Shown here piece by piece: positions 1-64,000 of a stretch of DNA of 64,000 bases. Both the position numbers and the translations under genes were made by a program. Each line of letters begins with the position of its first letter. Position 1 is the first letter of the stretch. Under the pieces are notes generated by a model. That model was not told the DNA's origin and ran no database searches. It was given only the letters and a program-made list of their open reading frames with translations. Source of the stretch: Sneathiella chungangensis (GTDB taxonomy: Bacteria > Pseudomonadota > Alphaproteobacteria > Sneathiellales > Sneathiellaceae); contig NZ_WTVA01000002.1 in the NCBI RefSeq assembly GCF_009882935.1, positions 62,001-126,000 on the forward strand, in the 5' to 3' direction.

Positions 1-449
1 TGGTGATTTCGCTCTATTGCGATATCCGTTTTGCAAGCCGTGAGGCGATCTTCATGACCGCATTTGCCAAGCGGGGCCTTATTGCAGAGCATGGGATCTC
101 CTGGATGTTGCCGCGGCTCATCGGTCATTCAGCGGCCCTTGATCTGCTGCTTTCATCGCGGAAAGTCACCGCCGAAGAGGCGCTGCGGCTGGGTCTTGTC
201 AATCAGGTCTATGACGCAGATGCCCTGATGCCCGCCGTTAACGCCTATGCTGCCGACCTTGCGCAAAATGTCTCGCCGCGGTCGATGGCCGTCATGAAGC
301 GCCAAGTCTATAACGCCGAGTTCCAGACGTTAAACGAGGCCGTTGCCGTCGGAAACGAGGAAATGATCAAAAGTTTCGCAAGTGAGGATTTCAAGGAAGG
401 GGTTGCTCATTTCCTTGAAAAGCGGCCTGCCCGATTTACCGGACGATAA
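1..449 (+). CDS. Enoyl-CoA hydratase/isomerase (crotonase) family, 3' part only
   Basis: This is the C-terminal 149 or so residues of a crotonase-fold enzyme; the gene begins before the window, so the GTG at position 3 is probably internal. The segment GLIAEHGISWMLPRLIG and the ending FLEKRPARFTGR are typical of acyl-CoA hydratase/isomerase proteins (C-terminal trimerisation region with an EKR-type tail). The position that carries the first catalytic Glu in classical enoyl-CoA hydratase (E144 of the rat enzyme) aligns with Phe here, and the second (E164) with Asp, so the exact reaction may differ from simple hydration. It acts on CoA thioesters in the cytoplasm. The next gene lies on the opposite strand and converges on it. 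Confidence 0.85.
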   Translation, partial: VISLYCDIRFASREAIFMTAFAKRGLIAEHGISWMLPRLIGHSAALDLLLSSRKVTAEEALRLGLVNQVYDADALMPAVNAYAADLAQNVSPRSMAVMKRQVYNAEFQTLNEAVAVGNEEMIKSFASEDFKEGVAHFLEKRPARFTGR

Positions 450-820
450 TGGGCATAGGTCGATCCCATGAGATTTTCGAAAGAGTAGAGCCCGCCAATT
501 TTTACGTAGACCAGTGAGACGAAACGCTCGACGCGGCATCGGAGCATTCCGCAGTGTTTAGCGGGTGTATCTATAACTTTCCAGAATTGCGTTGGGGCTG
601 GCTGGAAAGGGATATCGGTTTCAGCCGACCGACGATATAGAGGCGGTCTTGAAGGCCGGTACCGAGTGGGGCGGAATGTGTCTTGCTATTCCAGGTCCGA
701 TAGGGATGACAGATGACATCGCCGGATACATATGCGGACGTCTGCCGGTTCTCGACATTTCCTCGGAACTCACCCCCGGGCGCCGCCCGCACAGATCTCG
801 CGCGCGCGAAATCCTCGCCT

Positions 821-880
821 GACCGCGCCATCGCATCCCATCTCGATGACAAGGCGGGCGTTGCCGCAGTGCTCACGGCG
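821..880 (+). pseudogene. Possible remnant of an M42-family peptidase
   Basis: Translated in the frame starting at 821, the DNA gives DRAIASHLDDKAGVAAVLTA. The HLDDKAGVAAVL core strongly recalls the metal-binding segment of M42 aminopeptidases (the His/Asp-Asp-Lys-Ala-Gly-Val motif seen in the peptidases linked to NAGGN osmolyte clusters). Flanking sequence does not continue as such a peptidase, so this can only be a small relic of a deleted gene. The resemblance is from memory of the family and covers only about 20 residues, hence the low confidence. Confidence 0.25.
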
Positions 881-885
881 GGGGA

Positions 886-910
886 GTGGAGCGCCGAATT
901 GGCGCTCCAC
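886..910 (-). terminator. Perfect hairpin after the first TRAP operon
   Basis: A perfect 10-bp stem (GTGGAGCGCC with GGCGCTCCAC) and a 5-base loop lie 9 bases beyond the stop codon of the dctP gene, the last gene of the minus-strand operon. There is no clear U-tract on that side, so it may act as a 3'-end stabilising hairpin or a Rho-assisted terminator rather than a classical intrinsic terminator. Confidence 0.5.
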
Positions 911-918
911 CCTTTGTA

Positions 919-1962
919 TTAGTTGTAGCGGTAAGGGCGACCTGCCTTTTGCATGTCCGCATTATATTGCTTGAAGATATCCACCACTTTTTTCTTGGTC
1001 TCGGATTCAGCGGCGATTTCATCCCAAAAGATGGTCGCGGCTTTTTCAACCTGGTCCCACTCCGCATCCGGGATTGTCGTCAATTTCATCTTGGTGCCAT
1101 TGACGCGAAGTGACGCTTCGCCGCCCCAGTACCACCACTGACGGTAATAATGCGACGAGTCAAAGGTGACCTTTACCAGTTCCTTCAAATGATCGGGTAA
1201 TTCGTTCCAGCGGTCCATGTTGGCGAAGAACGATCCTGCCCAGGCACCCGAGATATTGTTGGTGAGGAAGTAATTGGTTACATCCGCCCAGCCGACGGTG
1301 TAATCCTCGGTAATACCGGACCAGGCGATGCCGTCGAGTTCACCGGTCTGCACGGCCACCTCAATATCCTCCCAGGGAAGCGTAACCGGAACGACGCCGA
1401 ACTGGCTCATGAAACGACCGGCCGTCGGGAAGGTGAAGACGCGCTTGCCTTTCAGATCCTCAAGACTGTTGATCGGGTCCTTGGTCGCGAAGTGACAGGG
1501 ATCCCATGCGCCAGCGGAGATATGCTTGACACCAAGCTTTGAATATTCCGAATCCCATATCTCATTGAGACCGTACTGGTTGAACAGAACCGGCACATCC
1601 AGGGAATAGCGGCTTGCAAACGGGAAATAGCCGCCGAAAACGGTAACTTCCGTAGGCGAAGCCATGGAGTCGTCATCGGACTGCACGGCGTCGATTGTCC
1701 CTTTCTGCATCGCACGAAAAAGCTCTCCCGTCGGGACCAGCGCGTCAGAGGTATAAAGCTCGATCTGCATTTCGTCGCGGGCGATCTTGTTGAAGCTATC
1801 AATCGCCGGTTTGATGACATGCTCGGCGAGGGCTGGCCCGGCATAGGTCTGCAATCGCCATTTTATCGTCGATTGCGCGTGTACGGCGGGCGCCGCGAAA
1901 GAGGAGGCCGCGGCGACACCGGCGACGCCGGCGCTTTTGATAAAACTACGTCTTGTCGTCAT
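919..1962 (-). CDS. dctP: TRAP transporter substrate-binding protein DctP
   Basis: This 347-residue periplasmic binding protein captures a small, probably carboxylate-containing solute for the DctQM permease encoded just upstream. The N-terminus MTTRRSFIKSAGVAGVAA has a twin-arginine motif, a hydrophobic stretch and an AXA-type cleavage site (AVHAQS), so export is probably by the Tat route. The body has the DctP fold: the LEDLKGKRV strand region near residue 170 and the ELDGIAWSG segment that forms the ligand cleft. It is the last gene of the operon hydrolase-dctQ-dctM-dctP, 69 bases after dctM. The ligand is unknown; the linked N-formylglutamate-amidohydrolase-like gene hints at an acylated amino acid or related acid. 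Confidence 0.92.
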   Translation of the reverse strand: MTTRRSFIKSAGVAGVAAASSFAAPAVHAQSTIKWRLQTYAGPALAEHVIKPAIDSFNKIARDEMQIELYTSDALVPTGELFRAMQKGTIDAVQSDDDSMASPTEVTVFGGYFPFASRYSLDVPVLFNQYGLNEIWDSEYSKLGVKHISAGAWDPCHFATKDPINSLEDLKGKRVFTFPTAGRFMSQFGVVPVTLPWEDIEVAVQTGELDGIAWSGITEDYTVGWADVTNYFLTNNISGAWAGSFFANMDRWNELPDHLKELVKVTFDSSHYYRQWWYWGGEASLRVNGTKMKLTTIPDAEWDQVEKAATIFWDEIAAESETKKKVVDIFKQYNADMQKAGRPYRYN

Positions 1963-2031
1963 TTCTGTCTCCTTCTGCTTGAGTATGGCATTTAAGTAGA
2001 TTGCCTTCTTTCCCGGTCAGCCGGGTTATTG

Positions 2032-3360
2032 TTATTTTTTATAAACATAGTCGGGCAGCCAGAGCGCGATTTCGGGAATCGCCATGACCAGAACCAGCGC
2101 CAAGATCATCACCATCACAAATGGGATGATCGATCCGTAAATATCGCGCAGCGTTATCTCGGGTGGCGCCATTGCCCGCATCAAGAATAGATTATATCCA
2201 AATGGCGGCGTCATGTAGGCGATCTGGGTGGTGATGGTGTAGAGCACGCCATACCAGATCAGGTCGAATCCGAGCGCATCTACCAACGGCACGTAGAGCG
2301 GCGCGACAATGACAAGCATGGCCGTGTCGTCGAGAAAGGTTCCCATCACCAAAAAAGATAGCTGCATAAGGATGAGAATAAGCCAGGGCGATAGACCGAG
2401 CTGTTCGGTAAACAGGTTTTCGATGGCCTTCACTGCTCCAAGACCGTCGAAAACGGCCCCGAATCCGAGGGCGGCAAGGATAATCCACATGAACATGCAG
2501 GAAATACCGAGCGTCTGCCGCAGGGAGGTTTCGAACACCTGACGTGTCATCCGACGTTTGATAATTGCCGCAAGAAAAGCAGTGAGTGCCCCGATAGCGG
2601 AACTTTCAACAAGGCTCGTCCAGCCAATGACAAATGGAACCATCATCGAAGCAAAGATACCGAGGGGAAGAAGGCCTGCACGAAGAAGACGCAGTTTTTC
2701 CGCGAGTGTGACGTCCCGGCGGGCATCTTCCTTGAGGGCCGGACCCAGATTGGGGCTGATGCGGCAGCGAACGGCAATATAAATTACAAAGAGGGCCGCC
2801 ATCATGAGCCCCGGAAATATGCCGGCAAGCCAAAGCTGACCCACCGGTTGCCGGGCGATCATAGCGTAAAGAACAAGCACCACCGAAGGCGGCACCAGAA
2901 TGCCGAGTGACGATCCAGCCTGGATAACGCCGGTCACCATCTTTTTATCGTACCCCCGGCGGAGGAGCTCTGGGAGGGCAATAGTGGCGCCGATAGCCAT
3001 GCCAGCGACGGAGAGGCCATTCATCGCGGAGATCAGTACCATCAGGGCGATCGTTCCGATAGCAAGCCCGCCGTTGATCGGTCCCATCCAGACATGAAAC
3101 ATCTTGTAAAGATCGTCGGCAATCCGGGATTCAGACAGGACATAGCCCATGAATATGAACATTGGCAGGGTCAGAAGCGGATACCATTTCATCAGCTTCA
3201 TCGCCGCGGAAAACGGAATATCCGCGCCGCCAGCATCGCCCCAAAGAAGAAGTGCAGATGCGGCGGCAACGGCACCAATCGCGCCGAAGACGCGCTGCCC
3301 GGTGAGAAGCATCAGCATCATGGTCGAGAACATCAACAACGCAATCATTTCATAGGGCAT
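2032..3360 (-). CDS. dctM: TRAP transporter large permease DctM
   Basis: This 442-residue, highly hydrophobic protein with about 12 membrane segments is the ion-coupled translocation subunit of the TRAP system. It carries family features such as GSSLGILVPPSVVLVLYA (the first substrate/ion-binding hairpin region) and the C-terminal TPPFGYNLFLMRA motif. The start is taken at the ATG at 3360 because it gives the usual N-terminus (MPYEMIALLMF) and the usual length, and it overlaps the dctQ stop codon as TGATG, typical of translational coupling. A longer upstream reading would run into dctQ. Confidence 0.93.
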   Translation of the reverse strand: MPYEMIALLMFSTMMLMLLTGQRVFGAIGAVAAASALLLWGDAGGADIPFSAAMKLMKWYPLLTLPMFIFMGYVLSESRIADDLYKMFHVWMGPINGGLAIGTIALMVLISAMNGLSVAGMAIGATIALPELLRRGYDKKMVTGVIQAGSSLGILVPPSVVLVLYAMIARQPVGQLWLAGIFPGLMMAALFVIYIAVRCRISPNLGPALKEDARRDVTLAEKLRLLRAGLLPLGIFASMMVPFVIGWTSLVESSAIGALTAFLAAIIKRRMTRQVFETSLRQTLGISCMFMWIILAALGFGAVFDGLGAVKAIENLFTEQLGLSPWLILILMQLSFLVMGTFLDDTAMLVIVAPLYVPLVDALGFDLIWYGVLYTITTQIAYMTPPFGYNLFLMRAMAPPEITLRDIYGSIIPFVMVMILALVLVMAIPEIALWLPDYVYKK

Positions 3361-3866
3361 CAGAGCTTCTCTCCCCGCAATGTCGCGATGTCCTTGAAAA
3401 GCTCTGAGATTGCCTGCAGCAGCATCATGATTATTCCGAAACACATGGTGATTTTGATGGGCCAGATATAGGGCCGCCATGCTGTGGGGCTGCGTTCCCC
3501 GTACTCAAGCGAATAAATTGTACTTTCAAGTCCGCCGAAAAGCAGCACGCCGAGATAGAAGAGCAGCATGAATACCGTAACGGAATCGAATGCGGCTTTC
3601 CTCCGCTTCGACCAGGTTGCGTAGAACAGATCCATGCGGACGTTGGAGCCAAGCTGGATCGAGTAAGCACCGCCCAGAATATAATAGGCCACCATAATGA
3701 ATTGCGCGATTTCAAGCGTCCAGAGCGAGGGCAGGAAGAAGGTTTTCGAAATCGATGACCAGAGCAGGACGGCCATCATCGCGAAGATGCCGTACATAAT
3801 GAAACGTCCGACATGGTGGTTGAATTTGTCAACAATCCGGACGTATGCGCGCATAAACTCCCTCAT
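3360..3866 (-). CDS. dctQ: TRAP transporter small permease DctQ
   Basis: This 168-residue protein with four predicted membrane segments is the small integral subunit that docks on DctM. The ending segment SPTAWRPYIWPIKITMCFGIIMMLLQ, with a conserved aromatic/Pro motif before the last helix, is characteristic of DctQ. Its start overlaps the end of the upstream hydrolase gene by 4 bases (ATGA), and its stop overlaps the dctM start. All four genes are therefore very likely translated from one mRNA. Confidence 0.92.
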   Translation of the reverse strand: MREFMRAYVRIVDKFNHHVGRFIMYGIFAMMAVLLWSSISKTFFLPSLWTLEIAQFIMVAYYILGGAYSIQLGSNVRMDLFYATWSKRRKAAFDSVTVFMLLFYLGVLLFGGLESTIYSLEYGERSPTAWRPYIWPIKITMCFGIIMMLLQAISELFKDIATLRGEKL

Positions 3867-4633
3867 GCGCTCCTGACTCCGGCGGTTCCGCGATCCAGCG
3901 CCGTCAGGGCGTCGGCGATCACTCTGCTCAGCATATCCGCGATCGTAGTTTGTGACGGTGCGTCGGCAATCAGATCATTGCGAATTTCGATCATGACATT
4001 GAGCTTGCCATCGGGAAGCGCATGGGCCTTCAGGGTATGGGTCACTCCGTCGGCCGGGCCGTACGGTTCATTCCGTTTAACGGTAAGATCGGTATGGTTT
4101 GCGATGATTTCGAGAAGGGCATCGGCGAGCCGGCTGTCTACGTCATGCAGGATGCCGAGTTCAACGTCGCGCTTTTTACCCTTATATACCGGCGTGAAGC
4201 TATGGATGGTCACTATCGCCGATTTGTTTTTCGCTGCTTCCTCGATCCTGGCATAGAAAGGAAAATAGAAATCCTCGGCGCGGCGCTGGCGTTCCGCTGA
4301 AGTCAGGCCATGGTTTCCGGGAATATTGATGTTGTCGCTTTCCTCGCATATCGCATCGGCGCGGTCAGGGGGGCGATTACAATCAAACAGCAACCGCGAA
4401 TATTCGCACGCGATCAAGGGCGCTCCCAGATTTTCGCCAATTCTCTCGGCGACGGCACGGGCGCCGGGGTCCCAGGCAATATGGCTGTTCAGTATTTCCG
4501 GTGAGAGCCCAAGCCCCGCATATCGATCCGGGATATAATTACTGGCATGCTCGCATATGAGGAGGAGGTCGCGGCTTTCATTATTCTGGCGCCCGGACGC
4601 AAAATCCAATCCTGTAATTTTCCTATCCGACAT
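3863..4633 (-). CDS. N-formylglutamate amidohydrolase family protein
   Basis: This 256-residue cytoplasmic hydrolase belongs to the N-formylglutamate amidohydrolase (HutG-type) family, which releases formate from N-formylglutamate at the end of one histidine-degradation route. Visible family signatures are LLICEHASNYIP near the N-terminus, AWDPGARAVA, and VTIHSFTPVYKGKKRDVELGI in the middle. The ATG at 4633 is chosen because a GGAGG sequence sits just upstream and the protein then has family length. No other hut genes are nearby. As first gene of a TRAP operon it probably acts on the imported compound, so a different N-acyl substrate is possible. Confidence 0.85.
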   Translation of the reverse strand: MSDRKITGLDFASGRQNNESRDLLLICEHASNYIPDRYAGLGLSPEILNSHIAWDPGARAVAERIGENLGAPLIACEYSRLLFDCNRPPDRADAICEESDNINIPGNHGLTSAERQRRAEDFYFPFYARIEEAAKNKSAIVTIHSFTPVYKGKKRDVELGILHDVDSRLADALLEIIANHTDLTVKRNEPYGPADGVTHTLKAHALPDGKLNVMIEIRNDLIADAPSQTTIADMLSRVIADALTALDRGTAGVRSA

Positions 4634-4753
4634 CGATACCTCCGTTGCAAAATTAAATCTCCTTACCTCGCTTTCCTTTGTCAATATTTTTTGAAAGTTT
4701 TTCTTCACTGCGTTAGATTGTGGAAATAAAATTACAAATTGAGGGAATGAGAC

Positions 4754-5623
4754 TTGCCGCCCAAGGACAGCATCGCGGTCAGACTGCAGGGCAAAATGGA
4801 CAGCCTGACACGGGCGGAGCGCCAGCTTGCTCACAAGATTCTCGAGAATTATCCGGTTTCTGGCCTCGGTTCGATTACAACGGTATCGGAAAATGCCGGG
4901 GTGTCGACGCCGACCGCCGCACGGATGGTGCAAAAACTGGGCTATGGCGGATATGCTGAATTCCAGGCGGCGCTCCGACAGGAAATCGAGGCGCGGGTAT
5001 CAAGTCCGCTCGTCAAGCATGAAAGCTGGGCGGGAAATGTCCCGGACGAGCATATCCTCAATCGCTTCGCTGATGCGGCGATGGAAAATATCCGGCGATC
5101 CCTGGCGCAGCTGGATGTCGCGACCTTTGATGCCGTATGTCAACTACTAGCGTCGGAGAAAAGCGCCGTTTTTGTGGTGGGCGGACGGATAACACGGGCG
5201 CTCGCCGATTATTTCTTCCTTCATTTGCAGGTTGTCAGGCCGCGGGTCACCCTCATTCAGTCCATATCAAATGCCTGGCCGCATTATATTCTGGAAGTTG
5301 ATGAGGGAGATGTCATCGTCATTTTCGACGTTCGACGTTATGAAAACAGCACCCTGAAACTTGCCGAGATGGTGGCCGAGCGCGGCGCGCGGATCGTTCT
5401 ATTTACAGATCAGTGGCGCTCCCCAGTCCATAAGTTCGCGGATTACAGTTTTAATCTGCACATAGATGTTCCTTCCTCCTGGGACTCCGCGGTCGTCATC
5501 ATGCTTTTGCTTGAGACGGTTATTGCCAAGCTCCAGGAACTTACCTGGGATAAAACACGTCCGCGGATGGAAGCCCTCGAAGATATGTTCGACCGGACTC
5601 GTTTTTTTCGAAAATTTACCTGA
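4754..5623 (+). CDS. MurR/RpiR family transcriptional regulator
   Basis: This 289-residue regulator has an N-terminal RpiR helix-turn-helix (about residues 15-85: SLTRAERQLAHKILENYPV and the recognition segment VSTPTAARMVQKLGYGGY) and a C-terminal SIS domain (about 125-265) that in this family binds phosphosugars or other effectors. The start is read as TTG at 4754, preceded by GAGGG eight bases upstream; an ATG at 4796 is the alternative. It is divergent from the hydrolase/TRAP operon across 120 A+T-rich bases, so it most likely controls that operon and itself. Confidence 0.9.
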   Translation: MPPKDSIAVRLQGKMDSLTRAERQLAHKILENYPVSGLGSITTVSENAGVSTPTAARMVQKLGYGGYAEFQAALRQEIEARVSSPLVKHESWAGNVPDEHILNRFADAAMENIRRSLAQLDVATFDAVCQLLASEKSAVFVVGGRITRALADYFFLHLQVVRPRVTLIQSISNAWPHYILEVDEGDVIVIFDVRRYENSTLKLAEMVAERGARIVLFTDQWRSPVHKFADYSFNLHIDVPSSWDSAVVIMLLLETVIAKLQELTWDKTRPRMEALEDMFDRTRFFRKFT

Positions 5624-5640
5624 TGAGCCGTGAGAGCATC

Positions 5641-6867
5641 TCAGGCCGGTATCGGCTTTTGCGGCGGGTTATATAGTGCGAAAATAATCTGCGCGAGCCC
5701 GGCGAACAACCCGAGGCCAACCCCCAGCAGCAGGGCCAAGTCGTAGGAGTCCAGTCTGTCGTATAGCCAGCCGCCCCCGAAAGCGCCGAAAAAACTCCCG
5801 ATCTGGTGGCTGAAAAAGGCGAACCCCTGGATCATCGCCTGCCAGCGCAGGCCGAACATTTCGACAACCGATCCCGCGACGAGCGGCGAGACGCCAAGCC
5901 AAAGAAACCCCATAACCGCGGCAAAAAGGATTGTCGTCATTGGCGTCGGGGGCAAAATGAAATAAGCGGCGAGGACAAAGGAGCGGGATACATAAATGAT
6001 TCCAAGCAGTACCTGCTTCGACCATCTTCCGCCGGCCCAGCCGAAGAACAGGCTGCCGACGACATTAAAGCCGCCGATGATGCCGAGCGCGGAGGCCCCC
6101 AGCATCGGATCCAGCCCGCAAATTACGAGGTAAGACGGCAAATGCGTCGTTAGAAAAACGAGCTGCATGCCGCAGACGAAATAGGCGATGGCCATCACGA
6201 CAAAAGGCGCATGCCGGAACGCGACGGCGATGGCGGCGCTTGCGGACAGTCGGTCTGAGTTATTGGCCGATAATTCGAGAGGTGCTTCCTTGTCGACACG
6301 GCCGGCGATCCAGGCCGCGGGCACGATAATCAAGGCGACAATCGTGAAACCGGCGAGGCCAATCCGCCAGTCGTAATAGGATTCAAGAAACTGACCGAGC
6401 GGTGCCGTAAACATCGCGCCGACCGAACCCGCCGCGGACATGACGCCGAGTGCCGTGCTGCGTATTGCCGGCGGAACAAGGCGCGATGTAACCGATAATG
6501 TCATGGCGAAGGATGCGCAGGCCATGGCGATGCCGACGCAAATTCCGGCGCCGATAATTACCATAATTGCGCCCTCCGCGTTGGTGAGAAGGGCCATGCC
6601 GGCGACATAGGATAGGGCGCCCGCCACCATTACGGGGCGAAAGCCCCAACGATCCGCAAATATGCCGGCCAACGGTTGGCACAAACCCCACACAAGATTT
6701 TGAAAGGCAATGGCAAAGGTGAAATCCGTTATGGTGACGGCAATGTCCTGGGTAAGCGAGGGCATAAACAGGCCGAGACTCTGCCTGAGACCGAAACTCA
6801 GACTGAGCATCACGGCTGCTGCGATCAAGATCGGGAGAACTGGCCGAATGGCCCGCAAGTTCGACAT
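5641..6867 (-). CDS. MFS transporter
   Basis: This 408-residue major facilitator protein has 12 predicted membrane helices. It has the signature between helices 2 and 3 (GIFADRWGFRPVMVAGALSY, the GxxaDRxGxRp-type loop) and a repeat of the pattern in the second half (GWAGGRWSKQVLLG). It resembles the OFA/monocarboxylate or NNP-like carriers of Proteobacteria. It faces the RpiR gene tail-to-tail with only 17 bases between stops. Substrate and direction cannot be told from sequence; proximity to the TRAP operon may be coincidental. Confidence 0.88.
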   Translation of the reverse strand: MSNLRAIRPVLPILIAAAVMLSLSFGLRQSLGLFMPSLTQDIAVTITDFTFAIAFQNLVWGLCQPLAGIFADRWGFRPVMVAGALSYVAGMALLTNAEGAIMVIIGAGICVGIAMACASFAMTLSVTSRLVPPAIRSTALGVMSAAGSVGAMFTAPLGQFLESYYDWRIGLAGFTIVALIIVPAAWIAGRVDKEAPLELSANNSDRLSASAAIAVAFRHAPFVVMAIAYFVCGMQLVFLTTHLPSYLVICGLDPMLGASALGIIGGFNVVGSLFFGWAGGRWSKQVLLGIIYVSRSFVLAAYFILPPTPMTTILFAAVMGFLWLGVSPLVAGSVVEMFGLRWQAMIQGFAFFSHQIGSFFGAFGGGWLYDRLDSYDLALLLGVGLGLFAGLAQIIFALYNPPQKPIPA

Positions 6868-7148
6868 TGGCTATTCTTCGTTATTATTATTTTCCGGCAA
6901 TCATAGACCCATGTCCGGACTTTAGGCAAATGACATGATCAAACAAAAAATACTTCCGAGAAATCCACGCTATTAAGGCTCAAGTTTCCCTCGCGTAAAT
7001 CACAACATTAATTATCTAAAAACGAGTGCGTTGGCGGGATATTTACTATCCATTTCCTTCCCAATTGATTTCGTGATATACGCCCCATTCAAGCTGACTA
7101 CTTAACAAAATTATTAGGAAATCATTGAGCTTAAGGAGCGCGTGACCG
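6868..7148. promoter_or_regulatory. A+T-rich divergent intergenic region ahead of the glycan island
   Basis: These 281 bases separate the MFS gene (minus) from the WbqC-like gene (plus), so promoters for both should lie here. The sequence is clearly richer in A and T than the flanking genes. An AAGGAG ribosome-binding site at about 7134-7139 serves the gene starting at 7149. I could not place a convincing -35/-10 pair. Confidence 0.45.
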
Positions 7149-7841
7149 ATGCGGGTTGCCATCGTGCAGTCAAATTATATCCCCTGGAAGGGGTATTTCG
7201 ATATGATCGCCTCGGTGGATTACTTCATCCTGTACGACGACGTTCAATTTACGCGCCGGGACTGGCGGAACAGAAATAAAATCAAGACACGTGACGGGTT
7301 GCAATGGCTGACTGTCCCGGTCCTGTCCAAAAACAAATATTTCCAGGCCATAAAAGACACGAAAATCGACGGAACCGCCTGGGCTACAAAGCATTGGCGG
7401 TCCATAGACGCTAATTATAAAAAGGCGCCACATTTCGACGCGCTGGCGGAAATTATCCGGCCTGTGTACGAAGGAGAGACCCCTGAATATCTGACTGAAC
7501 TGAACGTGCTTCTTATTCGCCGAATATGTGATTTCCTGAATATCAAGACGACGATTTCCTTGTCATCTGAATTTGACCTGGCGGAAGGGCAGAATGAGAG
7601 GCTTCTGGGAATATGCAAGCAATTGGATGCTGACGTTTATGTGTCCGGCCCGCTCGCCAAGGATTATCTCGATATCTCATTATTTGCGGCGGATGGAGTT
7701 GATGTTGAATGGTTTGATTACTCCGGTTACCCTAATTATGACCAACTGTGGGGCGATTTTGAGCATGGCGTCAGCATCGTCGACTTAATTGCGAATACTG
7801 GTCATAATGCGGCGGATTTTATGAAATATGTGAAGACATGA
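7149..7841 (+). CDS. WbqC-like family protein
   Basis: This 230-residue cytoplasmic protein matches the WbqC-like family found in O-antigen and other surface-polysaccharide clusters. The N-terminus VAIVQSNYIPWKGYFDMI is the family hallmark, followed by the YDDVQFTRRDWRNRNKIKT motif (residues about 35-55) and a C-terminal WFDYSGYPNYDQLWG segment. The biochemical role of the family is not firmly established; its location suggests a part in making a modified sugar or glycolipid head group. It opens an eight-gene plus-strand cluster and overlaps the next gene by 4 bases. Confidence 0.88.
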   Translation: MRVAIVQSNYIPWKGYFDMIASVDYFILYDDVQFTRRDWRNRNKIKTRDGLQWLTVPVLSKNKYFQAIKDTKIDGTAWATKHWRSIDANYKKAPHFDALAEIIRPVYEGETPEYLTELNVLLIRRICDFLNIKTTISLSSEFDLAEGQNERLLGICKQLDADVYVSGPLAKDYLDISLFAADGVDVEWFDYSGYPNYDQLWGDFEHGVSIVDLIANTGHNAADFMKYVKT

Positions 7842-8764
7842 AACTTTCAATTGTCGCAACACTATACAAGAGCGCGCCTTTTCTCGACGAATTTTACAGA
7901 AGGTGCGTCGAGGCGGCGAACAGTCTTTTTCAGGACGATTTTGAAATTGTACTGGTTAATGACGGTTCGCCCGACGACAGTCTCGCTCGGGCTGTGTCGC
8001 TTCATGAACGGGACCCCCGTGTCAAGGTACTTGATCTTTCAAGGAATTTTGGCCATCACAAGGCGATGCTGGCGGGGCTTCGTTACGCCAAAGGTGAATT
8101 TATATTCCTAATAGATTCCGATTTGGAAGAGCAGCCGGAATGGCTGGCTAATTTTCATGGAATTTTGACGGAAGAGAGGGGCATTGATGCCGTTGATGTT
8201 GTGTATGGCGTTCAAGACAAACGAAAGGGTAGCTGGTTCGAAAAAGCCAGCGGCGCACTTTTTTTTAAAGTTTTCAGCTATTTATCCGAAGCGGCCATCC
8301 CGGAAAATTTGGTGACGGCGCGATTGATGCGGCGCAGATATCTCGACGCCCTCCTTTTACACAATGAGCGGGAGTTTTTTATTGCGGGACTTTGGGCAGT
8401 AACTGGTTTTAACCAAAAGGCGATACTGGTAAAGAAGCTGTCAAGGGGCGGTTCGAATTATGGACTAGGGAAGAAACTGGCCTTCGCACTTCATCATGTG
8501 ATCTGTTTTAGTACCGTCCCTCTAAAGTTGATCTGCTTTTTCGGGCTTGGCATCGCGAGTCTCTCCGCGATTTTGGCCATCTGGGTTATCCTGCAACATA
8601 TATTCGGTGGCCTTGCGGAAGGCTGGCCATCCATTGTAGTTGCTATTTGCTTTTTTGGCGGCCTTAATTTTTTTGGTATCGGCGTTCTCGGGCTTTATCT
8701 TGGGAAGGTGTTTTCCGAGGTTAAACAACGGCCAAACGCGATATATCGGCAAATATATGATTGA
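7838..8764 (+). CDS. Family 2 glycosyltransferase with membrane anchor
   Basis: This 308-residue glycosyltransferase 2 (GT-A fold) starts with the nucleotide-binding strand MKLSIVATLYKSAPFLDEFYR, then VLVNDGSPDDS (first acidic motif, about residue 45), DLSRNFGHHKAMLAGL, and LIDSDLEEQPEW (DXD-like metal site, about 100). Two hydrophobic helices at the C-terminus (about 230-300) match the DPM1/GtrB/ArnC-like group, which transfers a sugar from a nucleotide donor to undecaprenyl or dolichyl phosphate. A GtrA-like gene a few genes downstream (10986) fits a GtrA/GtrB-type lipid-linked sugar system. Confidence 0.92.
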   Translation: MKLSIVATLYKSAPFLDEFYRRCVEAANSLFQDDFEIVLVNDGSPDDSLARAVSLHERDPRVKVLDLSRNFGHHKAMLAGLRYAKGEFIFLIDSDLEEQPEWLANFHGILTEERGIDAVDVVYGVQDKRKGSWFEKASGALFFKVFSYLSEAAIPENLVTARLMRRRYLDALLLHNEREFFIAGLWAVTGFNQKAILVKKLSRGGSNYGLGKKLAFALHHVICFSTVPLKLICFFGLGIASLSAILAIWVILQHIFGGLAEGWPSIVVAICFFGGLNFFGIGVLGLYLGKVFSEVKQRPNAIYRQIYD

Positions 8765-9410
8765 TCGCAATTCCCAAATACATAGCAGCGTTGCGAAATA
8801 TTATAGCCAAAAGCTCCGTGACCACGGGGCGACGGCGAAAGGCGTTGATTGGAAGGATCAGCAAGGACAGTATCTGCGATTTGCACAACTGGCAAAGCTG
8901 ATAACAGATTCTGGTATTTCCCAGAAGCCCGTTTCGATTGCCGATTTCGGATGTGGATATGGTGCGTTTCTCGGCTATATGCGGAGAAACTTCCCCGAGG
9001 GAACCCGATATGAATTTCTCGGAATTGACTTATCTGAAGACATGATCGAAGCATGCCGGACACAGTGGAGCGAGGATACTGACGCGCGTTTTCTCGTGGG
9101 GCATGAGCCTGACATCGAGACTGATTTCGCAATTGCCAGCGGCATCTTTAATGTCAGCCTTGAAACTACTGAAGATGAGTGGTTGGCGTATATACTTAAT
9201 ACGCTTCAAACAATGTCTCGGTTCGCGCGGAAGGGGTTTGCGTTCAACTGTCTGACGTCATACTCGGACGAGGATAAAAAGGCGAAACATCTCTACTACG
9301 CTGATCCTTGCTATTTCTTCGACTATTGCAAAAGGAATTTTTCGCGAAACGTTACGCTGCTTCACGATTACAATTTGTATGAATTTACGATTTTGGTGCG
9401 AAAATTATGA
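8757..9410 (+). CDS. Class I SAM-dependent methyltransferase
   Basis: This 217-residue methyltransferase has the SAM-binding motif I SIADFGCGYGAFLGYM near residue 60, the acidic end of strand 2 (LGIDLSEDMIEAC, about 90), and an IASGIFNVSLE motif at strand 4. The start at 8757 is chosen because it overlaps the end of the glycosyltransferase gene by 8 bases; a longer reading would lie inside that gene. Its target is unknown; in this cluster methylation of a sugar or its precursor is likely. It overlaps the next gene by 4 bases (ATGA). Confidence 0.85.
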   Translation: MIDRNSQIHSSVAKYYSQKLRDHGATAKGVDWKDQQGQYLRFAQLAKLITDSGISQKPVSIADFGCGYGAFLGYMRRNFPEGTRYEFLGIDLSEDMIEACRTQWSEDTDARFLVGHEPDIETDFAIASGIFNVSLETTEDEWLAYILNTLQTMSRFARKGFAFNCLTSYSDEDKKAKHLYYADPCYFFDYCKRNFSRNVTLLHDYNLYEFTILVRKL

Positions 9411-10072
9411 AGAAGAACCTGATCATTTTTGGAAACAGCGAGATCGCTGAGCTCGCGAAATTTTATTTTGATCGACACACTGATTATGCGGTTACTGGAT
9501 TTTGTGTAGATCCAGCCTTTTTACAGGAAGATGTTTTCTGCGGATTGCCGATTATATCATTTGAGGAAGTCCACAAGATTTACCCACCCGCAAATCACTC
9601 CTTTTTCGTCGCCTTGAGCTATACGAAACTCAATGAATTAAGGCGGGAGAAATTTGAAGCCGCCAAGGCCCTCGGTTATGAACTCGCAAGCTATGTAAGC
9701 CCTCATGCCATAATATTAAACGACGGCAGGATTGGCGAGAATTGCTTCATTCTGGAAGACAATACGGTGCAACCATTTGTGACTATCGGTGATAATGTCA
9801 CCTTGTGGAGCGGCAATCATATTGGCCATCATTCGACAATCAAAAGCCACAATTTTATCTCGTCGCATGTTGTGGTTTCCGGCGGCGTTACAATCGAGGA
9901 ACAATGCTTTCTGGGCGTAAATTCGACGCTGCGCGACGGTATTACGATTGGCGAGAAAAGCGTTATCGGTGCCGGCGCCGTCATTCTTGGAAATGTAGAT
10001 CCGCATGGCGTATATATCACCAACAAAACTGAGCGGTCGCGTCTTCCCAGCAGCAAACTTCGTGGGATATGA
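9407..10072 (+). CDS. PglD/NeuD-like sugar acyltransferase (left-handed beta-helix)
   Basis: This 221-residue protein has the two-part build of PglD/NeuD acetyltransferases. An N-terminal Rossmann-like part (IIFGNSEIAELAKFYF, then a TGFCVDPAF segment) binds the sugar nucleotide; the C-terminal part from about residue 105 has hexapeptide repeats (IGENCFILEDN, VTIGDNVTLWSGNHIGHHSTI, GVTIEEQCFLGVN) that bind acyl-CoA. The HIGHHSTIKSHNFISSH segment holds candidate catalytic His. It probably N-acylates an amino sugar, and the aminotransferase at 12319 could supply that amino group. Confidence 0.88.
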   Translation: MKKNLIIFGNSEIAELAKFYFDRHTDYAVTGFCVDPAFLQEDVFCGLPIISFEEVHKIYPPANHSFFVALSYTKLNELRREKFEAAKALGYELASYVSPHAIILNDGRIGENCFILEDNTVQPFVTIGDNVTLWSGNHIGHHSTIKSHNFISSHVVVSGGVTIEEQCFLGVNSTLRDGITIGEKSVIGAGAVILGNVDPHGVYITNKTERSRLPSSKLRGI

Positions 10073-10989
10073 ATATTCCTAAGCATAGCTGGGCCAAGAA
10101 AGGACGTATATTTTCGCCTTCCGGACGGCATCCCAAATTGGCCACCCATGCGGCCAATCCGCTTCCCCTGCTTTTGTCCGGCGATGTATACAGAATCTTT
10201 TTTAGCGGACGGGATGTGAATAACCGATCTTCCGTGGGTGCGTTTGATTTTGACTTGGCAACTGGCCGCATTGTTGAAGAACATCACGAGCCATTTTTCA
10301 GCGCTGGCCCCCCTGGCAGTTTTTTTGAAGATGGCGTGAGTATCGGGAATTGTTACACCGTCGGCGACAAAACCTACATGCTTTTCATGGGATGGCAAAA
10401 TCCAAAGGATGCCCACTGGCGCGGAGACATAGGGCGACTGGTCGTACATGAAGATCTCACATTATCGCTGGAGCGGGAAGCGGCTTTTATTTCTGGCGAT
10501 GAGTTTAATTCGATCAGCCTTTCCTATCCCTGGGTGCAGTCGAACGACTCTGGTGGTTACGAAATGTGGTATGGAACTACGGAGGCATGGGATGCAGGAA
10601 ATGGTGAAATGCTGCATGTCATTCGCCATGCTGGTTCCGCGGATGGGCATAATTGGGAGCGGACGAATAAGGCGGTTCCCTACCAGCTCGGCGCAGCTCA
10701 GGCCTTTTCCAGACCGACAATCTTGAGGCACAAGGATGGCTCCCAGGATATGTGGTTTTCTTACCGCGCGGGAGACGGCACAAGCTATAGAATTGGTCAT
10801 AGCCGGTTATCAGAAGATGGGTGGTCTATGCCTCCCGGGGACCCCGGAATAGACGTGTCCGGCGAAGGTTGGGACAATGAGATGATTGAATACCCCTACG
10901 TGTTTGAACATCGCGGCACGTGCTACATGCTGTATAATGGAAACGAATACGGAAAAACGGGAATTGGTCTGGCGGAATTGAAGAAATGA
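10069..10989 (+). CDS. Five-bladed beta-propeller glycosidase-like protein (GH43/GH32 superfamily)
   Basis: This 306-residue protein has repeated blade motifs such as YRIFFSGRD, YMLFMGWQN, YEMWYGTTE, QDMWFSYRAGD and CYMLYNGNEYG, the pattern of the GH43/GH32/GH68 five-bladed propeller superfamily. There is no signal peptide, so it acts in the cytoplasm, unlike most polysaccharide-cleaving members. Related proteins occur in surface-polysaccharide clusters without a known reaction. I therefore call the fold and not the activity. It overlaps the neighbours on both sides by 4 bases. Confidence 0.72.
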   Translation: MNIPKHSWAKKGRIFSPSGRHPKLATHAANPLPLLLSGDVYRIFFSGRDVNNRSSVGAFDFDLATGRIVEEHHEPFFSAGPPGSFFEDGVSIGNCYTVGDKTYMLFMGWQNPKDAHWRGDIGRLVVHEDLTLSLEREAAFISGDEFNSISLSYPWVQSNDSGGYEMWYGTTEAWDAGNGEMLHVIRHAGSADGHNWERTNKAVPYQLGAAQAFSRPTILRHKDGSQDMWFSYRAGDGTSYRIGHSRLSEDGWSMPPGDPGIDVSGEGWDNEMIEYPYVFEHRGTCYMLYNGNEYGKTGIGLAELKK

Positions 10990-11390
10990 TTGCCGAAATC
11001 AAGGTTTTTTGGAGTAAGGCGTGGCGTTTTATTGTTACGGGTGTCGTTTCCAACGTGTTGTTCTATTTGATTTATCTTCTTTTACTTTGGCTCTCGGTTC
11101 CCTATCAGATCGCGGTGACTATTTGCTACGTACTGGGGATGCTCTGGGGATACGCCATCAATAAGATTTGGTCCTGGCAAGATGAGAGCCCAATTTTGAG
11201 GTCTGCGACAGCTTACATACTAGCCTATGGGTTCATTTACTTCTGCCACCTTGGGTTTGTCACTTTTCTGGTGGAGATACAGCAGATTTCACCGCATTGG
11301 GGAGGGCTTGCTTCGGTCGTATTTTTGACTATTCCATTGTTCATGTTGCTGGATCGTTTTGTATATCGTTCACCGAAAGCCAGAAATTAA
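10986..11390 (+). CDS. GtrA family membrane protein
   Basis: This 134-residue protein with four hydrophobic segments matches the GtrA family. Family features are the N-terminal FIVTGVVSNVLFYLIYLLLLW, the charged GYAINKIWSWQ segment between helices 2 and 3 (usually FxxxrxwvF-like), and a short C-terminal RFVYR tail. GtrA proteins are thought to flip lipid-linked monosaccharides across the inner membrane. Together with the GT2 protein at 7838, this suggests sugar transfer on the periplasmic side. Confidence 0.85.
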   Translation: MIAEIKVFWSKAWRFIVTGVVSNVLFYLIYLLLLWLSVPYQIAVTICYVLGMLWGYAINKIWSWQDESPILRSATAYILAYGFIYFCHLGFVTFLVEIQQISPHWGGLASVVFLTIPLFMLLDRFVYRSPKARN

Positions 11391-11391
11391 T

Positions 11392-12210
11392 ATGCGTGAA
11401 CCGAATTCTCCCAATTTGTTCGCGGATGATAAACAGGCCGCTCGCTTGCAGGCGGAGGCGGACTTCGGTTTTCGTGAAGTAGCGCCGCATGTGAATAGAA
11501 TTCCTAGTGGTGCGTCGATCATGGAGGTCGGTTGCGGTACGGGGCTGCTATTAACAAGAATGGCGGAAAAATTCGGTGAATATTCCTTTACGGGTGTCGA
11601 ACCGATCGGTCCCGGCTTCTCGCAATTTTCGGAAACTTTGAGCGCTTTCGAGCGGAAGTATGAAAACATCAGATTCATCCGCGAGCGCATTGAGGATGTG
11701 AGAGAGGATCAGCAATTCGATCTGATATATTCGGTGAACGTTTTTGAGCACCTGAATGATTGGCGCAAGGCCATCGACAAATGTTGTACCATGCTGAAGC
11801 CCGGTGGGCGGCTCGTCGTTCTCTGTCCGAATTACTGTGTTCCTTATGAATCGCATTTCACGCTTCCTATTATCATCAACAAACCGCTGACTTACAGGTT
11901 ATTCGAGAAATCGATAATCCGGACGGAAGAAAAATTGGATGCCAGCGGGCTTTGGCAGTCCTTGAATTTTATCAAGGCGCCGCAAATTCGACGTCATTGC
12001 GAATTAAAAGGATACCGTTTTCATTTTGATAAGGCGATCATGAAACGCATGCTGGACCGCTTGGATGAAGATCCGGAATTCAGGGAGCGGCAAAGTGCTC
12101 TCGCTAAAATTGCCATTCTTGCCAACAGGCTTGGGGCTGGCAATTTATTGCGTGTCCTGCCGGCTCGCTTCAGTGCCTATATGAAAGTGATTATTGAAGC
12201 CGCCGAATGA
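11392..12210 (+). CDS. Class I SAM-dependent methyltransferase
   Basis: This 272-residue methyltransferase has motif I ASIMEVGCGTGLLLTRM (about residue 40), FTGVEPIGPGF (strand 2), and the loop DLIYSVNVFEHLNDW with LKPGGRLVVLCPNY (about 110-145), as in the methyltransferase 11/23 group that often modifies sugars or quinones. The ATG at 11392 lies one base after the GtrA stop codon; earlier in-frame ATG codons would lie within gtrA. It is a different subfamily from the methyltransferase at 8757, so two methyl transfers are expected in this cluster. Confidence 0.85.
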   Translation: MREPNSPNLFADDKQAARLQAEADFGFREVAPHVNRIPSGASIMEVGCGTGLLLTRMAEKFGEYSFTGVEPIGPGFSQFSETLSAFERKYENIRFIRERIEDVREDQQFDLIYSVNVFEHLNDWRKAIDKCCTMLKPGGRLVVLCPNYCVPYESHFTLPIIINKPLTYRLFEKSIIRTEEKLDASGLWQSLNFIKAPQIRRHCELKGYRFHFDKAIMKRMLDRLDEDPEFRERQSALAKIAILANRLGAGNLLRVLPARFSAYMKVIIEAAE

Positions 12211-12318
12211 AAATGTGGATGACATTCGATGTTACTTCGATAATGGAAAGTAGAGAATTGAAATGTGCCAACCGTTGGTGAGTAGTGATCACTATGTCGA
12301 TTGAAAGGTAAACGTTAG

Positions 12319-13479
12319 ATGCCGGACAACATTTTTTTGAACAAAGTGTTCATAACTGGTCGGGAGGCCACCTATGTCGCGCAGGCAATAGCGGATTCGC
12401 AGAAGGGCGGTATGCTGTCAGGCGATGGCTCGTTTACACACCGGGTTAGTGAGTTTCTCGAGAAAACTTTCGACACGCATCAGGTTCTCTTGACACATTC
12501 CTGTACTGCGGCGCTGGAAATGGCGGCAATCCTGGCCGACATTCAACCAGGCGACGAAGTGATTATGCCGTCATATACATTTGTATCCAGCGCAAATGCG
12601 TTTGTGCTTCGTGGCGGCGTTCCCGTTTTCGTGGATGTCAAAGCGGATACTATGAACATTGACGAGAACCTAATCGAAGCGGCAATCACCGAAAAGACGA
12701 AGGCCATTGTCCCTATCCATTATGCCGGCGCGGCCTGCGAAATGGACCGGATCATGCAGATCGCGGAAAAATATGACCTGATGGTTATTGAAGATGCTGC
12801 GCAAGCCATTTTCGGCAATTACAAGGGGCGTCCATTGGGCACGATTGGTCATCTCGGATGCTTTAGTTTTCATGAAACGAAAAATATTATCTGCGGCGAA
12901 GGCGGCGCATTGCTAGTAAACCGGCCGAATTTGGAGGCACGGGCCGAAATCGTCCGGGAAAAAGGAACCGACAGGACCGCATTTTTGAGCGGACGATCTG
13001 ACAAATACACCTGGCGTGATATCGGTTCGAGTTACCTGCCATCGGATATGTTGGCGGCGTTCTTGTTGGCACAGCTTGAGCATGGGGAAGAGATAACGCG
13101 GCGACGCCAGAAGGCGTGGGAAATATATGATGAATGCCTGCGTAGTTCAGGCCTACTTGAACTGCCACAATACCCCCATGACAGCCGTCCCAACGGTCAT
13201 ATGTATTTTGGCCTGCTTCGTAACGCTAAGGACCGACCGGCGTTTATTGAAGAAATGCGAAATGAGGGCATACAGGTCTTGAGCCATTATGTCCCTCTGC
13301 ACTCTTCTCCCGCGGGCCAGAAATTTTGCCGGGTATCCGGTTCCTTGGAAAATACGATAAGCGGTGCGTCAAGACTTGTCAGGTTTCCGATGTATTGCGG
13401 CATAGAAGACAAGGCCGAAATGATCGCGGGCCTTGCTATGGACAAGCTTAGAAAACTGAATTCCGTGATAGAGGCATAA
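12319..13479 (+). CDS. wecE: WecE-type dTDP-4-amino-4,6-dideoxygalactose transaminase
   Basis: This 386-residue PLP enzyme of the DegT/DnrJ/EryC1/StrS family aminates the 4-keto group of a dTDP-4-keto-6-deoxyhexose. It follows E. coli WecE (RffA) closely along its length: SCTAALEMAAILADIQPGDE, DVKADTMNIDENLIEAAIT, HYAGAACEMDRIM, and GCFSFHETKNI with the PLP-binding Lys at about 188; then KYTWRDIGSSYLPSD. The product in E. coli is a precursor of enterobacterial common antigen. Here it closes the glycan cluster after a 108-base gap. No dTDP-glucose synthase or dehydratase genes are in the window, so its substrate must come from elsewhere. Confidence 0.92.
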   Translation: MPDNIFLNKVFITGREATYVAQAIADSQKGGMLSGDGSFTHRVSEFLEKTFDTHQVLLTHSCTAALEMAAILADIQPGDEVIMPSYTFVSSANAFVLRGGVPVFVDVKADTMNIDENLIEAAITEKTKAIVPIHYAGAACEMDRIMQIAEKYDLMVIEDAAQAIFGNYKGRPLGTIGHLGCFSFHETKNIICGEGGALLVNRPNLEARAEIVREKGTDRTAFLSGRSDKYTWRDIGSSYLPSDMLAAFLLAQLEHGEEITRRRQKAWEIYDECLRSSGLLELPQYPHDSRPNGHMYFGLLRNAKDRPAFIEEMRNEGIQVLSHYVPLHSSPAGQKFCRVSGSLENTISGASRLVRFPMYCGIEDKAEMIAGLAMDKLRKLNSVIEA

Positions 13480-13573
13480 CTATATCGGCCAAGTTTAATG
13501 TGTGAATGGTGAGGTGCCGTCCTCAAGGCTGGGACAGCGCTTTATCTATATTTCTCCAACCATGCCGTTATTT

Positions 13574-13612
13574 GAGCATCACCGCCGCGCGCAGGGGAGG
13601 GCGGCGATGCTC
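13574..13612. terminator. Hairpin between convergent genes
   Basis: A 13-bp stem with one mismatch (GAGCATCACCGCC against GGCGGCGATGCTC) and a 13-base loop lies between the convergent wecE-like gene and the second dctM gene. There is no strong U-tract on either side. Position suggests a shared, two-way terminator. Confidence 0.4.
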
Positions 13613-13676
13613 ATGGGTCAAATCCGCTTTTGAGCCAATTTTTCCGCCAATAGTTCGGTTGCGATCTGATCCGAGG

Positions 13677-15005
13677 TTACTGGAACAGGTAATTCGGTAG
13701 CCACAACGCGATGACCGGGAAAAACACGATGATCAGGAGACCGGACAACTCTACCAGAGTATAGGGCCCTACCGACCAGTATATGTCCTTCATCGTGACA
13801 TCCGGCGGTGCGACAGAACGGAGGTAGAACAAATTGAACCCGAATGGGGGCGTCATGTAGCTGATCTCCATCATGATCACGAAAAGAATGCCGAACCAGA
13901 CCGGGTCAAAGCCATGACTTGCAACGAGCGGCAGGAACACCGGCAGCGTAATCAGCATAATGCCGACAGGATCCAGCACCATGCCCAGCAGGAACAGGAC
14001 GAACATCATGAATGCAAGGGCGCCCCATTTCCCACCCGGTATCTGTGCGGTCAGGTGCGTGATGAATTCCTCCGCCCCCATCGCGGTATATGCCATCGAA
14101 TAGGCATGCGCGGCGAAGACGATCCAGGTGATAATTGTGGTCAGGCGGAAAGTCCGCAAGGAGGATTCTGATATTACCCTCCAGGTCAGCTTACGGTTAA
14201 TGACACTGGCGACCAACGCGCCGAAGACGCCGACAGCGGCCGCTTCCGTTACGGTCGCAAAGCCCCCGAATATGGCACCCAAGACAATGAAGATGATGAA
14301 AATCGGCAAAAAGACGGAACGCAATGCGGCGATTTTCTCACCCCAATCCGCTCGCTCTTCCTTCGGCAGGGAGGGGCCCAGATGGGGCTGAAACCAGCAA
14401 CGCACACCGATATAGATGGAGACCAGGGCGAAAAGCAGTAGGCCCGGAAAAACCCCAGCAGCGAAAAGCTTGCCCACCGACACTTCGGTAATAAGCGCGT
14501 AGAGGACCATCAGGATTGACGGAGGGATCAGGATGCCCCAGCCGCCGCCGGCATTGATGGCGCCCAATGCGAGGCGCTTGTCGTAGCCGCGGTTCAGCAT
14601 TTGCGGCAGAGCGATTGTGCCCATGGTGACAACGGCGGCACCGGAAATTCCCGACATGGCCGCGAAAATCGTACAGATACCGACAGTGCCTATTGCGAGA
14701 CCACCTCTCACGCCGCCCCACCATAAATGCATCATGCGGTAGAGATCATGGGCGACGCCGCTTCTTTCCAGAAGCATCGCCATAAAGACATAGAGAGGGA
14801 TGGCGATGAGCGAGGATGTTTCCATCAGATCCCACATCTTTGATGCTATCAGATAGAAAGCAATCGGACCTTGCTCGAAATACAGAAAGATGATCGACAG
14901 GCCGCCGAGGACAAAGGACAGCGGCACTCCGAGCATAATGAAAAGAAACAGGAGGCCGAAGAAAAGGAGGGTCAGAACCTCAATGCTAAGAAGATCATAC
15001 ATCAA
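13677..15005 (-). CDS. dctM: TRAP transporter large permease DctM (second system)
   Basis: This 442-residue multi-spanning permease has the same length as the first DctM in the window but a clearly different sequence. Family marks are GGWGILIPPSILMVLYALI, the AFGGFATVTEAAAVGVFGAL region (here IFGGFATVTEAAAVG) and the C-terminal TPPFGFNLFYLRSV motif. It moves the solute with Na+ or H+. It overlaps the end of dctQ by 4 bases (ATGA). It is the last gene of the minus-strand order dctP-dctQ-dctM. Confidence 0.93.
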   Translation of the reverse strand: MMYDLLSIEVLTLLFFGLLFLFIMLGVPLSFVLGGLSIIFLYFEQGPIAFYLIASKMWDLMETSSLIAIPLYVFMAMLLERSGVAHDLYRMMHLWWGGVRGGLAIGTVGICTIFAAMSGISGAAVVTMGTIALPQMLNRGYDKRLALGAINAGGGWGILIPPSILMVLYALITEVSVGKLFAAGVFPGLLLFALVSIYIGVRCWFQPHLGPSLPKEERADWGEKIAALRSVFLPIFIIFIVLGAIFGGFATVTEAAAVGVFGALVASVINRKLTWRVISESSLRTFRLTTIITWIVFAAHAYSMAYTAMGAEEFITHLTAQIPGGKWGALAFMMFVLFLLGMVLDPVGIMLITLPVFLPLVASHGFDPVWFGILFVIMMEISYMTPPFGFNLFYLRSVAPPDVTMKDIYWSVGPYTLVELSGLLIIVFFPVIALWLPNYLFQ

Positions 15006-15568
15006 ACAGTTTCCTTCTCGTCATGCTCATCATCGCGCAACGGACCAAAGGCGGTTTCGTCGACTTCGTAGCCAAGGACGATCATAATGTCGGCAATCAG
15101 CTTCACAATTCCCTGCAGCAGCAGCAGGAACGCAGCCACGAAGATCATCGACTTGGAGGGCCAGATCGCGGGTCGCCAGGTCGTTTCATAACTGACCTCA
15201 AGGCGTGAAATACTGTCGTAGGCCATGGAATAGGCCTCTTTCAATAAAACACCGAGAAACAGGAAAAACAGGAATGAAGTTGCGATGTCCGTTATTGCCT
15301 TCTGCCTCGGCGTGAAGTTGCCGTAAAACAGGTCGACATTGACATGGTCCCGCCGCGCCAGCAGGTAACCACCGCCAATAATCGCGTAGACACCGAAAAC
15401 AATCTTTGACGCCAAAGCCGACCATGAAATCGGGCTCTGGGTCACGTAACGCATGATGACATCACTAAGCAACAGCAGGAAAAGGATGAGGACGGCATAA
15501 CAGGCAATCCGGCCGATCCAGGCGTTGGTCATCGTAACTGCACGCGCAAATACGGTTAAGGCACCCAT
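15002..15568 (-). CDS. dctQ: TRAP transporter small permease DctQ (second system)
   Basis: This 188-residue protein has four membrane segments and an acidic cytoplasmic tail (DDEHDEKE). The ETTWRPAIWPSKSMIFVAAFLLLLQGI segment is the conserved DctQ motif before helix 4. It lies 177 bases after the dctP stop codon, a gap that holds a small hairpin, and overlaps dctM by 4 bases. Confidence 0.92.
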   Translation of the reverse strand: MGALTVFARAVTMTNAWIGRIACYAVLILFLLLLSDVIMRYVTQSPISWSALASKIVFGVYAIIGGGYLLARRDHVNVDLFYGNFTPRQKAITDIATSFLFFLFLGVLLKEAYSMAYDSISRLEVSYETTWRPAIWPSKSMIFVAAFLLLLQGIVKLIADIMIVLGYEVDETAFGPLRDDEHDEKETV

Positions 15569-15650
15569 GGGATTTTCTCCAGTTCATTTTTTATCAGGCG
15601 CATTTCCCGGCGCCGGTTACGGCACGACCTAATAAAGGGTCGAGTTCGCT

Positions 15651-15667
15651 GGTTCCCCACCGGAACC
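15651..15667 (-). other. Small stem-loop between dctP and dctQ
   Basis: GGTTCC and GGAACC form a 6-bp stem with a 5-base loop within the 177-base gap after the dctP stop. Its position matches hairpins after binding-protein genes elsewhere in this window. It could limit read-through into the permease genes. Confidence 0.35.
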
Positions 15668-15745
15668 CCTCGCAATTACTTGCGAAGGATTCTGTGGAGA
15701 CATCAGGTCAGCGAATGCCGAAATGTTTGGCAGAATAAACGGGCC

Positions 15746-16786
15746 TTAGACGTAGCCCATTTCTTTCAGGAAGCTGGTAAGCAATTCGCTTGCTTTCGTC
15801 GCATTCCCACCCTTGGCGCTTTCCTCGGCCAGAATCGCTGCGGATGCTTCAACAAACTTTTTCTGAACATCCTCAGGGAACTGGGCAACCTTGATATTCT
15901 GTTCACCAAGGCCCTTCGAGAGCGCGAGTTTCTCTTTATACTGATACTCGGTTGTGCGCTTCCAGAACCGCATGTCGAGCAGTGTCATGAATTCCTTGCG
16001 CAGATCCGGCGGCAGATCATCAATTGCCTGCTGGTTCATGATCAACGTATCAACGGCCAAGCCGAGAGTCGGCTTCATATGGAACTTCGCTACTTCCCAA
16101 AGGCTCATCGACAGGGCGCCCTGAGCGGCACCCCAATGGGCTCCGTCAACAACGCCACTGGCAAGGCTGGAATATAGTTCCGGACCGGCAACATACTGCG
16201 TTGAGGCGCCGGCCGCTTCCAGGAATTTCTGGTAACTTCCGGAGGAGCGCAGCTTCAGCGTGGAGAAATCGTCAATCGAATTGATCGGTTTGGAGACGAC
16301 CAGTTCCGTCGGATAGACCTTTTCCGCGCGGCTGACGACGCCATGCACCGCCAGGTCTTCGTTGAACAGATCTTCAAAGCCCATGTTTTTCAGGAAATGC
16401 GCAAATTCCCAAGGCTCACGAAATGTTCCCGGAACACCGAGGGCAATGCCCGCTGTCGGCGCTTCGCCGAGGATATACCCCGGAGAGATCGTGCCCATTT
16501 CCACAACGCCCTTGCGGACAATGTTGAAGATTTCGCCGCCTTTTGCGAACTCCCCCGCGCCGAAGAGCTGCAGTTCAAACTGCCCGTCCGTATTCTGCTT
16601 CAGTTCTTCCGCGATCAGCGCGAGGCTGTCACCGAAGGACGCAGATGCCTTCGGCCAGTGCGATTGCACTTTCCAGGTTACCTTGGCCGCCGCCGCTGCC
16701 TTGCCGATAAATGCCGGAGCCGCAAACACGGCTGCGCCGCCGGCCAACGCTCCACGCCGGGTGATGAGATTTTTCTGTTCTTTCAT
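15746..16786 (-). CDS. dctP: TRAP transporter substrate-binding protein DctP (second system)
   Basis: This 346-residue periplasmic receptor starts with MKEQKNLITRRGALAGGAAVFAAPAF, a twin-arginine-like signal with an AXA-rich cleavage zone (KAAAAAKV). The mature part has KVQSHWPKASASFGDSLALIAEEL and, near residue 185, LKLRSSGSYQKFLEAAG, whose Arg is the conserved carboxylate-binding residue of DctP proteins. The sequence is of the type annotated for mannitol/chloroaromatic and 2-oxo acid receptors. First gene of the dctP-dctQ-dctM order. The ligand is unknown; the divergent thiolase suggests an organic acid destined for CoA metabolism. Confidence 0.92.
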   Translation of the reverse strand: MKEQKNLITRRGALAGGAAVFAAPAFIGKAAAAAKVTWKVQSHWPKASASFGDSLALIAEELKQNTDGQFELQLFGAGEFAKGGEIFNIVRKGVVEMGTISPGYILGEAPTAGIALGVPGTFREPWEFAHFLKNMGFEDLFNEDLAVHGVVSRAEKVYPTELVVSKPINSIDDFSTLKLRSSGSYQKFLEAAGASTQYVAGPELYSSLASGVVDGAHWGAAQGALSMSLWEVAKFHMKPTLGLAVDTLIMNQQAIDDLPPDLRKEFMTLLDMRFWKRTTEYQYKEKLALSKGLGEQNIKVAQFPEDVQKKFVEASAAILAEESAKGGNATKASELLTSFLKEMGYV

Positions 16787-17348
16787 GATGTTCCTCCCTT
16801 GTGCGATTGAACTGTCCTATTATTACAGTCGTACTTATGTTTATTTACCGCATCGATTTTTCGTTGGGAATGAGCGCCGGTGCATGAGGCTTATGAATGG
16901 TTGGTTGCAAGTGCAATCCGTTGTTTTCTTTTGTGCCCAACCCGGTACATTCCAATTCGATGGTATATGAAAGGTATAGGCTTGACAAGCCTGTGAGCAC
17001 GGTGAATCCGTTGGCGAGATTTGGTCTGCTTAAGTGATTGAAAAATCGATAATTCGAAAGCCGTTAGTGATTGGCGAACACGTCTGGCGTGCCGCAGGAA
17101 GCTTCTGGCTTTTCGGGATCAGGGAAAAGAAGGAACTCAATAACCTGAAATTGGATTCTTCATCAGTTTAATCGCACGAATGGCCTGCGGGCGGTCTTCT
17201 TTTAAAATCAGGATAACGGATTTGGCGCAAGATAATTTGTTATCGGAATTCGCCATTACAGCTTGCTTTCGAAAAACATTGAAGGTAACGGAGTGGGCTA
17301 ATCATCGTTTGAAAAAAAATATCGCTCAGTAAAACAAGGGTAATAACA
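16787..17348. promoter_or_regulatory. Divergent control region between TRAP operon and thiolase (562 bases)
   Basis: No gene is seen here. The region must hold the promoters of the dctP operon (minus) and of the thiolase (plus). At 16979-16991 there is a perfect 13-base palindrome, GGCTTGACAAGCC, that contains a TTGACA hexamer and could be an operator. A weak AAGGG ribosome-binding site sits just ahead of the thiolase ATG. Confidence 0.4.
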
Positions 17349-18560
17349 ATGCTGAAAGACGTCGTAATCTGTGAACCTATAAGAACGCCTGTAGGCCGCT
17401 TTGGCGGGCAATTCAGGGATCTTCATGCCCATGAACTTGGGCGAACCGTTATTGAGGGGCTGCTTGCCCGTTGTGACGGACTGAAAGAGCGGGTGGAGGA
17501 CGTCATTTTCGCGCAATGCTATCCGTCTATGGATGCGCCGGCGCTAGGTCGCATGGTCGGTCTGGATGCAGGCCTTCCCATCGGCATCGGCGGCTATCAG
17601 CTGGATCGCCGCTGCGGCTCCGGTTTGCAGGCTATTATCAATGCAGTCATGCAGGTTGCGACCGGAGGCTCCTCCGTTGTGATCGCAGGCGGCGCGGAGT
17701 CCATGTCGAATGCACCTTTCTACTCGACCGCCGGCCGCTGGGGTATCAAGGGCACGTCGCTGGAGTTCCATGACGCCCTCGCCCGAGGTCGCGTGACGGC
17801 GGGTGGAATCAATTTCCCGGTACCGGGTGGCATGCTGGAGACGGCCGAGAATCTCCGCAGGAGCCATTCAGTTCCGCGCGACGAGCAGGACCGTTTTTCC
17901 GTGGAGTCTCACCGCCGTGCGGTTGCCGCGCAGGCGGCCGGGCGCTTCGATGACGAAATCATTCCCGTTACCGTACGTGGGCGGAAAGGCGATACGGTTT
18001 TTGACAAGGATGAGCATCCGCGCCCCGAAGCCAATGAGGAAAGCCTTGGAAAGCTGAAGCCGATACGCCTGAAGCAGGATCCGGACTCGACCGTTACCGC
18101 CGGCAACGCGAGCGGCCAGAATGACGGCGCGTCGGCCTGTGTCGTGACAACCCGGGCAATTGCAACTGAGCTCGGCCTTAAACCTTACGGCAGCCTCGTG
18201 AGTTGGGCGGTTGCGGGTGTTGGGCCGGAGATCATGGGAATCGGTCCTGTGCCGGCGACCGCGAAGGCGATGGACCGTGCGGGGCTGGCGCTCAAGGATA
18301 TGGATTTGGTCGAGCTCAACGAGGCCTTTGCCGCCCAGGTCCTCGCCTGTACCCGAGACTGGAAGTTCGAAAAATCGGATTTCGAGCGAATGAATGTCAA
18401 CGGCTCCGGGATTTCGCTGGGGCATCCGGTTGGCGCAACGGGCGGACGGATTCTCGCGACCCTGCTCCGGGAAATGGACCGGCGGAACGTCCGTTATGGG
18501 CTCGAGACCATGTGCATCGGCGGTGGTCAGGGCCTCGCGGCGATTTTCGAACGCGCGTAA
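17349..18560 (+). CDS. Acetyl-CoA acetyltransferase (thiolase)
   Basis: This 403-residue thiolase catalyses condensation of acyl-CoA with acetyl-CoA or the reverse thiolytic cleavage. The nucleophilic Cys is at about 89 in YQLDRRCGSGLQAI; the catalytic His at about 359 in GSGISLGHPVGATGGR; the second Cys at about 389 in CIGGGQGLAAIF. All three are intact, and the length is usual for a biosynthetic/degradative thiolase II. It has an Arg-rich DRRCGSG instead of the more common NxxCgSG. It stands alone between the divergent TRAP operon and a strong terminator, so it is probably monocistronic. Confidence 0.93.
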   Translation: MLKDVVICEPIRTPVGRFGGQFRDLHAHELGRTVIEGLLARCDGLKERVEDVIFAQCYPSMDAPALGRMVGLDAGLPIGIGGYQLDRRCGSGLQAIINAVMQVATGGSSVVIAGGAESMSNAPFYSTAGRWGIKGTSLEFHDALARGRVTAGGINFPVPGGMLETAENLRRSHSVPRDEQDRFSVESHRRAVAAQAAGRFDDEIIPVTVRGRKGDTVFDKDEHPRPEANEESLGKLKPIRLKQDPDSTVTAGNASGQNDGASACVVTTRAIATELGLKPYGSLVSWAVAGVGPEIMGIGPVPATAKAMDRAGLALKDMDLVELNEAFAAQVLACTRDWKFEKSDFERMNVNGSGISLGHPVGATGGRILATLLREMDRRNVRYGLETMCIGGGQGLAAIFERA

Positions 18561-18576
18561 AAGCGCGGCGCATCTC

Positions 18577-18605
18577 AAAAGGGGCAGGAATTGCCCCTTT
18601 TTTTT
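18577..18605 (+). terminator. Rho-independent terminator of the thiolase gene
   Basis: AAAAGGGGCA pairs with TGCCCCTTTT around a 5-base loop, followed by a run of eight T beginning at 18598. It starts 16 bases after the thiolase stop codon. Confidence 0.88.
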
Positions 18606-18607
18606 CG

Positions 18608-19498
18608 CTATGTCACGGCTTTGGCCGGTTGCGCTCTTGTTTCACGATAGAAGATGAACAGTCCGGCAAGGACAACGAGTGCTGCTCCGGTCATTTTCAT
18701 CGGTCCCGGAATGTCCCCCCAAACCATGAAGCCGATTAATGCCGACCAGACGAGGGACAGGTATTTGAGCGGGGAAACAACTGCTGCGGCGGCCATCTGC
18801 AGCGACATGACGATGAGCAGATGGGCGAAGGTCACCATAATCCCGCCGAGAATGAACAACCCCCATTGCCCGGGATCCGGCCAATGGGTTCCGAATGGAA
18901 GCGTCACGGCGCCGGCGATCAGGGAAATAATGCTGGTATAAAACATCACAGTCGCGGCGCTGTCATGGGTGCCCAGCCGCCGAGTGATGATATCGCGGGA
19001 TGCGGACCCCAGCGCCGCAAGAAGCGCGAAAATTACCCAGCTGTTGAAGCCATCGGGGCCGGGCTGGATGATCAGAAGGACCCCGGCAAATCCCCCAAGA
19101 ACCGCCATCCAGCGTTGCCAGCCGACTTCCTCGCGCAGCAGGAAAGGCGAAGAGGCGGTAAGCAGGAGCGGCGCGATGAAGACGAGCGCCATGGTCTCGG
19201 CAAGCGGCAACCGCATCAGCGAGACTGTGACAAATACGCTGGCGGTGAGGGCGGCCATCCCGCGCAGGATGACGCCGCTGGGCTGTTTCAGGCGCAGCGT
19301 CTTCATGCCGCCGTTGCGATGGATGAGAATGGCCAGAACCGGGAACATCCAGATTCCGCGATAGAAAAGAATTTCACCGGCGTGAAAGTCCGTCGTGAGC
19401 CATTTCGTGATCCCGTCCTGCGACGTCAGCAAAAGCGTGCCGGCAACCATGCAGAGCATGCCCTTGACGGTGGTTGTTTCAGATTTCGACGGGGACAT
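18608..19498 (-). CDS. DMT superfamily transporter (EamA domain)
   Basis: This 296-residue protein with ten hydrophobic helices contains two EamA repeats, the layout of drug/metabolite transporters such as RhaT/YdcZ- and EamA-type exporters. Visible features include ILFYRGIWMFPVL in the first repeat and the VSPLKYLSLVWSALIGFMVWGDIP segment in the second. It probably exports a small metabolite such as an amino acid. Convergent with the thiolase and divergent from the RpiR gene at 19889, whose control region it shares. Confidence 0.88.
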   Translation of the reverse strand: MSPSKSETTTVKGMLCMVAGTLLLTSQDGITKWLTTDFHAGEILFYRGIWMFPVLAILIHRNGGMKTLRLKQPSGVILRGMAALTASVFVTVSLMRLPLAETMALVFIAPLLLTASSPFLLREEVGWQRWMAVLGGFAGVLLIIQPGPDGFNSWVIFALLAALGSASRDIITRRLGTHDSAATVMFYTSIISLIAGAVTLPFGTHWPDPGQWGLFILGGIMVTFAHLLIVMSLQMAAAAVVSPLKYLSLVWSALIGFMVWGDIPGPMKMTGAALVVLAGLFIFYRETRAQPAKAVT

Positions 19499-19888
19499 TC
19501 TGCGTCAGATCCGTTCTTTCTTGTTGTTTTTGTAATGTAATAGTCGCGACGCGGCGAGGTCAGTATAAACTTAGAGCGGCAGGATCGCTATTGATTGTTG
19601 TCGGGACGCATTCCCGGCATTTTGATCAAAGAATTCTGCGCGTGACCATATCTAATGCCCTTAGGTATCCCCGCATGATGGGCGCTGGTCTGTCTCAGTC
19701 GATCTGGCTGCTCGATAAGGATATAGCGGTTATCCGATAGCTCTTTGCGGGCCATTCCGCACATGGAAATGATTCAATTGAATTATTTTTTATAATACTG
19801 ATTCAATTGTTGCATATTCCGTTACCCATGGATAGTCTGGTCCGGAACAGAATGGCATCTGCCGTCTGTAGATCGGGGCAAACTGTTG
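19499..19888. promoter_or_regulatory. Divergent intergenic region with no gene
   Basis: About 390 bases lie between the EamA gene (minus) and the RpiR gene (plus). Short open frames here look non-coding. The half nearest rpiR is A+T-rich and contains the paired repeats listed at 19770-19809. Confidence 0.45.
19770..19809 (+). promoter_or_regulatory. Two TGATTCAATTG repeats flanking a TATAAT box
   Basis: The 11-base word TGATTCAATTG occurs at 19770-19780 and again at 19799-19809. A perfect TATAAT at 19791-19796 lies between them. The first copy extends into the palindrome ATTCAATTGAAT. This looks like a promoter overlapped by two operator sites, probably bound by the RpiR regulator encoded 80 bases downstream. 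No good -35 element is seen. Confidence 0.5.
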
Positions 19889-20785
19889 ATGGCATCTATG
19901 GCAGAAACGCAGTTGGACATACTTAAGGTCATAGAACAGGAATATGGCCAATTGAGCCCGCAACTGAGGGTGGCGGCGCGTTTCGCGCTCGACCGTCCCG
20001 ACCGTATCGCCTTTCATTCCATGCGGGAAGTGGCGGCGCAGGCGGAAGTGCTGCCGCCGACAATGCTGCGTTTGGCAAAACGGCTGGGGTTCAAGAATTT
20101 CAACGAATTCCGGGACAGATTCCGCCACCGGATCGAAACGCCAGGTGGTTCCTATGCGGCGCGGGCGCGGCGTTTGCAGATGCGTGAGGTATTGCCGACT
20201 GAATCAGGCCTGCTGCAGGAGATATCGGACGTTGACAGGCGCAATATTGAACAAACCTTTGAAACTATTGATGATGCTGCTATTTTGGCGGCTGCCGATA
20301 CTTTCATTCAGGCGGAAACGGTCCATATAATCGGCCTCCGGAAATGCTTCCCGATCGCATTTTATTTTCATTATGCAACCCGCATTTTCTTTCCCAATTC
20401 GCGACTGATTCAGGGGCAGGCGGGACTGTATAATGAAGAAATTTCCCGTTTTTCAAAGGATGACGCTGTCCTCGCCATTGCTTTTGACCCCTATACCAAT
20501 GAGACAGTAAAGGCGACGCGGGTTGCGGCCGCTGCCGGCGCCAGGGTGGTTTCGATTACCGATAGTGTTGTCTCGCCGCTGGCGAAGGGCGCTCATCAAT
20601 TTTTTCTCGCCGCCAACAGAAGCCCCTCCTTTTATCGATCGCTGGTGGGCGCGATGGCCATCGTTCAGGCGCTGGTCGCGGCCATTGTCAGCCGGCTTGG
20701 GGAAGACGCAATTGCAAAACTTCAGGCGTCTGAAGCGGACCTACGCGGCAACAATACCTACTGGATAAATGGAGACCTTCCTTGA
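19889..20785 (+). CDS. MurR/RpiR family transcriptional regulator
   Basis: This 298-residue regulator has the N-terminal RpiR helix-turn-helix (about residues 10-85; REVAAQAEVLPPTMLRLAKRLGFKNFNEFRD) and a SIS effector domain (about 125-270; VHIIGLRKCFPIAFYFHYATR). The ATG at 19889 is preferred over the TTG one codon before it because GGGG lies about ten bases upstream. Its stop overlaps the start of the aminotransferase (TTGA), so the two are co-transcribed, and it probably controls this operon plus the TAXI transporter. It is not a close copy of the RpiR protein at 4754. Confidence 0.9.
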   Translation: MASMAETQLDILKVIEQEYGQLSPQLRVAARFALDRPDRIAFHSMREVAAQAEVLPPTMLRLAKRLGFKNFNEFRDRFRHRIETPGGSYAARARRLQMREVLPTESGLLQEISDVDRRNIEQTFETIDDAAILAAADTFIQAETVHIIGLRKCFPIAFYFHYATRIFFPNSRLIQGQAGLYNEEISRFSKDDAVLAIAFDPYTNETVKATRVAAAAGARVVSITDSVVSPLAKGAHQFFLAANRSPSFYRSLVGAMAIVQALVAAIVSRLGEDAIAKLQASEADLRGNNTYWINGDLP

Positions 20786-22119
20786 CACATGTGTTTCATC
20801 GAAATCCGCGGGCAGAGCAACCCGTCGTCGCGAGAGGAGACGGGCCGTACATTTATGATAAGGCGGGTAAGCAGTATCTCGATGCCAGCGGCGGCGCGGC
20901 AGTTTCCTGTCTTGGGCACAGCAATAAATTTGTCGCCGATGCCATGAAGGAACAGATTGACAAGATCTCCTTCGCGCATAGCGGCTTTTTCACTAACCAG
21001 CCGATGGAGGATCTGGCCGATTTCCTTGTGGCGCGGGCGCCGGGGAATCTCGACCATGTCTATTTCGTTTCCGGCGGATCTGAAGCCGTTGAGGCGGCGT
21101 TGAAGCTGGCCCGGCAGTATTTCCTGGAGAAGGGGGAGAACAGTCGGACACGCTTTATCTCGCGGCGGCAGAGCTATCACGGAAATACGATCGGGGCGCT
21201 GGCCGCGGGCGGGAACCAATGGCGGCGCGAGCCATATGCGCCCCTGCTGATGCCGGTACCGCTGATTTCGCCTTGTTATGAATACCGGGAGAAGCGAAAT
21301 GACGAAACCTCAGGGGAATTTGGTCAGCGTGTTGCAGGTGAATTGGAAACGGCGCTGATAGACGCGGGGCCGGAGAATGTCTGTGCGTTCATTTGCGAGC
21401 CCGTCGTCGGCGCGACAATGGGGGCGGTGCCTGCGGTCGAGGGTTATTTCAAACGCATCAGGGAAATATGCGATCAATATGGCATCCTGTTTATTGCCGA
21501 TGAAGTGATGTGCGGCATGGGCCGGACGGGCAGCCTTTTTGCCGTTGAGCAGGAGGGGGTAGCTCCCGATATTCTCGTGACGGCGAAGGGACTTGGCGCG
21601 GGCTATCAGGCGATCGGGGCGATGCTGGTATCAAACGAAATTTTACGCACCATCGTAGATGGTTCAGGATTTTTCCAGCATGGTCATACCTATATGGGCC
21701 ATCCGGTGAGTTGCGCGGCGGCCCTGGCGGTACAGAATTACATCGAGGACAATGACCTGCTTTCCAATGTCCGCCGTCGCGGAGAGCAGCTGCATGATGC
21801 CCTGACGGCCCGGCTCGGCAATAATCCGTTTGTCGGAGATATTCGGGGGCGGGGACTGTTCCGCGGAATTGAACTGGTCGCCGATCGCATGACCAGGGAA
21901 CCGCTTGATCCGTCCTTGAAGATTCACGCCAAAATCAAGAGCGCGGCAATGGAGGCCGGGCTGATGTGCTATCCCATGGGAGGCACCATTGACGGGCGGC
22001 GGGGTGATCATATTTTGCTGGCGCCGCCGTTCATAATTGACGAGACGCATATTGCGGAAATCGTCGAAAAACTCGGGTCGACGGTTGAAAATGTATTGGC
22101 TAAGGCAATCCAGAACTGA
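20782..22119 (+). CDS. Class III PLP-dependent aminotransferase
   Basis: This 445-residue enzyme belongs to the class III (ornithine/4-aminobutyrate/omega-amino acid) aminotransferases. Seen are the FVSGGSEAVEAALKLARQYF phosphate-binding segment (about 95-115), SYHGNTIGAL, the Asp in LFIADEVMCGMGRTG (about 240) that contacts the PLP ring nitrogen, and the Schiff-base Lys at about 269 in VTAKGLGAGYQ. The start is a TTG overlapping the rpiR stop; a GTG nine bases later is possible. The exact amino donor is unknown; linkage to TAXI-TRAP uptake suggests that the imported solute is an amine or amino acid. Confidence 0.9.
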   Translation: MTHVFHRNPRAEQPVVARGDGPYIYDKAGKQYLDASGGAAVSCLGHSNKFVADAMKEQIDKISFAHSGFFTNQPMEDLADFLVARAPGNLDHVYFVSGGSEAVEAALKLARQYFLEKGENSRTRFISRRQSYHGNTIGALAAGGNQWRREPYAPLLMPVPLISPCYEYREKRNDETSGEFGQRVAGELETALIDAGPENVCAFICEPVVGATMGAVPAVEGYFKRIREICDQYGILFIADEVMCGMGRTGSLFAVEQEGVAPDILVTAKGLGAGYQAIGAMLVSNEILRTIVDGSGFFQHGHTYMGHPVSCAAALAVQNYIEDNDLLSNVRRRGEQLHDALTARLGNNPFVGDIRGRGLFRGIELVADRMTREPLDPSLKIHAKIKSAAMEAGLMCYPMGGTIDGRRGDHILLAPPFIIDETHIAEIVEKLGSTVENVLAKAIQN

Positions 22120-22333
22120 GAGACAATTATGTCGGTTCCGGAAAGGAATTGGAAAAAGAGGGTTTTAAAAATTGTAGAAGGGCATTAGCCTGACTGAGAG
22201 ATTTCCTTTTGGTGCTTTCGTTAAGGGGTTGAAAGGAATAGCTGATTTCGGGGGATAACTCGGAATTGGCACAATCCGTTGCTAGGGGAGAAACATAAGC
22301 TAGCAACATATTCGACAGGTGAAGGAGAAACAA

Positions 22334-23308
22334 ATGAGAAAGTTTTTTGCCGTTACAGCTGCGGCGGTCACTGCCTTGGGCGGGATCAGCCTCATGAGTG
22401 CACCGGCAAGTGCGGAAACATTTATTACCATCGGCACTGGCGGACAAACGGGCGTCTACTATCAGGTGGGCGGTGCAATTTGCAAATTGGTCAATCGGGG
22501 AACGAAGGATCATGACATCAAATGCACCCATACCACAGGCGGCTCTGTAAAAAACATCAATGGTATCCGCGCCGGCGATCTGGACATGGGCGTTGCCCAG
22601 TCTGACTGGCAGTATCATGCTTATAACGGGACGGCACCGAAGCAGTTCCCGGATGGCAAGTTCGAGGAACTGCGTGCGGTATTCTCCGTGCATCCGGAAC
22701 CATTTACCGTGCTGGCACGCAAGGACTCAGGAATCAAGACCTTTGAAGACCTGAAAGGCAAGCGCGTAAATGTCGGAAATCCGGGTTCCGGACAACGGGG
22801 CACGATGGAAGTCGTTATGGAGAAAATGGGTTGGACAATGGACGATTTCGCCCTGGCGTCCGAGCTTAAATCCTCCGAACAGGCTGCCGCCCTTTGCGAT
22901 AACAAGGTGGACGCAATTGTCTTCACCGTTGGACATCCGAACGGATCGATCAAGGAAGCAACGACGTCCTGTGACGCAGTTCTCGTGAACGTTAATAACG
23001 ACGTGATCAAGAAGCTTGTCGAAGACAATGCCTTCTACGCAATGGCGACGATCCCGGGCGGAATGTACAACGGGACGGATGAAGATGTTGAAACATTCGG
23101 CGTTGGCGCGACATTTGTGTCCTCAACCCGGACCGATCCGGAAGTTGTGTATCAGATCGTGAAAGCGGTTTTCGATGACATCGAACGGTTCAAGAAAATG
23201 CATCCCGCGTTCGCGAATCTGGATACGAAACGGATGATTACGAACAACCTTTCTGCACCGCTGCATGAAGGGGCAGCGCGTTACTACAAAGAGAAAGGCA
23301 TGATGTAA
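22334..23308 (+). CDS. TAXI family TRAP transporter solute-binding protein
   Basis: This 324-residue periplasmic receptor belongs to the TAXI (TRAP-associated extracytoplasmic immunogenic) family. A Sec signal peptide (MRKFFAVTAAAVTALGG, cleavage after PASA) is followed by the family opening FITIGTGGQTGVYYQVGGAIC and, near residue 140, FEDLKGKRVNVGNPGSGQRGTMEV. The ATG at 22334 has an AAGGAG site eight bases upstream. Two in-family receptors are known to bind glutamate/glutamine-like or 2-oxo acids; the ligand here is unknown. A strong hairpin separates it from the permease gene. Confidence 0.92.
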   Translation: MRKFFAVTAAAVTALGGISLMSAPASAETFITIGTGGQTGVYYQVGGAICKLVNRGTKDHDIKCTHTTGGSVKNINGIRAGDLDMGVAQSDWQYHAYNGTAPKQFPDGKFEELRAVFSVHPEPFTVLARKDSGIKTFEDLKGKRVNVGNPGSGQRGTMEVVMEKMGWTMDDFALASELKSSEQAAALCDNKVDAIVFTVGHPNGSIKEATTSCDAVLVNVNNDVIKKLVEDNAFYAMATIPGGMYNGTDEDVETFGVGATFVSSTRTDPEVVYQIVKAVFDDIERFKKMHPAFANLDTKRMITNNLSAPLHEGAARYYKEKGMM

Positions 23309-23315
23309 TGCTCGT

Positions 23316-23348
23316 TAAGCAGGCGGGATTTGCGTGCCCGCCTGCTTA
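23316..23348 (+). terminator. Stem-loop between TAXI receptor and fused permease genes
   Basis: TAAGCAGGCGGG pairs perfectly with CCCGCCTGCTTA (12 bp, 9-base loop), beginning seven bases after the receptor stop. No long U-tract follows. It is best read as an intra-operon attenuator or 3'-end stabiliser giving more receptor than permease. Confidence 0.6.
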
Positions 23349-23420
23349 TATTCTAAGATGCTGCAATGTTCGTGTACGATCCGGGCGCGGATCGCATAGT
23401 AGAAGAGGGGGAGACTTTCT

Positions 23421-26243
23421 ATGAGCAGCCGCGAAGAAAACAAACCACTCAGCGCCGAAGAGCTTGAGGATCTCGTTGCCTCGACAGATGTCGGTGGGCG
23501 TAATCCGTCGAACAGGAATATTGCCTTGTTCATCGCCGCGCTGGCCCTTATCTGGTCGTTGTGGCAAGTCTGGATCGCTTCACCCATCCCCTACCTCGTC
23601 GGATGGGGCGTATTCTCGGGCAAGGAAGCCCGACCAATTCATCTGGCCTTTTCCCTTATCCTCGCATTTCTGGCCTACCCGGCGTTCAAAAAATCACCGC
23701 GGGACCACGTGCCGGCCATGGATTGGGTGCTCGGTATCCTTGGCGTTGCAACGACCATGTATCTGGTCGTTTTTGACAGTTCCATCGCGGATAGCCTCAT
23801 GGGGTCGCGCCTATCCGACCGTCCGGGTAATCCGAATACCTTGGATATCGTGGTTGCCTGTGTCGGTGTGGTCGTCTTGCTGGAAGCGACGCGGCGCGCG
23901 CTCGGCCCGCCCTTGATGATCGTTGCCATGGTCTTCCTTGGCTACACCTTCCTTGGCCCCTATGCCCCCGGCATCCTCGCCTGGAAAGGAGCGAGTTTCG
24001 GTGCGGTTGCGGATCACCAGTGGCTCTCTTCCGAAGGGGTCTTCGGTATTGCCCTTGGTGTTTCTACCGGGCTCGTGTTTCTCTTCGTTTTGTTTGGCGC
24101 CTTGCTCGATAAGGCCGGCGCCGGCAATTATTTCATCAAGGTCGCCTTTTCTCTGATGGGGCATATGCGTGGCGGCCCGGCAAAGGCGGCGGTCGTTGCC
24201 TCCGGCATGACAGGGCTGATTTCCGGCTCTTCCATTGCCAATGTTGTCACCACCGGCACTTTCACAATTCCAATGATGAAACGAGTCGGGTTCAATTCCG
24301 AAAAGGCAGGCGCTGTTGAAGTCGCCTCCTCCGTCAATGGTCAGATCATGCCGCCGGTTATGGGCGCGGCTGCCTTCCTGATGGTTGAATATGTCGATAT
24401 CAGCTATTTCGAGGTGGTAAAGCATGCCTTTGTGCCCGCCATTATTTCCTACATTGCCCTTGTTTACATCGTCCATCTGGAAGCGATGAAACTGGATATG
24501 CAGGGGCTACCGCGGGCCGGCGAGGTCAAGCCGGTAAAGCTTGCGTTATTGTCATTTGGTATCACGCTTGCGACCATACTTATTCTTGGCGGCGCCCTGT
24601 ATTATCTATCCGAATTGTTCGGCCTCCTCGACAGTTCTATGAATCGGCTGATTGTCATACTTGTCCTGATATTACTTCAGGTCGGCATTTTGAAAGGTGC
24701 GGTCGAGAAGGCGGAAGAGGGCACGAAGGCGAAAATACTCTCGAAGGGGGCGCTGGTCCTTTGCAACGCGGTTATCGTCGGCTTTGCCGTATTCTTCGCC
24801 GTTGATCTGATCCGCCAGTTGGCAGGGCCGGTCTTGACGCCCTGGATCGCCGGGGCCGCAATTCTCGCCGTTTACATCTATCTGATTTCCATTTGCGCCA
24901 AATATCCGGATCTGGTGATCGATGATCCGAATTCTCCGATCACTGCCCTTCCCGAACCCGGCCCGACCGTTATGGCGGGGCTGCATTTCATTCTTCCGGT
25001 GGGAGTTCTCATCTGGTGCCTGATGATTGAGCGCCTGTCGCCCGAACTATCTGCTTTCTGGGCGGTGGCATTGATGATCTTCATTCTTCTCACGCAACGC
25101 CCCCTCTTTGCCCTGTTCAGGAAGAACGCTGGATCAGGATTTTTTAAACAGGGATTTGATGAGCTTATCGATGGCCTGATTTCCGGCGCCCGCAATATGA
25201 TTGGTATCGGCATCGCGACCGCCGCCGCCGGGATCATTGTCGGTACGGTATCGCAAACCGGGGTCGGTCTTGTCCTGGCGGAATTGGTTGAGTTTCTGTC
25301 GCAAGGCCAGATACTGCTGATCCTGATTTTCACCGCCATCCTGAGTCTGATCCTTGGCATGGGCTTGCCGACAACCGCCAATTATATTGTTGTCTCGTCT
25401 CTATTAGCGCCGGTCATTGTCAGCCTTGGGCAACAGAATGGCTTGATCGTTCCGTTGATCGCGGTCCATCTGTTTGTGTTCTATTTCGGCATCATGGCGG
25501 ATGTGACGCCGCCGGTTGGCCTCGCATCATTCGCCGCCGCGGCGGTCTCCGGCGGGGACCCGATCCGCACCGGTTTTGTTGCCTTCTTCTATTCACTTAG
25601 AACCGCAATTCTGCCTTTCCTGTTTATCTTCAACACCGACCTGCTCCTGATTGATGTGACGCCGCTTCAGGGCGTGATCGTCTTCATAATATCAACGGTG
25701 GCGATATTGCTGTTTACTGCGGGAACGCAGGGATATTTCATGGCGAAATCGAGGATTTGGGAGTCGATTTTGCTCATCCTGATCGCCTTTACCCTATTCC
25801 GGCCCGGTTTCTGGATGGATATAATCTCTCCGCCCTATGAAAAAGTTGATCCGGCGGGAATCGTTGACGCCGTGCAAAATGCGTCCCCAGAATCGGAACT
25901 GCGTCTTATTGTGCAAGGGATGGACGACGTCGGCGATGACATCGTCTTTACGGCAGTATTTCCTGTCGGTGATCAGGCAACAGGCGAGGAAAGGCTGGAA
26001 GCCTATGGTCTTGAGCTATTGATCGAGAACAACAAGGTCCTTATCGATAATGCCGCTTTTGACAGTCCCGCTCAGGCCGCCGGCCTTGATTTCGACCAGC
26101 AGATTATATCGGTTCTTGTTCCCGTCAGTCAGCCGGCAAAGGAATTGTTATATATACCGGCCATTCTGCTGGTCATCGGCATTTATATGTTGCAGCGCCG
26201 CCGTCGGCAGCCGCCTGTCGCATCATCGCCGACAGCCGGGTAA
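23421..26243 (+). CDS. Fused TRAP transporter permease (DctQ-DctM, TAXI type)
   Basis: This 940-residue membrane protein joins the small and large TRAP subunits, as is usual for TAXI systems. An N-terminal four-helix DctQ-like part (about residues 30-160) is followed by a DctM-like part with SGMTGLISGSSIANVVTTGTF (about 255), SSVNGQIMPPVMGAAAFLM (about 295), LGMGLPTTANYIVVSSLLAP (about 645) and DVTPPVGLASFAAAAVSG (about 695). The C-terminal region (about 800-920) is a soluble domain of the DUF3394 type followed by a last helix and a basic tail. It is at the long end for such fusions. Confidence 0.92.
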   Translation: MSSREENKPLSAEELEDLVASTDVGGRNPSNRNIALFIAALALIWSLWQVWIASPIPYLVGWGVFSGKEARPIHLAFSLILAFLAYPAFKKSPRDHVPAMDWVLGILGVATTMYLVVFDSSIADSLMGSRLSDRPGNPNTLDIVVACVGVVVLLEATRRALGPPLMIVAMVFLGYTFLGPYAPGILAWKGASFGAVADHQWLSSEGVFGIALGVSTGLVFLFVLFGALLDKAGAGNYFIKVAFSLMGHMRGGPAKAAVVASGMTGLISGSSIANVVTTGTFTIPMMKRVGFNSEKAGAVEVASSVNGQIMPPVMGAAAFLMVEYVDISYFEVVKHAFVPAIISYIALVYIVHLEAMKLDMQGLPRAGEVKPVKLALLSFGITLATILILGGALYYLSELFGLLDSSMNRLIVILVLILLQVGILKGAVEKAEEGTKAKILSKGALVLCNAVIVGFAVFFAVDLIRQLAGPVLTPWIAGAAILAVYIYLISICAKYPDLVIDDPNSPITALPEPGPTVMAGLHFILPVGVLIWCLMIERLSPELSAFWAVALMIFILLTQRPLFALFRKNAGSGFFKQGFDELIDGLISGARNMIGIGIATAAAGIIVGTVSQTGVGLVLAELVEFLSQGQILLILIFTAILSLILGMGLPTTANYIVVSSLLAPVIVSLGQQNGLIVPLIAVHLFVFYFGIMADVTPPVGLASFAAAAVSGGDPIRTGFVAFFYSLRTAILPFLFIFNTDLLLIDVTPLQGVIVFIISTVAILLFTAGTQGYFMAKSRIWESILLILIAFTLFRPGFWMDIISPPYEKVDPAGIVDAVQNASPESELRLIVQGMDDVGDDIVFTAVFPVGDQATGEERLEAYGLELLIENNKVLIDNAAFDSPAQAAGLDFDQQIISVLVPVSQPAKELLYIPAILLVIGIYMLQRRRRQPPVASSPTAG

Positions 26244-26259
26244 TTGAGGAGAGAATAGA

Positions 26260-26688
26260 ATGTTCAAGGATATCTTGCTTGCAGTGGATGTCGAGGACGC
26301 GGGGTCATGGAAAAAGCCTGTTGAGGTCGCCACGGAATATGCAAGGGCGTTCAATTCCAATCTGCATATTATGACCGTCGTTCCGGATTTCGGCATGAGT
26401 ATCGTCAGTTCCTATTTTCCGGCGGACTATGAGAAAAAGATGGTGGAAAAAACGACGGAGATGCTCCACAAGTTTGTTAAAGAGCATGTATCGGATGATA
26501 TTCACGTCCAGCATATCGTCGGGCTGGGATCGATTTACGAAGAAATCCTTCGCGTCAGTGAGGAGATTAGCTCCGACCTGATTATCATGGGCACGCATCG
26601 CCCGAAGATGCAGGATTATCTTCTGGGTCCCAACGCGGCGCGGGTGACCCGACATGCGGCCTGTTCCGTGATGGTCGTGCGGGATTGA
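26260..26688 (+). CDS. Universal stress protein (UspA family, TeaD-like)
   Basis: This 142-residue cytoplasmic protein starts FKDILLAVDVED and ends with GTHRPKMQDYLLGPNAARVTRHA then CSVMVVRD, the UspA fold. The ATP-binding motif G-X2-G-X9-G-S/T is altered: Arg replaces the second Gly and Pro follows the last. Similar sequences occur among stress proteins encoded next to TRAP transporters, such as TeaD of Halomonas, which controls ectoine transporter activity. It lies 16 bases after the permease gene and probably modulates that transporter. Confidence 0.88.
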   Translation: MFKDILLAVDVEDAGSWKKPVEVATEYARAFNSNLHIMTVVPDFGMSIVSSYFPADYEKKMVEKTTEMLHKFVKEHVSDDIHVQHIVGLGSIYEEILRVSEEISSDLIIMGTHRPKMQDYLLGPNAARVTRHAACSVMVVRD

Positions 26689-27036
26689 TTGTCCAACCTG
26701 CCGGCGTCGCAAAGCCGGTAACCTCCTATGCAGTGAGCCGCTAGACGTGGCTGGCGGGGTCGTGGAAAAGGTCGCCGTCTTCCCGACGCTGAACATTTCT
26801 TAAACAAATTCCATAGAATGTTGTGCTGTCGACTTACCGTGTTGACCGGAAAGGTTTGCTCGGACATTCGGCGTCGAATTGGTCGATCGTCTGGTTAGGT
26901 TCTACACTATTTTTTGGCGCGACAGTCGGGTTCATCTCGCTCAAAGTATTTCCATTGTCAATCACAGCGGTTGACAGAAAGTTGTCAACATCGCAGCATC
27001 ACCGAGGTTCAACTTTTAATAATAAGGAATAACAAT
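26689..27036 (+). promoter_or_regulatory. Intergenic region upstream of the acyl-CoA dehydrogenase operon
   Basis: This 348-base stretch between the universal stress gene and the acyl-CoA dehydrogenase holds no credible gene. It contains the strong inverted repeat at 26970-26989 and an AAGGA ribosome-binding site at about 27024. A weak CCGGC/GCCGG pairing near 26700 might end the previous transcript. Confidence 0.4.
26970..26989. promoter_or_regulatory. 20-bp operator-like inverted repeat
   Basis: GTTGACA-GAAAGT-TGTCAAC is a perfect 7-6-7 dyad, 47 bases before the acyl-CoA dehydrogenase start. Size and symmetry fit a TetR-type dimer site. The left arm also contains TTGACA, a consensus -35 element, so binding here should block transcription. 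Confidence 0.5.
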
Positions 27037-28284
27037 ATGTCAGGAACCGACCAGGAGTTGTTTAATCTGGCAATGTCGGAAGAGGCACGCCCCCTTCTTG
27101 ACGCCGTGAAAAAGCATATCAAGGTAAATGTTGCGCCGATCACCGAGGAATTTTACGCCCTCAATGAAGAAAAGGAAGATCGCTGGAGCTGGCATCCGCG
27201 ACAGCTTGAACTTCTAGACGGGGCGAAAGCGAAGGCAAAGGAATCGGGATTGTGGAATTTCTTCCTGCCTGACGCGGAAACCGGTGAAGGCCTGAACAAT
27301 CTCGACTATGCCTATATTGCCGCGGAACTTGGTAAATGCAGTCTGGCTTCCGAGACCCTCAACTGCAGCGCGCCGGACACCGGCAATATGGAGGTGTTGG
27401 AACGGGTCGGGACTCCTGAACAAAAGGAAAAATGGTTGAAACCGTTGCTGAACGGGGAAATTCGATCGGCTTACGCGATGACGGAACCGGGCGAAGCGTC
27501 GTCGGATGCGAAAAATATCAGCACCACCGCCTATCTCGAAAATGGCGAATGGGTTATCAACGGCGAAAAATACTATATTTCAGGCGCCGGGGATCCCCGC
27601 TGTAAAATCATGATCACCATGGTCAAGACAAGCCCGGACGCGCCGCCCTCAAAGCAGCAGTCGCAGATCCTTGTACCGATCGACACTCCCGGCGTGAAAA
27701 TCCTCGAAGGGATGCAGGTCTTCGGTGAGGATCACGCGCCGCGCGGCCATATGCATATCAAATTCGATAACGTACGCGTGCCGGAGGAAAATATGCTTCT
27801 GGGCGAAGGTCGCGGCTTCGAAATTTCGCAGGTGAGGCTGGGACCGGGACGTATTCATCATTGCATGCGCTCCCTCGGGCAGGCGGAACTGGCGCTGGAA
27901 CTGATGGTTCAGAGAGCCGGTAGTCGCGAGGCTTTTGGCAAGACGATATTGAAGCTTGGCAAAAATCTCGAAGTCATTTCCCGGGCGCGCATCGAAATGA
28001 ACGCCATGCGCCTGATGGTCCTTCAGGCCGCGAAAGCCATGGATGTTCTCGGCAACAGGGAGGCGCGCGTCTATGTGAGCGCGGTCAAGGCGATGGTGCC
28101 GGAAAAAGTCTGCCAGATTATCGATCAGGCAATCCAGATGCATGGCGCAACCGGCATTTCGCAATGGTCGCCGCTTGCCAGCATGTATACGCATCAGCGG
28201 CACCTCCGCTTTGCCGACGGACCCGATGAAGTCCATCACATGGTCGTTGGCCGTGCCGAGGCGCAAAAGCATGGTGTCTGGTAA
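27037..28284 (+). CDS. Acyl-CoA dehydrogenase
   Basis: This 415-residue flavoenzyme introduces a double bond into an acyl-CoA. Visible are YAMTEPGEASSDAKNISTTA (FAD/substrate segment, about 140), NGEKYYISGAGDPRCKIMI, the GRGFEISQVRLGPGRIHHCMR region before the C-terminal helical domain, and QMHGATGISQWSPLASMYTHQRHLRFADGPDEVH near the end. ATG at 27037 is chosen for its ribosome-binding site and family length. It resembles the ACAD10/11-like or long-chain group (with DGPDEVH). The following hydrolase gene overlaps its end. Confidence 0.92.
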   Translation: MSGTDQELFNLAMSEEARPLLDAVKKHIKVNVAPITEEFYALNEEKEDRWSWHPRQLELLDGAKAKAKESGLWNFFLPDAETGEGLNNLDYAYIAAELGKCSLASETLNCSAPDTGNMEVLERVGTPEQKEKWLKPLLNGEIRSAYAMTEPGEASSDAKNISTTAYLENGEWVINGEKYYISGAGDPRCKIMITMVKTSPDAPPSKQQSQILVPIDTPGVKILEGMQVFGEDHAPRGHMHIKFDNVRVPEENMLLGEGRGFEISQVRLGPGRIHHCMRSLGQAELALELMVQRAGSREAFGKTILKLGKNLEVISRARIEMNAMRLMVLQAAKAMDVLGNREARVYVSAVKAMVPEKVCQIIDQAIQMHGATGISQWSPLASMYTHQRHLRFADGPDEVHHMVVGRAEAQKHGVW

Positions 28285-29278
28285 AGGCGCATTGGAAGCG
28301 CAGGGGATCATGAAGGATCTGATTGTCGAAGAATTCATGGTCCCCTCCGGCGAATCCGGGCTTCGCATATACCTTCGGAACAAGCGTCACCAGGATACGG
28401 AAGTGGGTAATCCTGCCCGGACGTTGCTGTTCGTACATGGTGCGACATATCCGTCATCGGTGACGTTCGATTTTTCCGCCAGCGGATATTCCTGGATGGA
28501 TACGCTGGCGCACGCTGGTTTCGACTGCTGGCTGATGGATATCCGGGGATATGGGCGTTCCGACCGCCCGGCGGAGATGGAGCAAAAGCCCGAAGCGAAC
28601 GGACCCATCGTGCATACGGACGTTGCTGTTGCCGATCTGGCTGCAATGATGGAGTTTGTCCTGAAGAAACGCGCGTTGGCGAAATTGCAATTGCTGGGAT
28701 ATTCCTGGGGCACGCTGATCACCGGCGCCTATACGGCCAAAAACAATGACAAGGTCGAACGGTTGGCATTATTTGGGACGAGTATGCTGAATTCCGGCGC
28801 GTCACTGATTGGAAGTGAGCGGCCGACGATGGCCTATCGCTATGTTGACGCCCAATCGGTCAGGGCCCGATGGCAGCATGGCCTCGATCCGGCGGAAATT
28901 CAGGATATCATTGAACCGGACTGGCAAAGAAAGTGGCTGGAAGAGGCCATCGCCAGCGATCCCAAATCAGGTGAGCACGACCCGCCCATGCTGCGTGCGC
29001 CGACGGGCGTGGTAGATGACAAGGTGTGCCGCTGGTCTCAGGGTATTTTCCAGTATGATCCCGCTGACATAACGGTGCCGACACTGGTCATCGTCGGGGA
29101 AAGAGATATCGAGACGACGCCCGAAGGGGCTTTGTCAGCTTATCACAAACTCACCAACACGCCGCATCGTCGATATGTGATCATCGGCAAGACAACTCAC
29201 TCGGCGCTGCTGGAACGGCGTCGTGATCAGCTTTTCAGGGCAACCCGATCCTTTCTTGAAGAGGAGTTTGAAGATTAG
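28271..29278 (+). CDS. Alpha/beta hydrolase
   Basis: This 335-residue hydrolase has the oxyanion segment LLFVHGATYPSS, the DIRGYGRSDRP loop, the nucleophile elbow GYSWG (Ser), a VIVGERDIETTPEG segment with the likely catalytic Asp, and a C-terminal GKTTHSALLERR with the His. The ATG at 28271 overlaps the acyl-CoA dehydrogenase by 14 bases; the ATG at 28310 with AGGGG just before it is an alternative start. It probably cleaves an ester, lactone or thioester in the same pathway as the dehydrogenase. Confidence 0.85.
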   Translation: MVSGKGALEAQGIMKDLIVEEFMVPSGESGLRIYLRNKRHQDTEVGNPARTLLFVHGATYPSSVTFDFSASGYSWMDTLAHAGFDCWLMDIRGYGRSDRPAEMEQKPEANGPIVHTDVAVADLAAMMEFVLKKRALAKLQLLGYSWGTLITGAYTAKNNDKVERLALFGTSMLNSGASLIGSERPTMAYRYVDAQSVRARWQHGLDPAEIQDIIEPDWQRKWLEEAIASDPKSGEHDPPMLRAPTGVVDDKVCRWSQGIFQYDPADITVPTLVIVGERDIETTPEGALSAYHKLTNTPHRRYVIIGKTTHSALLERRRDQLFRATRSFLEEEFED

Positions 29279-29393
29279 GCGGTATTCCACTGGCGACGGT
29301 GCCTTCTATTGTAAAAAGGATCGCTTTCGCTAAACTTCCACAGGCAAATTTTCCGCGCGCATTCAAGGCGCTTCCAGAATAAGAGAAAATAAT

Positions 29394-30101
29394 ATGGATT
29401 TTGATACAGTTGTGCGTGGCAGGCGCTCCATCCGTGGCTATAAACCGGACCCAATTCCGAAAGAGGTTCTTAAGGAAATTATAGAAATCGCCACCCGTGC
29501 GCCGTCATCGATGAATACCCAGCCCTGGCATCTGCATGTGATCAGCGGCGAACCGCTGGACCGCATCCGGGCGGGCAACACGGAGCGTAACCTGGCCGGT
29601 GTTCCGCCGTCGCGGGAGTTCCGGGTCGAGGGTAAATATGAAGGAGTGCATCGCGATCGTCAGGTGAAAGTCGCCGTCCAGCTATTCGAAGCCATGGGCA
29701 TCGCGCGTCATGATGCCGAACGGCGACAGGAATGGGTCTTGCGTGGGTTTCGCCAGTTCGACGCGCCCGTTTCCGTCATCATTGCCTATGACAGGGAGCT
29801 GCAGGGCGATATCCGCCATTTCGACCTTGGCGCCATCACCTACGGACTGGTTCTCGCCGCCTGGAGCCGTGGGATCGGCGCCGTCATCAACAGTCAGGGC
29901 ATCATGCAGTCCCCTGTCGTGCGCGAGCACGCAGGAATTCCCGAAAATCACGTAATCCAAACCGCAGTTGCCATGGGCTATCCGGACGATGATTTTCCGG
30001 CGAATGCTGTTGTCTCGACACGCAGGCCGGTTGATGAAGTAGCGACCTTCATCGGTTTTGAGGACGAGGAAACCCTCCGCCGGGCGGGCGCCGGAGATTA
30101 A
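29394..30101 (+). CDS. Nitroreductase family FMN oxidoreductase
   Basis: This 235-residue protein opens with VVRGRRSIRGYKPDPIPKEVLKEIIEIATRAPSSMNTQPWHLHVI, the classic FMN-binding start of nitroreductases. The FDLGAITYGLVLAAWSRGIGAV region and VQTAVAMGYPDDD-like ending complete the fold. Family members reduce nitro groups, quinones, enones or flavins with NAD(P)H as homodimers. It follows the hydrolase after 115 bases and may be in the same transcript. Confidence 0.9.
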   Translation: MDFDTVVRGRRSIRGYKPDPIPKEVLKEIIEIATRAPSSMNTQPWHLHVISGEPLDRIRAGNTERNLAGVPPSREFRVEGKYEGVHRDRQVKVAVQLFEAMGIARHDAERRQEWVLRGFRQFDAPVSVIIAYDRELQGDIRHFDLGAITYGLVLAAWSRGIGAVINSQGIMQSPVVREHAGIPENHVIQTAVAMGYPDDDFPANAVVSTRRPVDEVATFIGFEDEETLRRAGAGD

Positions 30102-30229
30102 CTACCCCGTCGGAAAAGAGGGGATTCCAGCCTGATTATATGCTACTATTTCGCTCTCCATAAAACGTTGACGGTGTCGATTTTCCATATTTCATCGTCA
30201 GCCAGAAAAAACGACTGGGGGCGAAATCG

Positions 30230-31876
30230 ATGACAGAATTTGATTTAGGCTCGTACTCCCGAGACATTACCGTAGCGTCACCAGTAGCAAAAAAAGAGTT
30301 CGATCAGGGGCTGATATGGCTCTACGGATATAATCACGAAGCTGCCGTGGAATGTTTCGAAAGGGCGATCGAGGCGGATCCGAATTGCGGTTTGGCGCAT
30401 TGGGGCGTCGCCTATGGGGTCGGCCCGAACTATAACAAACCATGGGAATTCTTTAACCCCGAAGAACGTGTCGCCGCCCTTAAGCGCGCGCATGAAGCCA
30501 TTTCCTGCGCGCGGAACCTTCGGGACAGTCTGCGCCCTGTCGAGGTGGCGCTTATCGACGCGATTGGCGACCGGTTTCCGGACGATCCGGAAATCGAGGA
30601 CTATGCCCCCTGGAATGACGCGTTTTCCGACGCGATGCGCAAAGTCCATGCCGAGCATAACCACGATCTCGACGTAGTCTGCCTGTTTGCCGAGGCGTTG
30701 ATGAACCGGACGCCCTGGCTTCTGTGGGATCTCGCCACCGGGGAGCCGCGGGAGGGTGCCTCAACCCGTGAAGCTCAGGCCGCGCTTGAGGCCGCCTTCG
30801 ATGGCCTGCCGGGGGCCTGGGATCACCCTGGGCTGTTGCATATGTATATCCACCTGATGGAGATGTCGCCGACGCCTGAAAAAGCGCTTCGCCATGGTGA
30901 CAGGTTGGTCGACCTGGTCCCAGACAGCGGGCATCTGGTGCATATGGCGACGCATATCGACGTCCTTTGCGGTGACTATCAGAATGTGGTCTGGCGCAAC
31001 CGGCGGGCTGCGGAGATCGACAGGAAATATGAAAATGTGGCAGGTGCGCAGAATTTCTACACGCTCTATCGTATCCATAATGTCCATTTCGAGGCTTATG
31101 GCGCAATGTTCCTCGGCCAGCCCGACAAGGCGCTTGCGGCATCAGAGGAGTTAATGCGGATGTTGCCGGAGTCGGTTGTCCGCTTCATGCCGGAGTTTTT
31201 CGAGGCCTTCTATGGCAAGAAAATTCATGTGATGGTGAGGTTCGGCCAGTGGAAGGAAATTCTGGAAGAACCATTCCCTGACGATCAGGAACTCTACAGC
31301 TACACGACGGCCGCCATGCGGCAGGCACGCGCGATTGCTTTCGCCAATCTTGGACGGCTGGCGGAGGCCGAAGAGGAGCGAAAACTCGCCCTCAAGGCTT
31401 TCGATGTTGTTCAGGAGGGAAGGATGGTCTTCAACAACACTAGTCAGGATGTGCTGAAGGTCGGAGAGGCGATGATGGATGGCGAAATTGCCTTTAAATC
31501 GGGGCGGACGGAAGAAGGGCTCGATCACCTGAGGCGGTCGGTCGAACTGGACGATAATCTTCTTTACGATGAGCCCTGGGGATGGATGCAGCCGACCCGG
31601 CATGCTCTCGGTGCGCTGCTGATGGAAGATGGCCGGTTCGAGGAAGCCGAAGCCGTCTACCGGGCGGATCTCGGGCTTGATGACACCCTTGCGCGCGCCT
31701 GTCAGCATCCGCGCAATGTCTGGAGTTTGCATGGCCTTCACGAATGCCTGAACCGGCGGGGTGAGTTAACGGAAGCGACGCATATCAGGCGATTGCTGGA
31801 TCAGGCAGTCGCCCGGGCAACTGTTCCGATCCATGCCTCCTGCTATTGCCGGAAAAGGGCGAAAGCTGCCGCCTGA
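30230..31876 (+). CDS. Tetratricopeptide-repeat protein
   Basis: This 548-residue soluble protein has a TPR-like N-terminus (KKEFDQGLIWLYGYNHEAAVECFERAIEADPNCGLAHWGVAYGVGPNYN) and further helical repeats (AIAFANLGRLAEAEEERKLALKAF near 380; FEEAEAVYRADLGLDD near 480). Two His-rich segments, HPGLLHMYIHLMEMSP (about 200) and GHLVHMATHIDVLCGDY (about 235), look like a conserved metal- or haem-like binding site, and the C-terminus has CYCRKR. No signal peptide. Function not recognised; related proteins are annotated only as TPR proteins. A 128-base gap separates it from the nitroreductase. Confidence 0.8.
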   Translation: MTEFDLGSYSRDITVASPVAKKEFDQGLIWLYGYNHEAAVECFERAIEADPNCGLAHWGVAYGVGPNYNKPWEFFNPEERVAALKRAHEAISCARNLRDSLRPVEVALIDAIGDRFPDDPEIEDYAPWNDAFSDAMRKVHAEHNHDLDVVCLFAEALMNRTPWLLWDLATGEPREGASTREAQAALEAAFDGLPGAWDHPGLLHMYIHLMEMSPTPEKALRHGDRLVDLVPDSGHLVHMATHIDVLCGDYQNVVWRNRRAAEIDRKYENVAGAQNFYTLYRIHNVHFEAYGAMFLGQPDKALAASEELMRMLPESVVRFMPEFFEAFYGKKIHVMVRFGQWKEILEEPFPDDQELYSYTTAAMRQARAIAFANLGRLAEAEEERKLALKAFDVVQEGRMVFNNTSQDVLKVGEAMMDGEIAFKSGRTEEGLDHLRRSVELDDNLLYDEPWGWMQPTRHALGALLMEDGRFEEAEAVYRADLGLDDTLARACQHPRNVWSLHGLHECLNRRGELTEATHIRRLLDQAVARATVPIHASCYCRKRAKAAA

Positions 31877-32198
31877 TTTCATTGCTGCGTCTGGTTTTGG
31901 ACCACTGGAAAGATGATTTGAAAGTTTGGCGGGTTCGCGAAGGTGCCGACGTCGCGAGCTCGTCGCCGATTCAGGATGATTTGCAAAAAAAAGCCGCTGC
32001 CGCGCTTGGTTAAAAATTTGTTAAGATTCAGATGGTTAGATATTTTTATCACATCGTAAATTAGCTTTTTTTGTTATTGTAAAAAAAACTCTTGACGATT
32101 TCGCGGATCGGAATATTTATGCGAATGTTCGGGAGTGTGGCGACAGAATCGACGATTGTCGCGCGACGGCCCCTCCTGACGCAGAGAACCATCATACG
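31877..32198 (+). promoter_or_regulatory. Intergenic region with a likely kamA promoter
   Basis: These 322 bases hold no gene and become strongly A+T-rich towards kamA. TTGACG at 32092-32097 and TATTTA at 32114-32119 are spaced by 16 bases, a plausible sigma-70 promoter 80 bases before the kamA ATG. This would be the promoter of the four-gene beta-lysine-type operon. Confidence 0.45.
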
Positions 32199-33509
32199 AT
32201 GAACTCACCAGTAGCTGGCCAAGCGGCAATGGAGGCCGCCAAGCCTCCCAGTCGACGCTTCCTTCAAAGCGAAGATTTTAAACCACTTCCTCACATCATT
32301 GCAGATAACACCGCACATGCGGACCCGTCTGCATTTCCCATATCGGAGCGCTCCCGTGCCTTCAAGGACCAGTTTTTTCCCGCCGCAAGCGACGCGGAAT
32401 GGCTCGATTGGCGGTGGCAGCTCAGAAACCGGATCAGGTCCCTTGCGGGTCTTGAACGGATCTTCAATTTGACCGCCGACGAGCGCGATGCGGTATCGCG
32501 TCATACGGGGTCGTTGCCCATGGGCATTACCCCCTATTATGCGAGTTTGATGAGCCTCGATAACCCCTCAGAGGGTCTTCGCCGTACGCATATTCCGGTG
32601 GGTAATGAATTCATCAAGATGCCAGGCGAAGCCGACGATCCGCTCGGCGAGGACCATGATGCGGCGGTGCCGGGTCTTGTTCATCGCTACCCGGACCGGG
32701 TGCTGTTTCTCGCAACCGGCTTCTGCTCCACCTATTGCCGCTATTGCACGAGATCGCGCATGGTCGGCGAGGCGGGCGGCGAGTATGAATTCTCGAAGTC
32801 CCAGTGGGAGAAGGCATTCGATTATATCGCGGCGCATCCGGAAATCCGCGACGTGCTGATCTCGGGCGGCGATCCGCTGACCTTGTCGGATGACCGGCTT
32901 GACTATCTGCTGACGCGCCTCCGGGCGATCGAGCATGTGGAATTCATCCGCATCGGCTCGAAAATACCGGTTGTGATGCCGATGCGGATCACCAAGTCGC
33001 TGACGGATATGCTGAAAAAGCACCATCCGCTGTGGATGAGCATTCATTTCACCCATCCGGATGAACTGACGCCCGAAGTAACCGAGTCGACAGCGCGGCT
33101 TGCCGACGCGGGTATTCCGCTCGGCAGCCAGACGGTGCTCTTGAAGGGGATCAATGACGATCTCTCCATCATCAAGCCGTTGATGCATGGCCTGCTGAAA
33201 CGCCGGGTGAAACCCTATTACCTCTACCAATGTGACCCGATCACCGGTTCTTCGCATTTCCGGACGCCAGTGGCGAAAGGCCTCGAAATCATCGAGGGTT
33301 TGCGCGGCCACACGACGGGCTACGCGATCCCGACCTTTGTGATCGATGCTCCGGGTGGTGGCGGCAAGATCCCGTTGCTTCCTGATTATGTGGTCGGCCG
33401 CGACGGAGAGGATCTCATCCTTCGTAACTTCGAAGGCGGAACCTATCGCTATCACGATCCGGACGGCGTGATCGGGACGGAACCCTGTCATCAGCAGGCC
33501 GCGCAATGA
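32199..33509 (+). CDS. kamA: Lysine 2,3-aminomutase (radical SAM)
   Basis: This 436-residue enzyme converts L-lysine to L-beta-lysine using a [4Fe-4S] cluster, SAM and PLP. The radical-SAM cysteines are C176, C180 and C183 (FCSTYCRYCTR). The PLP Lys is K390 in DAPGGGGKIPL, and the two substrate-binding Asp of the Clostridium enzyme are matched by D346 (YQCDP) and D383. The C-terminal region is complete, with LRNFEGGTYRYHDP. Having both lysine-binding Asp favours true lysine mutase activity, although EpmB-type enzymes (beta-lysylation of EF-P) are related. No epmA or efp gene is nearby. It overlaps the next gene by 4 bases. Confidence 0.88.
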   Translation: MNSPVAGQAAMEAAKPPSRRFLQSEDFKPLPHIIADNTAHADPSAFPISERSRAFKDQFFPAASDAEWLDWRWQLRNRIRSLAGLERIFNLTADERDAVSRHTGSLPMGITPYYASLMSLDNPSEGLRRTHIPVGNEFIKMPGEADDPLGEDHDAAVPGLVHRYPDRVLFLATGFCSTYCRYCTRSRMVGEAGGEYEFSKSQWEKAFDYIAAHPEIRDVLISGGDPLTLSDDRLDYLLTRLRAIEHVEFIRIGSKIPVVMPMRITKSLTDMLKKHHPLWMSIHFTHPDELTPEVTESTARLADAGIPLGSQTVLLKGINDDLSIIKPLMHGLLKRRVKPYYLYQCDPITGSSHFRTPVAKGLEIIEGLRGHTTGYAIPTFVIDAPGGGGKIPLLPDYVVGRDGEDLILRNFEGGTYRYHDPDGVIGTEPCHQQAAQ

Positions 33510-34510
33510 AGCTCGGCCTCGTCTATGACCTGCGCGATGACTATCTCGCCCTCGGGTTTTCGGAGGAAGAGACGGCGGAATTCGATTCCCGCGCCACCAT
33601 CGACGCGCTTGATGGCGCCCTTGGCCGACTTGGATGGGACGTCCATCGGGTTGGGCGTGGGCAGGAGCTTGCGCGTTGGTTGGTGGGCGGGGAGCGGTTC
33701 GATCTTGTCTTCTCCATTGCCGAGGGCCTGCATGGACGCTCGCGGGAAGCCCAGGTTCCGGCGCTCTGCGAGATGTTTGACCAGCCCTACGCCTTTTCCG
33801 ATCCGCTGACCATGGCGGTGACGCTGGACAAGCCGGTGGCCAAACGCATCGTCCGCGACAGCGGCATTCCGACGGCGGATTTCGCGATTTTTGCAGAGGC
33901 CGTAAAGCCTTTGCCGGAGATCGCCTTTCCGGCGTTCCTGAAGCCGATCGCGGAAGGGACGGGCAAGGGTTGCGGCGGCCGTTCGAAGGTATCAAATAGA
34001 ACGGAGCTCAAGCGTGAGGCCGCGCGGCTGATCGAGAAATTCCATCAGCCGGTGATTGCCGAGAGCTATCTTGCGGGCCGTGAGTTCACGGTCGGCATTG
34101 TCGGCAACGGCGCAGAGGCGCGAGTGATTGCCGTGATGGAGATCGCCGTCAAACCCGATGCGGACAGCGGGATCTACAGCTACGAAATAAAGGAAAACTG
34201 GGAACCCTTCGTGACTCTGTCGATTGCGAATGACGCGGAAGCACACCTCGCCGGAGAGCGGGCGCTTGCCGCCTATCATGCGCTCGGTTGCCGGGATGCG
34301 GCGCGCGTTGATCTTAAATCGGACGGCCATGGCTCGCCGCAATTTCTTGAAGTCAACCCGATCGCCGGATTGCATCCAACCCATTCGGATTTGCCGATCC
34401 TGACGACGAAGGCGGGCTATAGTTACGACTGGCTCATTGGAGAAATTGTAACGTCGGCGCTAAGCCGCTACGCAGCAGCCACACCGGTCACAAACGTCCG
34501 GGCGGCCTGA
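33506..34510 (+). CDS. D-Ala-D-Ala ligase-like ATP-grasp protein (first)
   Basis: This 334-residue ATP-grasp ligase joins a carboxylate, activated as acyl phosphate, to an amine. Its fold matches D-alanine-D-alanine ligase: N-terminal GLVYDLRDDY, FDLVFSIAEGLHGRSREAQVPALCEMF (about residues 65-92), AFLKPIAEGTGKGCGGRS (ATP loop, about 145), PVIAESYLAGREFTVGI, and the metal-binding end FLEVNPIAGLHPTHSDLP (about 290-307). It is clustered with kamA and a second ligase rather than with cell-wall genes, so it is probably not a peptidoglycan Ddl. Likely substrates are lysine-derived or other amino acids. Confidence 0.87.
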   Translation: MKLGLVYDLRDDYLALGFSEEETAEFDSRATIDALDGALGRLGWDVHRVGRGQELARWLVGGERFDLVFSIAEGLHGRSREAQVPALCEMFDQPYAFSDPLTMAVTLDKPVAKRIVRDSGIPTADFAIFAEAVKPLPEIAFPAFLKPIAEGTGKGCGGRSKVSNRTELKREAARLIEKFHQPVIAESYLAGREFTVGIVGNGAEARVIAVMEIAVKPDADSGIYSYEIKENWEPFVTLSIANDAEAHLAGERALAAYHALGCRDAARVDLKSDGHGSPQFLEVNPIAGLHPTHSDLPILTTKAGYSYDWLIGEIVTSALSRYAAATPVTNVRAA

Positions 34511-34517
34511 GACGTCA

Positions 34518-35483
34518 ATGACGGACTATATTCCGGTCCTGCACGGAGGCACCGACCTCCGCGCGGACGAGCTCGATACCATCGAAAGCGCGAAGCACAT
34601 CGCGTCGGCGCTGGAAAGGCTTGGATATCGGAGCGAGGTTATTGCGCTCGATATTGATTTCACCGTGGTCGAGACAATCGCCCAGGCGAAGTCACTTGTC
34701 GTTTTTAATCTTGTTGAGAGTATCCGTGGAGACGGTCGGCTTGGTCATCTCGCCTGCGCCTTCCTGGAGCATTTCGGACTAGCCTATACTGGGGTCGGGG
34801 AATCCGCTTTTTTCCAGAGCAATTCGAAGCGGCTCTCTAAAGCGCTACTGCGCGCCGCAAACTTGCCGACACCCCGGGAATGGACGGATGTCGCGGCGGC
34901 GGGCCAGAAAGTGATTATCAAGTCAGTTAATGAACATGCCTCATACGGAATGGACCAGAATTCGATTGTCGAGGGGTCAGAGGCTTTGAACGAGATTGCC
35001 CGCCGGGAGAAGGAGTATGGCGGTCGCTTCTTCGCCGAAGCCTATATTCCGGGGCGCGAGTTCAATATCTCGATGGTGGAGACGAAAAGGGGACCCATGG
35101 TGCTGCCGATTGCCGAAATGCGGTTTGACGGGCTGCCGGAGGGGACCTATCCGATCGTCGACTACAACGCGAAATGGAACGAGGAAAGTGATATCTATCA
35201 TCATACAAGGCGCAGTTTCGGACTTGAGGCGCAAGAGCCTGATCTTGCGTCGGAGCTTGTCCGTATCTGCAACGATTGCTGGGTTGCTGCGGACCTCTCA
35301 GGCTACGCTCGGATTGATTTTCGTGTCGATCCTGCCGGTCGTATCTACATCCTCGAATATAACGCCAATCCCTGCCTTGCGCCCAATGCCGGATTTGCGG
35401 CGGCGCTCGGCGAAGCCGACATGCGCTATGAGGATGGCATCCGGATGATAGTCGACGCGGCTCTGGCGAAGGAAGCAAACTGA
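34518..35483 (+). CDS. D-Ala-D-Ala ligase-like ATP-grasp protein (second)
   Basis: This 321-residue ATP-grasp protein is related in fold to its upstream neighbour but clearly divergent. Seen are VVFNLVESIRGDGRLGHLACAFLEHFGLAYTG (about 60-95), VIIKSVNEHASYGMDQNSIV (ATP lid, about 135), FAEAYIPGREFNISMV (about 175) and YILEYNANPCLAPNAGFAAAL at the metal site (about 285), where Asn and Glu are preserved. The central VDYNAKWNEESDIYHHT segment resembles the substrate region of Ddl proteins. The gap to the previous gene is 7 bases and it overlaps the next as TGATG. Two ligases imply a product with two amide bonds or two alternative steps. Confidence 0.87.
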   Translation: MTDYIPVLHGGTDLRADELDTIESAKHIASALERLGYRSEVIALDIDFTVVETIAQAKSLVVFNLVESIRGDGRLGHLACAFLEHFGLAYTGVGESAFFQSNSKRLSKALLRAANLPTPREWTDVAAAGQKVIIKSVNEHASYGMDQNSIVEGSEALNEIARREKEYGGRFFAEAYIPGREFNISMVETKRGPMVLPIAEMRFDGLPEGTYPIVDYNAKWNEESDIYHHTRRSFGLEAQEPDLASELVRICNDCWVAADLSGYARIDFRVDPAGRIYILEYNANPCLAPNAGFAAALGEADMRYEDGIRMIVDAALAKEAN

Positions 35484-37750
35484 TGTTCCGCATTCGAACC
35501 CTGACTGATGCCTCGGCACCTGCCAACCAGAAAGCAATCGCGGAGATCCAGACGATCATCCGCGATCAGTTCTCCGATATGACGGACAAAGACATCGCCA
35601 AGTTGCCGGAACAGATTTCCGACCCGATCACCCACCAGTTCGTGGCCAAGGTCTCGGTCGCCGAAGACGGGCGTGGGCGTATTCGCGGCTTCTCGCTTCT
35701 GCTTGTCGATCCGCTGCTCAATTTTGGTTATCTCGAACTGATTGCAACGGCCAAGAGCGGTTCGGGCAGCGGCGTCGGCGCGGCGCTTTATGAGCAGATC
35801 CAGCAGCGTGCGCGGGAAAAGGGCTTGCGCGGCCTCTATTTCGAATGCCTGCCCGATGATCCGGAGCTGAGCCCCAACCCGGATATCCGCAAGCAGAATG
35901 AGGACCGGCTCCGTTTCTATGAGGGGTTCAATGCCTTTCCGATCATGGGAACGGACTACGAGACGCCGGTAACGCCGGGAACCTTCGACAGCCCCTATCT
36001 GATGTTTGACGGCCTTGGCGAATTCATGCTGCCGCCCGCGGTGACCTTACGCCGGATCGTCCGTGCCATCCTGGAGCGGAAATATGCCGATCTCTGTCCG
36101 CCGGAATATGTCCAGCGCGTCGTCGAATCGATTAAGGACACTAAATTCGCGATCCGGCTGCCGCGCTATGGCAGTAAAATGCCTGACCTCAAACAACAGG
36201 CTGTCGCGGCGAAAATTCCGCTTATCGTCAATGACCGACATGATATCCACCATATCCGCGAGCGCGGCTATGTCGAGGCGCCGGTCCGCATCAAATCCAT
36301 CCTCAAGGAACTGGAGCCGACGGGGCTTTTTGAGGTGACGGCGCCGAAGCATTATGGCGACCGGCATATCAAGGCCGTTCATGACACCCGGCTTGTCGAT
36401 TATATCGAGCAGGCCTGTGCCGATGCGCCGGAGGGTAAATCGATCTACCCTTATGTCTTCCCGATCAGGAATGCGCAGCGAATGCCCAAGGACCGCTCTG
36501 TGCTTGCCGGTTACTGGTGCATCGATACCTTCACGCCGCTTAATCGCAACGCCTTTCCGGCGGCGCGGCGGGCCGTTGATTGTACCCTGACGGCGACAGA
36601 AGCGGTTCTCGATGGCGCAAGGGCGGCCTATGCGCTGATCCGTCCGCCCGGTCATCATGCGGAGAGCCGAGCCTTCGGTGGATTTTGCTATTTCAATAAT
36701 GCTGCGATATCGGCGCAATATCTCTCCCGTTATGGGAGGGTGGCTGTGCTTGATGTCGATTACCATCATGGGAATGGCACACAGGACATTTTCTATGAAC
36801 GCGACGATGTACTCACGGTTTCGATCCATGGCGACCCGTCCTTCGCCTATCCCTATTTCACCGGCTTTCGTGATGAAACCGGACGCGGGGCCGGGGCGGG
36901 ATGCAATCTCAATATCCCGCTTCCCGAAACAATCGTGCCGGACGATCATCGCGAGGCGCTCAAAAAGGCGTTCGCGCGCATCCGGGATCATGCACCGGCC
37001 TATCTGGTTGTGGCGCTCGGCCTTGACGCCGCAAAGGGTGATCCGACGGGCACCTGGCCCTACCGCGCCGCCGATTTCTACAAGATGGGGGCATTGATTG
37101 CCGGAATCGGCCTTCCCATGGTGTTCGTGCAGGAGGGCGGGTATCGCGTGCGCAATCTCGGTGTCAATGCCCGGCGCTTTTTTGAAGGCGTGGCAAGTGT
37201 TGCCAAGACGCCGGACCTGACCTGGCAACTGAAACGCAAAGGCGGCACAGGCAAGAACGAGCCGATGAAATGGCGCTCGTCCGTTGCGCCTGCCGATGTC
37301 GCTGAAATCCGCCGGATCGTTATGGCCACCAACGCTTTTTCCGGAGAGGAGATCGATATCGCGGCGGAACTGGCGGAGGAACGTATCACCAAGGGCCGGG
37401 CCTCCGGCTATGAGTTCATCCTTGCGATCCAAAACGGCAGGCTCGCGGGCTACGCCTGTTATGGCAAGACCCCGGGCAGCGAGCAGGCCTATGATCTTTA
37501 CTGGCTCGTCGTCGATCCGGACCGACAGCGAAGCGGGCTCGGGGGTCAAATTCTGGATTGCACCGAGGCGGCTATTCGCAACGCAGGCGGCGCCTTCATG
37601 ATCGCGGAAACCTCGTCAACGGTTGCTTATGACAAGGCGCGTGCGTTTTATGAGCGTGTCGGGTTCGAGAGGCTGGTTGAAATAAACGATTTCTACCGGC
37701 CCGGAGACAATAAGGTCATTTATCGGAAAAGTTGTCCACCTCAATCCTGA
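35483..37750 (+). CDS. GNAT - histone-deacetylase-like - GNAT fusion protein
   Basis: This 755-residue protein has three domains. Residues about 1-160 form a GNAT acetyltransferase (motif A region GSGSGVGAALYEQIQ at 93). Residues about 170-575 form an arginase/deacetylase-fold amidohydrolase of the acetylpolyamine-amidohydrolase/HDAC family: the His pair H391-H392 in RPPGHH, zinc ligands D426 and H428 (DVDYHHGNGT) and D515 (LGLDAAKGD), and the catalytic Tyr Y554 in QEGGY are all present. Residues about 598-755 form a second GNAT with the acetyl-CoA motif QRSGLG at 682. It could both add and remove acyl groups on the amines of a lysine-derived product. No signal peptide; cytoplasmic. Confidence 0.9.
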   Translation: MFRIRTLTDASAPANQKAIAEIQTIIRDQFSDMTDKDIAKLPEQISDPITHQFVAKVSVAEDGRGRIRGFSLLLVDPLLNFGYLELIATAKSGSGSGVGAALYEQIQQRAREKGLRGLYFECLPDDPELSPNPDIRKQNEDRLRFYEGFNAFPIMGTDYETPVTPGTFDSPYLMFDGLGEFMLPPAVTLRRIVRAILERKYADLCPPEYVQRVVESIKDTKFAIRLPRYGSKMPDLKQQAVAAKIPLIVNDRHDIHHIRERGYVEAPVRIKSILKELEPTGLFEVTAPKHYGDRHIKAVHDTRLVDYIEQACADAPEGKSIYPYVFPIRNAQRMPKDRSVLAGYWCIDTFTPLNRNAFPAARRAVDCTLTATEAVLDGARAAYALIRPPGHHAESRAFGGFCYFNNAAISAQYLSRYGRVAVLDVDYHHGNGTQDIFYERDDVLTVSIHGDPSFAYPYFTGFRDETGRGAGAGCNLNIPLPETIVPDDHREALKKAFARIRDHAPAYLVVALGLDAAKGDPTGTWPYRAADFYKMGALIAGIGLPMVFVQEGGYRVRNLGVNARRFFEGVASVAKTPDLTWQLKRKGGTGKNEPMKWRSSVAPADVAEIRRIVMATNAFSGEEIDIAAELAEERITKGRASGYEFILAIQNGRLAGYACYGKTPGSEQAYDLYWLVVDPDRQRSGLGGQILDCTEAAIRNAGGAFMIAETSSTVAYDKARAFYERVGFERLVEINDFYRPGDNKVIYRKSCPPQS

Positions 37751-37976
37751 ATAGACGGGAATAGATTTCCATAGGACACACCTGTCTGCGACCTATTTTC
37801 GTAACGATACGATTATCAGTCTGAAGATTGTTCGAACACCCAAAAGTACGGATTGCAAGAAGTCACGGCCGGGCGGACGGTTGACTAATTGATGAAACCT
37901 TCTTCCAACTCGGGAAAATGCATGATAAATTAGTAAAATATTATATTTGATTCAATTCTGAATATGGGGACTGTCT

Positions 37977-39539
37977 ATGGCGCAAACAGAATCCAGCGAT
38001 ATAGCAAACGTCCAAATCAGTTATAGTATCGGTGGTGGGGCACGACAAAAACTGGGCGCCGATTTTCTGATTGTCGCATGTGATCCGCGAGGCCTGTTCG
38101 GGATTGCAAATTATACCGCATATGAGACAAATCTGTTCAAGAGGTTGGTGAACTTCACTTTTCATACAACACTTCTAAAGGTCAAACGCGGGACTAAACC
38201 GGATCATGGCGTTCTCTTCGCGCCCAGCCGTCTTGAGGAAATGCGAGGCTGGATTTACGGCTATCGCAACGAAACAGGCAAGACTTACGGGATGGACATA
38301 GCCAACGAGATGGAGGAAAACCTTGTTACGGTTTACCAGATCGTAAAAACAGTGGAGCATCCGCCGCCGCCGTTAAAATTCCGGCAGTATCTGGAATATT
38401 ATCTCGCAAAGCTTGAGTGGTGGCCCTATGGGGCGGATTATGAAGTCCTGAGCGAAGTCACGACCCCCTATTTCGACCATTTCGGCCCGGAAGATCTCGA
38501 GTTGAACATGCCGTGGAATTATCTCGATATCCAGGGTAAGAACCACACCGCCTTTGTCCATGCGTCGACCTGTTTTGAATCCGTATTGCATTGCTGGCTT
38601 TACATAAATCTGCTGTTCACGCCTGATGACCCCAGTAAGAAAAGCAGGATCGAACTGCCGGAGGATAAATCGGCTCCCATTGTGATACTGGGAGCGGGAG
38701 TTAGCGGGCTATTGGCGGGCAATCTATTGCGTGACCTTGGCTATAAATCCGTCCGGATACTTGAAAAGACGGATCGCTATGGCGGTAAAACTCATACGGT
38801 ACCAGAGGGGTTTCCCCGCCCGCCAAACGAAACCAAGAATACAATTTGCGAACTGGGGACATGTTACCTGTCGCCGGCCTATGACGAGATGGTCAAGACA
38901 CTGGCGAAATTCACCACGGATGTGGGAAACAAGCGAGTCGGGTTCGGCGGGCCCGGCGGTAATTTTCGCGGAATCATTACCCAAGGGCAATTTTCGGGTA
39001 AATTTCCCGTACCGCCGGTTGTGAGTTATCCTGAATATATTCTCTTGAAGGCGGCGGATGAAACGGGTATGCCGCCGCCGATGGGGCCCGATGGGCAAAA
39101 AAATGCTGCGGCGCTAAAGGCGAAGATCGCGAATGATCTTGATGCCTATTGCAGTGAGCATGCCCATATTATGGGGCAGCAAAAGCCGATGCCGCTGAAG
39201 GCGCCCGATCCGTTTCTGCATTCCAAATCGGCGCGGACTTTCCTCGATTTCCTGCGGGCCAACGGCTGGGAATCTCTGGTCGGACTCATGCAATATGGCT
39301 ATTCGGTTCAAGGATATGGACCGTTGGACGAAATTCCGGCCTACTACGGGCTTGTTTGGGTTACGCCGGATGTGGCACGGCAGATCGCCAGAGAATTCCG
39401 TCATCCCAGTGACAAGGATATTGTGACCGCCTGGTCATTGGGTTGGAGTGATGTCTGGTACCACATGCAGCGGGGAATGAACATCACCTATAATGTTGAG
39501 GCTATTTCAGTTTATCGGGCGGGCGTTCTGGACGATTAA
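37977..39539 (+). CDS. Flavin amine-oxidase-like protein with apparently permuted halves
   Basis: This 520-residue protein has the FAD-binding Rossmann motif in the middle instead of at the start: PIVILGAGVSGLLAGNLL at 234-250, then the ribose-binding Glu E263 and RYGGKTHT. Residues 235-520 resemble the N-terminal half of flavin amine oxidases and end with MNITYNVEAISVYR. Residues 10-215 resemble the C-terminal half: VQISYSI, DFLIVACDPRGL, TPYFDHFGPEDL, and PWNYLDIQGKNHTAFVHASTCFES. Read in the order C-half then N-half, it fits a circular permutation. Substrate is unknown. Its start lies 226 bases after the deacetylase-fusion gene. Confidence 0.75.
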   Translation: MAQTESSDIANVQISYSIGGGARQKLGADFLIVACDPRGLFGIANYTAYETNLFKRLVNFTFHTTLLKVKRGTKPDHGVLFAPSRLEEMRGWIYGYRNETGKTYGMDIANEMEENLVTVYQIVKTVEHPPPPLKFRQYLEYYLAKLEWWPYGADYEVLSEVTTPYFDHFGPEDLELNMPWNYLDIQGKNHTAFVHASTCFESVLHCWLYINLLFTPDDPSKKSRIELPEDKSAPIVILGAGVSGLLAGNLLRDLGYKSVRILEKTDRYGGKTHTVPEGFPRPPNETKNTICELGTCYLSPAYDEMVKTLAKFTTDVGNKRVGFGGPGGNFRGIITQGQFSGKFPVPPVVSYPEYILLKAADETGMPPPMGPDGQKNAAALKAKIANDLDAYCSEHAHIMGQQKPMPLKAPDPFLHSKSARTFLDFLRANGWESLVGLMQYGYSVQGYGPLDEIPAYYGLVWVTPDVARQIAREFRHPSDKDIVTAWSLGWSDVWYHMQRGMNITYNVEAISVYRAGVLDD

Positions 39540-39610
39540 ACCGTTACCCGCCAACAGCTTGAAGGAAGAAGTCTTGTGAGGCGCAGCACAATCTTCAGAA
39601 ACGGACAGTC

Positions 39611-41395
39611 TTGAATAAGCTTTTGGAAAGACGTCTGACAACCATCGTGGCCGCGGATCTCGTGGGATACTCGCGGTTGGTCTCAAATAACGAAGAGGCC
39701 GTGATCACGAGATTTCGGGACTTGCGACGGGACCTTATCGTTCCAACAATTTCGAGCGCGCAAGGCCGGGTCATCAAAACCATGGGAGACGGGTTTCTTG
39801 TCGAGTTTCCGTCGCCGCGCGCCGCTTTGCATACGGCCGTCTTTCTCCAACACGCAATGTATGAGCGCGAAGGCGCAATCCCTTCTGAAACGCGGCTGAT
39901 GTTCCGTATCGGGATCAATTACGGGGAGGTCATTGTCGATGGCGACGACGTGCTGGGAGATGTGGTCAACATTGCCGCCCGACTTGAAAGCATTGCGCCG
40001 CCGGGCGGTGTCTGCATCTCCGAGGCAGTGTATACAGAAGTCGCCGATGCCAGCGACACGCGCCTGGTGCCGTTGGGGCCGCAATATGTGAAGAACATTC
40101 CGGCGCCGGTGAATGCATGGAATGCGCTGATCAAGGGCGTTGATGCCAGCCCGACCAAACCTGCCAGACGCTCCGAGCGTCCATCCATAGCGGTCTTGGC
40201 CTTTGAGAATAACTCGGATGACGACGAACAGAGGTTCCTCGCGGACGGTATTGCCGAAGACGTTATTGTCCAGTTGTCGCGTTTTCGATCCCTTTTCGTC
40301 ATCGCGCGAAATTCCGCCTTTTCATACAGAAACACACACAAGGATGTGCGTGAAATAGCCCGCGAGCTTGGGGTGCGCTACGTGGTCGAGGGATCGGTTC
40401 GCCGGGGGGGAGATCGTCTGCGAGTGAGTGCTCATCTGGTCGAGGCAAAAACCGGCAGGCATATCTGGTCCGGCCGGTGGGATCGCACGGTCTCAGATCT
40501 GTTTGACCTGCAGGATGAATTAACCCACGCGATCGTGTCGGAACTTGCGCCGGAGCTTGGTGCGAATGAGCGGTCGCTGGCAAGGCGCAAACCTACTGAA
40601 AATTTGACAGCGTGGGAACTCTGCCAAAAGGGATTGGCAGAGTTTTACAATTACAGTGAAGAGAGTTATCCCGCCGCGGCAAGGCTGTTTAAAGCGGCGA
40701 TCGACGCTGACCCTGAATTTGCCTTGCCATATGCGCTTTTGGGACGATGGCATTCTGTCATGGTTACGACCGGCCGGAGTGTCGATATCCCCAATGATGT
40801 GCAGCAGGGGTTGATCAATGCGAGCAAGGCGATTGAGCTGGATGATCGATTGGAAGACGGTCATTTCGCGCTGGGATCATTGCTGACCCTGATGCGTCAG
40901 GAAACGCAGGCCAAAGACTCTCTGGATCGCGCCTATGCGCTGAATGACAATAACCCGGTGATGTATCACGCGCGCACGATGTTTTACCTGTATCAGGTTG
41001 AGCCCGATACACATGCGATGGAGAAATCGGCACAAACGGCCCTGGCGCTTAATCCGAAGGACCCGCTGGCCTGGGCATTCCATTTCATGATCGGAACAGC
41101 CCGCTGGATGCGGAACCTTGAAAATCTGCGGCCAGATGTGAAAGAGGCAATAGATGCCGCCTGTGCGTCGGTGCAGGTGGATTACTTTCCGCTCATAATT
41201 GGGGCGGTATTGTATGTGCGCCTGAATGATTTGGATCAGGCAAAATACCTGCTGGAGCGGGCCATGGGGCGTCGTCCGGCATTGACGCTGAAGATGTGGC
41301 ACACGGCCTTTCCATTTCCATCATGGCCGCGCATGATCAAATCGATCGAGCCCGAGCTTGAAAAGCTGGTCGAGATCGGGCTGCCGAGGGAGTAA
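39611..41395 (+). CDS. Class III adenylate cyclase with TolB-like and TPR domains
   Basis: This 594-residue protein makes cAMP. The cyclase domain (residues about 8-175) has both metal Asp (D16 in AADLVGYS, D60 in KTMGDGF), the adenine-selecting pair K56 and D113, and the transition-state residues N120 and R124 (VVNIAARLE), so it should be active on ATP. Next comes a TolB N-terminal/FlgO-like domain (about 190-315; PSIAVLAFENNSDDDEQRFLADGIAEDVI) and TPR-like repeats up to the end. The start is a TTG. The set cyclase-TolB-TPR is common in Rhizobiales and relatives; the signal is usually unknown. Confidence 0.9.
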   Translation: MNKLLERRLTTIVAADLVGYSRLVSNNEEAVITRFRDLRRDLIVPTISSAQGRVIKTMGDGFLVEFPSPRAALHTAVFLQHAMYEREGAIPSETRLMFRIGINYGEVIVDGDDVLGDVVNIAARLESIAPPGGVCISEAVYTEVADASDTRLVPLGPQYVKNIPAPVNAWNALIKGVDASPTKPARRSERPSIAVLAFENNSDDDEQRFLADGIAEDVIVQLSRFRSLFVIARNSAFSYRNTHKDVREIARELGVRYVVEGSVRRGGDRLRVSAHLVEAKTGRHIWSGRWDRTVSDLFDLQDELTHAIVSELAPELGANERSLARRKPTENLTAWELCQKGLAEFYNYSEESYPAAARLFKAAIDADPEFALPYALLGRWHSVMVTTGRSVDIPNDVQQGLINASKAIELDDRLEDGHFALGSLLTLMRQETQAKDSLDRAYALNDNNPVMYHARTMFYLYQVEPDTHAMEKSAQTALALNPKDPLAWAFHFMIGTARWMRNLENLRPDVKEAIDAACASVQVDYFPLIIGAVLYVRLNDLDQAKYLLERAMGRRPALTLKMWHTAFPFPSWPRMIKSIEPELEKLVEIGLPRE

Positions 41396-41647
41396 AGGAA
41401 GACAACCCCCATTTTGCGCTGATGAGAAACGTCAGCTTATACCTACATAACTCAGTCGCTTGAAACAGTGCCCATCTGCGGCAGGGAATTCCGGATACGC
41501 TGATATTGCTTGCCAGACGCTTTTCTAATAGCCCGTGCGGAACAGTCTTTATTTATTCGCGGAATGAATTCCTCGAGTAGACCGCAGCCAGTTATTCATT
41601 TTATAGTACTCTCAAAACAACATGATCAGTCATACGGTAAATCTCCC

Positions 41648-42508
41648 ATGGGTCCGATTTCAAACAGCTATATTTCGCAACGCATTAAGCTTCACTATGT
41701 CGATTGGGGTAATCCGGAAGCGCCGCCTCTGCTGCTCATCCATGGGGGGCGGGACCATTGCCGGAATTGGGACTGGGTAGCGGAGGAACTGCGCCATGAC
41801 TGGCATATTATCGCGCCGGATTTGCGGGGTCATGGGGACAGCGGTTGGTCGACCGACGGCAACTACAACATCCAGAGTTATGTCTACGATATCGCACAGC
41901 TGATCCATCAGAAGGAGCTGAGCCCCGTTACGATTGTCGCGCATTCCATGGGCGGGAACATCGCGCTCCGCTACACGGGCATTTACCCGGAAAATGTCCG
42001 CAAGCTTGTCGCAATCGAGGGGCTGGGATTTTCCCCCAAGATGATCAAGGAAGCGCAGGCTGTGCCAACCGCGAAACGCTGGCGCGACTGGATTGATAAA
42101 AAACGGGCGGCGAGCGCCCGCACCCATCGCCGGTATGAAACCTTTGAGGATGCCCTCGCCCGGATGAAGGCCGAAAACAAGCATTTGTCACATGAGCAGG
42201 CCCTGCATTTGACAACTCATGCGGTCAATCAGAATGAAGACGGCACGTTCAGCTGGAAGTTCGACCATTATATGCGGGTTTGGTGGCCGTTCGATATTAG
42301 CCAGTCGGAAACCCAGGAGCTCTGGGGCGAGATTACCTGCCCGACGATGCTCTGTTACGGCAATGACAGCTGGGCATCAAACCCGGTTGATGATGGCCGG
42401 ATTAAATATTTCAAGAATGCGGTCGTGAAAAATTACGAAAATGCGGGTCACTGGTTACACCACGATCAATTCGACAGGTTCATTGCCGACTTGAGAGAAT
42501 TTTTGTGA
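41648..42508 (+). CDS. Alpha/beta hydrolase
   Basis: This 286-residue hydrolase has LLLIHGGRDHCRNWDWVAEEL (oxyanion region), APDLRGHGDSGWS, the nucleophile Ser at about 100 in IVAHSMGGNIALR, a CYGNDSWASNP segment with the likely Asp, and His at about 268 in NAGHWLHHDQF. The ATG at 41648 gives the usual N-terminus (the TATTTCGC... region then KLHYVDWGNPEAPPLLL); longer readings have an atypical lead. The sequence is close to the epoxide hydrolase/haloalkane or lipase-like group. It is transcribed alone; a convergent polyamine operon follows. Confidence 0.85.
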   Translation: MGPISNSYISQRIKLHYVDWGNPEAPPLLLIHGGRDHCRNWDWVAEELRHDWHIIAPDLRGHGDSGWSTDGNYNIQSYVYDIAQLIHQKELSPVTIVAHSMGGNIALRYTGIYPENVRKLVAIEGLGFSPKMIKEAQAVPTAKRWRDWIDKKRAASARTHRRYETFEDALARMKAENKHLSHEQALHLTTHAVNQNEDGTFSWKFDHYMRVWWPFDISQSETQELWGEITCPTMLCYGNDSWASNPVDDGRIKYFKNAVVKNYENAGHWLHHDQFDRFIADLREFL

Positions 42509-42525
42509 TCGCCGAAAGAACCGGT

Positions 42526-42560
42526 GTGAGCGGCTGCCTGCGGCGCGCTGGCCGCTTCAC
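42526..42560. terminator. Hairpin between convergent genes
   Basis: GTGAGCGGC pairs with GCCGCTTCAC with one bulged base, around a 16-base spacer that is itself G+C-rich. It lies between the alpha/beta hydrolase (plus) and the patD-like gene (minus). No U-tract is clear. Probably a two-way transcription end. Confidence 0.35.
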
Positions 42561-42611
42561 ATCTGGTACGAACTTCCCCGCCTAGCAGTCAACGGGGCGT
42601 ATTGTTCCCGA

Positions 42612-44036
42612 TCAGTGAGCGATCATGACATGGCGTACGGCTGTGTAATCCTCAAGCGCGTAAAGCGACATATCCTTCCCATAGCCAGACTGCTTGAGAC
42701 CGCCATGCGGCATTTCATTGACCAGCATGAAATGAGTGTTGATCCAGGTGCAGCCATATTGCAGCCGCGCCGCTGTTCTCATGGCGCGGGAGACGTCCTT
42801 CGTCCAGATTGATGAGGCCAGTCCGTAATCAGAGTCATTTGCCCAGGCGACGGCTTCTTCATCGTCCTTGAACCGGGTGACGGAGACAACCGGTCCAAAA
42901 ACCTCCCGGCGCACGATCTCATCTTTCTGGAGCGCTCCCGCGATAACTGTGGGTTCATAGAAAAAGCCGCCTCCCTCTGTCACGTTGCCACCGACGGTAA
43001 TCTCCATATGCTTCTGTTCCGAGGCGCGCTGGACGAAGCTTGCGACACGGTCGCGCTGGCGTTGCGAAATAAGCGGACCGATTTCGTTGGCCGTATCGTC
43101 TTCCTTCGCAAAGGAAATCTTGGCAACTTCGGCGCTGAGATCAGCAACCAGACTGTCATAGATTTTTGGACCGGCGTAGATCCGGCAGGCCGCTGTGCAA
43201 TCCTGTCCGGCATTATAATATCCGAACGCCCGGAGCCCCTGGACCACTGCGGAAATATCCGCATCGTCATAGACGATGACCGGCGCCTTGCCGCCGAGTT
43301 CAAGATGCGTCCGCTTGACGGATTTCGCCGCCGCCTCCAGCACCTTTTTGCCCGTGGCGACGTCGCCGGTAATCGAAATCATATCCACCTTCGGGTGGTT
43401 GATCAGCGCATTGCCGACACTCTGCCCGCGGCCGAGGATGACATTTACCACGCCCTCGGGAAGCACGTCCGCCAGAATTCCGGCCATTTTAAGAGCGGTG
43501 AGGGGAGTCTGCTCGGAGGGTTTGAAGACGACGGTATTCCCTCCCGCGATTGCCGGCGCAAGCTTCCAGGCCATCATCATCAACGGATAATTCCAGGGGG
43601 CAATCGATCCGACGACGCCAATCGGATCCCGGCGGATCATCGAGGTAAAGCCTTCCATATACTCGCCGGCGGCACTGCCGGGAATGCACCGGACCGCACC
43701 GGCAAAGTAGCGGTAGCAATCAACAATGGCAGGAATTTCATCGCCGCGCACCGCGTTGATCGGTTTGCCGCAATTGAGCGCTTCGAGCGTTGCAAAGCCC
43801 TCCGCCTCCGCCTCGATACGATCGGCGATCCGCAGAAGATAGGTCGACCGCTCCGCCGGTGTGGTTCGCGACCATTTGGTAAATGCCGCCTCGGCTGCAT
43901 TGACCGCCTTGTCGATCTGGTCCTTTGATGCCTCAGGCAGCATCATGATGGTCTCGCCGGTTTTCGGGTTGAGGATCGTTTCTTCTTTTTCCCGCCCGGC
44001 TTCAAAGGCGGATCCGATCAGCATTTTGGTGTCCAT
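42612..44036 (-). CDS. patD: Gamma-aminobutyraldehyde dehydrogenase
   Basis: This 474-residue aldehyde dehydrogenase oxidises 4-aminobutanal (from putrescine) to 4-aminobutyrate with NAD+. It follows E. coli PatD (YdcW) closely, e.g. [39 protein letters not shown], and [22 protein letters not shown] near the end. Catalytic residues are C280, E246 and N149 (APWNYPL). It lies 20 bases after the last transporter gene of a ydcSTUV-like set, the same arrangement as the E. coli ydcSTUV-W operon, supporting a role in polyamine breakdown. Confidence 0.93.
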
Positions 44037-44056
44037 CAGGGTATCTCCTAGAAAAA

Positions 44057-44872
44057 TTATTTTCCCTGTCCGGCGACCTGATCGCCATCCCGGGTCAGAT
44101 AATAGGCCAATAAAATTGGCAGGAAGGTAACAAGCACCACCACCATCGCGACAACATTGGTAACCGGCCGCTGGCGGGGCCGGACCAGTTCCTCAAGCAT
44201 CCAGATTGGTAACGTCGCCTGTTGTCCGGCAGTGAAGGTCGTCACGATGACTTCGTCGAACGACAGCGCAAAGGCCAGCATGCCGCCAGCAAGCAACGCC
44301 GTCGCCAGGTTGGGTAGAATGACATGGCGGAAGGTCTGGAACCCGTTCGCGCCGAGATCCATGGATGCCTCTATCAGCGAGCGCGATGTGCGGCGGAACC
44401 GCGCCACGGCATTATTGTAGACAACAACCACGCAGAAGGTTGCGTGGCCGAGCACGATCGTCCACATGGAGAACGGGATATCTGCGAGGTTAAAGGCGGA
44501 CCGCAAGGCGATGCCGGTGATGATGCCGGGCAGGGCGATCGGCAGGATCACGAGCAACGAGATGGTCTCCCGTCCGAAGAACTGGCTGCGGGATACCGCC
44601 GCCGCGCACAGGGTGCCGAGTATCATGGCGACGAGCGTCGAGATACTCGCCACCTTTACCGACAAAGCAAGCGACTCCCATACATCCGGCCGGTTCCAGG
44701 TCACACCAAACCATTTCAGTGTCAGGCCCGGCGGCGGCCATTGGTAGCTTTTGTCTTCCGTCGTGAAGGCATAGACGAAGATCAGCAGGATCGGCAGATG
44801 CATAAACAGCAATCCTGCTGCTGCGGCAACCTTCAGAGCAAACGGGGCATGCGAATTCTTGTCAGAGCGCAT
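44057..44872 (-). CDS. ydcV: ABC transporter permease, PotC/YdcV-like
   Basis: This 271-residue membrane protein has six hydrophobic helices and the EAA loop for ATPase docking ([29 protein letters not shown], about 170-200). The N-terminal [24 protein letters not shown] and the VTIGGTFTAGQQ-like end ([22 protein letters not shown]) match the second permease of spermidine/putrescine importers. It overlaps the preceding permease gene by 11 bases. Confidence 0.9.
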
Positions 44873-45806
44873 CGAACGCCCCCTTCTTTTTCGCCGCCCA
44901 AAGATAGAAACCCATGATTACGACCGGCACCACAGTGAAGGCCGCCGCCAGCGGTATATTCCCGGCCGTCCCTTGATGGGCATACACAGCCTGCCCGATG
45001 AAGAGGCGGGACGATCCGATGATCTGCGGAATAATGTAGTCGCCAAGCGTAAGGGAGAAGGTGAATATCGACCCGGCTATCACGCCCGGAAGCGCAAGGG
45101 GCAGGATGACATTGAAGAAGGTCTGCCGTGCGTTGGCACCCAAATCGGCGGAGGCTTCAATAAAGCTGGACGGTACCCGTTCAAGCGATGCCTGTATCGG
45201 CAGAACCATGAACGGCATCCAGACATAGAGAAAAACCAGAAATGTTCCTGTGTAACTGACCGAAAGAGAATTCCCGCCGATTATTGGCAGCGACAGCCAG
45301 GCATCCAGCAGCCATGTGAGATGCAGCTTTGCAAGAATCCAGTTGAGGATTCCCTCCTTCGCGAGGATCAGCTTCCAGGCATAGACCTTGACTAGGTAAC
45401 TCGACCAAAGCGGCAGCATGACGCCGAGATAAAAGAGAGCCTTCCATTTGCCGCGCGCGTAACGCGCCGCGAAATAGGCAATCGGGAAGGCCACGATGGC
45501 GGCGCCGATGGTAACAAAAGCGGCCATCAGGACGGTCCGGATAATGATATCGAGATTCGCCGGGATCAGCAGTTCGCGATAGGTTTTGAGCGTGAACTCG
45601 TATTTGATGACCCCGGAAAATTCATCGATGGAAAAGAAGCTTTGCGCGAGCAGCGCGAAGAGGGACCCGAGATAGATAACCCCCAGCCATAGAACCGGAG
45701 GCGCGAGCAGGAGGAAAAGGAGCAGCCGTGGCCGCCGCCAAAGGGTATCGGAGAGCCGACCGCGCCAGTTGAGGGCATTCGGCGGCATTGCGGCTGCCTC
45801 AGACAT
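44862..45806 (-). CDS. ydcU: ABC transporter permease, PotB/YdcU-like
   Basis: This 314-residue permease has an N-terminal hydrophobic helix after a short basic stretch, then five more helices. The EAA loop is [28 protein letters not shown] (about 215-242). [48 protein letters not shown] is characteristic of the first permease in polyamine importers. It overlaps the ATPase gene by 8 bases. With YdcV it forms the membrane channel. Confidence 0.9.
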
Positions 45807-46794
45807 GGGGAATCTCCATCAGGTGGAGGCTGCTCTTGTCCCAGTCAACACGGACGATCTCACCCACCGTGAGCGAGGCCGGTTCATTATCTGCAAGCAT
45901 ATGAAGCGTGACATCCTTCATCTGCAGGGTGATCTTCGTTGATGCGCCGAGGAAGCTGACGTTGAGGATTTTGGCTTCGATCCCGCCTTCCGACACCAAC
46001 CGGATCGCTTCGGGGCGCAGGCTTGCCGGTTGATCACGGCCAACCAGTTTGTTTACCAATTCTCTCGGCAGAATGTTGGAAGAGCCGACGAAATCCGCCA
46101 CAAATTCGGATTTCGGGCTATGGTAGATCTCTCTTGGTGATCCGACCTGCATGATCTGTCCGTGATTGAAGACGGCGATCCGATCCGCCATGGAAAGGGC
46201 CTCGCTCTGGTCATGGGTCACGAAAACAAAAGTGATGCCGAGAGAACGCTGCAGCTCTTTCAATTCTTCCTGCATCTGCTCGCGGAGTTTCAGATCAAGG
46301 GCGCCGAGTGGCTCATCGAGCAGTAGAACTTTCGGCTGGTTGACGAGGGCTCGGGCAAGAGCAACCCGTTGCCGCTGGCCGCCGGAAAGCTGGCTTGGCT
46401 TGCGGGCGCCATATCCGGGTAATCTTACAAGTTCCAGCGCGCCTTCCGCCGCCTTCAATCTGTCATTTTTTGAAACGCCCCGGATCATCAGCCCATAGGC
46501 GACATTGTCAGCGACGTTAAGATGCGGAAACAGGGCATAATCCTGAAAGACCGTGTTGACCTGCCGACGATAGGGCGGGACATCCATCATTTGCTGGTTA
46601 AATATGCTGATACTACCGGATGTTGGCTGCTCGAATCCGGCGATCAGTCGGAGGCAGGTGGTTTTGCCGGAACCTGAGGGCCCCAACATGGCGAAAAACT
46701 CTCCGCCCAGAATGTCGAGACTAACGTCATCTACCGCTTTGACGGGGCCATAGTGGCGCGAAACGTTACAGAAGCTAACCGCCGTTTGTGTCAT
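45799..46794 (-). CDS. ydcT: ABC transporter ATP-binding protein, PotA/YdcT-like
   Basis: This 331-residue ATPase drives uptake. It has Walker A GPSGSGKT (residues about 38-45), a Q-loop in NTVFQDYALFPHLNV, the signature LSGGQRQRVALARAL, Walker B VLLLDEPLGAL and the H-loop THDQSEALSMADR. The C-terminal TOBE region (about 240-331) is typical of the polyamine/opine group. The ATG at 46794 (MTQTAVSFCNVSRHYG) is chosen because upstream codons would lie in the gap with the hairpin and in the previous gene. Confidence 0.92.
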   Translation of the reverse strand: MTQTAVSFCNVSRHYGPVKAVDDVSLDILGGEFFAMLGPSGSGKTTCLRLIAGFEQPTSGSISIFNQQMMDVPPYRRQVNTVFQDYALFPHLNVADNVAYGLMIRGVSKNDRLKAAEGALELVRLPGYGARKPSQLSGGQRQRVALARALVNQPKVLLLDEPLGALDLKLREQMQEELKELQRSLGITFVFVTHDQSEALSMADRIAVFNHGQIMQVGSPREIYHSPKSEFVADFVGSSNILPRELVNKLVGRDQPASLRPEAIRLVSEGGIEAKILNVSFLGASTKITLQMKDVTLHMLADNEPASLTVGEIVRVDWDKSSLHLMEIPHV

Positions 46795-46810
46795 GGTTCC
46801 TGAATATTTG

Positions 46811-46837
46811 TCCCGGCGGCGGTCGCTGCCGCCGGGA
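46811..46837 (-). terminator. Stem-loop between ydcS-like and ydcT-like genes
   Basis: TCCCGGCGGC and GCCGCCGGGA pair perfectly (10 bp, G+C-rich, 7-base loop) in the 79-base gap after the binding-protein gene. It probably protects the 3' end of the binding-protein message and reduces read-through. Confidence 0.55.
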
Positions 46838-46873
46838 TGAGGGAAAAAAGACGTCTCGTTTTTGGGTGGGAAT

Positions 46874-48034
46874 TTAGCGGCCGCCGATGACGCCGATATA
46901 GTCACTGACCCAGCGATAGTACGGGACGCACTGATCCTGAGACGCGCATTTGGAAACCGGAGTCGTCCAGAACTTGATCTTCTCGAAGTCGTCCATGCCG
47001 TTCTTCGTGCAGCCTTCCGCGGTCTGCATGCCGCGACCGTCGGTGCAGGCGGCAGGTACGCTTGGGTTGGCGCCGAACCAGACCGAGAGATCGCTCATCA
47101 GGTTGGAGGAAAGCGTGTGCTCCATCCACATGTAAGAACAGTTCGGGTTTTCGGCATCAATATGCATCATGGTCGTATCCGCCCAGCCGGTCGCTCCTTC
47201 TTCCGGAATCACGGAGGCAATGGGGAGTCCTTCACCCTGCAGGAGGTTGACCTGGAAGGGCCAGGAGCCTGACGCGACAACGCCTTCATTCTTGAAGTCG
47301 TCCATCTGGATAAAGGCGTCGTGCCAATAGCGGGACACCAAAGTCCGCTGCTGGCGCAGAAGGTCGAGCGCCGCGGCATATTGTTCGGCGTTCAGTTCAT
47401 ATGGGCTTCTGATCCCGAGTTCCGGCTTATGCGCCATAAGATAGTTGGCGGCATCGGCAATGTGGATCGGACCGTCATACGCCTGTACCCGACCCTTGTT
47501 GGATTTGCCGTCATCGAGCGTCATTTCTTCGAAAACGACTTTCCAGCTTGTCGGGGGCGTCTTGAAGGCCTCCGTGTTGTACATCAGGACATTCGGCCCC
47601 CACATATAGGGCACACCGTAATGCTTGCCATCTGCCGTATGCCAGGGGGCACTTTTAAGCCGGTCATCGACCGTCCCCCAGCTCGGGATCAGGCTGGTAT
47701 TCACCGGTTGGACCCGTTTGCCGGCAATCAGGCGAAGCGAGGCGTCGCCGGAGGCGGTTACCAGGTCGAACCCGCCTTCGTTCATCAGCGCCACCATTTC
47801 ATCGGACGTATTCGCCGTTTTGATCTGGACCTTGCAACCTGTTTTCTGTTCGAACGACGTGACCCAGTCAAAATTCTTGTCCGTCTCGCCCCGCTCGATA
47901 TACCCCGGCCAGGCGACAATATTTACCTGGCCTTCGCCTTTGCCGACTTCGGTCAGCATTTCGGCGGAAGCTGGGCTCACAAATACTGATGTTGTCAACG
48001 CTGCCGCGAGCAGCGTGCGAAGCATTTTTTCCAT
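46874..48034 (-). CDS. ydcS: Polyamine ABC transporter substrate-binding protein, PotD/YdcS-like
   Basis: This 386-residue periplasmic binding protein has a Sec signal (MEKMLRTLLAAALTTSVFVSPASA, cleavage after ASA). The mature start EVGKGEGQVNIVAWPGYIERG and the FEQKTGCKVQIKTANTSDEMVALM segment match the YdcS/PotD group, with four or more Cys typical of the YdcS branch (TACTDGRG, CASQDQCVPY near the end). The ATG at 48034 has GAGGAAG just upstream. It is the first gene of the transporter-patD operon. Putrescine or a related amine is the likely ligand. Confidence 0.9.
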   Translation of the reverse strand: MEKMLRTLLAAALTTSVFVSPASAEMLTEVGKGEGQVNIVAWPGYIERGETDKNFDWVTSFEQKTGCKVQIKTANTSDEMVALMNEGGFDLVTASGDASLRLIAGKRVQPVNTSLIPSWGTVDDRLKSAPWHTADGKHYGVPYMWGPNVLMYNTEAFKTPPTSWKVVFEEMTLDDGKSNKGRVQAYDGPIHIADAANYLMAHKPELGIRSPYELNAEQYAAALDLLRQQRTLVSRYWHDAFIQMDDFKNEGVVASGSWPFQVNLLQGEGLPIASVIPEEGATGWADTTMMHIDAENPNCSYMWMEHTLSSNLMSDLSVWFGANPSVPAACTDGRGMQTAEGCTKNGMDDFEKIKFWTTPVSKCASQDQCVPYYRWVSDYIGVIGGR

Positions 48035-48117
48035 TTGCTTTACTTCCTCGATCCTTGTGAAACATCCCGTTGACGATCGAAAAATCATGCGCCCGCTTTG
48101 AACTATTGACAAATACA

Positions 48118-48151
48118 ATATTCAGAATATCGGTATCGGTTTTTCCGATAT
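48118..48151 (-). promoter_or_regulatory. LysR-type operator region upstream of ydcS-like gene
   Basis: Two palindromes lie side by side: ATATTCAGAATAT at 48118-48130 and ATATCGG-N11-CCGATAT at 48127-48151. The second has 7-base arms and an 11-base spacer, the T-N11-A layout bound by LysR regulators. The site is between the lysR stop codon and the transporter operon. Confidence 0.55.
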
Positions 48152-49059
48152 CAGCGTTGACGCAGCAGATGCTGGGATTGCGAAACGGCGATGAAATCGC
48201 GGGACGGTTTCGAAAGCTGTAATCCCCGCCGCCAGACAATTCCGACCTGAACGACCGGCAGCGCCGCCGAGACATCCCGGGCCTCGATGCGATCCCCCTC
48301 CAGCGACCAGGGCCGATAGACAAGATCGGGTAGCAAGGTTACGCCCGCACCCGTTGCCACGAGACTCCGGACCGCTTCAACAGAGCGGGTCCTAAAGGCG
48401 ATTTCGGGTTGCGCTCCAAGTGCGCCCAGCAGTTTCCCGGTCGTCCCCTCGATCTCGTCGACATTTAACATGATCAACGGTTCTTTGGAGAGGTCATCGG
48501 GATCAATGCTCTCCGCCGTCGCCAGCGGATGACCGAGCGGAAGCCAGAGCTTGTAGGGTGACACTTCCAGGATCTCGGCCTGGAGGGCGTCGCGGTCCCG
48601 GAGGTTGGAAATCAGCATGACGGCAACGTCCAGTTCACCCCCTACCAGCAGATGCTCCAGATACTCACCATTGTCTTCGATGGCGGATACATGCACGGCC
48701 GGAAAGGCCCGGCGATAACGAGACAGAATGTCAGACAATACATAGCCGGCGACGAGCGACGTCACGCCGAGGTGAAGATAACCTTCAGTCTCCTCTCCCG
48801 GTTCTTCCAGCGCCCGCCGGGCGTCTGAAACGCTGGTGAGGATTGCCGTGGCATGGCGGAGAAACTGATGCCCCTTATGAGTGATATTGAGCCCGCGCGA
48901 ATGCCGCTCGAACAACGACACCCCGAGATCCGCTTCAAGATCTTTCACAGCCTCCGTTACCGATGATTGCGAGACGGAAAGCGAATGCGCCGCACCGGAT
49001 ACGGTGCCATATTCCGCGACCGCGACGAAATAGGCGAGTTTGCGAAGAGAGAAGCTCAT
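48151..49059 (-). CDS. LysR family transcriptional regulator
   Basis: This 302-residue regulator has the LysR winged helix-turn-helix (residues about 3-62; LRKLAYFVAVAEYGTVSGAAHSLSVSQSSVTEAVKDLEADLGVSLFERHSRGL) and the periplasmic-binding-like effector domain (about 90-295). It lies upstream of the polyamine operon in the same direction, separated by 116 bases that contain two palindromes. It probably activates that operon in response to an amine or aldehyde; the E. coli operon instead uses a MocR-type regulator (YdcR). Confidence 0.9.
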   Translation of the reverse strand: MSFSLRKLAYFVAVAEYGTVSGAAHSLSVSQSSVTEAVKDLEADLGVSLFERHSRGLNITHKGHQFLRHATAILTSVSDARRALEEPGEETEGYLHLGVTSLVAGYVLSDILSRYRRAFPAVHVSAIEDNGEYLEHLLVGGELDVAVMLISNLRDRDALQAEILEVSPYKLWLPLGHPLATAESIDPDDLSKEPLIMLNVDEIEGTTGKLLGALGAQPEIAFRTRSVEAVRSLVATGAGVTLLPDLVYRPWSLEGDRIEARDVSAALPVVQVGIVWRRGLQLSKPSRDFIAVSQSQHLLRQR

Positions 49060-49219
49060 TTACAGGGCATTATGGCTAGAGTCAGACCAGTTCGATTCGG
49101 GTTATCAGATATCATACTTGAGATATGGAAAAAATCCTTATCTGACGCCCGCTAGTCGAAAAGGAGGTGCAGGCTCGTAACCCACACTCTTCGCTTCGTC
49201 GCCTCCTGTCGCTCGAAAA

Positions 49220-50134
49220 TCACCCGGTCTCCGTAATTGCTCCTGTGGGATGGATCTCGCCGTCGGGAAGATCGCCGGACATCACCTGTTTATAGGCATG
49301 CCAGGTCGCATGGCCGATGAGCGGCAGCGTAACCATCAATCCGATCCCGGCCGTGACCAGCCCGATGCCGGTAAATATCACGATGGTTGCAGCCCACAGG
49401 ATCATCGCATTCCGGTTCCTGGCAACCGCGAAGGCGCTGGTGATGAGTGAGGGCAATAGAACAGATTTCCGGTCCATCATCATCGGCATGGAAAAAGCTC
49501 CGACGAAGAAGATGCAGGTGGCAAAAACGGCACCGACGAGGCCGATGGATATTCCAAAGTAAACCCCCTCCATACTAAACGAGCGCTGCAGAATGATACT
49601 CCAGTCCGGCATGATGCCCGGAAAATTCAAGGCGAAGACCGTGAAGGAAATACGAATCCAGACTTGAAAAACAAACGCGAGCGCGATACCGAAGCCAAAA
49701 ATTCCCAGTTTATTATAGCGCGCAGCGGTAACCGCCGCGAAAAGGGAAACTTTCTCGCTCGCCGCGTGACGACGGCTGATCTCGTAATAGCCGATGCCAA
49801 CGGCGGGACCCACAAGAAGAAAGCCAGTCAGGCCGGGCAGGATCAGGTAGGGCCAGCCCATGAAATAGAATCCGAATGATACAGCGAAGCCAATGATAAT
49901 GAACAGGGCGGCATAGCTGACGCTGACGGCCGTATTGGCTTTCAGATCCGACCAGCCGGCAGCAAGCCATTTCCAGACGTCATCCGTGCCAACCTCGCGC
50001 ACCAGAGCCATCTCCCGCACAAGGAATTTTCCATTCATTGGTTCGGGATACGATTGCCGGTCTTGAGTGTCGCGGGTTTGATGCCTGGTTGCGGCGGCTT
50101 TTTCTGGCGGTATGGATTTTCCGTCGGTCGTCAT
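49220..50134 (-). CDS. DUF2189 domain membrane protein
   Basis: This 304-residue integral membrane protein has about six hydrophobic segments after a polar N-terminus of 60 residues. The block WLAAGWSDLKANTAVSVSYAALFIIIGFAVSFG, followed by LILPGLTGFLLVGPAVGIGYYEISRR, is the signature of DUF2189, a family of unknown function in Proteobacteria. The ATG at 50134 is preceded by GGGAGGGG. It stands between the lysR gene and a catabolic cluster and does not seem part of either. Confidence 0.85.
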   Translation of the reverse strand: MTTDGKSIPPEKAAATRHQTRDTQDRQSYPEPMNGKFLVREMALVREVGTDDVWKWLAAGWSDLKANTAVSVSYAALFIIIGFAVSFGFYFMGWPYLILPGLTGFLLVGPAVGIGYYEISRRHAASEKVSLFAAVTAARYNKLGIFGFGIALAFVFQVWIRISFTVFALNFPGIMPDWSIILQRSFSMEGVYFGISIGLVGAVFATCIFFVGAFSMPMMMDRKSVLLPSLITSAFAVARNRNAMILWAATIVIFTGIGLVTAGIGLMVTLPLIGHATWHAYKQVMSGDLPDGEIHPTGAITETG

Positions 50135-50355
50135 GCACCCCTCCCGAAGAACACATATATTACGAACCTTAAGAGCATTCCAGAATTCAGTAAAGGCATC
50201 TTGGGCACTGAGGAAATGACGAACGGGACCAGAACAATCAAAACCGGCCAAAATCGTCTCAACGGCATGAAATTTGGTGGTCCCAAAAATCTCATGCGGT
50301 CTTTCCCGCCTCTGGAGGCAGCAGTGACAGGTCAGGCCAGGTTCAAACTTCCCGA

Positions 50356-51381
50356 CTAGTCCAGTCTGTATATCCGCTTTGCGGTATCATGGAACAGATC
50401 TGCCTTTTCCGACTTGCTATAGCCCGACGTCAGGCGCTTAAAGGAATTCCACAATACATTGTAACTGCAGCTCACCTTGTCGACCGGGAAGTTCGATTCA
50501 AACATGCAGCGGTCGGTCCCGAATTGCTCGATTGTATGTTCATAGAAACGCCGGGTCGCTTCCATCAGTTCAAGACTTGAGGGAGGGCGATCATTCAAAT
50601 GCCAATCGAAGCCATTAATCTCCATAGCCAGCCCACCCAACTTTGCGACCACATTCGGGCATTTCGCCAGTTCGGATATCGCACTTTTCCAGGCCGGAAA
50701 ATATTCATCCTGCTTTCCTTTATACGGTCCGATACCCAAAGGGCCGCCGAAATGATTGAGAATGATTGTTGTATCCGGAAAAGCGCGGGCAAGATCCGTC
50801 AGTTGCGGGATCTGCGGGTGGTAACACCAGCCTTCAAAGCTCAGGTTCCGCTTTGCAAGGGTTGCAAACCCCTGACGGAATCGATCGTTCAGATATAGGT
50901 TCTCTATCGTTGTTGGCTGGGCGTTCGGGACCTCATCACTTGCATCCCATGGCGCCCGATGGCGGATGCCGCGAAACCGCCCGCCGCCCGCCGCAATATG
51001 AGCATCGAGAACAGGTTCAACGGCATCGCCGAGCATCAAATCGGCCAAACCGACGATGCCGGCGGCAACACGCGCCTCTCCATAAAGCCCGGACGCGCTC
51101 ATCGCGGCAATACCGTTGACAAATTCCGTTTCGCCAACCGGTTTCATCTCTTCGGGACCGGTTGACCGATACATGGCGCCACATTCAATAAAAACAGTCG
51201 AGACGACATTATGGCCGCTGTAGATATCGGAAAGTATTTCGTCGAGGAGATATTTGTGTGACGCCCTTAGAGGGCGGAATTCCCACAGATGATGGTGCGG
51301 ATCGCATATTGGCAGATCGGGTTCCAATGTTTCTTCAACTGTGAGGTTAAGCCAATCATGGTTTGTCGGTAATGTTGTCAT
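50356..51381 (-). CDS. Amidohydrolase family 2 (TIM-barrel metal hydrolase)
   Basis: This 341-residue protein belongs to the amidohydrolase 2 family, which includes 2-pyrone-4,6-dicarboxylate lactonase-like hydrolases and decarboxylases. The metal-binding HxH is in CDPHHHLWEFRPL (about 25-34); IILNHFGGPLG (about 205) supplies another His, and CMFESNFPVDK (about 300) the C-terminal acid region. It lies 79 bases downstream of the tetR gene in the same direction, so the two probably share a transcript. Likely role: hydrolysis of a lactone or amide in the pathway fed by the divergent ABC importer. Confidence 0.87.
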   Translation of the reverse strand: MTTLPTNHDWLNLTVEETLEPDLPICDPHHHLWEFRPLRASHKYLLDEILSDIYSGHNVVSTVFIECGAMYRSTGPEEMKPVGETEFVNGIAAMSASGLYGEARVAAGIVGLADLMLGDAVEPVLDAHIAAGGGRFRGIRHRAPWDASDEVPNAQPTTIENLYLNDRFRQGFATLAKRNLSFEGWCYHPQIPQLTDLARAFPDTTIILNHFGGPLGIGPYKGKQDEYFPAWKSAISELAKCPNVVAKLGGLAMEINGFDWHLNDRPPSSLELMEATRRFYEHTIEQFGTDRCMFESNFPVDKVSCSYNVLWNSFKRLTSGYSKSEKADLFHDTAKRIYRLD

Positions 51382-51460
51382 CTTGTTATTTCCCAGCACA
51401 AAAATAATTCACAATTGGTTAGGGGCAGAGAAAGTTGTCGTGCCTTCCTTTCAAAGGGTG

Positions 51461-52195
51461 CTATCCGGCCATTGAGGTGTGCTCTGCAAAGGACCTGGTT
51501 TTATCAAGTAGTTTGAGGTCGGGTGTTTTCCCGTACAATATGCGATACCAGGCAAGAGAAATGGCTTCTGCAACCAGTTTTTCGTCAGCGGCGAACTCGG
51601 CCATACTTGGGGATTTGTAGACAAAAGTTTCACGGAGCAAATCATCCACCATAGAAATTGTTGCGCGCACCATCAGCCTTGTTGCCGGATTTTTTAGGTC
51701 CTCTGTGGTGATGCAGTTCCTGGTATGGAGATCTCTCATGACAACACGAGCCCATCTGTCATCCATCTGGTCGCGCCGCAAATTAAGTTCGGGAGCCTCT
51801 CGCATCAGCATTTCGCGACCGGCCAGCAGTCCCGCATTTCTGACATAGACCCCTATGTAATAAAGGTTATATTTCAGAATCTTCTCGTATATTGTCGGCG
51901 CCTTGCTGTTTTTCGGACGTATTCTGCGGCGAAGGGCCTCGTATCTTCGCATGACAGCTTTTGCCGCTTCGGCACGATTTTCGAAGTATAAATAGAAGGT
52001 TCCGCGTGCCATATCGACGGTCTCGACGATACCGTCCACCGTCATATTTTCATATCCGACCCGTTCCATCTCAAGCGCAGTTGCCATCAGTATTTTTGCT
52101 CGAGTGCGATACCGCTTGCGCTTGCCCTTGAGAGTTTTCGAATGTTGAACGAGGAATTCCGTGAGGCTGAATGATTTTATGTCCGAATTATACAT
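51461..52195 (-). CDS. TetR family transcriptional regulator
   Basis: This 244-residue regulator has a long basic lead (KTLKGKRKRYRTRAKILMATALEMERVGYENMTVDGIVETVDMARGTFYLYFENRAEAAKAVMRRYE, about 20-85), the TetR helix-turn-helix with the GTFYLYF signature, and an all-helical ligand domain. The ATG at 52195 is chosen over earlier in-frame codons as the shortest form that keeps the lead; a longer version is possible. It is divergent from the ABC transporter operon and probably represses both directions. Confidence 0.85.
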   Translation of the reverse strand: MYNSDIKSFSLTEFLVQHSKTLKGKRKRYRTRAKILMATALEMERVGYENMTVDGIVETVDMARGTFYLYFENRAEAAKAVMRRYEALRRRIRPKNSKAPTIYEKILKYNLYYIGVYVRNAGLLAGREMLMREAPELNLRRDQMDDRWARVVMRDLHTRNCITTEDLKNPATRLMVRATISMVDDLLRETFVYKSPSMAEFAADEKLVAEAISLAWYRILYGKTPDLKLLDKTRSFAEHTSMAG

Positions 52196-52295
52196 CGCGT
52201 TCGCAGGTCTACCTATCGTTTCGTGTAATTTTCGACAATAAAACCTGAAACTGAAAGAGTTTTTTTGTTCGAACCACAAATTCATTGTTTGCAAT

Positions 52296-52365
52296 ATTGA
52301 CACCGCTTATAAATGATGTCAATGTCATAAATAGACATAGCGTCATAAATGAATTTAATGTCAAT
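52296..52365. promoter_or_regulatory. Repeat-rich operator region between tetR and ABC operon
   Basis: In 70 A+T-rich bases the words ATTGAC (52296), ATGTCAAT (52316 and 52358) and GTCATAAAT (52324 and 52342) recur. ATGTC-ATAAATA-GACAT (52322-52338) is a perfect dyad. Such clustered half-sites between tetR and the target genes suggest cooperative regulator binding. TTGACA at 52297 may be a -35 element. Confidence 0.5.
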
Positions 52366-52386
52366 AAAAACAACCATGGGGCAAGA

Positions 52387-53499
52387 ATGATTGAGCGCGA
52401 CGTGGAATTTGGTGCTTCAGTAACTTTTGATAGTGTTTCGAAAACCTACGGCGCGGTTAAGGCCCTTTCTGACTTCAATTTATCTATTCAGAGGGGCGAG
52501 TTTGTTACATTGTTGGGGCCTAGCGGGTCCGGCAAAACAACAGCACTGAACGTTCTCGCCGGTTTTGCTGACGCGACGGAAGGTGACGTTCGTGTAAACA
52601 AAAAATCGATCCTCGGTCTGCCACCGGAGCGGCGAAACATTGGAATGGTGTTCCAGAATTATTCGCTGTTTCCGCATATGAATGTGTTCGAGAATGTGGC
52701 GTTCCCCCTTCGATTGAGGAAAATGTCGCAAGCCGAGATTAAAAAGCGGGTTGGCGATAGCTTGGCCATGGTGCAGCTCGCTGAATTTGGCGATCGCATG
52801 CCAAATCAACTTTCGGGCGGACAAAGACAACGTGTCGCATTTGCGCGAGCCATTGTCTTTGAGCCATCGGTCTTGCTGATGGATGAGCCCTTGGGCGCGC
52901 TGGATTTGAAGCTGCGCGAGGCCATGCAGCTGGAAATCAAGCGCTATCATAAACAGCTCGGATGCACGATCCTTTTCGTCACTCATGATCAGGGCGAGGC
53001 GCTGGCGCTATCGGATCGAATTGCCGTGATGGGAGAGGGGCAGATTGTTCAAATCGATACGCCCGACCGGATCTACGATGAGCCGAACTCGAAATATGTC
53101 GCCGACTTTATTGGCACAACAAATATCGTCGATTTTGAGCGCGTTTCACCATCACGGGTAAGATTTTCTGATCTCGATGTCGAATTTGAACTCGCGGACA
53201 GTAACAAGAACTGGGGCGAGGGGCGCCAATCGATCAGCCTTCGGCCTGAAAAACTTCATCGCGACATTTCGCCAAGCGATCAGATGATCATCTTTGATGG
53301 CTCTATCGAGGAATATTTGTTCCTCGGTAATATTATTCAGTACAGCGTGAAGACCAAATCGGGGAAGACGCTGTTATTTCAAGAACACCGTGGCCCTAGC
53401 GTTCCCATTCTCGCACGGGGTGAAACGCTAAAACTCGCATTTTCCATCAATGACGCGCGCCCGTTAGATGAAGGCACCCACGGTTCAGGGCTCGCATAA
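52387..53499 (+). CDS. ABC transporter ATP-binding protein (polyamine/opine/iron type)
   Basis: This 370-residue ATPase has Walker A GPSGSGKT (about residues 44-51), the Q-loop NIGMVFQNYSLFPHMNV, the signature LSGGQRQRVAFARAI, Walker B VLLMDEPLGALDLKLRE and the H-loop THDQGEALALSDR, then a TOBE domain from about 285 to 360. The start is ATG at 52387 behind GGGG. It is the first gene of an operon with a binding protein, two permeases, a hydratase and an acyl-CoA ligase. Confidence 0.92.
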   Translation: MIERDVEFGASVTFDSVSKTYGAVKALSDFNLSIQRGEFVTLLGPSGSGKTTALNVLAGFADATEGDVRVNKKSILGLPPERRNIGMVFQNYSLFPHMNVFENVAFPLRLRKMSQAEIKKRVGDSLAMVQLAEFGDRMPNQLSGGQRQRVAFARAIVFEPSVLLMDEPLGALDLKLREAMQLEIKRYHKQLGCTILFVTHDQGEALALSDRIAVMGEGQIVQIDTPDRIYDEPNSKYVADFIGTTNIVDFERVSPSRVRFSDLDVEFELADSNKNWGEGRQSISLRPEKLHRDISPSDQMIIFDGSIEEYLFLGNIIQYSVKTKSGKTLLFQEHRGPSVPILARGETLKLAFSINDARPLDEGTHGSGLA

Positions 53500-53535
53500 T
53501 TGATTTCAAATCCATTCAACTCGGGGAGAGTATGT

Positions 53536-54606
53536 ATGACTAGGATGTTAAAACGAATTGCAAAGGTAGCAATGGCAACGCTTGTAGTTGCCGGGAGTGC
53601 CAATCTGGCATTCGCTGAAGACAAGGAAATCACTTTTAGTGGTTCTGGCGGTGTCGTCGGCAAGGTCTCAAAGGAAGTCTGGTGGGGCCCATATACGGAA
53701 GCGACGGGTATCAAAATCAATCATGTTGCCGCTGAAGCAAAGCGTATGCCTCAGCTTGAAGCAATGGTGAAATCCGGCAACGTCCTTTGGGATGCCATGG
53801 AGGTCTCTGCCTCTGATTATCCGCTTGGCGTTAAAAAAGGCCTTTTTGAGCCGATTGACTACAGCCAGGTCGATCCGGATAACCAACTTCCGGCTGACAC
53901 GCGCGAGGAATTTGGCGTTGCCTATGCGGCCTATTCCCAGGTTCTGATTGTTCGGACAGACAAGCTTCCCGAAGGCAAGAAAATGCAAAGCTGGGCCGAT
54001 TTCTGGGATGTAGAGAATTTCCCGGGACCGCGTGCTTTGCGTGGACGTGCAGAAGACAATCTGGAATTTGCCCTGCTCGCGGATGGCGTGCCGGCAGAAG
54101 ATATTTACAAGGTCCTGAGCACCAAGGAAGGCCTTGACCGCGCCTTTGCGAAAATGGATGAAATCAAGCCGCATATCACCACCTGGTGGACCAGCGGTGC
54201 ACAATCAGTTCAGCTGTTGTCTGATGGCGAAGTCTACTTCTGCCCGTCGTATAACGGTCGTATTACAACGCTTGTTTCGTCCGGTATTCCGGCAGAAATC
54301 GTCTGGAATGGCGGGGCTATGCACAAATCCTACATCGCCATTCCAAAGGGAACGAAGAAACTGAAAGAGGCGACTGAATACGTCAAGTTCAGGACGACGA
54401 GTGCTGACCGTATGCGTGAATATGTCACTCACCTGCCTTACCCGGGATGGGCGCCAGGTCTGTTCGACGGAATGGATCCAAAAATGGCGGCCAACATGCC
54501 TACTTACCCGCAGAACCAGGCCGTTCAGTTTTCCGCAAGCGCAGAATTCTGGGCAGAAAACCTGGAGGCAATCCAGGAACGCTGGACCGAGTGGCTCCTT
54601 CAGTAA
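53536..54606 (+). CDS. ABC transporter substrate-binding protein (PotD-like)
   Basis: This 356-residue periplasmic receptor begins with a Sec signal (MTRMLKRIAKVAMATLVVAGSANLAFA, cleavage after AFA). The mature protein starts EDKEITFSGSGGVVGKVSKEVWWGPY, has NLMWDAMEVSASD-like and AVHNWTS-type segments (seen as NVLWDAMEVSASDYP and ITTWWTSGAQSVQLLSDGE), and ends with a long helix. It is of the spermidine/putrescine-binding type but divergent. In context the ligand may be an aromatic or amide compound, not a polyamine. A perfect hairpin follows. Confidence 0.9.
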   Translation: MTRMLKRIAKVAMATLVVAGSANLAFAEDKEITFSGSGGVVGKVSKEVWWGPYTEATGIKINHVAAEAKRMPQLEAMVKSGNVLWDAMEVSASDYPLGVKKGLFEPIDYSQVDPDNQLPADTREEFGVAYAAYSQVLIVRTDKLPEGKKMQSWADFWDVENFPGPRALRGRAEDNLEFALLADGVPAEDIYKVLSTKEGLDRAFAKMDEIKPHITTWWTSGAQSVQLLSDGEVYFCPSYNGRITTLVSSGIPAEIVWNGGAMHKSYIAIPKGTKKLKEATEYVKFRTTSADRMREYVTHLPYPGWAPGLFDGMDPKMAANMPTYPQNQAVQFSASAEFWAENLEAIQERWTEWLLQ

Positions 54607-54620
54607 TCCACCATTGAATT

Positions 54621-54661
54621 AATCGTGTCTGGCGAAATTTTGGTAGCCGCCAGACACGATT
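54621..54661 (+). terminator. Perfect 14-bp stem-loop after the ABC binding-protein gene
   Basis: AATCGTGTCTGGCG pairs exactly with CGCCAGACACGATT around a 13-base loop, filling most of the 70-base gap before the permease. The ribosome-binding site GGAG follows immediately. The hairpin could stabilise the upstream message or attenuate permease expression. Confidence 0.65.
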
Positions 54662-54676
54662 GCAGGAGATTAAAAA

Positions 54677-55522
54677 GTGAACACTAATAGGAAGATTACG
54701 AGTACGTGGCTGCTTTGGCCGGCATTGTTCATGCTGGTGGCGTTCTTTCTCATTCCTACGTTAGATATTCTTCGGGCGAGTGTTTATGATCCTGAATTCA
54801 CAACAAAGCATTTTGTTAAATTATTTGGCAGCAACGTATATCTGGAAATTCTCTGGCGAACGATAAGGCTGTCTTTGATCGTCTCCTTGATTTGCGCGGT
54901 GATAGCGTATCCGGTTTCCTATTTCATCGTTCTGCGCCCTCGCAAACAGCAAATATTTTTTCTATTCCTGGTATTTATCCCACTTTGGATGAGCGTTCTT
55001 ATTCGCTCCTATGCCTGGATGGTTGTTCTGGGACGCGAGGGACTGATTAACGCAATCATGATCGGTCTTGGATTTACGGATCAACCGGTAAAAATGCTCT
55101 TCACCACCGGCGCGGTTTATATCGCCATGGTTCAGATATTGCTGCCGATCCAGATCGTTACCTGCTACAGCGCGATGAGCGAAATTGACTTCGATCTGAT
55201 GCGGGCGGCACGGATTCTCGGGGCAAAACCCTGGCAGGCCATTCGTCGCGTGTTCTTGCCACTAAGTCTCGACGGCACAGTCACTGGCGCCATCATTGTT
55301 TTCATGTTGTCGATGGGATTCTTCATAACGCCGGCTCTCGTCGGCGGGCGGAAGGATATCATGATGGCAAACCTGATCGAATTTCAGGTCAATCAATTGA
55401 ACTGGGGCTTTGCGGCGGCCATTTCCATTGTTCTGCTGATTGCTACGGTAATAAGCGTCTTCATCATCAAGCGCCTTGCGAAAACCCTGACGAGACGACT
55501 GGTTGGCGGAGGAAGCGCATGA
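54677..55522 (+). CDS. ABC transporter permease (first)
   Basis: This 281-residue inner-membrane protein has six helices and an EAA loop DFDLMRAARILGAKPWQAIRRVFLPLS (about 170-197). It starts with GTG preceded by GGAG. The N-terminal WLLWPALFMLVAFFLIPTLDILRASVYD is typical of PotB-like subunits. It overlaps the second permease by 4 bases. Confidence 0.9.
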   Translation: MNTNRKITSTWLLWPALFMLVAFFLIPTLDILRASVYDPEFTTKHFVKLFGSNVYLEILWRTIRLSLIVSLICAVIAYPVSYFIVLRPRKQQIFFLFLVFIPLWMSVLIRSYAWMVVLGREGLINAIMIGLGFTDQPVKMLFTTGAVYIAMVQILLPIQIVTCYSAMSEIDFDLMRAARILGAKPWQAIRRVFLPLSLDGTVTGAIIVFMLSMGFFITPALVGGRKDIMMANLIEFQVNQLNWGFAAAISIVLLIATVISVFIIKRLAKTLTRRLVGGGSA

Positions 55523-56322
55523 ACAAGAAACCATTCAATCTGTCGAAGCTGATTCTCACGGGTTATTTCTTTGTCGTAATCCTCTATCTGGTCTTTCCGA
55601 TTTTTATCGTTATTCCGATTTCGTTCAGCAACAATCCTTTCTTGCGCTTCCCGCCCAGTAATCTCGGTGTGTTTTGGTATGAAACATATTTCAGTGATTC
55701 CGGATGGGTCGAAGCGACACTGCTGTCGTTGAAAGTTGCATTGCTCGCCTGTGCGATATCAACCCTTGTCGGGACAATGGCGGTGCTTGTTCTTGAGCGA
55801 AAGGCATTGCGATCGAAAAACTTGCTGACCTATTTCATTACCTCGCCGATCATCGTACCGCACATCTTTATTTCGCTAGGGATGTTCATTTTCGCGATAC
55901 GACTGGGCATTGAAGATAATGCAATAACATTGGCATTCGCCCATGCCACGATTGCATTTCCCTTCGTCGTTCTGATTGTAGGGGCGAGCCATCGTCAATT
56001 GGACCCGACATTCGAACGCGCGGCCCGTGTACTTGGGGCCGGGCCTGTGCGCGCCTTTTTCTCCGCAGCATTTCCGAGCCTTTTGCCGGGCATAGTGGCT
56101 GCCGCGGTCTTCTCATTCTTTGTTTCCTTCGACGAACTCATCATTGCGGAATTCATGATGAGCGGGCAACAGACACTGCCCATGCGGATTTGGGCGGACC
56201 TGAAACTCGAAATGCGTCCGACAATTGCCGCCGTTTCCAGCATCCTTATCGTTGCCTCAATCATTGGTATGGGGGCTGCGGAAATATTGCGGCGGCGCAG
56301 CGTCAACATGTCAAACAACTAG
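55519..56322 (+). CDS. ABC transporter permease (second)
   Basis: This 267-residue permease has six helices. Family features are the N-terminal LVFPIFIVIPISFSNNPFLRFPP, and the EAA loop TFERAARVLGAGPVRAFFSAAFPSLLPG (about 165-192), followed by FDELIIAEFMMSGQQTLPMRIW. It starts at ATGA with the previous gene. It pairs with the first permease to form the channel; the enoyl-CoA hydratase starts 39 bases after. Confidence 0.9.
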   Translation: MNKKPFNLSKLILTGYFFVVILYLVFPIFIVIPISFSNNPFLRFPPSNLGVFWYETYFSDSGWVEATLLSLKVALLACAISTLVGTMAVLVLERKALRSKNLLTYFITSPIIVPHIFISLGMFIFAIRLGIEDNAITLAFAHATIAFPFVVLIVGASHRQLDPTFERAARVLGAGPVRAFFSAAFPSLLPGIVAAAVFSFFVSFDELIIAEFMMSGQQTLPMRIWADLKLEMRPTIAAVSSILIVASIIGMGAAEILRRRSVNMSNN

Positions 56323-56361
56323 CCAGAAAAACCAAAACCAACCAGAAAAGTGAGTATCTAA

Positions 56362-57165
56362 ATGCCTGTAAAATATGAAAAAGTGGGAAATGTAGCTGTC
56401 TTTACGTTTGAAAATGGCAAGGTCAACCAGATTACGCCGCCGATGCATAAAGAGCTTTATGATTACATGGAGGAGTTCCTCAAAGATTCCAGTATTCATG
56501 CAGGTGTTCTCACCGGTGCAGGCACACAAGCTTTCAGCGGTGGAGACGACATTAAGAATAATTGGAGTAAGGACAGCCTTCATGAAACGTTGGTTGCGCA
56601 TTTCCAGCGCTCAACGGATGAAAGCGCCAACTCGCGCCCTGGGTGGGAACGAGATATGCGCACAATTGACAGATACAAGCCAATTGTCGGCGCACTAAAT
56701 GGCCCGGCTCTGGGTATGGCATTTATTTATTCAATTCTCTTGATGGATATTCGCATCGCGTCTCCAAACGCATGGTTTGGGTTGCCGGAAATTAAATATG
56801 GAATGGGTGGTGCCGGTGCCGCGACACAATTGTGGCGGCATTTGCCTCCGGCGATTGCAATGTCGATGGTTCTGGAAGGAGAGCCCCTGTCAATTGAAGA
56901 CGCCCACAAGTTCGGATTGGTGAACGAGATCGTTGACCAGGACAAATTGATGCCGCGAGCAATGGAAATTGCGGAAAAAATTGCGTCCTATCCGCCGATA
57001 GCAGTTCGGGTGGAAATGGAAGGCTTCTATCGCAGCATGGACATGTCCAAGCGCGATACGCATGGTTACATGAGCCATCTCTATCGACTGCAGCGCGCCG
57101 CGTATCTGACGGGTGAAAATGTGAGCGGAACACCGCTTGATCCCAATGCGCCAGAGCAGAATTAG
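56362..57165 (+). CDS. Enoyl-CoA hydratase/isomerase family protein
   Basis: This 267-residue crotonase acts on acyl-CoA thioesters. Oxyanion-hole segments are TQAFSGGDDIKN (about 55-66) and NGPALGMAFIY (about 113). The first catalytic Glu is kept (E143 in FGLPEIKYGMGG), but the second position, Glu in classical hydratases (AMEMVLTG), is Ser168 (AMSMVLEG). That points to an isomerase, hydrolase or other specialised member. It sits between the transporter and the acyl-CoA ligase genes, so its substrate is probably the CoA ester made by that ligase. Confidence 0.88.
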   Translation: MPVKYEKVGNVAVFTFENGKVNQITPPMHKELYDYMEEFLKDSSIHAGVLTGAGTQAFSGGDDIKNNWSKDSLHETLVAHFQRSTDESANSRPGWERDMRTIDRYKPIVGALNGPALGMAFIYSILLMDIRIASPNAWFGLPEIKYGMGGAGAATQLWRHLPPAIAMSMVLEGEPLSIEDAHKFGLVNEIVDQDKLMPRAMEIAEKIASYPPIAVRVEMEGFYRSMDMSKRDTHGYMSHLYRLQRAAYLTGENVSGTPLDPNAPEQN

Positions 57166-57221
57166 GACTGAACAATCCGGCAATTTCAACACAGCAAACT
57201 GAGAATGTTAATAGGTTCGAA

Positions 57222-58850
57222 ATGATAAATGATAGTGGACATAAAGGGATGGCGGAAGTCCATCGTCTGGCGGCAGAAATTGATTTTCCGGAAACACTTG
57301 GCGCGTTTGTTCGCGAACGCGCCAATACGCTGGGAGATCAGGTTCTTGGCAATTATTTTGATGATGGCGAAAAGCTTACCTATCGTGGCCTCGATCAATC
57401 TGCGGACCGTTTGGCGGGCAGTTTGCTGGCGCTTGGCGTAAGAAAAGGAACGCATGTCTCCGTGATGCTTCCAAACGTCAACGAATTTGTCATCAGCTGG
57501 ATCGCCCTCGGGCGAATTGGCGCTGTCATGGTGCCGACAAATGTCGCTTATACTGGCGCGGAGCTGCATTTTGTCCTTGCCGACAGTGATGCGCAGTTCA
57601 TGATTATTGATTCCGGTTTTCTGGATCGTCTGGACAATATGCCCGACTGGCCGCCACTGCTTGCCCGGGACAGAATAATTGTTCGCGGAGAAACGCCCGA
57701 AGGACATCTTAACTGGCAGGAATTGCATGATAATGGTCCAGAAGAATTCGTGGCGCCGTCCCGCGTGACGTCAACGGATCTTATAAATCTGCAATATACG
57801 TCCGGCACCACCGGTTTTCCCAAAGGATGTATGCTGACGCATGAATACTGGATCCTGCTTGCTCATTGTGCGGCATTGCAAAGGGGACGGCCGTACCAGA
57901 TCAAGCAAACACTGATTTGGGCGCCGTTCTTCTATATGGATGGGCAGTGGCAATTCCTGATGACGATGTGTTTGGGCGGCACCGCTCACATCGCCTCACG
58001 CATGAGCCTGACGAATTTCTTCGATTGGCTCATTGATTTCGAAATAGAATATTGCGCTTTTCCAGAACCCGCGCTTGCCAGATTTCCGCCGTCGGAAAAG
58101 GACAAGCTCATTAAGCTGAAATATGTCAATGCCTTTGGTTGGCGCGGTGATGCGAATGTCGAAATCGAGAAGCGTTTCAACCTTGTCGCCCGGAATACCT
58201 TCGGGATGACAGAGATCGGCAGCGGTATTTCCTTGCCAGCCGAGGCAAGCCATATGGCAGGGTCAGAGACTTGCGGATTGCCGTCTCCCTTTCGTGAAGT
58301 GCGTATTGTCGACGAAGAAGGCAATGATGTCCCGCAAGGGGAGCCAGGAGAACTTTGGGTTTCCGGTCCGGCCATATTGTGGGGATATTACAAACGACCC
58401 GAAGCGAACGCTGAAAGTTTCCGCGGGAAATGGTTCCGTACGGGCGACATTTTTCAACAGGACGAAAACGGCTACTATTATATCGTCGGCCGGATAAAGG
58501 ACATGATCAAGCGGGCAGGGGAGAATATTTCTGCGCGTGAGGTCGAAGCTGTGCTGCGTGGCATGGATGAAATCGAAGAGGCCGCGGCCCTCTCCGTGCC
58601 CGATCCAATGCGGCGTGAAGAAGTTAAGGTTTATATTATGCTTCGGGAAGGGGTGACAGCAGAAGATTGCCCGCCAGAGAAAATCATTGCGCATTGCGGA
58701 CAACATTTGGCTGATTTCAAAGTTCCCCGCTATTACGCGTATGTCGATGAATTTCCACGTACGCCAACGGGCAAGATCGCGAAGAATAAAATGCGCGATG
58801 GCGATTTACGCGAGAATTCATTCGACCGGGTCGACAATATTTGGCGATAG
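57222..58850 (+). CDS. Acyl-CoA synthetase (AMP-binding, CaiC-like)
   Basis: This 542-residue enzyme activates a carboxylic acid to its CoA thioester with ATP. Core motifs are LQYTSGTTGFPKGCMLTH (AMP/ATP loop, about 190), FGMTEIGSG (about 330), the WVSGPAILWGYYKRPEANAESF region, the Asp in RTGDIFQQDENGYYYIVGRIKDMIKRAGENISAREVE (about 415-450), and the terminal Lys in PRTPTGKIAKNKMR that completes adenylation. It is the last gene of the importer operon. With the hydratase and the divergent amidohydrolase, it outlines a CoA-dependent route for the imported compound. Confidence 0.92.
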   Translation: MINDSGHKGMAEVHRLAAEIDFPETLGAFVRERANTLGDQVLGNYFDDGEKLTYRGLDQSADRLAGSLLALGVRKGTHVSVMLPNVNEFVISWIALGRIGAVMVPTNVAYTGAELHFVLADSDAQFMIIDSGFLDRLDNMPDWPPLLARDRIIVRGETPEGHLNWQELHDNGPEEFVAPSRVTSTDLINLQYTSGTTGFPKGCMLTHEYWILLAHCAALQRGRPYQIKQTLIWAPFFYMDGQWQFLMTMCLGGTAHIASRMSLTNFFDWLIDFEIEYCAFPEPALARFPPSEKDKLIKLKYVNAFGWRGDANVEIEKRFNLVARNTFGMTEIGSGISLPAEASHMAGSETCGLPSPFREVRIVDEEGNDVPQGEPGELWVSGPAILWGYYKRPEANAESFRGKWFRTGDIFQQDENGYYYIVGRIKDMIKRAGENISAREVEAVLRGMDEIEEAAALSVPDPMRREEVKVYIMLREGVTAEDCPPEKIIAHCGQHLADFKVPRYYAYVDEFPRTPTGKIAKNKMRDGDLRENSFDRVDNIWR

Positions 58851-59077
58851 GCGTTGTCATATTAGCTTCCATTCGGCGCGGATAATTCTCGGCGAAGGCA
58901 TTACGGCAGCATATCAATTCGTAAGTTCTAACTGCGGACAATCTGTTCTGTGCGGTCCTGTTCCCAACGGGATGCTTTACGGATTGCACGCGAATTGATA
59001 GGCTGTGTCTCGCGCAAATCTTGACGGTTGCTGACCGTCAAACAGATTTTGCAAATCGGGAAGGTAGGATAGTTATC

Positions 59078-59830
59078 ATGCAACGGATGAAACTCTTTGC
59101 GATCCTGCTGTCTGGCCTGTTATTGGGTGCGTCGATCCCCGGATATGCTGATGAGAACGACAGTGATTACGACATTGCGATTGATCTCGCGACAATGCTG
59201 CAATCCGCCCGTTCCGTGATCGGTGAAAATCAGGAATTGATAAACAACCCTGCGATCGGCGACAAGGGCCTGACCGGCGCGGTCGTTCAGGCGCGGGCCA
59301 TTGAGAAATTCACGAAGGCGAAGGGCGGTGTGGCGCCGGACCTTCAATCGGATGATCTTAAAAGCCGATTGCTCCGCGCTCAGGTGGAGGCAATCTCCCA
59401 TGTGGTGCAGGAAAATCAGGATACCATCAATCAGCCGGATGTTGCCTTCAAGGGGTTCGTTCCCGCGGTCTTCGCCCGTCTGGTGAACGAGGAATTTAAG
59501 CACAAAATGGGGGAGGAGGCTGAAATCAAGGTCACCGCCCCACCGGAGTTGATCCGCAATCGCAAGGCGCGTCCCGATGACTGGGAAATTGAGGCCATTC
59601 GCAACGACCTCTCGTCGCCGGACTGGAAAACGGGCGCCGTTTTCTCTGCGGTCGCGGAAAAGGATGGCCGTCCGGCCTTTCGCGTCCTGGTGCCGGAATA
59701 TTACGGTGAGGGTTGCCTCGCCTGTCACGGCTCGCCAAAGGGAGAGCTGGACGTCACCGGCTATCCAAAGGAAGGGGGCAAAGTCGGCGATCTCGGTGGT
59801 GTTATCAGTGTGACGCTATATCGTAAATGA
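59078..59830 (+). CDS. DUF3365 (Tll0287-like) periplasmic protein with haem c motif
   Basis: This 250-residue protein has a signal peptide (MQRMKLFAILLSGLLLGASIPGYA) and a Tll0287-like/DUF3365 domain. Near the C-terminus is CLACH at 213-217, a covalent haem c site. The domain is related in fold to PAS-like sensor domains and often occurs as the input part of kinases and phosphatases. The ATG at 59078 is chosen because the signal peptide follows directly. It lies 27 bases before a hybrid histidine kinase, so it probably reports redox state, NO or O2 to that kinase. Confidence 0.88.
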   Translation: MQRMKLFAILLSGLLLGASIPGYADENDSDYDIAIDLATMLQSARSVIGENQELINNPAIGDKGLTGAVVQARAIEKFTKAKGGVAPDLQSDDLKSRLLRAQVEAISHVVQENQDTINQPDVAFKGFVPAVFARLVNEEFKHKMGEEAEIKVTAPPELIRNRKARPDDWEIEAIRNDLSSPDWKTGAVFSAVAEKDGRPAFRVLVPEYYGEGCLACHGSPKGELDVTGYPKEGGKVGDLGGVISVTLYRK

Positions 59831-59857
59831 CGCTGCCTTCGTGAAAGCGGTTACCAG

Positions 59858-62608
59858 ATGAGCAATTTATCCATTCTGACACGGCTTTCAATCCTGAGCG
59901 TGGCGCTGCTGGTGATACTTGTCGGATCCAACCTGTTTCTTAGCAACCGTCTGACGCAAAATGCCGAGACAATCGCGCTGGAAGCAGAGGTTGTCAGCCG
60001 GATGACCACCGCGAATGCGGCGAGCAAATCCTTTGGCGATCTGAAGTTCTGGCTTGCGGATCTCGCGGTCAGCCTGCTCACCCTGTCGGAGCGGAATGCC
60101 GAAGCGGCGCGCACCTCCCTGATGGAAAGCCTTGGGAAGATAGAGGAATATGAGCCGGAACGAGTTGCCCTGATCAATCAGGAGCTTGACCTGCTGATGA
60201 AGGAGGCGTTGCTCGCCGTCGATGCCTATACGGATAATCGCCGGGTTATCGGTAATTCTCTGATGGCGAAAACGCGGGTTCATATCCAAACGATTGACAA
60301 TCATCTGTCTGAGATCGTCAGCCGGCTGGAGGCGGAATCTCTGGCCCAGAGCCGCGCCGGTCTTACCTCGGCGCGCGAGACTGTGAATCTGTCCCTCTAT
60401 ATCATCGCGGGTGCAACGCTTGTCGGCTTGTTGCTGACGGTTCTCGTGCTTCGCTCGATCCGGACGCCGCTCATGCGTCTTGTTGCCGCCATGCGCTCGA
60501 TCACCAAGGGGGATCATCAGGTAGCGATCCCGCCTGCGGGCCGCGATGAAATCGGCGAGATGACCCGCACCTTGACTCTGTTCCGCGATAGCCTGATCGA
60601 GCGGGACCGTCTCGCACAGGAACGAGAGGACGCGCAGGCCGAAGCGAGACTCGCGCAGGAGAAGTTACTCGAAGCGATCGAGGCCGTGACCGACGCCTTC
60701 GCTCTATATGACGCCGATGACCGCCTAATCGTCAGCAACAGCAAATACCGCGAAATGTATAATTATCTCGGCTTGTCGATTGAAAAGGGGATTAGCTACG
60801 AGACAATCATCTCCGCTGCGGTGGAGAAGAAGATGATCGTCGCGGCGCAGGCGAATGCGGACCAATGGCTGAAGGAACGGATCGAACGGCACCGCAACCC
60901 GACCGGACCGTATGAGCATCTGCGTGCCGACGGCCAGTGGCTGCGCATTAACGAACAGAAGACCACGGACGGCGGCATTGTCGGTGTCTTCACGGACATC
61001 ACCGAAGCCAAGGCGCGCGAAACGGAACTTGGCGAGATGGTGGACCGGCTGGCCGAGGCGCGGGATGTCGCGATGAAGGCGACCAAAACCAAGAGCCAGT
61101 TCCTTGCCAATATGAGCCATGAACTCCGCACCCCGCTCAACGCGGTGATCGGCATTACCGAAATGCTGGAGGAAGATGCCATCGACGATGGGGACGAAGA
61201 CTTGATCGAACCCCTGCAGCGGATCAGCCGGGCCGGCAAGCATCTGCTGAAGCTGATTAACGACATCCTCGACCTGTCCAAGATCGAGGCGGGCAAGATG
61301 GAACTTCATGTGGAGAAGTTTGATCTTGCGTCCGTGGTCCGGGAATGCGTTGACATGGCGGAACCGCTGACAACGCCGAACAACAACCGCATAGAGGTGA
61401 CGCTGCCCGATAACCTGCCGCAGATGGTGTCCGATGTAACGCGGGTACGCCAGGTCATCTTCAACCTTGTCAGCAACGCCTGCAAATTCACCGAGAATGG
61501 CACCGTTGGTATTACCGTCCACCAAGATACGGATGGCAGCGTTGAAATTGCCGTCTCGGATACCGGCATCGGGATGACGCCCGAGCAGTTGGAACGCCTG
61601 TTCAGCGATTTTTCCCAGGCCGATTCCTCGACGACCCGAAAATATGGAGGCACTGGACTTGGCCTCGCCATATCCCAGCGGTTCTGTCGGATGATGGGCG
61701 GCGATGTGACCGTTGAGAGTGTGCCCGGAACCGGATCAGTCTTCCGCGTGCGCCTGCCCCTTGAAATCCCGGCACGATTGGAGACTGAGGAGATCGACAG
61801 CGAATTGCTTCCCCGTCTATCGGTGAGCGGCGATCCGGGCTCCGACGTCGTGCTGGTCGTGGATGATGATCCCGTGGCCCGCGACATATTGCGTAAATTT
61901 CTGGAGACAGAGGGCTATGCGGTGGCGACGGCCAGCAATGGGGAGGAAGGACTGGTACAAGCGCGCAAACTCCGTCCGGCGCTAATCACCCTCGATGTGG
62001 TGATGCCCGGTAAGGACGGTTGGAGCCTGCTTCAGGATTTGAAGGATGATGCCGAACTGAGAGAAATTCCGGTGCTGATGGTCTCCATCGTCGATGACAA
62101 GCACAAAGGCTTCTCGCTTGGCGTCGCCGATTACATGACCAAGCCGGTCGACCGGAAGCGATTGCTCACGCTGCTGGAACGTTACAAGCTGAACGGCAGC
62201 GGCGGCAATGTGCTCATTGTTGAGGATGATGGCGCCACCCGCCAGCTGATGCGCCGGATATTCGTGAGCGAGGGCTGGCGCGTGCGCGAGGCGGTGAACG
62301 GCCGGACCGGGCTGGAACTGGTCCGAAATGCCATCCCCGACCTCATCCTGCTTGATCTGATCATGCCGGAAATGGATGGCTTTGAATTTGTTGATGCCAT
62401 CAAGTCTATTCCCGAGGCGCGGGGTGTGCCGGTTGTGGTGATCACCGGCGCGGATCTGTCGGATGAGGATCGACGTCGGCTCAATGGCGGGGTTAAGCAG
62501 ATTATCCAGAAATCCGCGGATGGAACGCCGTCGTTCCTGGATGAAGTGCGCCGCTATGTTGGACGCCATCTCGCTACCCAATCCTCCCAGACCGGAGAAG
62601 CAGAATGA
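59858..62608 (+). CDS. Hybrid sensor histidine kinase with two receiver domains
   Basis: This 916-residue kinase has a membrane helix (about 8-28), a periplasmic helical part, a second helix (about 178-198), a HAMP domain (about 200-250), a PAS domain (about 270-390), the dimerisation/phosphoacceptor helix with H421 ([13 protein letters not shown]), an ATPase domain (N540, DTGIG at 568-572, GGTGLGL at 597-603), and two receiver domains with phospho-Asp at D713 and D833. Receiver 1 has D669/D670 and K762; receiver 2 has E789/D790. It overlaps the next response regulator by 4 bases. Confidence 0.93.
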
Positions 62609-62982
62609 CTAAAATCCTCTATGTCGAAGACAACGAGGACAATATCTACATGTTGTCGCGTCGCCTGAAGCGCAAAGGGTTCGAGGTGGTGACCGCCGGG
62701 GATGGCGCGGCCGGGATCGAGGCGGCGAAACGCGAGAGGCCGGCGCTGATCCTGATGGATCTGAGCCTCCCGGTCATGGATGGATGGGAGGCGACCCGTC
62801 AGCTTAAATCCAATGGCGAGACGAAAGCCATTCCGGTCATCGCGCTTTCGGCCCATGCGCTGGAAGGGGAGCGGGAGAAGGCGCTGGCGGCTGGCTGCGA
62901 TGATTTTGATACCAAGCCGGTCGAGTTTGCCCGTCTGTTGGGCAAGATACAGCATTATCTGGAAGGGGGTGAGACATCGTGA
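62605..62982 (+). CDS. Single-domain response regulator
   Basis: This 125-residue receiver protein has the acidic pair E8/D9, the phospho-acceptor D52 ([13 protein letters not shown]), switch Ser82 and K104 (DTKPV). It has no output domain, so it should act as a phosphotransfer intermediate or bind a target protein. Similar to DivK/CheY-type proteins that follow hybrid kinases. It starts inside the kinase stop (ATGA) and overlaps the next gene by 4 bases (GTGA). Confidence 0.93.
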
Positions 62983-64000
62983 CCCTCGAAGACGCCCGAA
63001 TCCTGATTGTCGATGATAACGAGGATAACCGTTTTACCCTGTCGCGGCGGCTGAAGAAGATCGGCTATCGGCAGTTGGAAACCGCCGTCAACGGTCGAGA
63101 AGCGCTGGAAAAAATTACGTCGCAGCCCTACGACCTCGTTCTTCTGGACATCATGATGCCGGAGATGGATGGCTATGAGGTGTTGGAAACCGTCAAGAAG
63201 GATGTCAATCATCGCCATATCCCGATCATCATGATTTCGGCGGCAGACCAGCTTGACAGCGTCGTGAAATGTATCGAGCTCGGGGCCGAGGATTTTCTTC
63301 CCAAGCCCTTCAACGCGACGCTACTTCGTGCACGGGTTTCGGCCTCACTCGAGAAAAAGAGGATGCGCGATCAGGAAGACGCGTACCGCCTTCAGATAAT
63401 CGCCGAGCAGAAACGCACGGATGAACTTCTGCATGCAATTCTTCCGGCCACGGCGGTGCGCGAACTGAAAGAGACCGGCGTCGTTCGGCCGCGCAATTAT
63501 GAGGCGGTGGGCATCCTCTTTTGCGATATCGTTGGCTTCACCTCCTATTGCGACCGAAACCTTCCGGAAACCGTCGTTACTCATTTACAGGCATTGATCG
63601 AGGCGTTCGAAGCGATTGTCGAGGATCACCAGATGGAGAAAATCAAGACCATCGGCGATGCCTTCATGGCCACTAGCGGCCTTCTCCGTCCGGTCGAGGC
63701 ACCCTTGCTGACGGCGGTGCGCTGCGGACTTGAAATGTCCCGTATTGCCGGGACGATGGAGCCGAACTGGGAAGTGCGCATCGGCCTGCATTTCGGGCCT
63801 GTCGTTGCCGGCATTGTCGGCAAGCAGCAATTCCTGTTCGATGTCTGGGGTGATACGGTGAATATCGCCGCGCGCCTGGTCGAGCATGGCACGCCGGGGG
63901 CTGTCGCCATGACGGCCGCCGCCTGGCAGGAAATAAGGGATGAATGCGAGGCCCGCGCGCTCGGTATTGTCGATATCAAGGGCAAGGGGCAACTCGAGAT
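62979..64000 (+). CDS. Response regulator fused to adenylate cyclase, 3' end outside window
   Basis: At least 340 residues are present and the gene continues past the window edge. It starts with GTG overlapping the previous stop. The receiver domain (about 5-120) has D12, D13, phospho-D57 (LLDIMMPEMDG) and K109. After a coiled-coil-like linker (about 120-155; LLHAILPATAV) comes a class III cyclase: metal Asp D183 (FCDIVGFT) and D227 (KTIGDAF), adenine-binding K223 and D288, transition-state N295 and R299 (VNIAARL). All key residues fit cAMP formation rather than cGMP, so the kinase should control cAMP directly. Confidence 0.92.
   Translation, partial: MTLEDARILIVDDNEDNRFTLSRRLKKIGYRQLETAVNGREALEKITSQPYDLVLLDIMMPEMDGYEVLETVKKDVNHRHIPIIMISAADQLDSVVKCIELGAEDFLPKPFNATLLRARVSASLEKKRMRDQEDAYRLQIIAEQKRTDELLHAILPATAVRELKETGVVRPRNYEAVGILFCDIVGFTSYCDRNLPETVVTHLQALIEAFEAIVEDHQMEKIKTIGDAFMATSGLLRPVEAPLLTAVRCGLEMSRIAGTMEPNWEVRIGLHFGPVVAGIVGKQQFLFDVWGDTVNIAARLVEHGTPGAVAMTAAAWQEIRDECEARALGIVDIKGKGQLE

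Follow-up and report, generated by a model that had tools for sequence, protein, structure and literature searches.

A lysine 2,3-aminomutase-type gene, two ATP-grasp ligases and a GNAT-HDAC-GNAT fusion form a recurrent operon that may encode a modular beta-lysine peptide pathway

In the layout for N-acetylglutaminylglutamine amide (NAGGN), an ATP-grasp ligase is joined to a GNAT and an asparagine-synthetase-like amidotransferase lies beside it. In methanogens, as passages of PMC1224877 state, an aminomutase and an acetyltransferase (ablA and ablB) make an osmolyte, and in PMC3543383 the ablA and ablB genes carried by Pelobacter carbinolicus are given the task of making osmolytes. PMC9337991 describes a bacterial ablA preceded by a tandem riboswitch for Na+ and c-di-AMP, which was tested in vitro, and an excerpt of PMC2821294 presents EpmB as a truncated lysine 2,3-aminomutase (LAM).

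The window analyzed here, a stretch of 64,000 nucleotides from Sneathiella chungangensis, carries kamA, two ATP-grasp ligase genes and a GNAT-HDAC-GNAT gene on one strand (32199-37750, +). The gene for KamA, a lysine 2,3-aminomutase-type radical SAM/PLP enzyme (436 aa, 32199..33509), overlaps that for LigA, the first ATP-grasp (Ddl-like) putative amide ligase (334 aa, 33506..34510), by 4 bases at an ATGA junction; 7 bases separate LigA from LigB, the second such ligase (321 aa, 34518..35483), which in turn overlaps the fusion gene (755 aa, 35483..37750) by 1 base at TGATG. The overlapped four-gene operon of the preliminary description is therefore confirmed exactly, in coordinates and junctions. 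Promoter and terminator scans gave signal inside the spread of shuffled sequences.

KamA contains the Radical_SAM and LAM_C domains in Pfam (PF04055 and PF12544), and it matches PDB 2a5h (E 3.4e-135). When KamA is aligned to 2a5h, C176/C180/C183, R185, D346, D383 and K390 coincide with C125/C129/C132, R134, D293, D330 and K337 of the C. subterminale enzyme, and the catalytic and lysine-binding columns are conserved at 95% or above in 72 aligned sequences, window included. We take the CxxxCxxC motif to hold the cluster, the Lys to be the PLP lysine, the two Asp to bind the lysine side chain and the Arg to serve the carboxylate. Every residue sought for a lysine 2,3-aminomutase is present in the alignment, and because the catalytic and lysine-binding residues are conserved, we infer from the sequence that KamA would turn L-lysine into beta-lysine. 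Against the AblA model TIGR03820, KamA scores 485.3 bits, 40 under the cut-off of 525.4, and seven other operon KamAs score 451-495 bits; KamA reaches no NCBIfam equivalog cut-off and is not assigned to AblA. The acetyltransferase AblB (TIGR03827) has no match in the window's genome (G000) and exceeds its cut-off in 0 of 289 genomes, and an AblB partner was therefore rejected.

Both LigA and LigB contain a Dala_Dala_lig_C domain (PF07478; 88.1 and 55.6 bits, respectively). Their scores against the best Ddl model, NF002378, are 131.9 and 99.3 bits at a cut-off of 243, so that neither is assigned to Ddl. The AlphaFold model of LigB (mean pLDDT 94.9) has D-Ala-D-Ala ligases as its top PDB matches and aligns to Ddl with E 5e-24 and a TM of about 0.8, which supports the ATP-grasp fold of these enzymes for LigB; LigA is assigned to the D-Ala-D-Ala ligase fold by sequence only.

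The fusion protein consists of an N-terminal GNAT with a helical extension (GNATn, about residues 1-240, 35483..36202, +), an HDAC domain (residues 264-568, 36272..37186, +) and a C-terminal GNAT (GNATc, about residues 595-750, 37265..37732, +). Pfam finds Hist_deacetyl at 264-568 (PF00850, 250 bits) and a GNAT at 640-728; it has no match in the GNATn region of the window protein and does detect an N-terminal GNAT in the orthologue L069. GNATn is recognized as a GNAT from its AlphaFold model (mean pLDDT 87.4), for which the top Foldseek matches in the PDB include GCN5, 2r7h and EctA, and G95, G97 and G99, presumably the glycines of the acetyl-CoA loop, are conserved at 90% or above in 34 sequences. 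The best PDB match of the HDAC domain is 6phr (262 bits over 306 residues), and its five top matches are all acetylpolyamine amidohydrolases. Residues H391/H392, D426, H428, D515 and Y554, which we take to supply the Zn ligands, tandem His and catalytic Tyr, are invariant in seven aligned sequences, window included. With the HDAC fold and all of these residues in place, the domain is a predicted deacetylase of the acetylpolyamine-amidohydrolase type. GNATc matches PDB 2r7h (DDE_3044; 140.8 bits); elsewhere this domain is a stand-alone gene or is joined to LigB. For the fusion protein, PHROGs offered nothing beyond generic acetyltransferases, and the passages on GNATs and fusions in a survey (PMC11532494) mention no GNAT-HDAC fusion protein.

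Among the best 80 loci with an N-terminal GNAT, 51 have KamA, two ligase hits and GNATc near GNATn-HDAC, and because the same gene set recurs in these loci from other genomes, the operon is not a chance arrangement; the expectation that the genes travel together was borne out. The set occurs in Proteobacteria, Desulfuromonadales, Chloroflexi, Calditrichota and Acidobacteria with varying gene order and fusions, and the order is identical in three further alphaproteobacterial genomes of different families (L034, L035 and L036). L034 and L073, the latter among the 80, are a single locus, and L034 and L037-L039 were excluded from the ORF clustering and from later tables and alignments. Across the 51 rows with all six domains, which include the window, L035 and L036, locus distances agree for KamA-LigA (r 0.95), LigA-LigB (0.93) and LigB-GNATc (0.92), each above all 999 permutations; agreement between GNATn and KamA is weak (r 0.31).

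KamA, scored as present above 370 bits (a threshold placed at a gap in the score list), was found in all 19 alphaproteobacterial LigA genomes in a set of 289, once as a fragment and once on another contig; the association has a Fisher p of 1.4e-21, uncorrected for kinship. Of the 32 genomes carrying such a KamA, 13 gave no LigA match at E 1e-40; one of these 13 has a contig that ends inside LigA. KamA lies in the same cluster as LigA at 15/15 and 12/12 further LigA loci, and no LigA-bearing genome was found without KamA. In G190, LigA stands without a nearby KamA, and the KamA on another contig groups with KamAs lacking LigA neighbours; in our quick KamA tree, the LigA-less group includes L168, where the contig ends inside LigA, and L177, whose genome has LigA elsewhere. 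GNATn-HDAC stands alone at 17 loci; LigA lies elsewhere in the genome for 14 of these and was not found in the other three genomes. KamA accompanies LigA in 15 of 15 separate clusters, namely, those 14 and that of L087.

The system is nested, from KamA and LigA, to the addition of LigB, then of GNATc and then of GNATn-HDAC, and these variants suggest an order of steps. Six genomes of one genus have KamA and LigA with no recognisable LigB; no GNATc or GNATn homologue lies nearby, and no GNAT appears among eight Pfam-tested neighbours from four of the six loci. GNATn-HDAC is an optional addition whose history is partly its own; it was not seen in 14 of 19 alphaproteobacterial LigA genomes (up to three candidates per genome scored) or in 18 of 19 Pseudomonadota LigA genomes. 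Since most ligase-bearing genomes lack GNATn-HDAC, and the six above have KamA and LigA only, the proposal in the preliminary description that acetylation is a protecting step for assembly is weakened and we do not retain it; its other part, one co-inherited pathway with a lysine 2,3-aminomutase-type enzyme and two amide ligases, is upheld by linkage and co-occurrence. LigB is fused to GNATc in two ORFs (L123 and L125), and GNATc is joined to GNATn-HDAC in 30 of the 59 loci holding both; these fusions therefore tie LigB, GNATc and GNATn-HDAC to one pathway. Two genomes that lack a LigA match hold divergent GNAT-HDAC proteins, in one case next to a carboxypeptidase gene; given these copies and the r of 0.31 with KamA, the substrate range of GNATn-HDAC may be broader.

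When 2763 ORFs lying up to 6 kb from the core were clustered, a conserved sixth gene was not supported. The largest clusters, at 12 loci each, are ABC-type ATPases (scattered, assigned by eye) and a winged-helix gene found chiefly in Chloroflexi. Smaller clusters comprise an aminotransferase-like ORF (6 loci), MarC (6) and a GroEL-like ORF (5), and at 4 loci each, MscS-type, MgtE-like, exchanger-like and dehydrogenase-like ORFs, besides shadow ORFs; Pfam was applied to MarC, MscS and the winged-helix gene only. A search of titles and abstract openings returned no description of the gene set. An earlier mention is possible, and the 2009 amidoligase survey of Iyer and colleagues reportedly may list such neighbourhoods.

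Taken together, we consider it probable, with some reserve, that the genes encode a modular pathway in which beta-lysine is made, ligated into a small peptide, capped and then reversibly acetylated; the substrates, the step order and the role are those that we infer. KamA would supply beta-lysine from L-lysine, gene linkage pointing to this as the ligated amino acid; LigA, with ATP, would couple it either with a second beta-lysine or with a different amino acid, and LigB would add a further residue. GNATc would place an acetyl group on an amine, either in the substrate of LigB or in its product. Where the genome resembles that of the window, GNATn would attach, and the HDAC domain remove, a further acetyl group, probably at the aminopropyl end of beta-lysine in that same molecule; this end is shaped like the terminus of an acetylated polyamine. 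The result might serve as a charge-adjusted small peptide, either solute or polycation. We suggest, much more tentatively, that GNATn-HDAC could be a single enzyme acetylating and deacetylating one beta-lysyl peptide, that cells could thereby switch the charge of undescribed beta-peptide metabolites and that the pathway, in longer or shorter versions, could extend across several bacterial phyla. If true, a beta-lysine peptide would join the known bacterial metabolites, functions would be provided for genes now likely labelled D-alanine ligase, histone deacetylase or GNAT and for the solved structure 2r7h, named only "putative" in its entry, and one polypeptide would, as few are known to, both write and erase an acetyl mark on a metabolite.

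Membership of the KamA family would also suit an EpmB acting on elongation factor P beside unrelated neighbours. We regard this as extremely improbable: KamA scores 248.1 bits against the EpmB model TIGR03821 (cut-off 369.3) versus the 485.3 noted above for AblA, possesses LAM_C and is genetically linked to ligases, which together contradict the EpmB identity raised as a doubt in the preliminary description. An osmolyte as the product is possible, though we would not call it likely. The passages on the methanogen ablA/ablB pair (PMC1224877) and on the riboswitch ahead of a bacterial ablA (PMC9337991) are precedents for it. LigB-GNATc fusions resemble the ligase-acetyltransferase logic of NAGGN, and homologues of an MscS-type channel gene lie near the module at 4 loci in all (Pfam-tested in L096 only). 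Many carrier genera are, we believe, marine, which would favor an osmolyte, but some look to us non-saline. Rfam at gathering score has no match in the window, 8 operon loci and 14 further loci, so that riboswitch control was dropped, and the product of the KamA and LigA variants would be polycationic because no GNAT homologue is nearby.

Those minimal variants would fit a beta-lysine-peptide polycation or cap for the cell wall, a lipid, a polysaccharide or a protein, its charge being adjusted by acetylation, as would ligases whose fold and sequence place them in the D-Ala-D-Ala ligase family and an HDAC of polyamine-deacetylase type; however, no macromolecule transferase recurs among the neighbours tested, and we think this reading unlikely. 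Beta-lysine is found in peptide antibiotics, and the product could instead be a secreted natural product (a siderophore-like or antibiotic peptide), with GNAT self-protection and HDAC activation. Three GNATc-less alphaproteobacterial loci have a Cys-cluster protein after LigB, and in a spirochaete it lies between the ligases, a MarC membrane protein is found within Chloroflexi operons, and ABC-transporter-type ATPase ORFs (by eye) occur within 6 kb at 12 loci, scattered on both strands. Neighbour clustering shows no exporter at a constant position, one compact set is found across phyla, and we hold a secreted product to be quite improbable.

The modular beta-lysine peptide pathway that we favor overlaps with each of the closest described systems in part. 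With ablA-ablB, which yields N-epsilon-acetyl-beta-lysine, it shares the pairing of a lysine 2,3-aminomutase with an acetyltransferase, whereas the operon here has two ATP-grasp ligases, no AblB and a KamA below the AblA cut-off. The joining of ligase and GNAT in NAGGN is echoed by the LigB-GNATc fusions, but beta-lysine would be the distinctive amino acid in this operon, a deacetylase is present and no asparagine-synthetase-like gene was found among the Pfam-tested operon neighbours. EpmB of the EF-P pathway has the radical SAM core of the KamA family in common; KamA differs in its LAM_C domain, its far lower than cut-off EpmB score and its neighbours. The fold and ATP-grasp core of Ddl are common to LigA and LigB, although the acceptor-loop SHSL of Ddl is THSD in the LigA alignment and both ligases fall far under Ddl cut-offs. 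Finally, the bacterial HDAC-like acetylpolyamine amidohydrolases share the match to 6phr and the Zn and catalytic residues, whereas the HDAC domain here is placed behind a GNAT and often ahead of another.

The operon, on the forward strand, carries the genes for KamA (32199-33509), two Ddl-like ATP-grasp amide ligases, LigA (33506-34510) and LigB (34518-35483), and a fusion protein (35483-37750) with the domains GNATn, HDAC, and GNATc. When the coordinates were rechecked in the window, the four positions and junctions proved exactly as in the preliminary description. The operon is isolated, with a TPR protein gene 322 bases upstream and an FAD-type oxidoreductase gene 226 bases downstream. At its N-terminus, the fusion protein shares 94% identity with counterparts in Sneathiella litorea, S. 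sedimenti, and one Sneathiella MAG; three further genomes assigned to the genus contain, at the thresholds used, neither LigA nor an operon-type KamA, so that the operon is patchy within the genus. Elsewhere in the window, a universal stress protein gene comes after a DctM-type TRAP transporter gene (23421-26688), an arrangement known from the TeaABCD ectoine transporter, and a guanylate/adenylate cyclase domain is attached to weak TPR matches (39611-41395).

Among 452 relatives found by a pattern scan with GNATn over 84,980 species genomes, the best 80 were analyzed. The gene set singled out in the preliminary description does recur: in the fetched DNA, 51 of these 80 loci hold KamA, at least two ligase matches, and GNATc. 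The set is partial in 12 of the 80 (one, L104, has only KamA, at a contig start), and in 17 the GNAT-HDAC protein stands without the other genes, once with a GNATc of its own. A LigA profile search of 23 genomes with incomplete loci located LigA elsewhere in 14 of those 17 genomes and did not find it in the other three (L067, L090, and L119). KamA accompanies LigA in all 15 separate LigA clusters fetched, and GNATc in 13; none was seen in L186 or L188, the latter cut by a contig end. The order is mostly KamA-LigA-LigB-fusion in alphaproteobacteria and LigA-LigB-GNATc-KamA in Desulfuromonas relatives; in Calditrichota, Chloroflexi, and most gammaproteobacterial loci GNATc has a gene of its own, and a SAR86 contig has the genes on opposite strands. 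That the set is kept despite such lineage-to-lineage rearrangement argues for function.

Composition is nested. Among 289 alphaproteobacterial genomes, 19 contain LigA (E 1e-40), all with an operon-type KamA (in one a fragment at a contig end, in one on another contig); this type of KamA occurs in 32 (at least 370 bits, a gap in the score list, with one fragment counted in addition) and the GNAT-HDAC protein in 5 of the 19. In the 15 LigA neighborhoods without an adjoining fusion protein, the adjacent genes include KamA in 14, LigB in all 15, and GNATc in 11. LigA was likewise found in 19 of 398 Pseudomonadota genomes, GNATn in the window genome alone; of the remaining 18 neighborhoods, 12 were fetched, with KamA in all 12, LigB in 6 (one contig-cut), and GNATc in 4. 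Fisher p values for LigA co-occurrence overstate certainty because the samples share genomes and each related genome counts on its own. The six neighborhoods without LigB come from one genus, where the LigB profile matches only LigA itself and proteins at 96-122 bits, which are probably ordinary Ddl, though a strongly diverged LigB is possible. KamA plus LigA is thus the smallest set seen, to which LigB, GNATc, and GNATn-HDAC seem to have been added one after another.

Of the 59 loci holding both GNATc and GNATn-HDAC (best 80 of 452), 30 have the two fused, whereas GNATc is fused to LigB in L123 and L125, which are other genomes; because GNATc is joined to two different partners, LigB, GNATc, and GNATn-HDAC belong in one pathway. 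Pairwise distances over 51 loci agree strongly among KamA, LigA, LigB, and GNATc (r 0.86-0.95), less for HDAC (0.65-0.77), and least for GNATn (0.31 vs KamA, 0.45 vs LigA, 0.55 vs LigB), all exceeding each of 999 permutations; the GNATn and HDAC pattern is in line with a later-joined module. In a quick KamA tree, the ten rows without adjacent LigA, two of them doubtful, require three label changes, fewer than any of 500 shuffles.

Several other genes accompany the system in loci from other genomes. In three alphaproteobacterial loci without GNATc, LigB is followed by a Cys-cluster protein of ~200 aa, which in a spirochaete sits between the two ligases (L126:5750-6355, L131:6503-7195, L130:8805-9839, L186:7518-8138; the single copy tested gave PF03692 at 17.3 bits, below cut-off). 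Six loci, all Chloroflexi by title except L096, have a MarC-family membrane protein gene within the operon or close to it (L065:9363-9971; homologues in L079, L093, L096, L101, and L102). L096 also has, close to the module, a gene for an MscS-type mechanosensitive channel (7209-8084, Pfam-tested in this locus only; homologues in L069, L087, and L115). A winged-helix gene occurs close to the core in 12 loci, in 11 of them on the upstream side, and at L198:3903-4997 LigB and GNATc are separated by a RhuM-family gene. L038 and L039 encode a divergent GNAT-HDAC protein without ligases, near SURF1 and dCTP deaminase genes in both and adjoining a carboxypeptidase Taq (M32) gene in L039.

KamA residues 58-422 align with Clostridium subterminale lysine 2,3-aminomutase (PDB 2a5h), and every residue contacting the cluster, PLP, or lysine is kept. 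KamA reaches no NCBIfam equivalog cut-off (AblA 485.3 of 525.4, EpmB 248.1 of 369.3), nor do seven further operon KamAs. Both ligases are of the Ddl type and score under the Ddl cut-offs. GNATn is a GNAT with a helical extension; the HDAC domain, its Zn and catalytic residues intact, is nearest to acetylpolyamine amidohydrolases; and the nearest PDB entry to GNATc is 2r7h (DDE_3044), whose title calls it a putative acetyltransferase and whose given name is putative D-alanine N-acetyltransferase.

The data show linkage, composition, fusions, and conserved active-site residues. We propose that KamA would supply beta-lysine, which LigA would activate or accept; LigB may then extend the product and GNATc cap it, and GNATn-HDAC would attach and remove a further acetyl group. 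On chemical grounds, an HDAC of this type suits a substrate that ends in an acetylated aminopropyl group, as N-epsilon-acetyl-beta-lysine does. The preliminary description suggested acetylation as a protecting step, which is not needed for assembly because GNATn-HDAC is absent from most genomes with LigA in both samples; such a step could still operate in the window variant, or unrelated enzymes could replace GNATn-HDAC elsewhere.

The product is possibly an osmolyte, a reading with precedent in osmolyte synthesis by ablAB (PMC1224877) and in the tandem Na+ and c-di-AMP riboswitch that precedes a bacterial ablA (PMC9337991). Against this, Rfam gave no match in the window or 22 loci, and the smallest KamA plus LigA variants have no acetyltransferase of the system nearby, which would make their product a polycation. 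Searches of the open full-text literature gave no paper describing the gene set in its title or abstract, and the only two papers there that mention both ATP-grasp and aminomutase concern, by title and the start of the abstract, other subjects. We class the system as a putative metabolite pathway built on ATP-grasp and acetyltransferase enzymes, one that would use a new monomer and includes an unusual fusion of acetylase and deacetylase.
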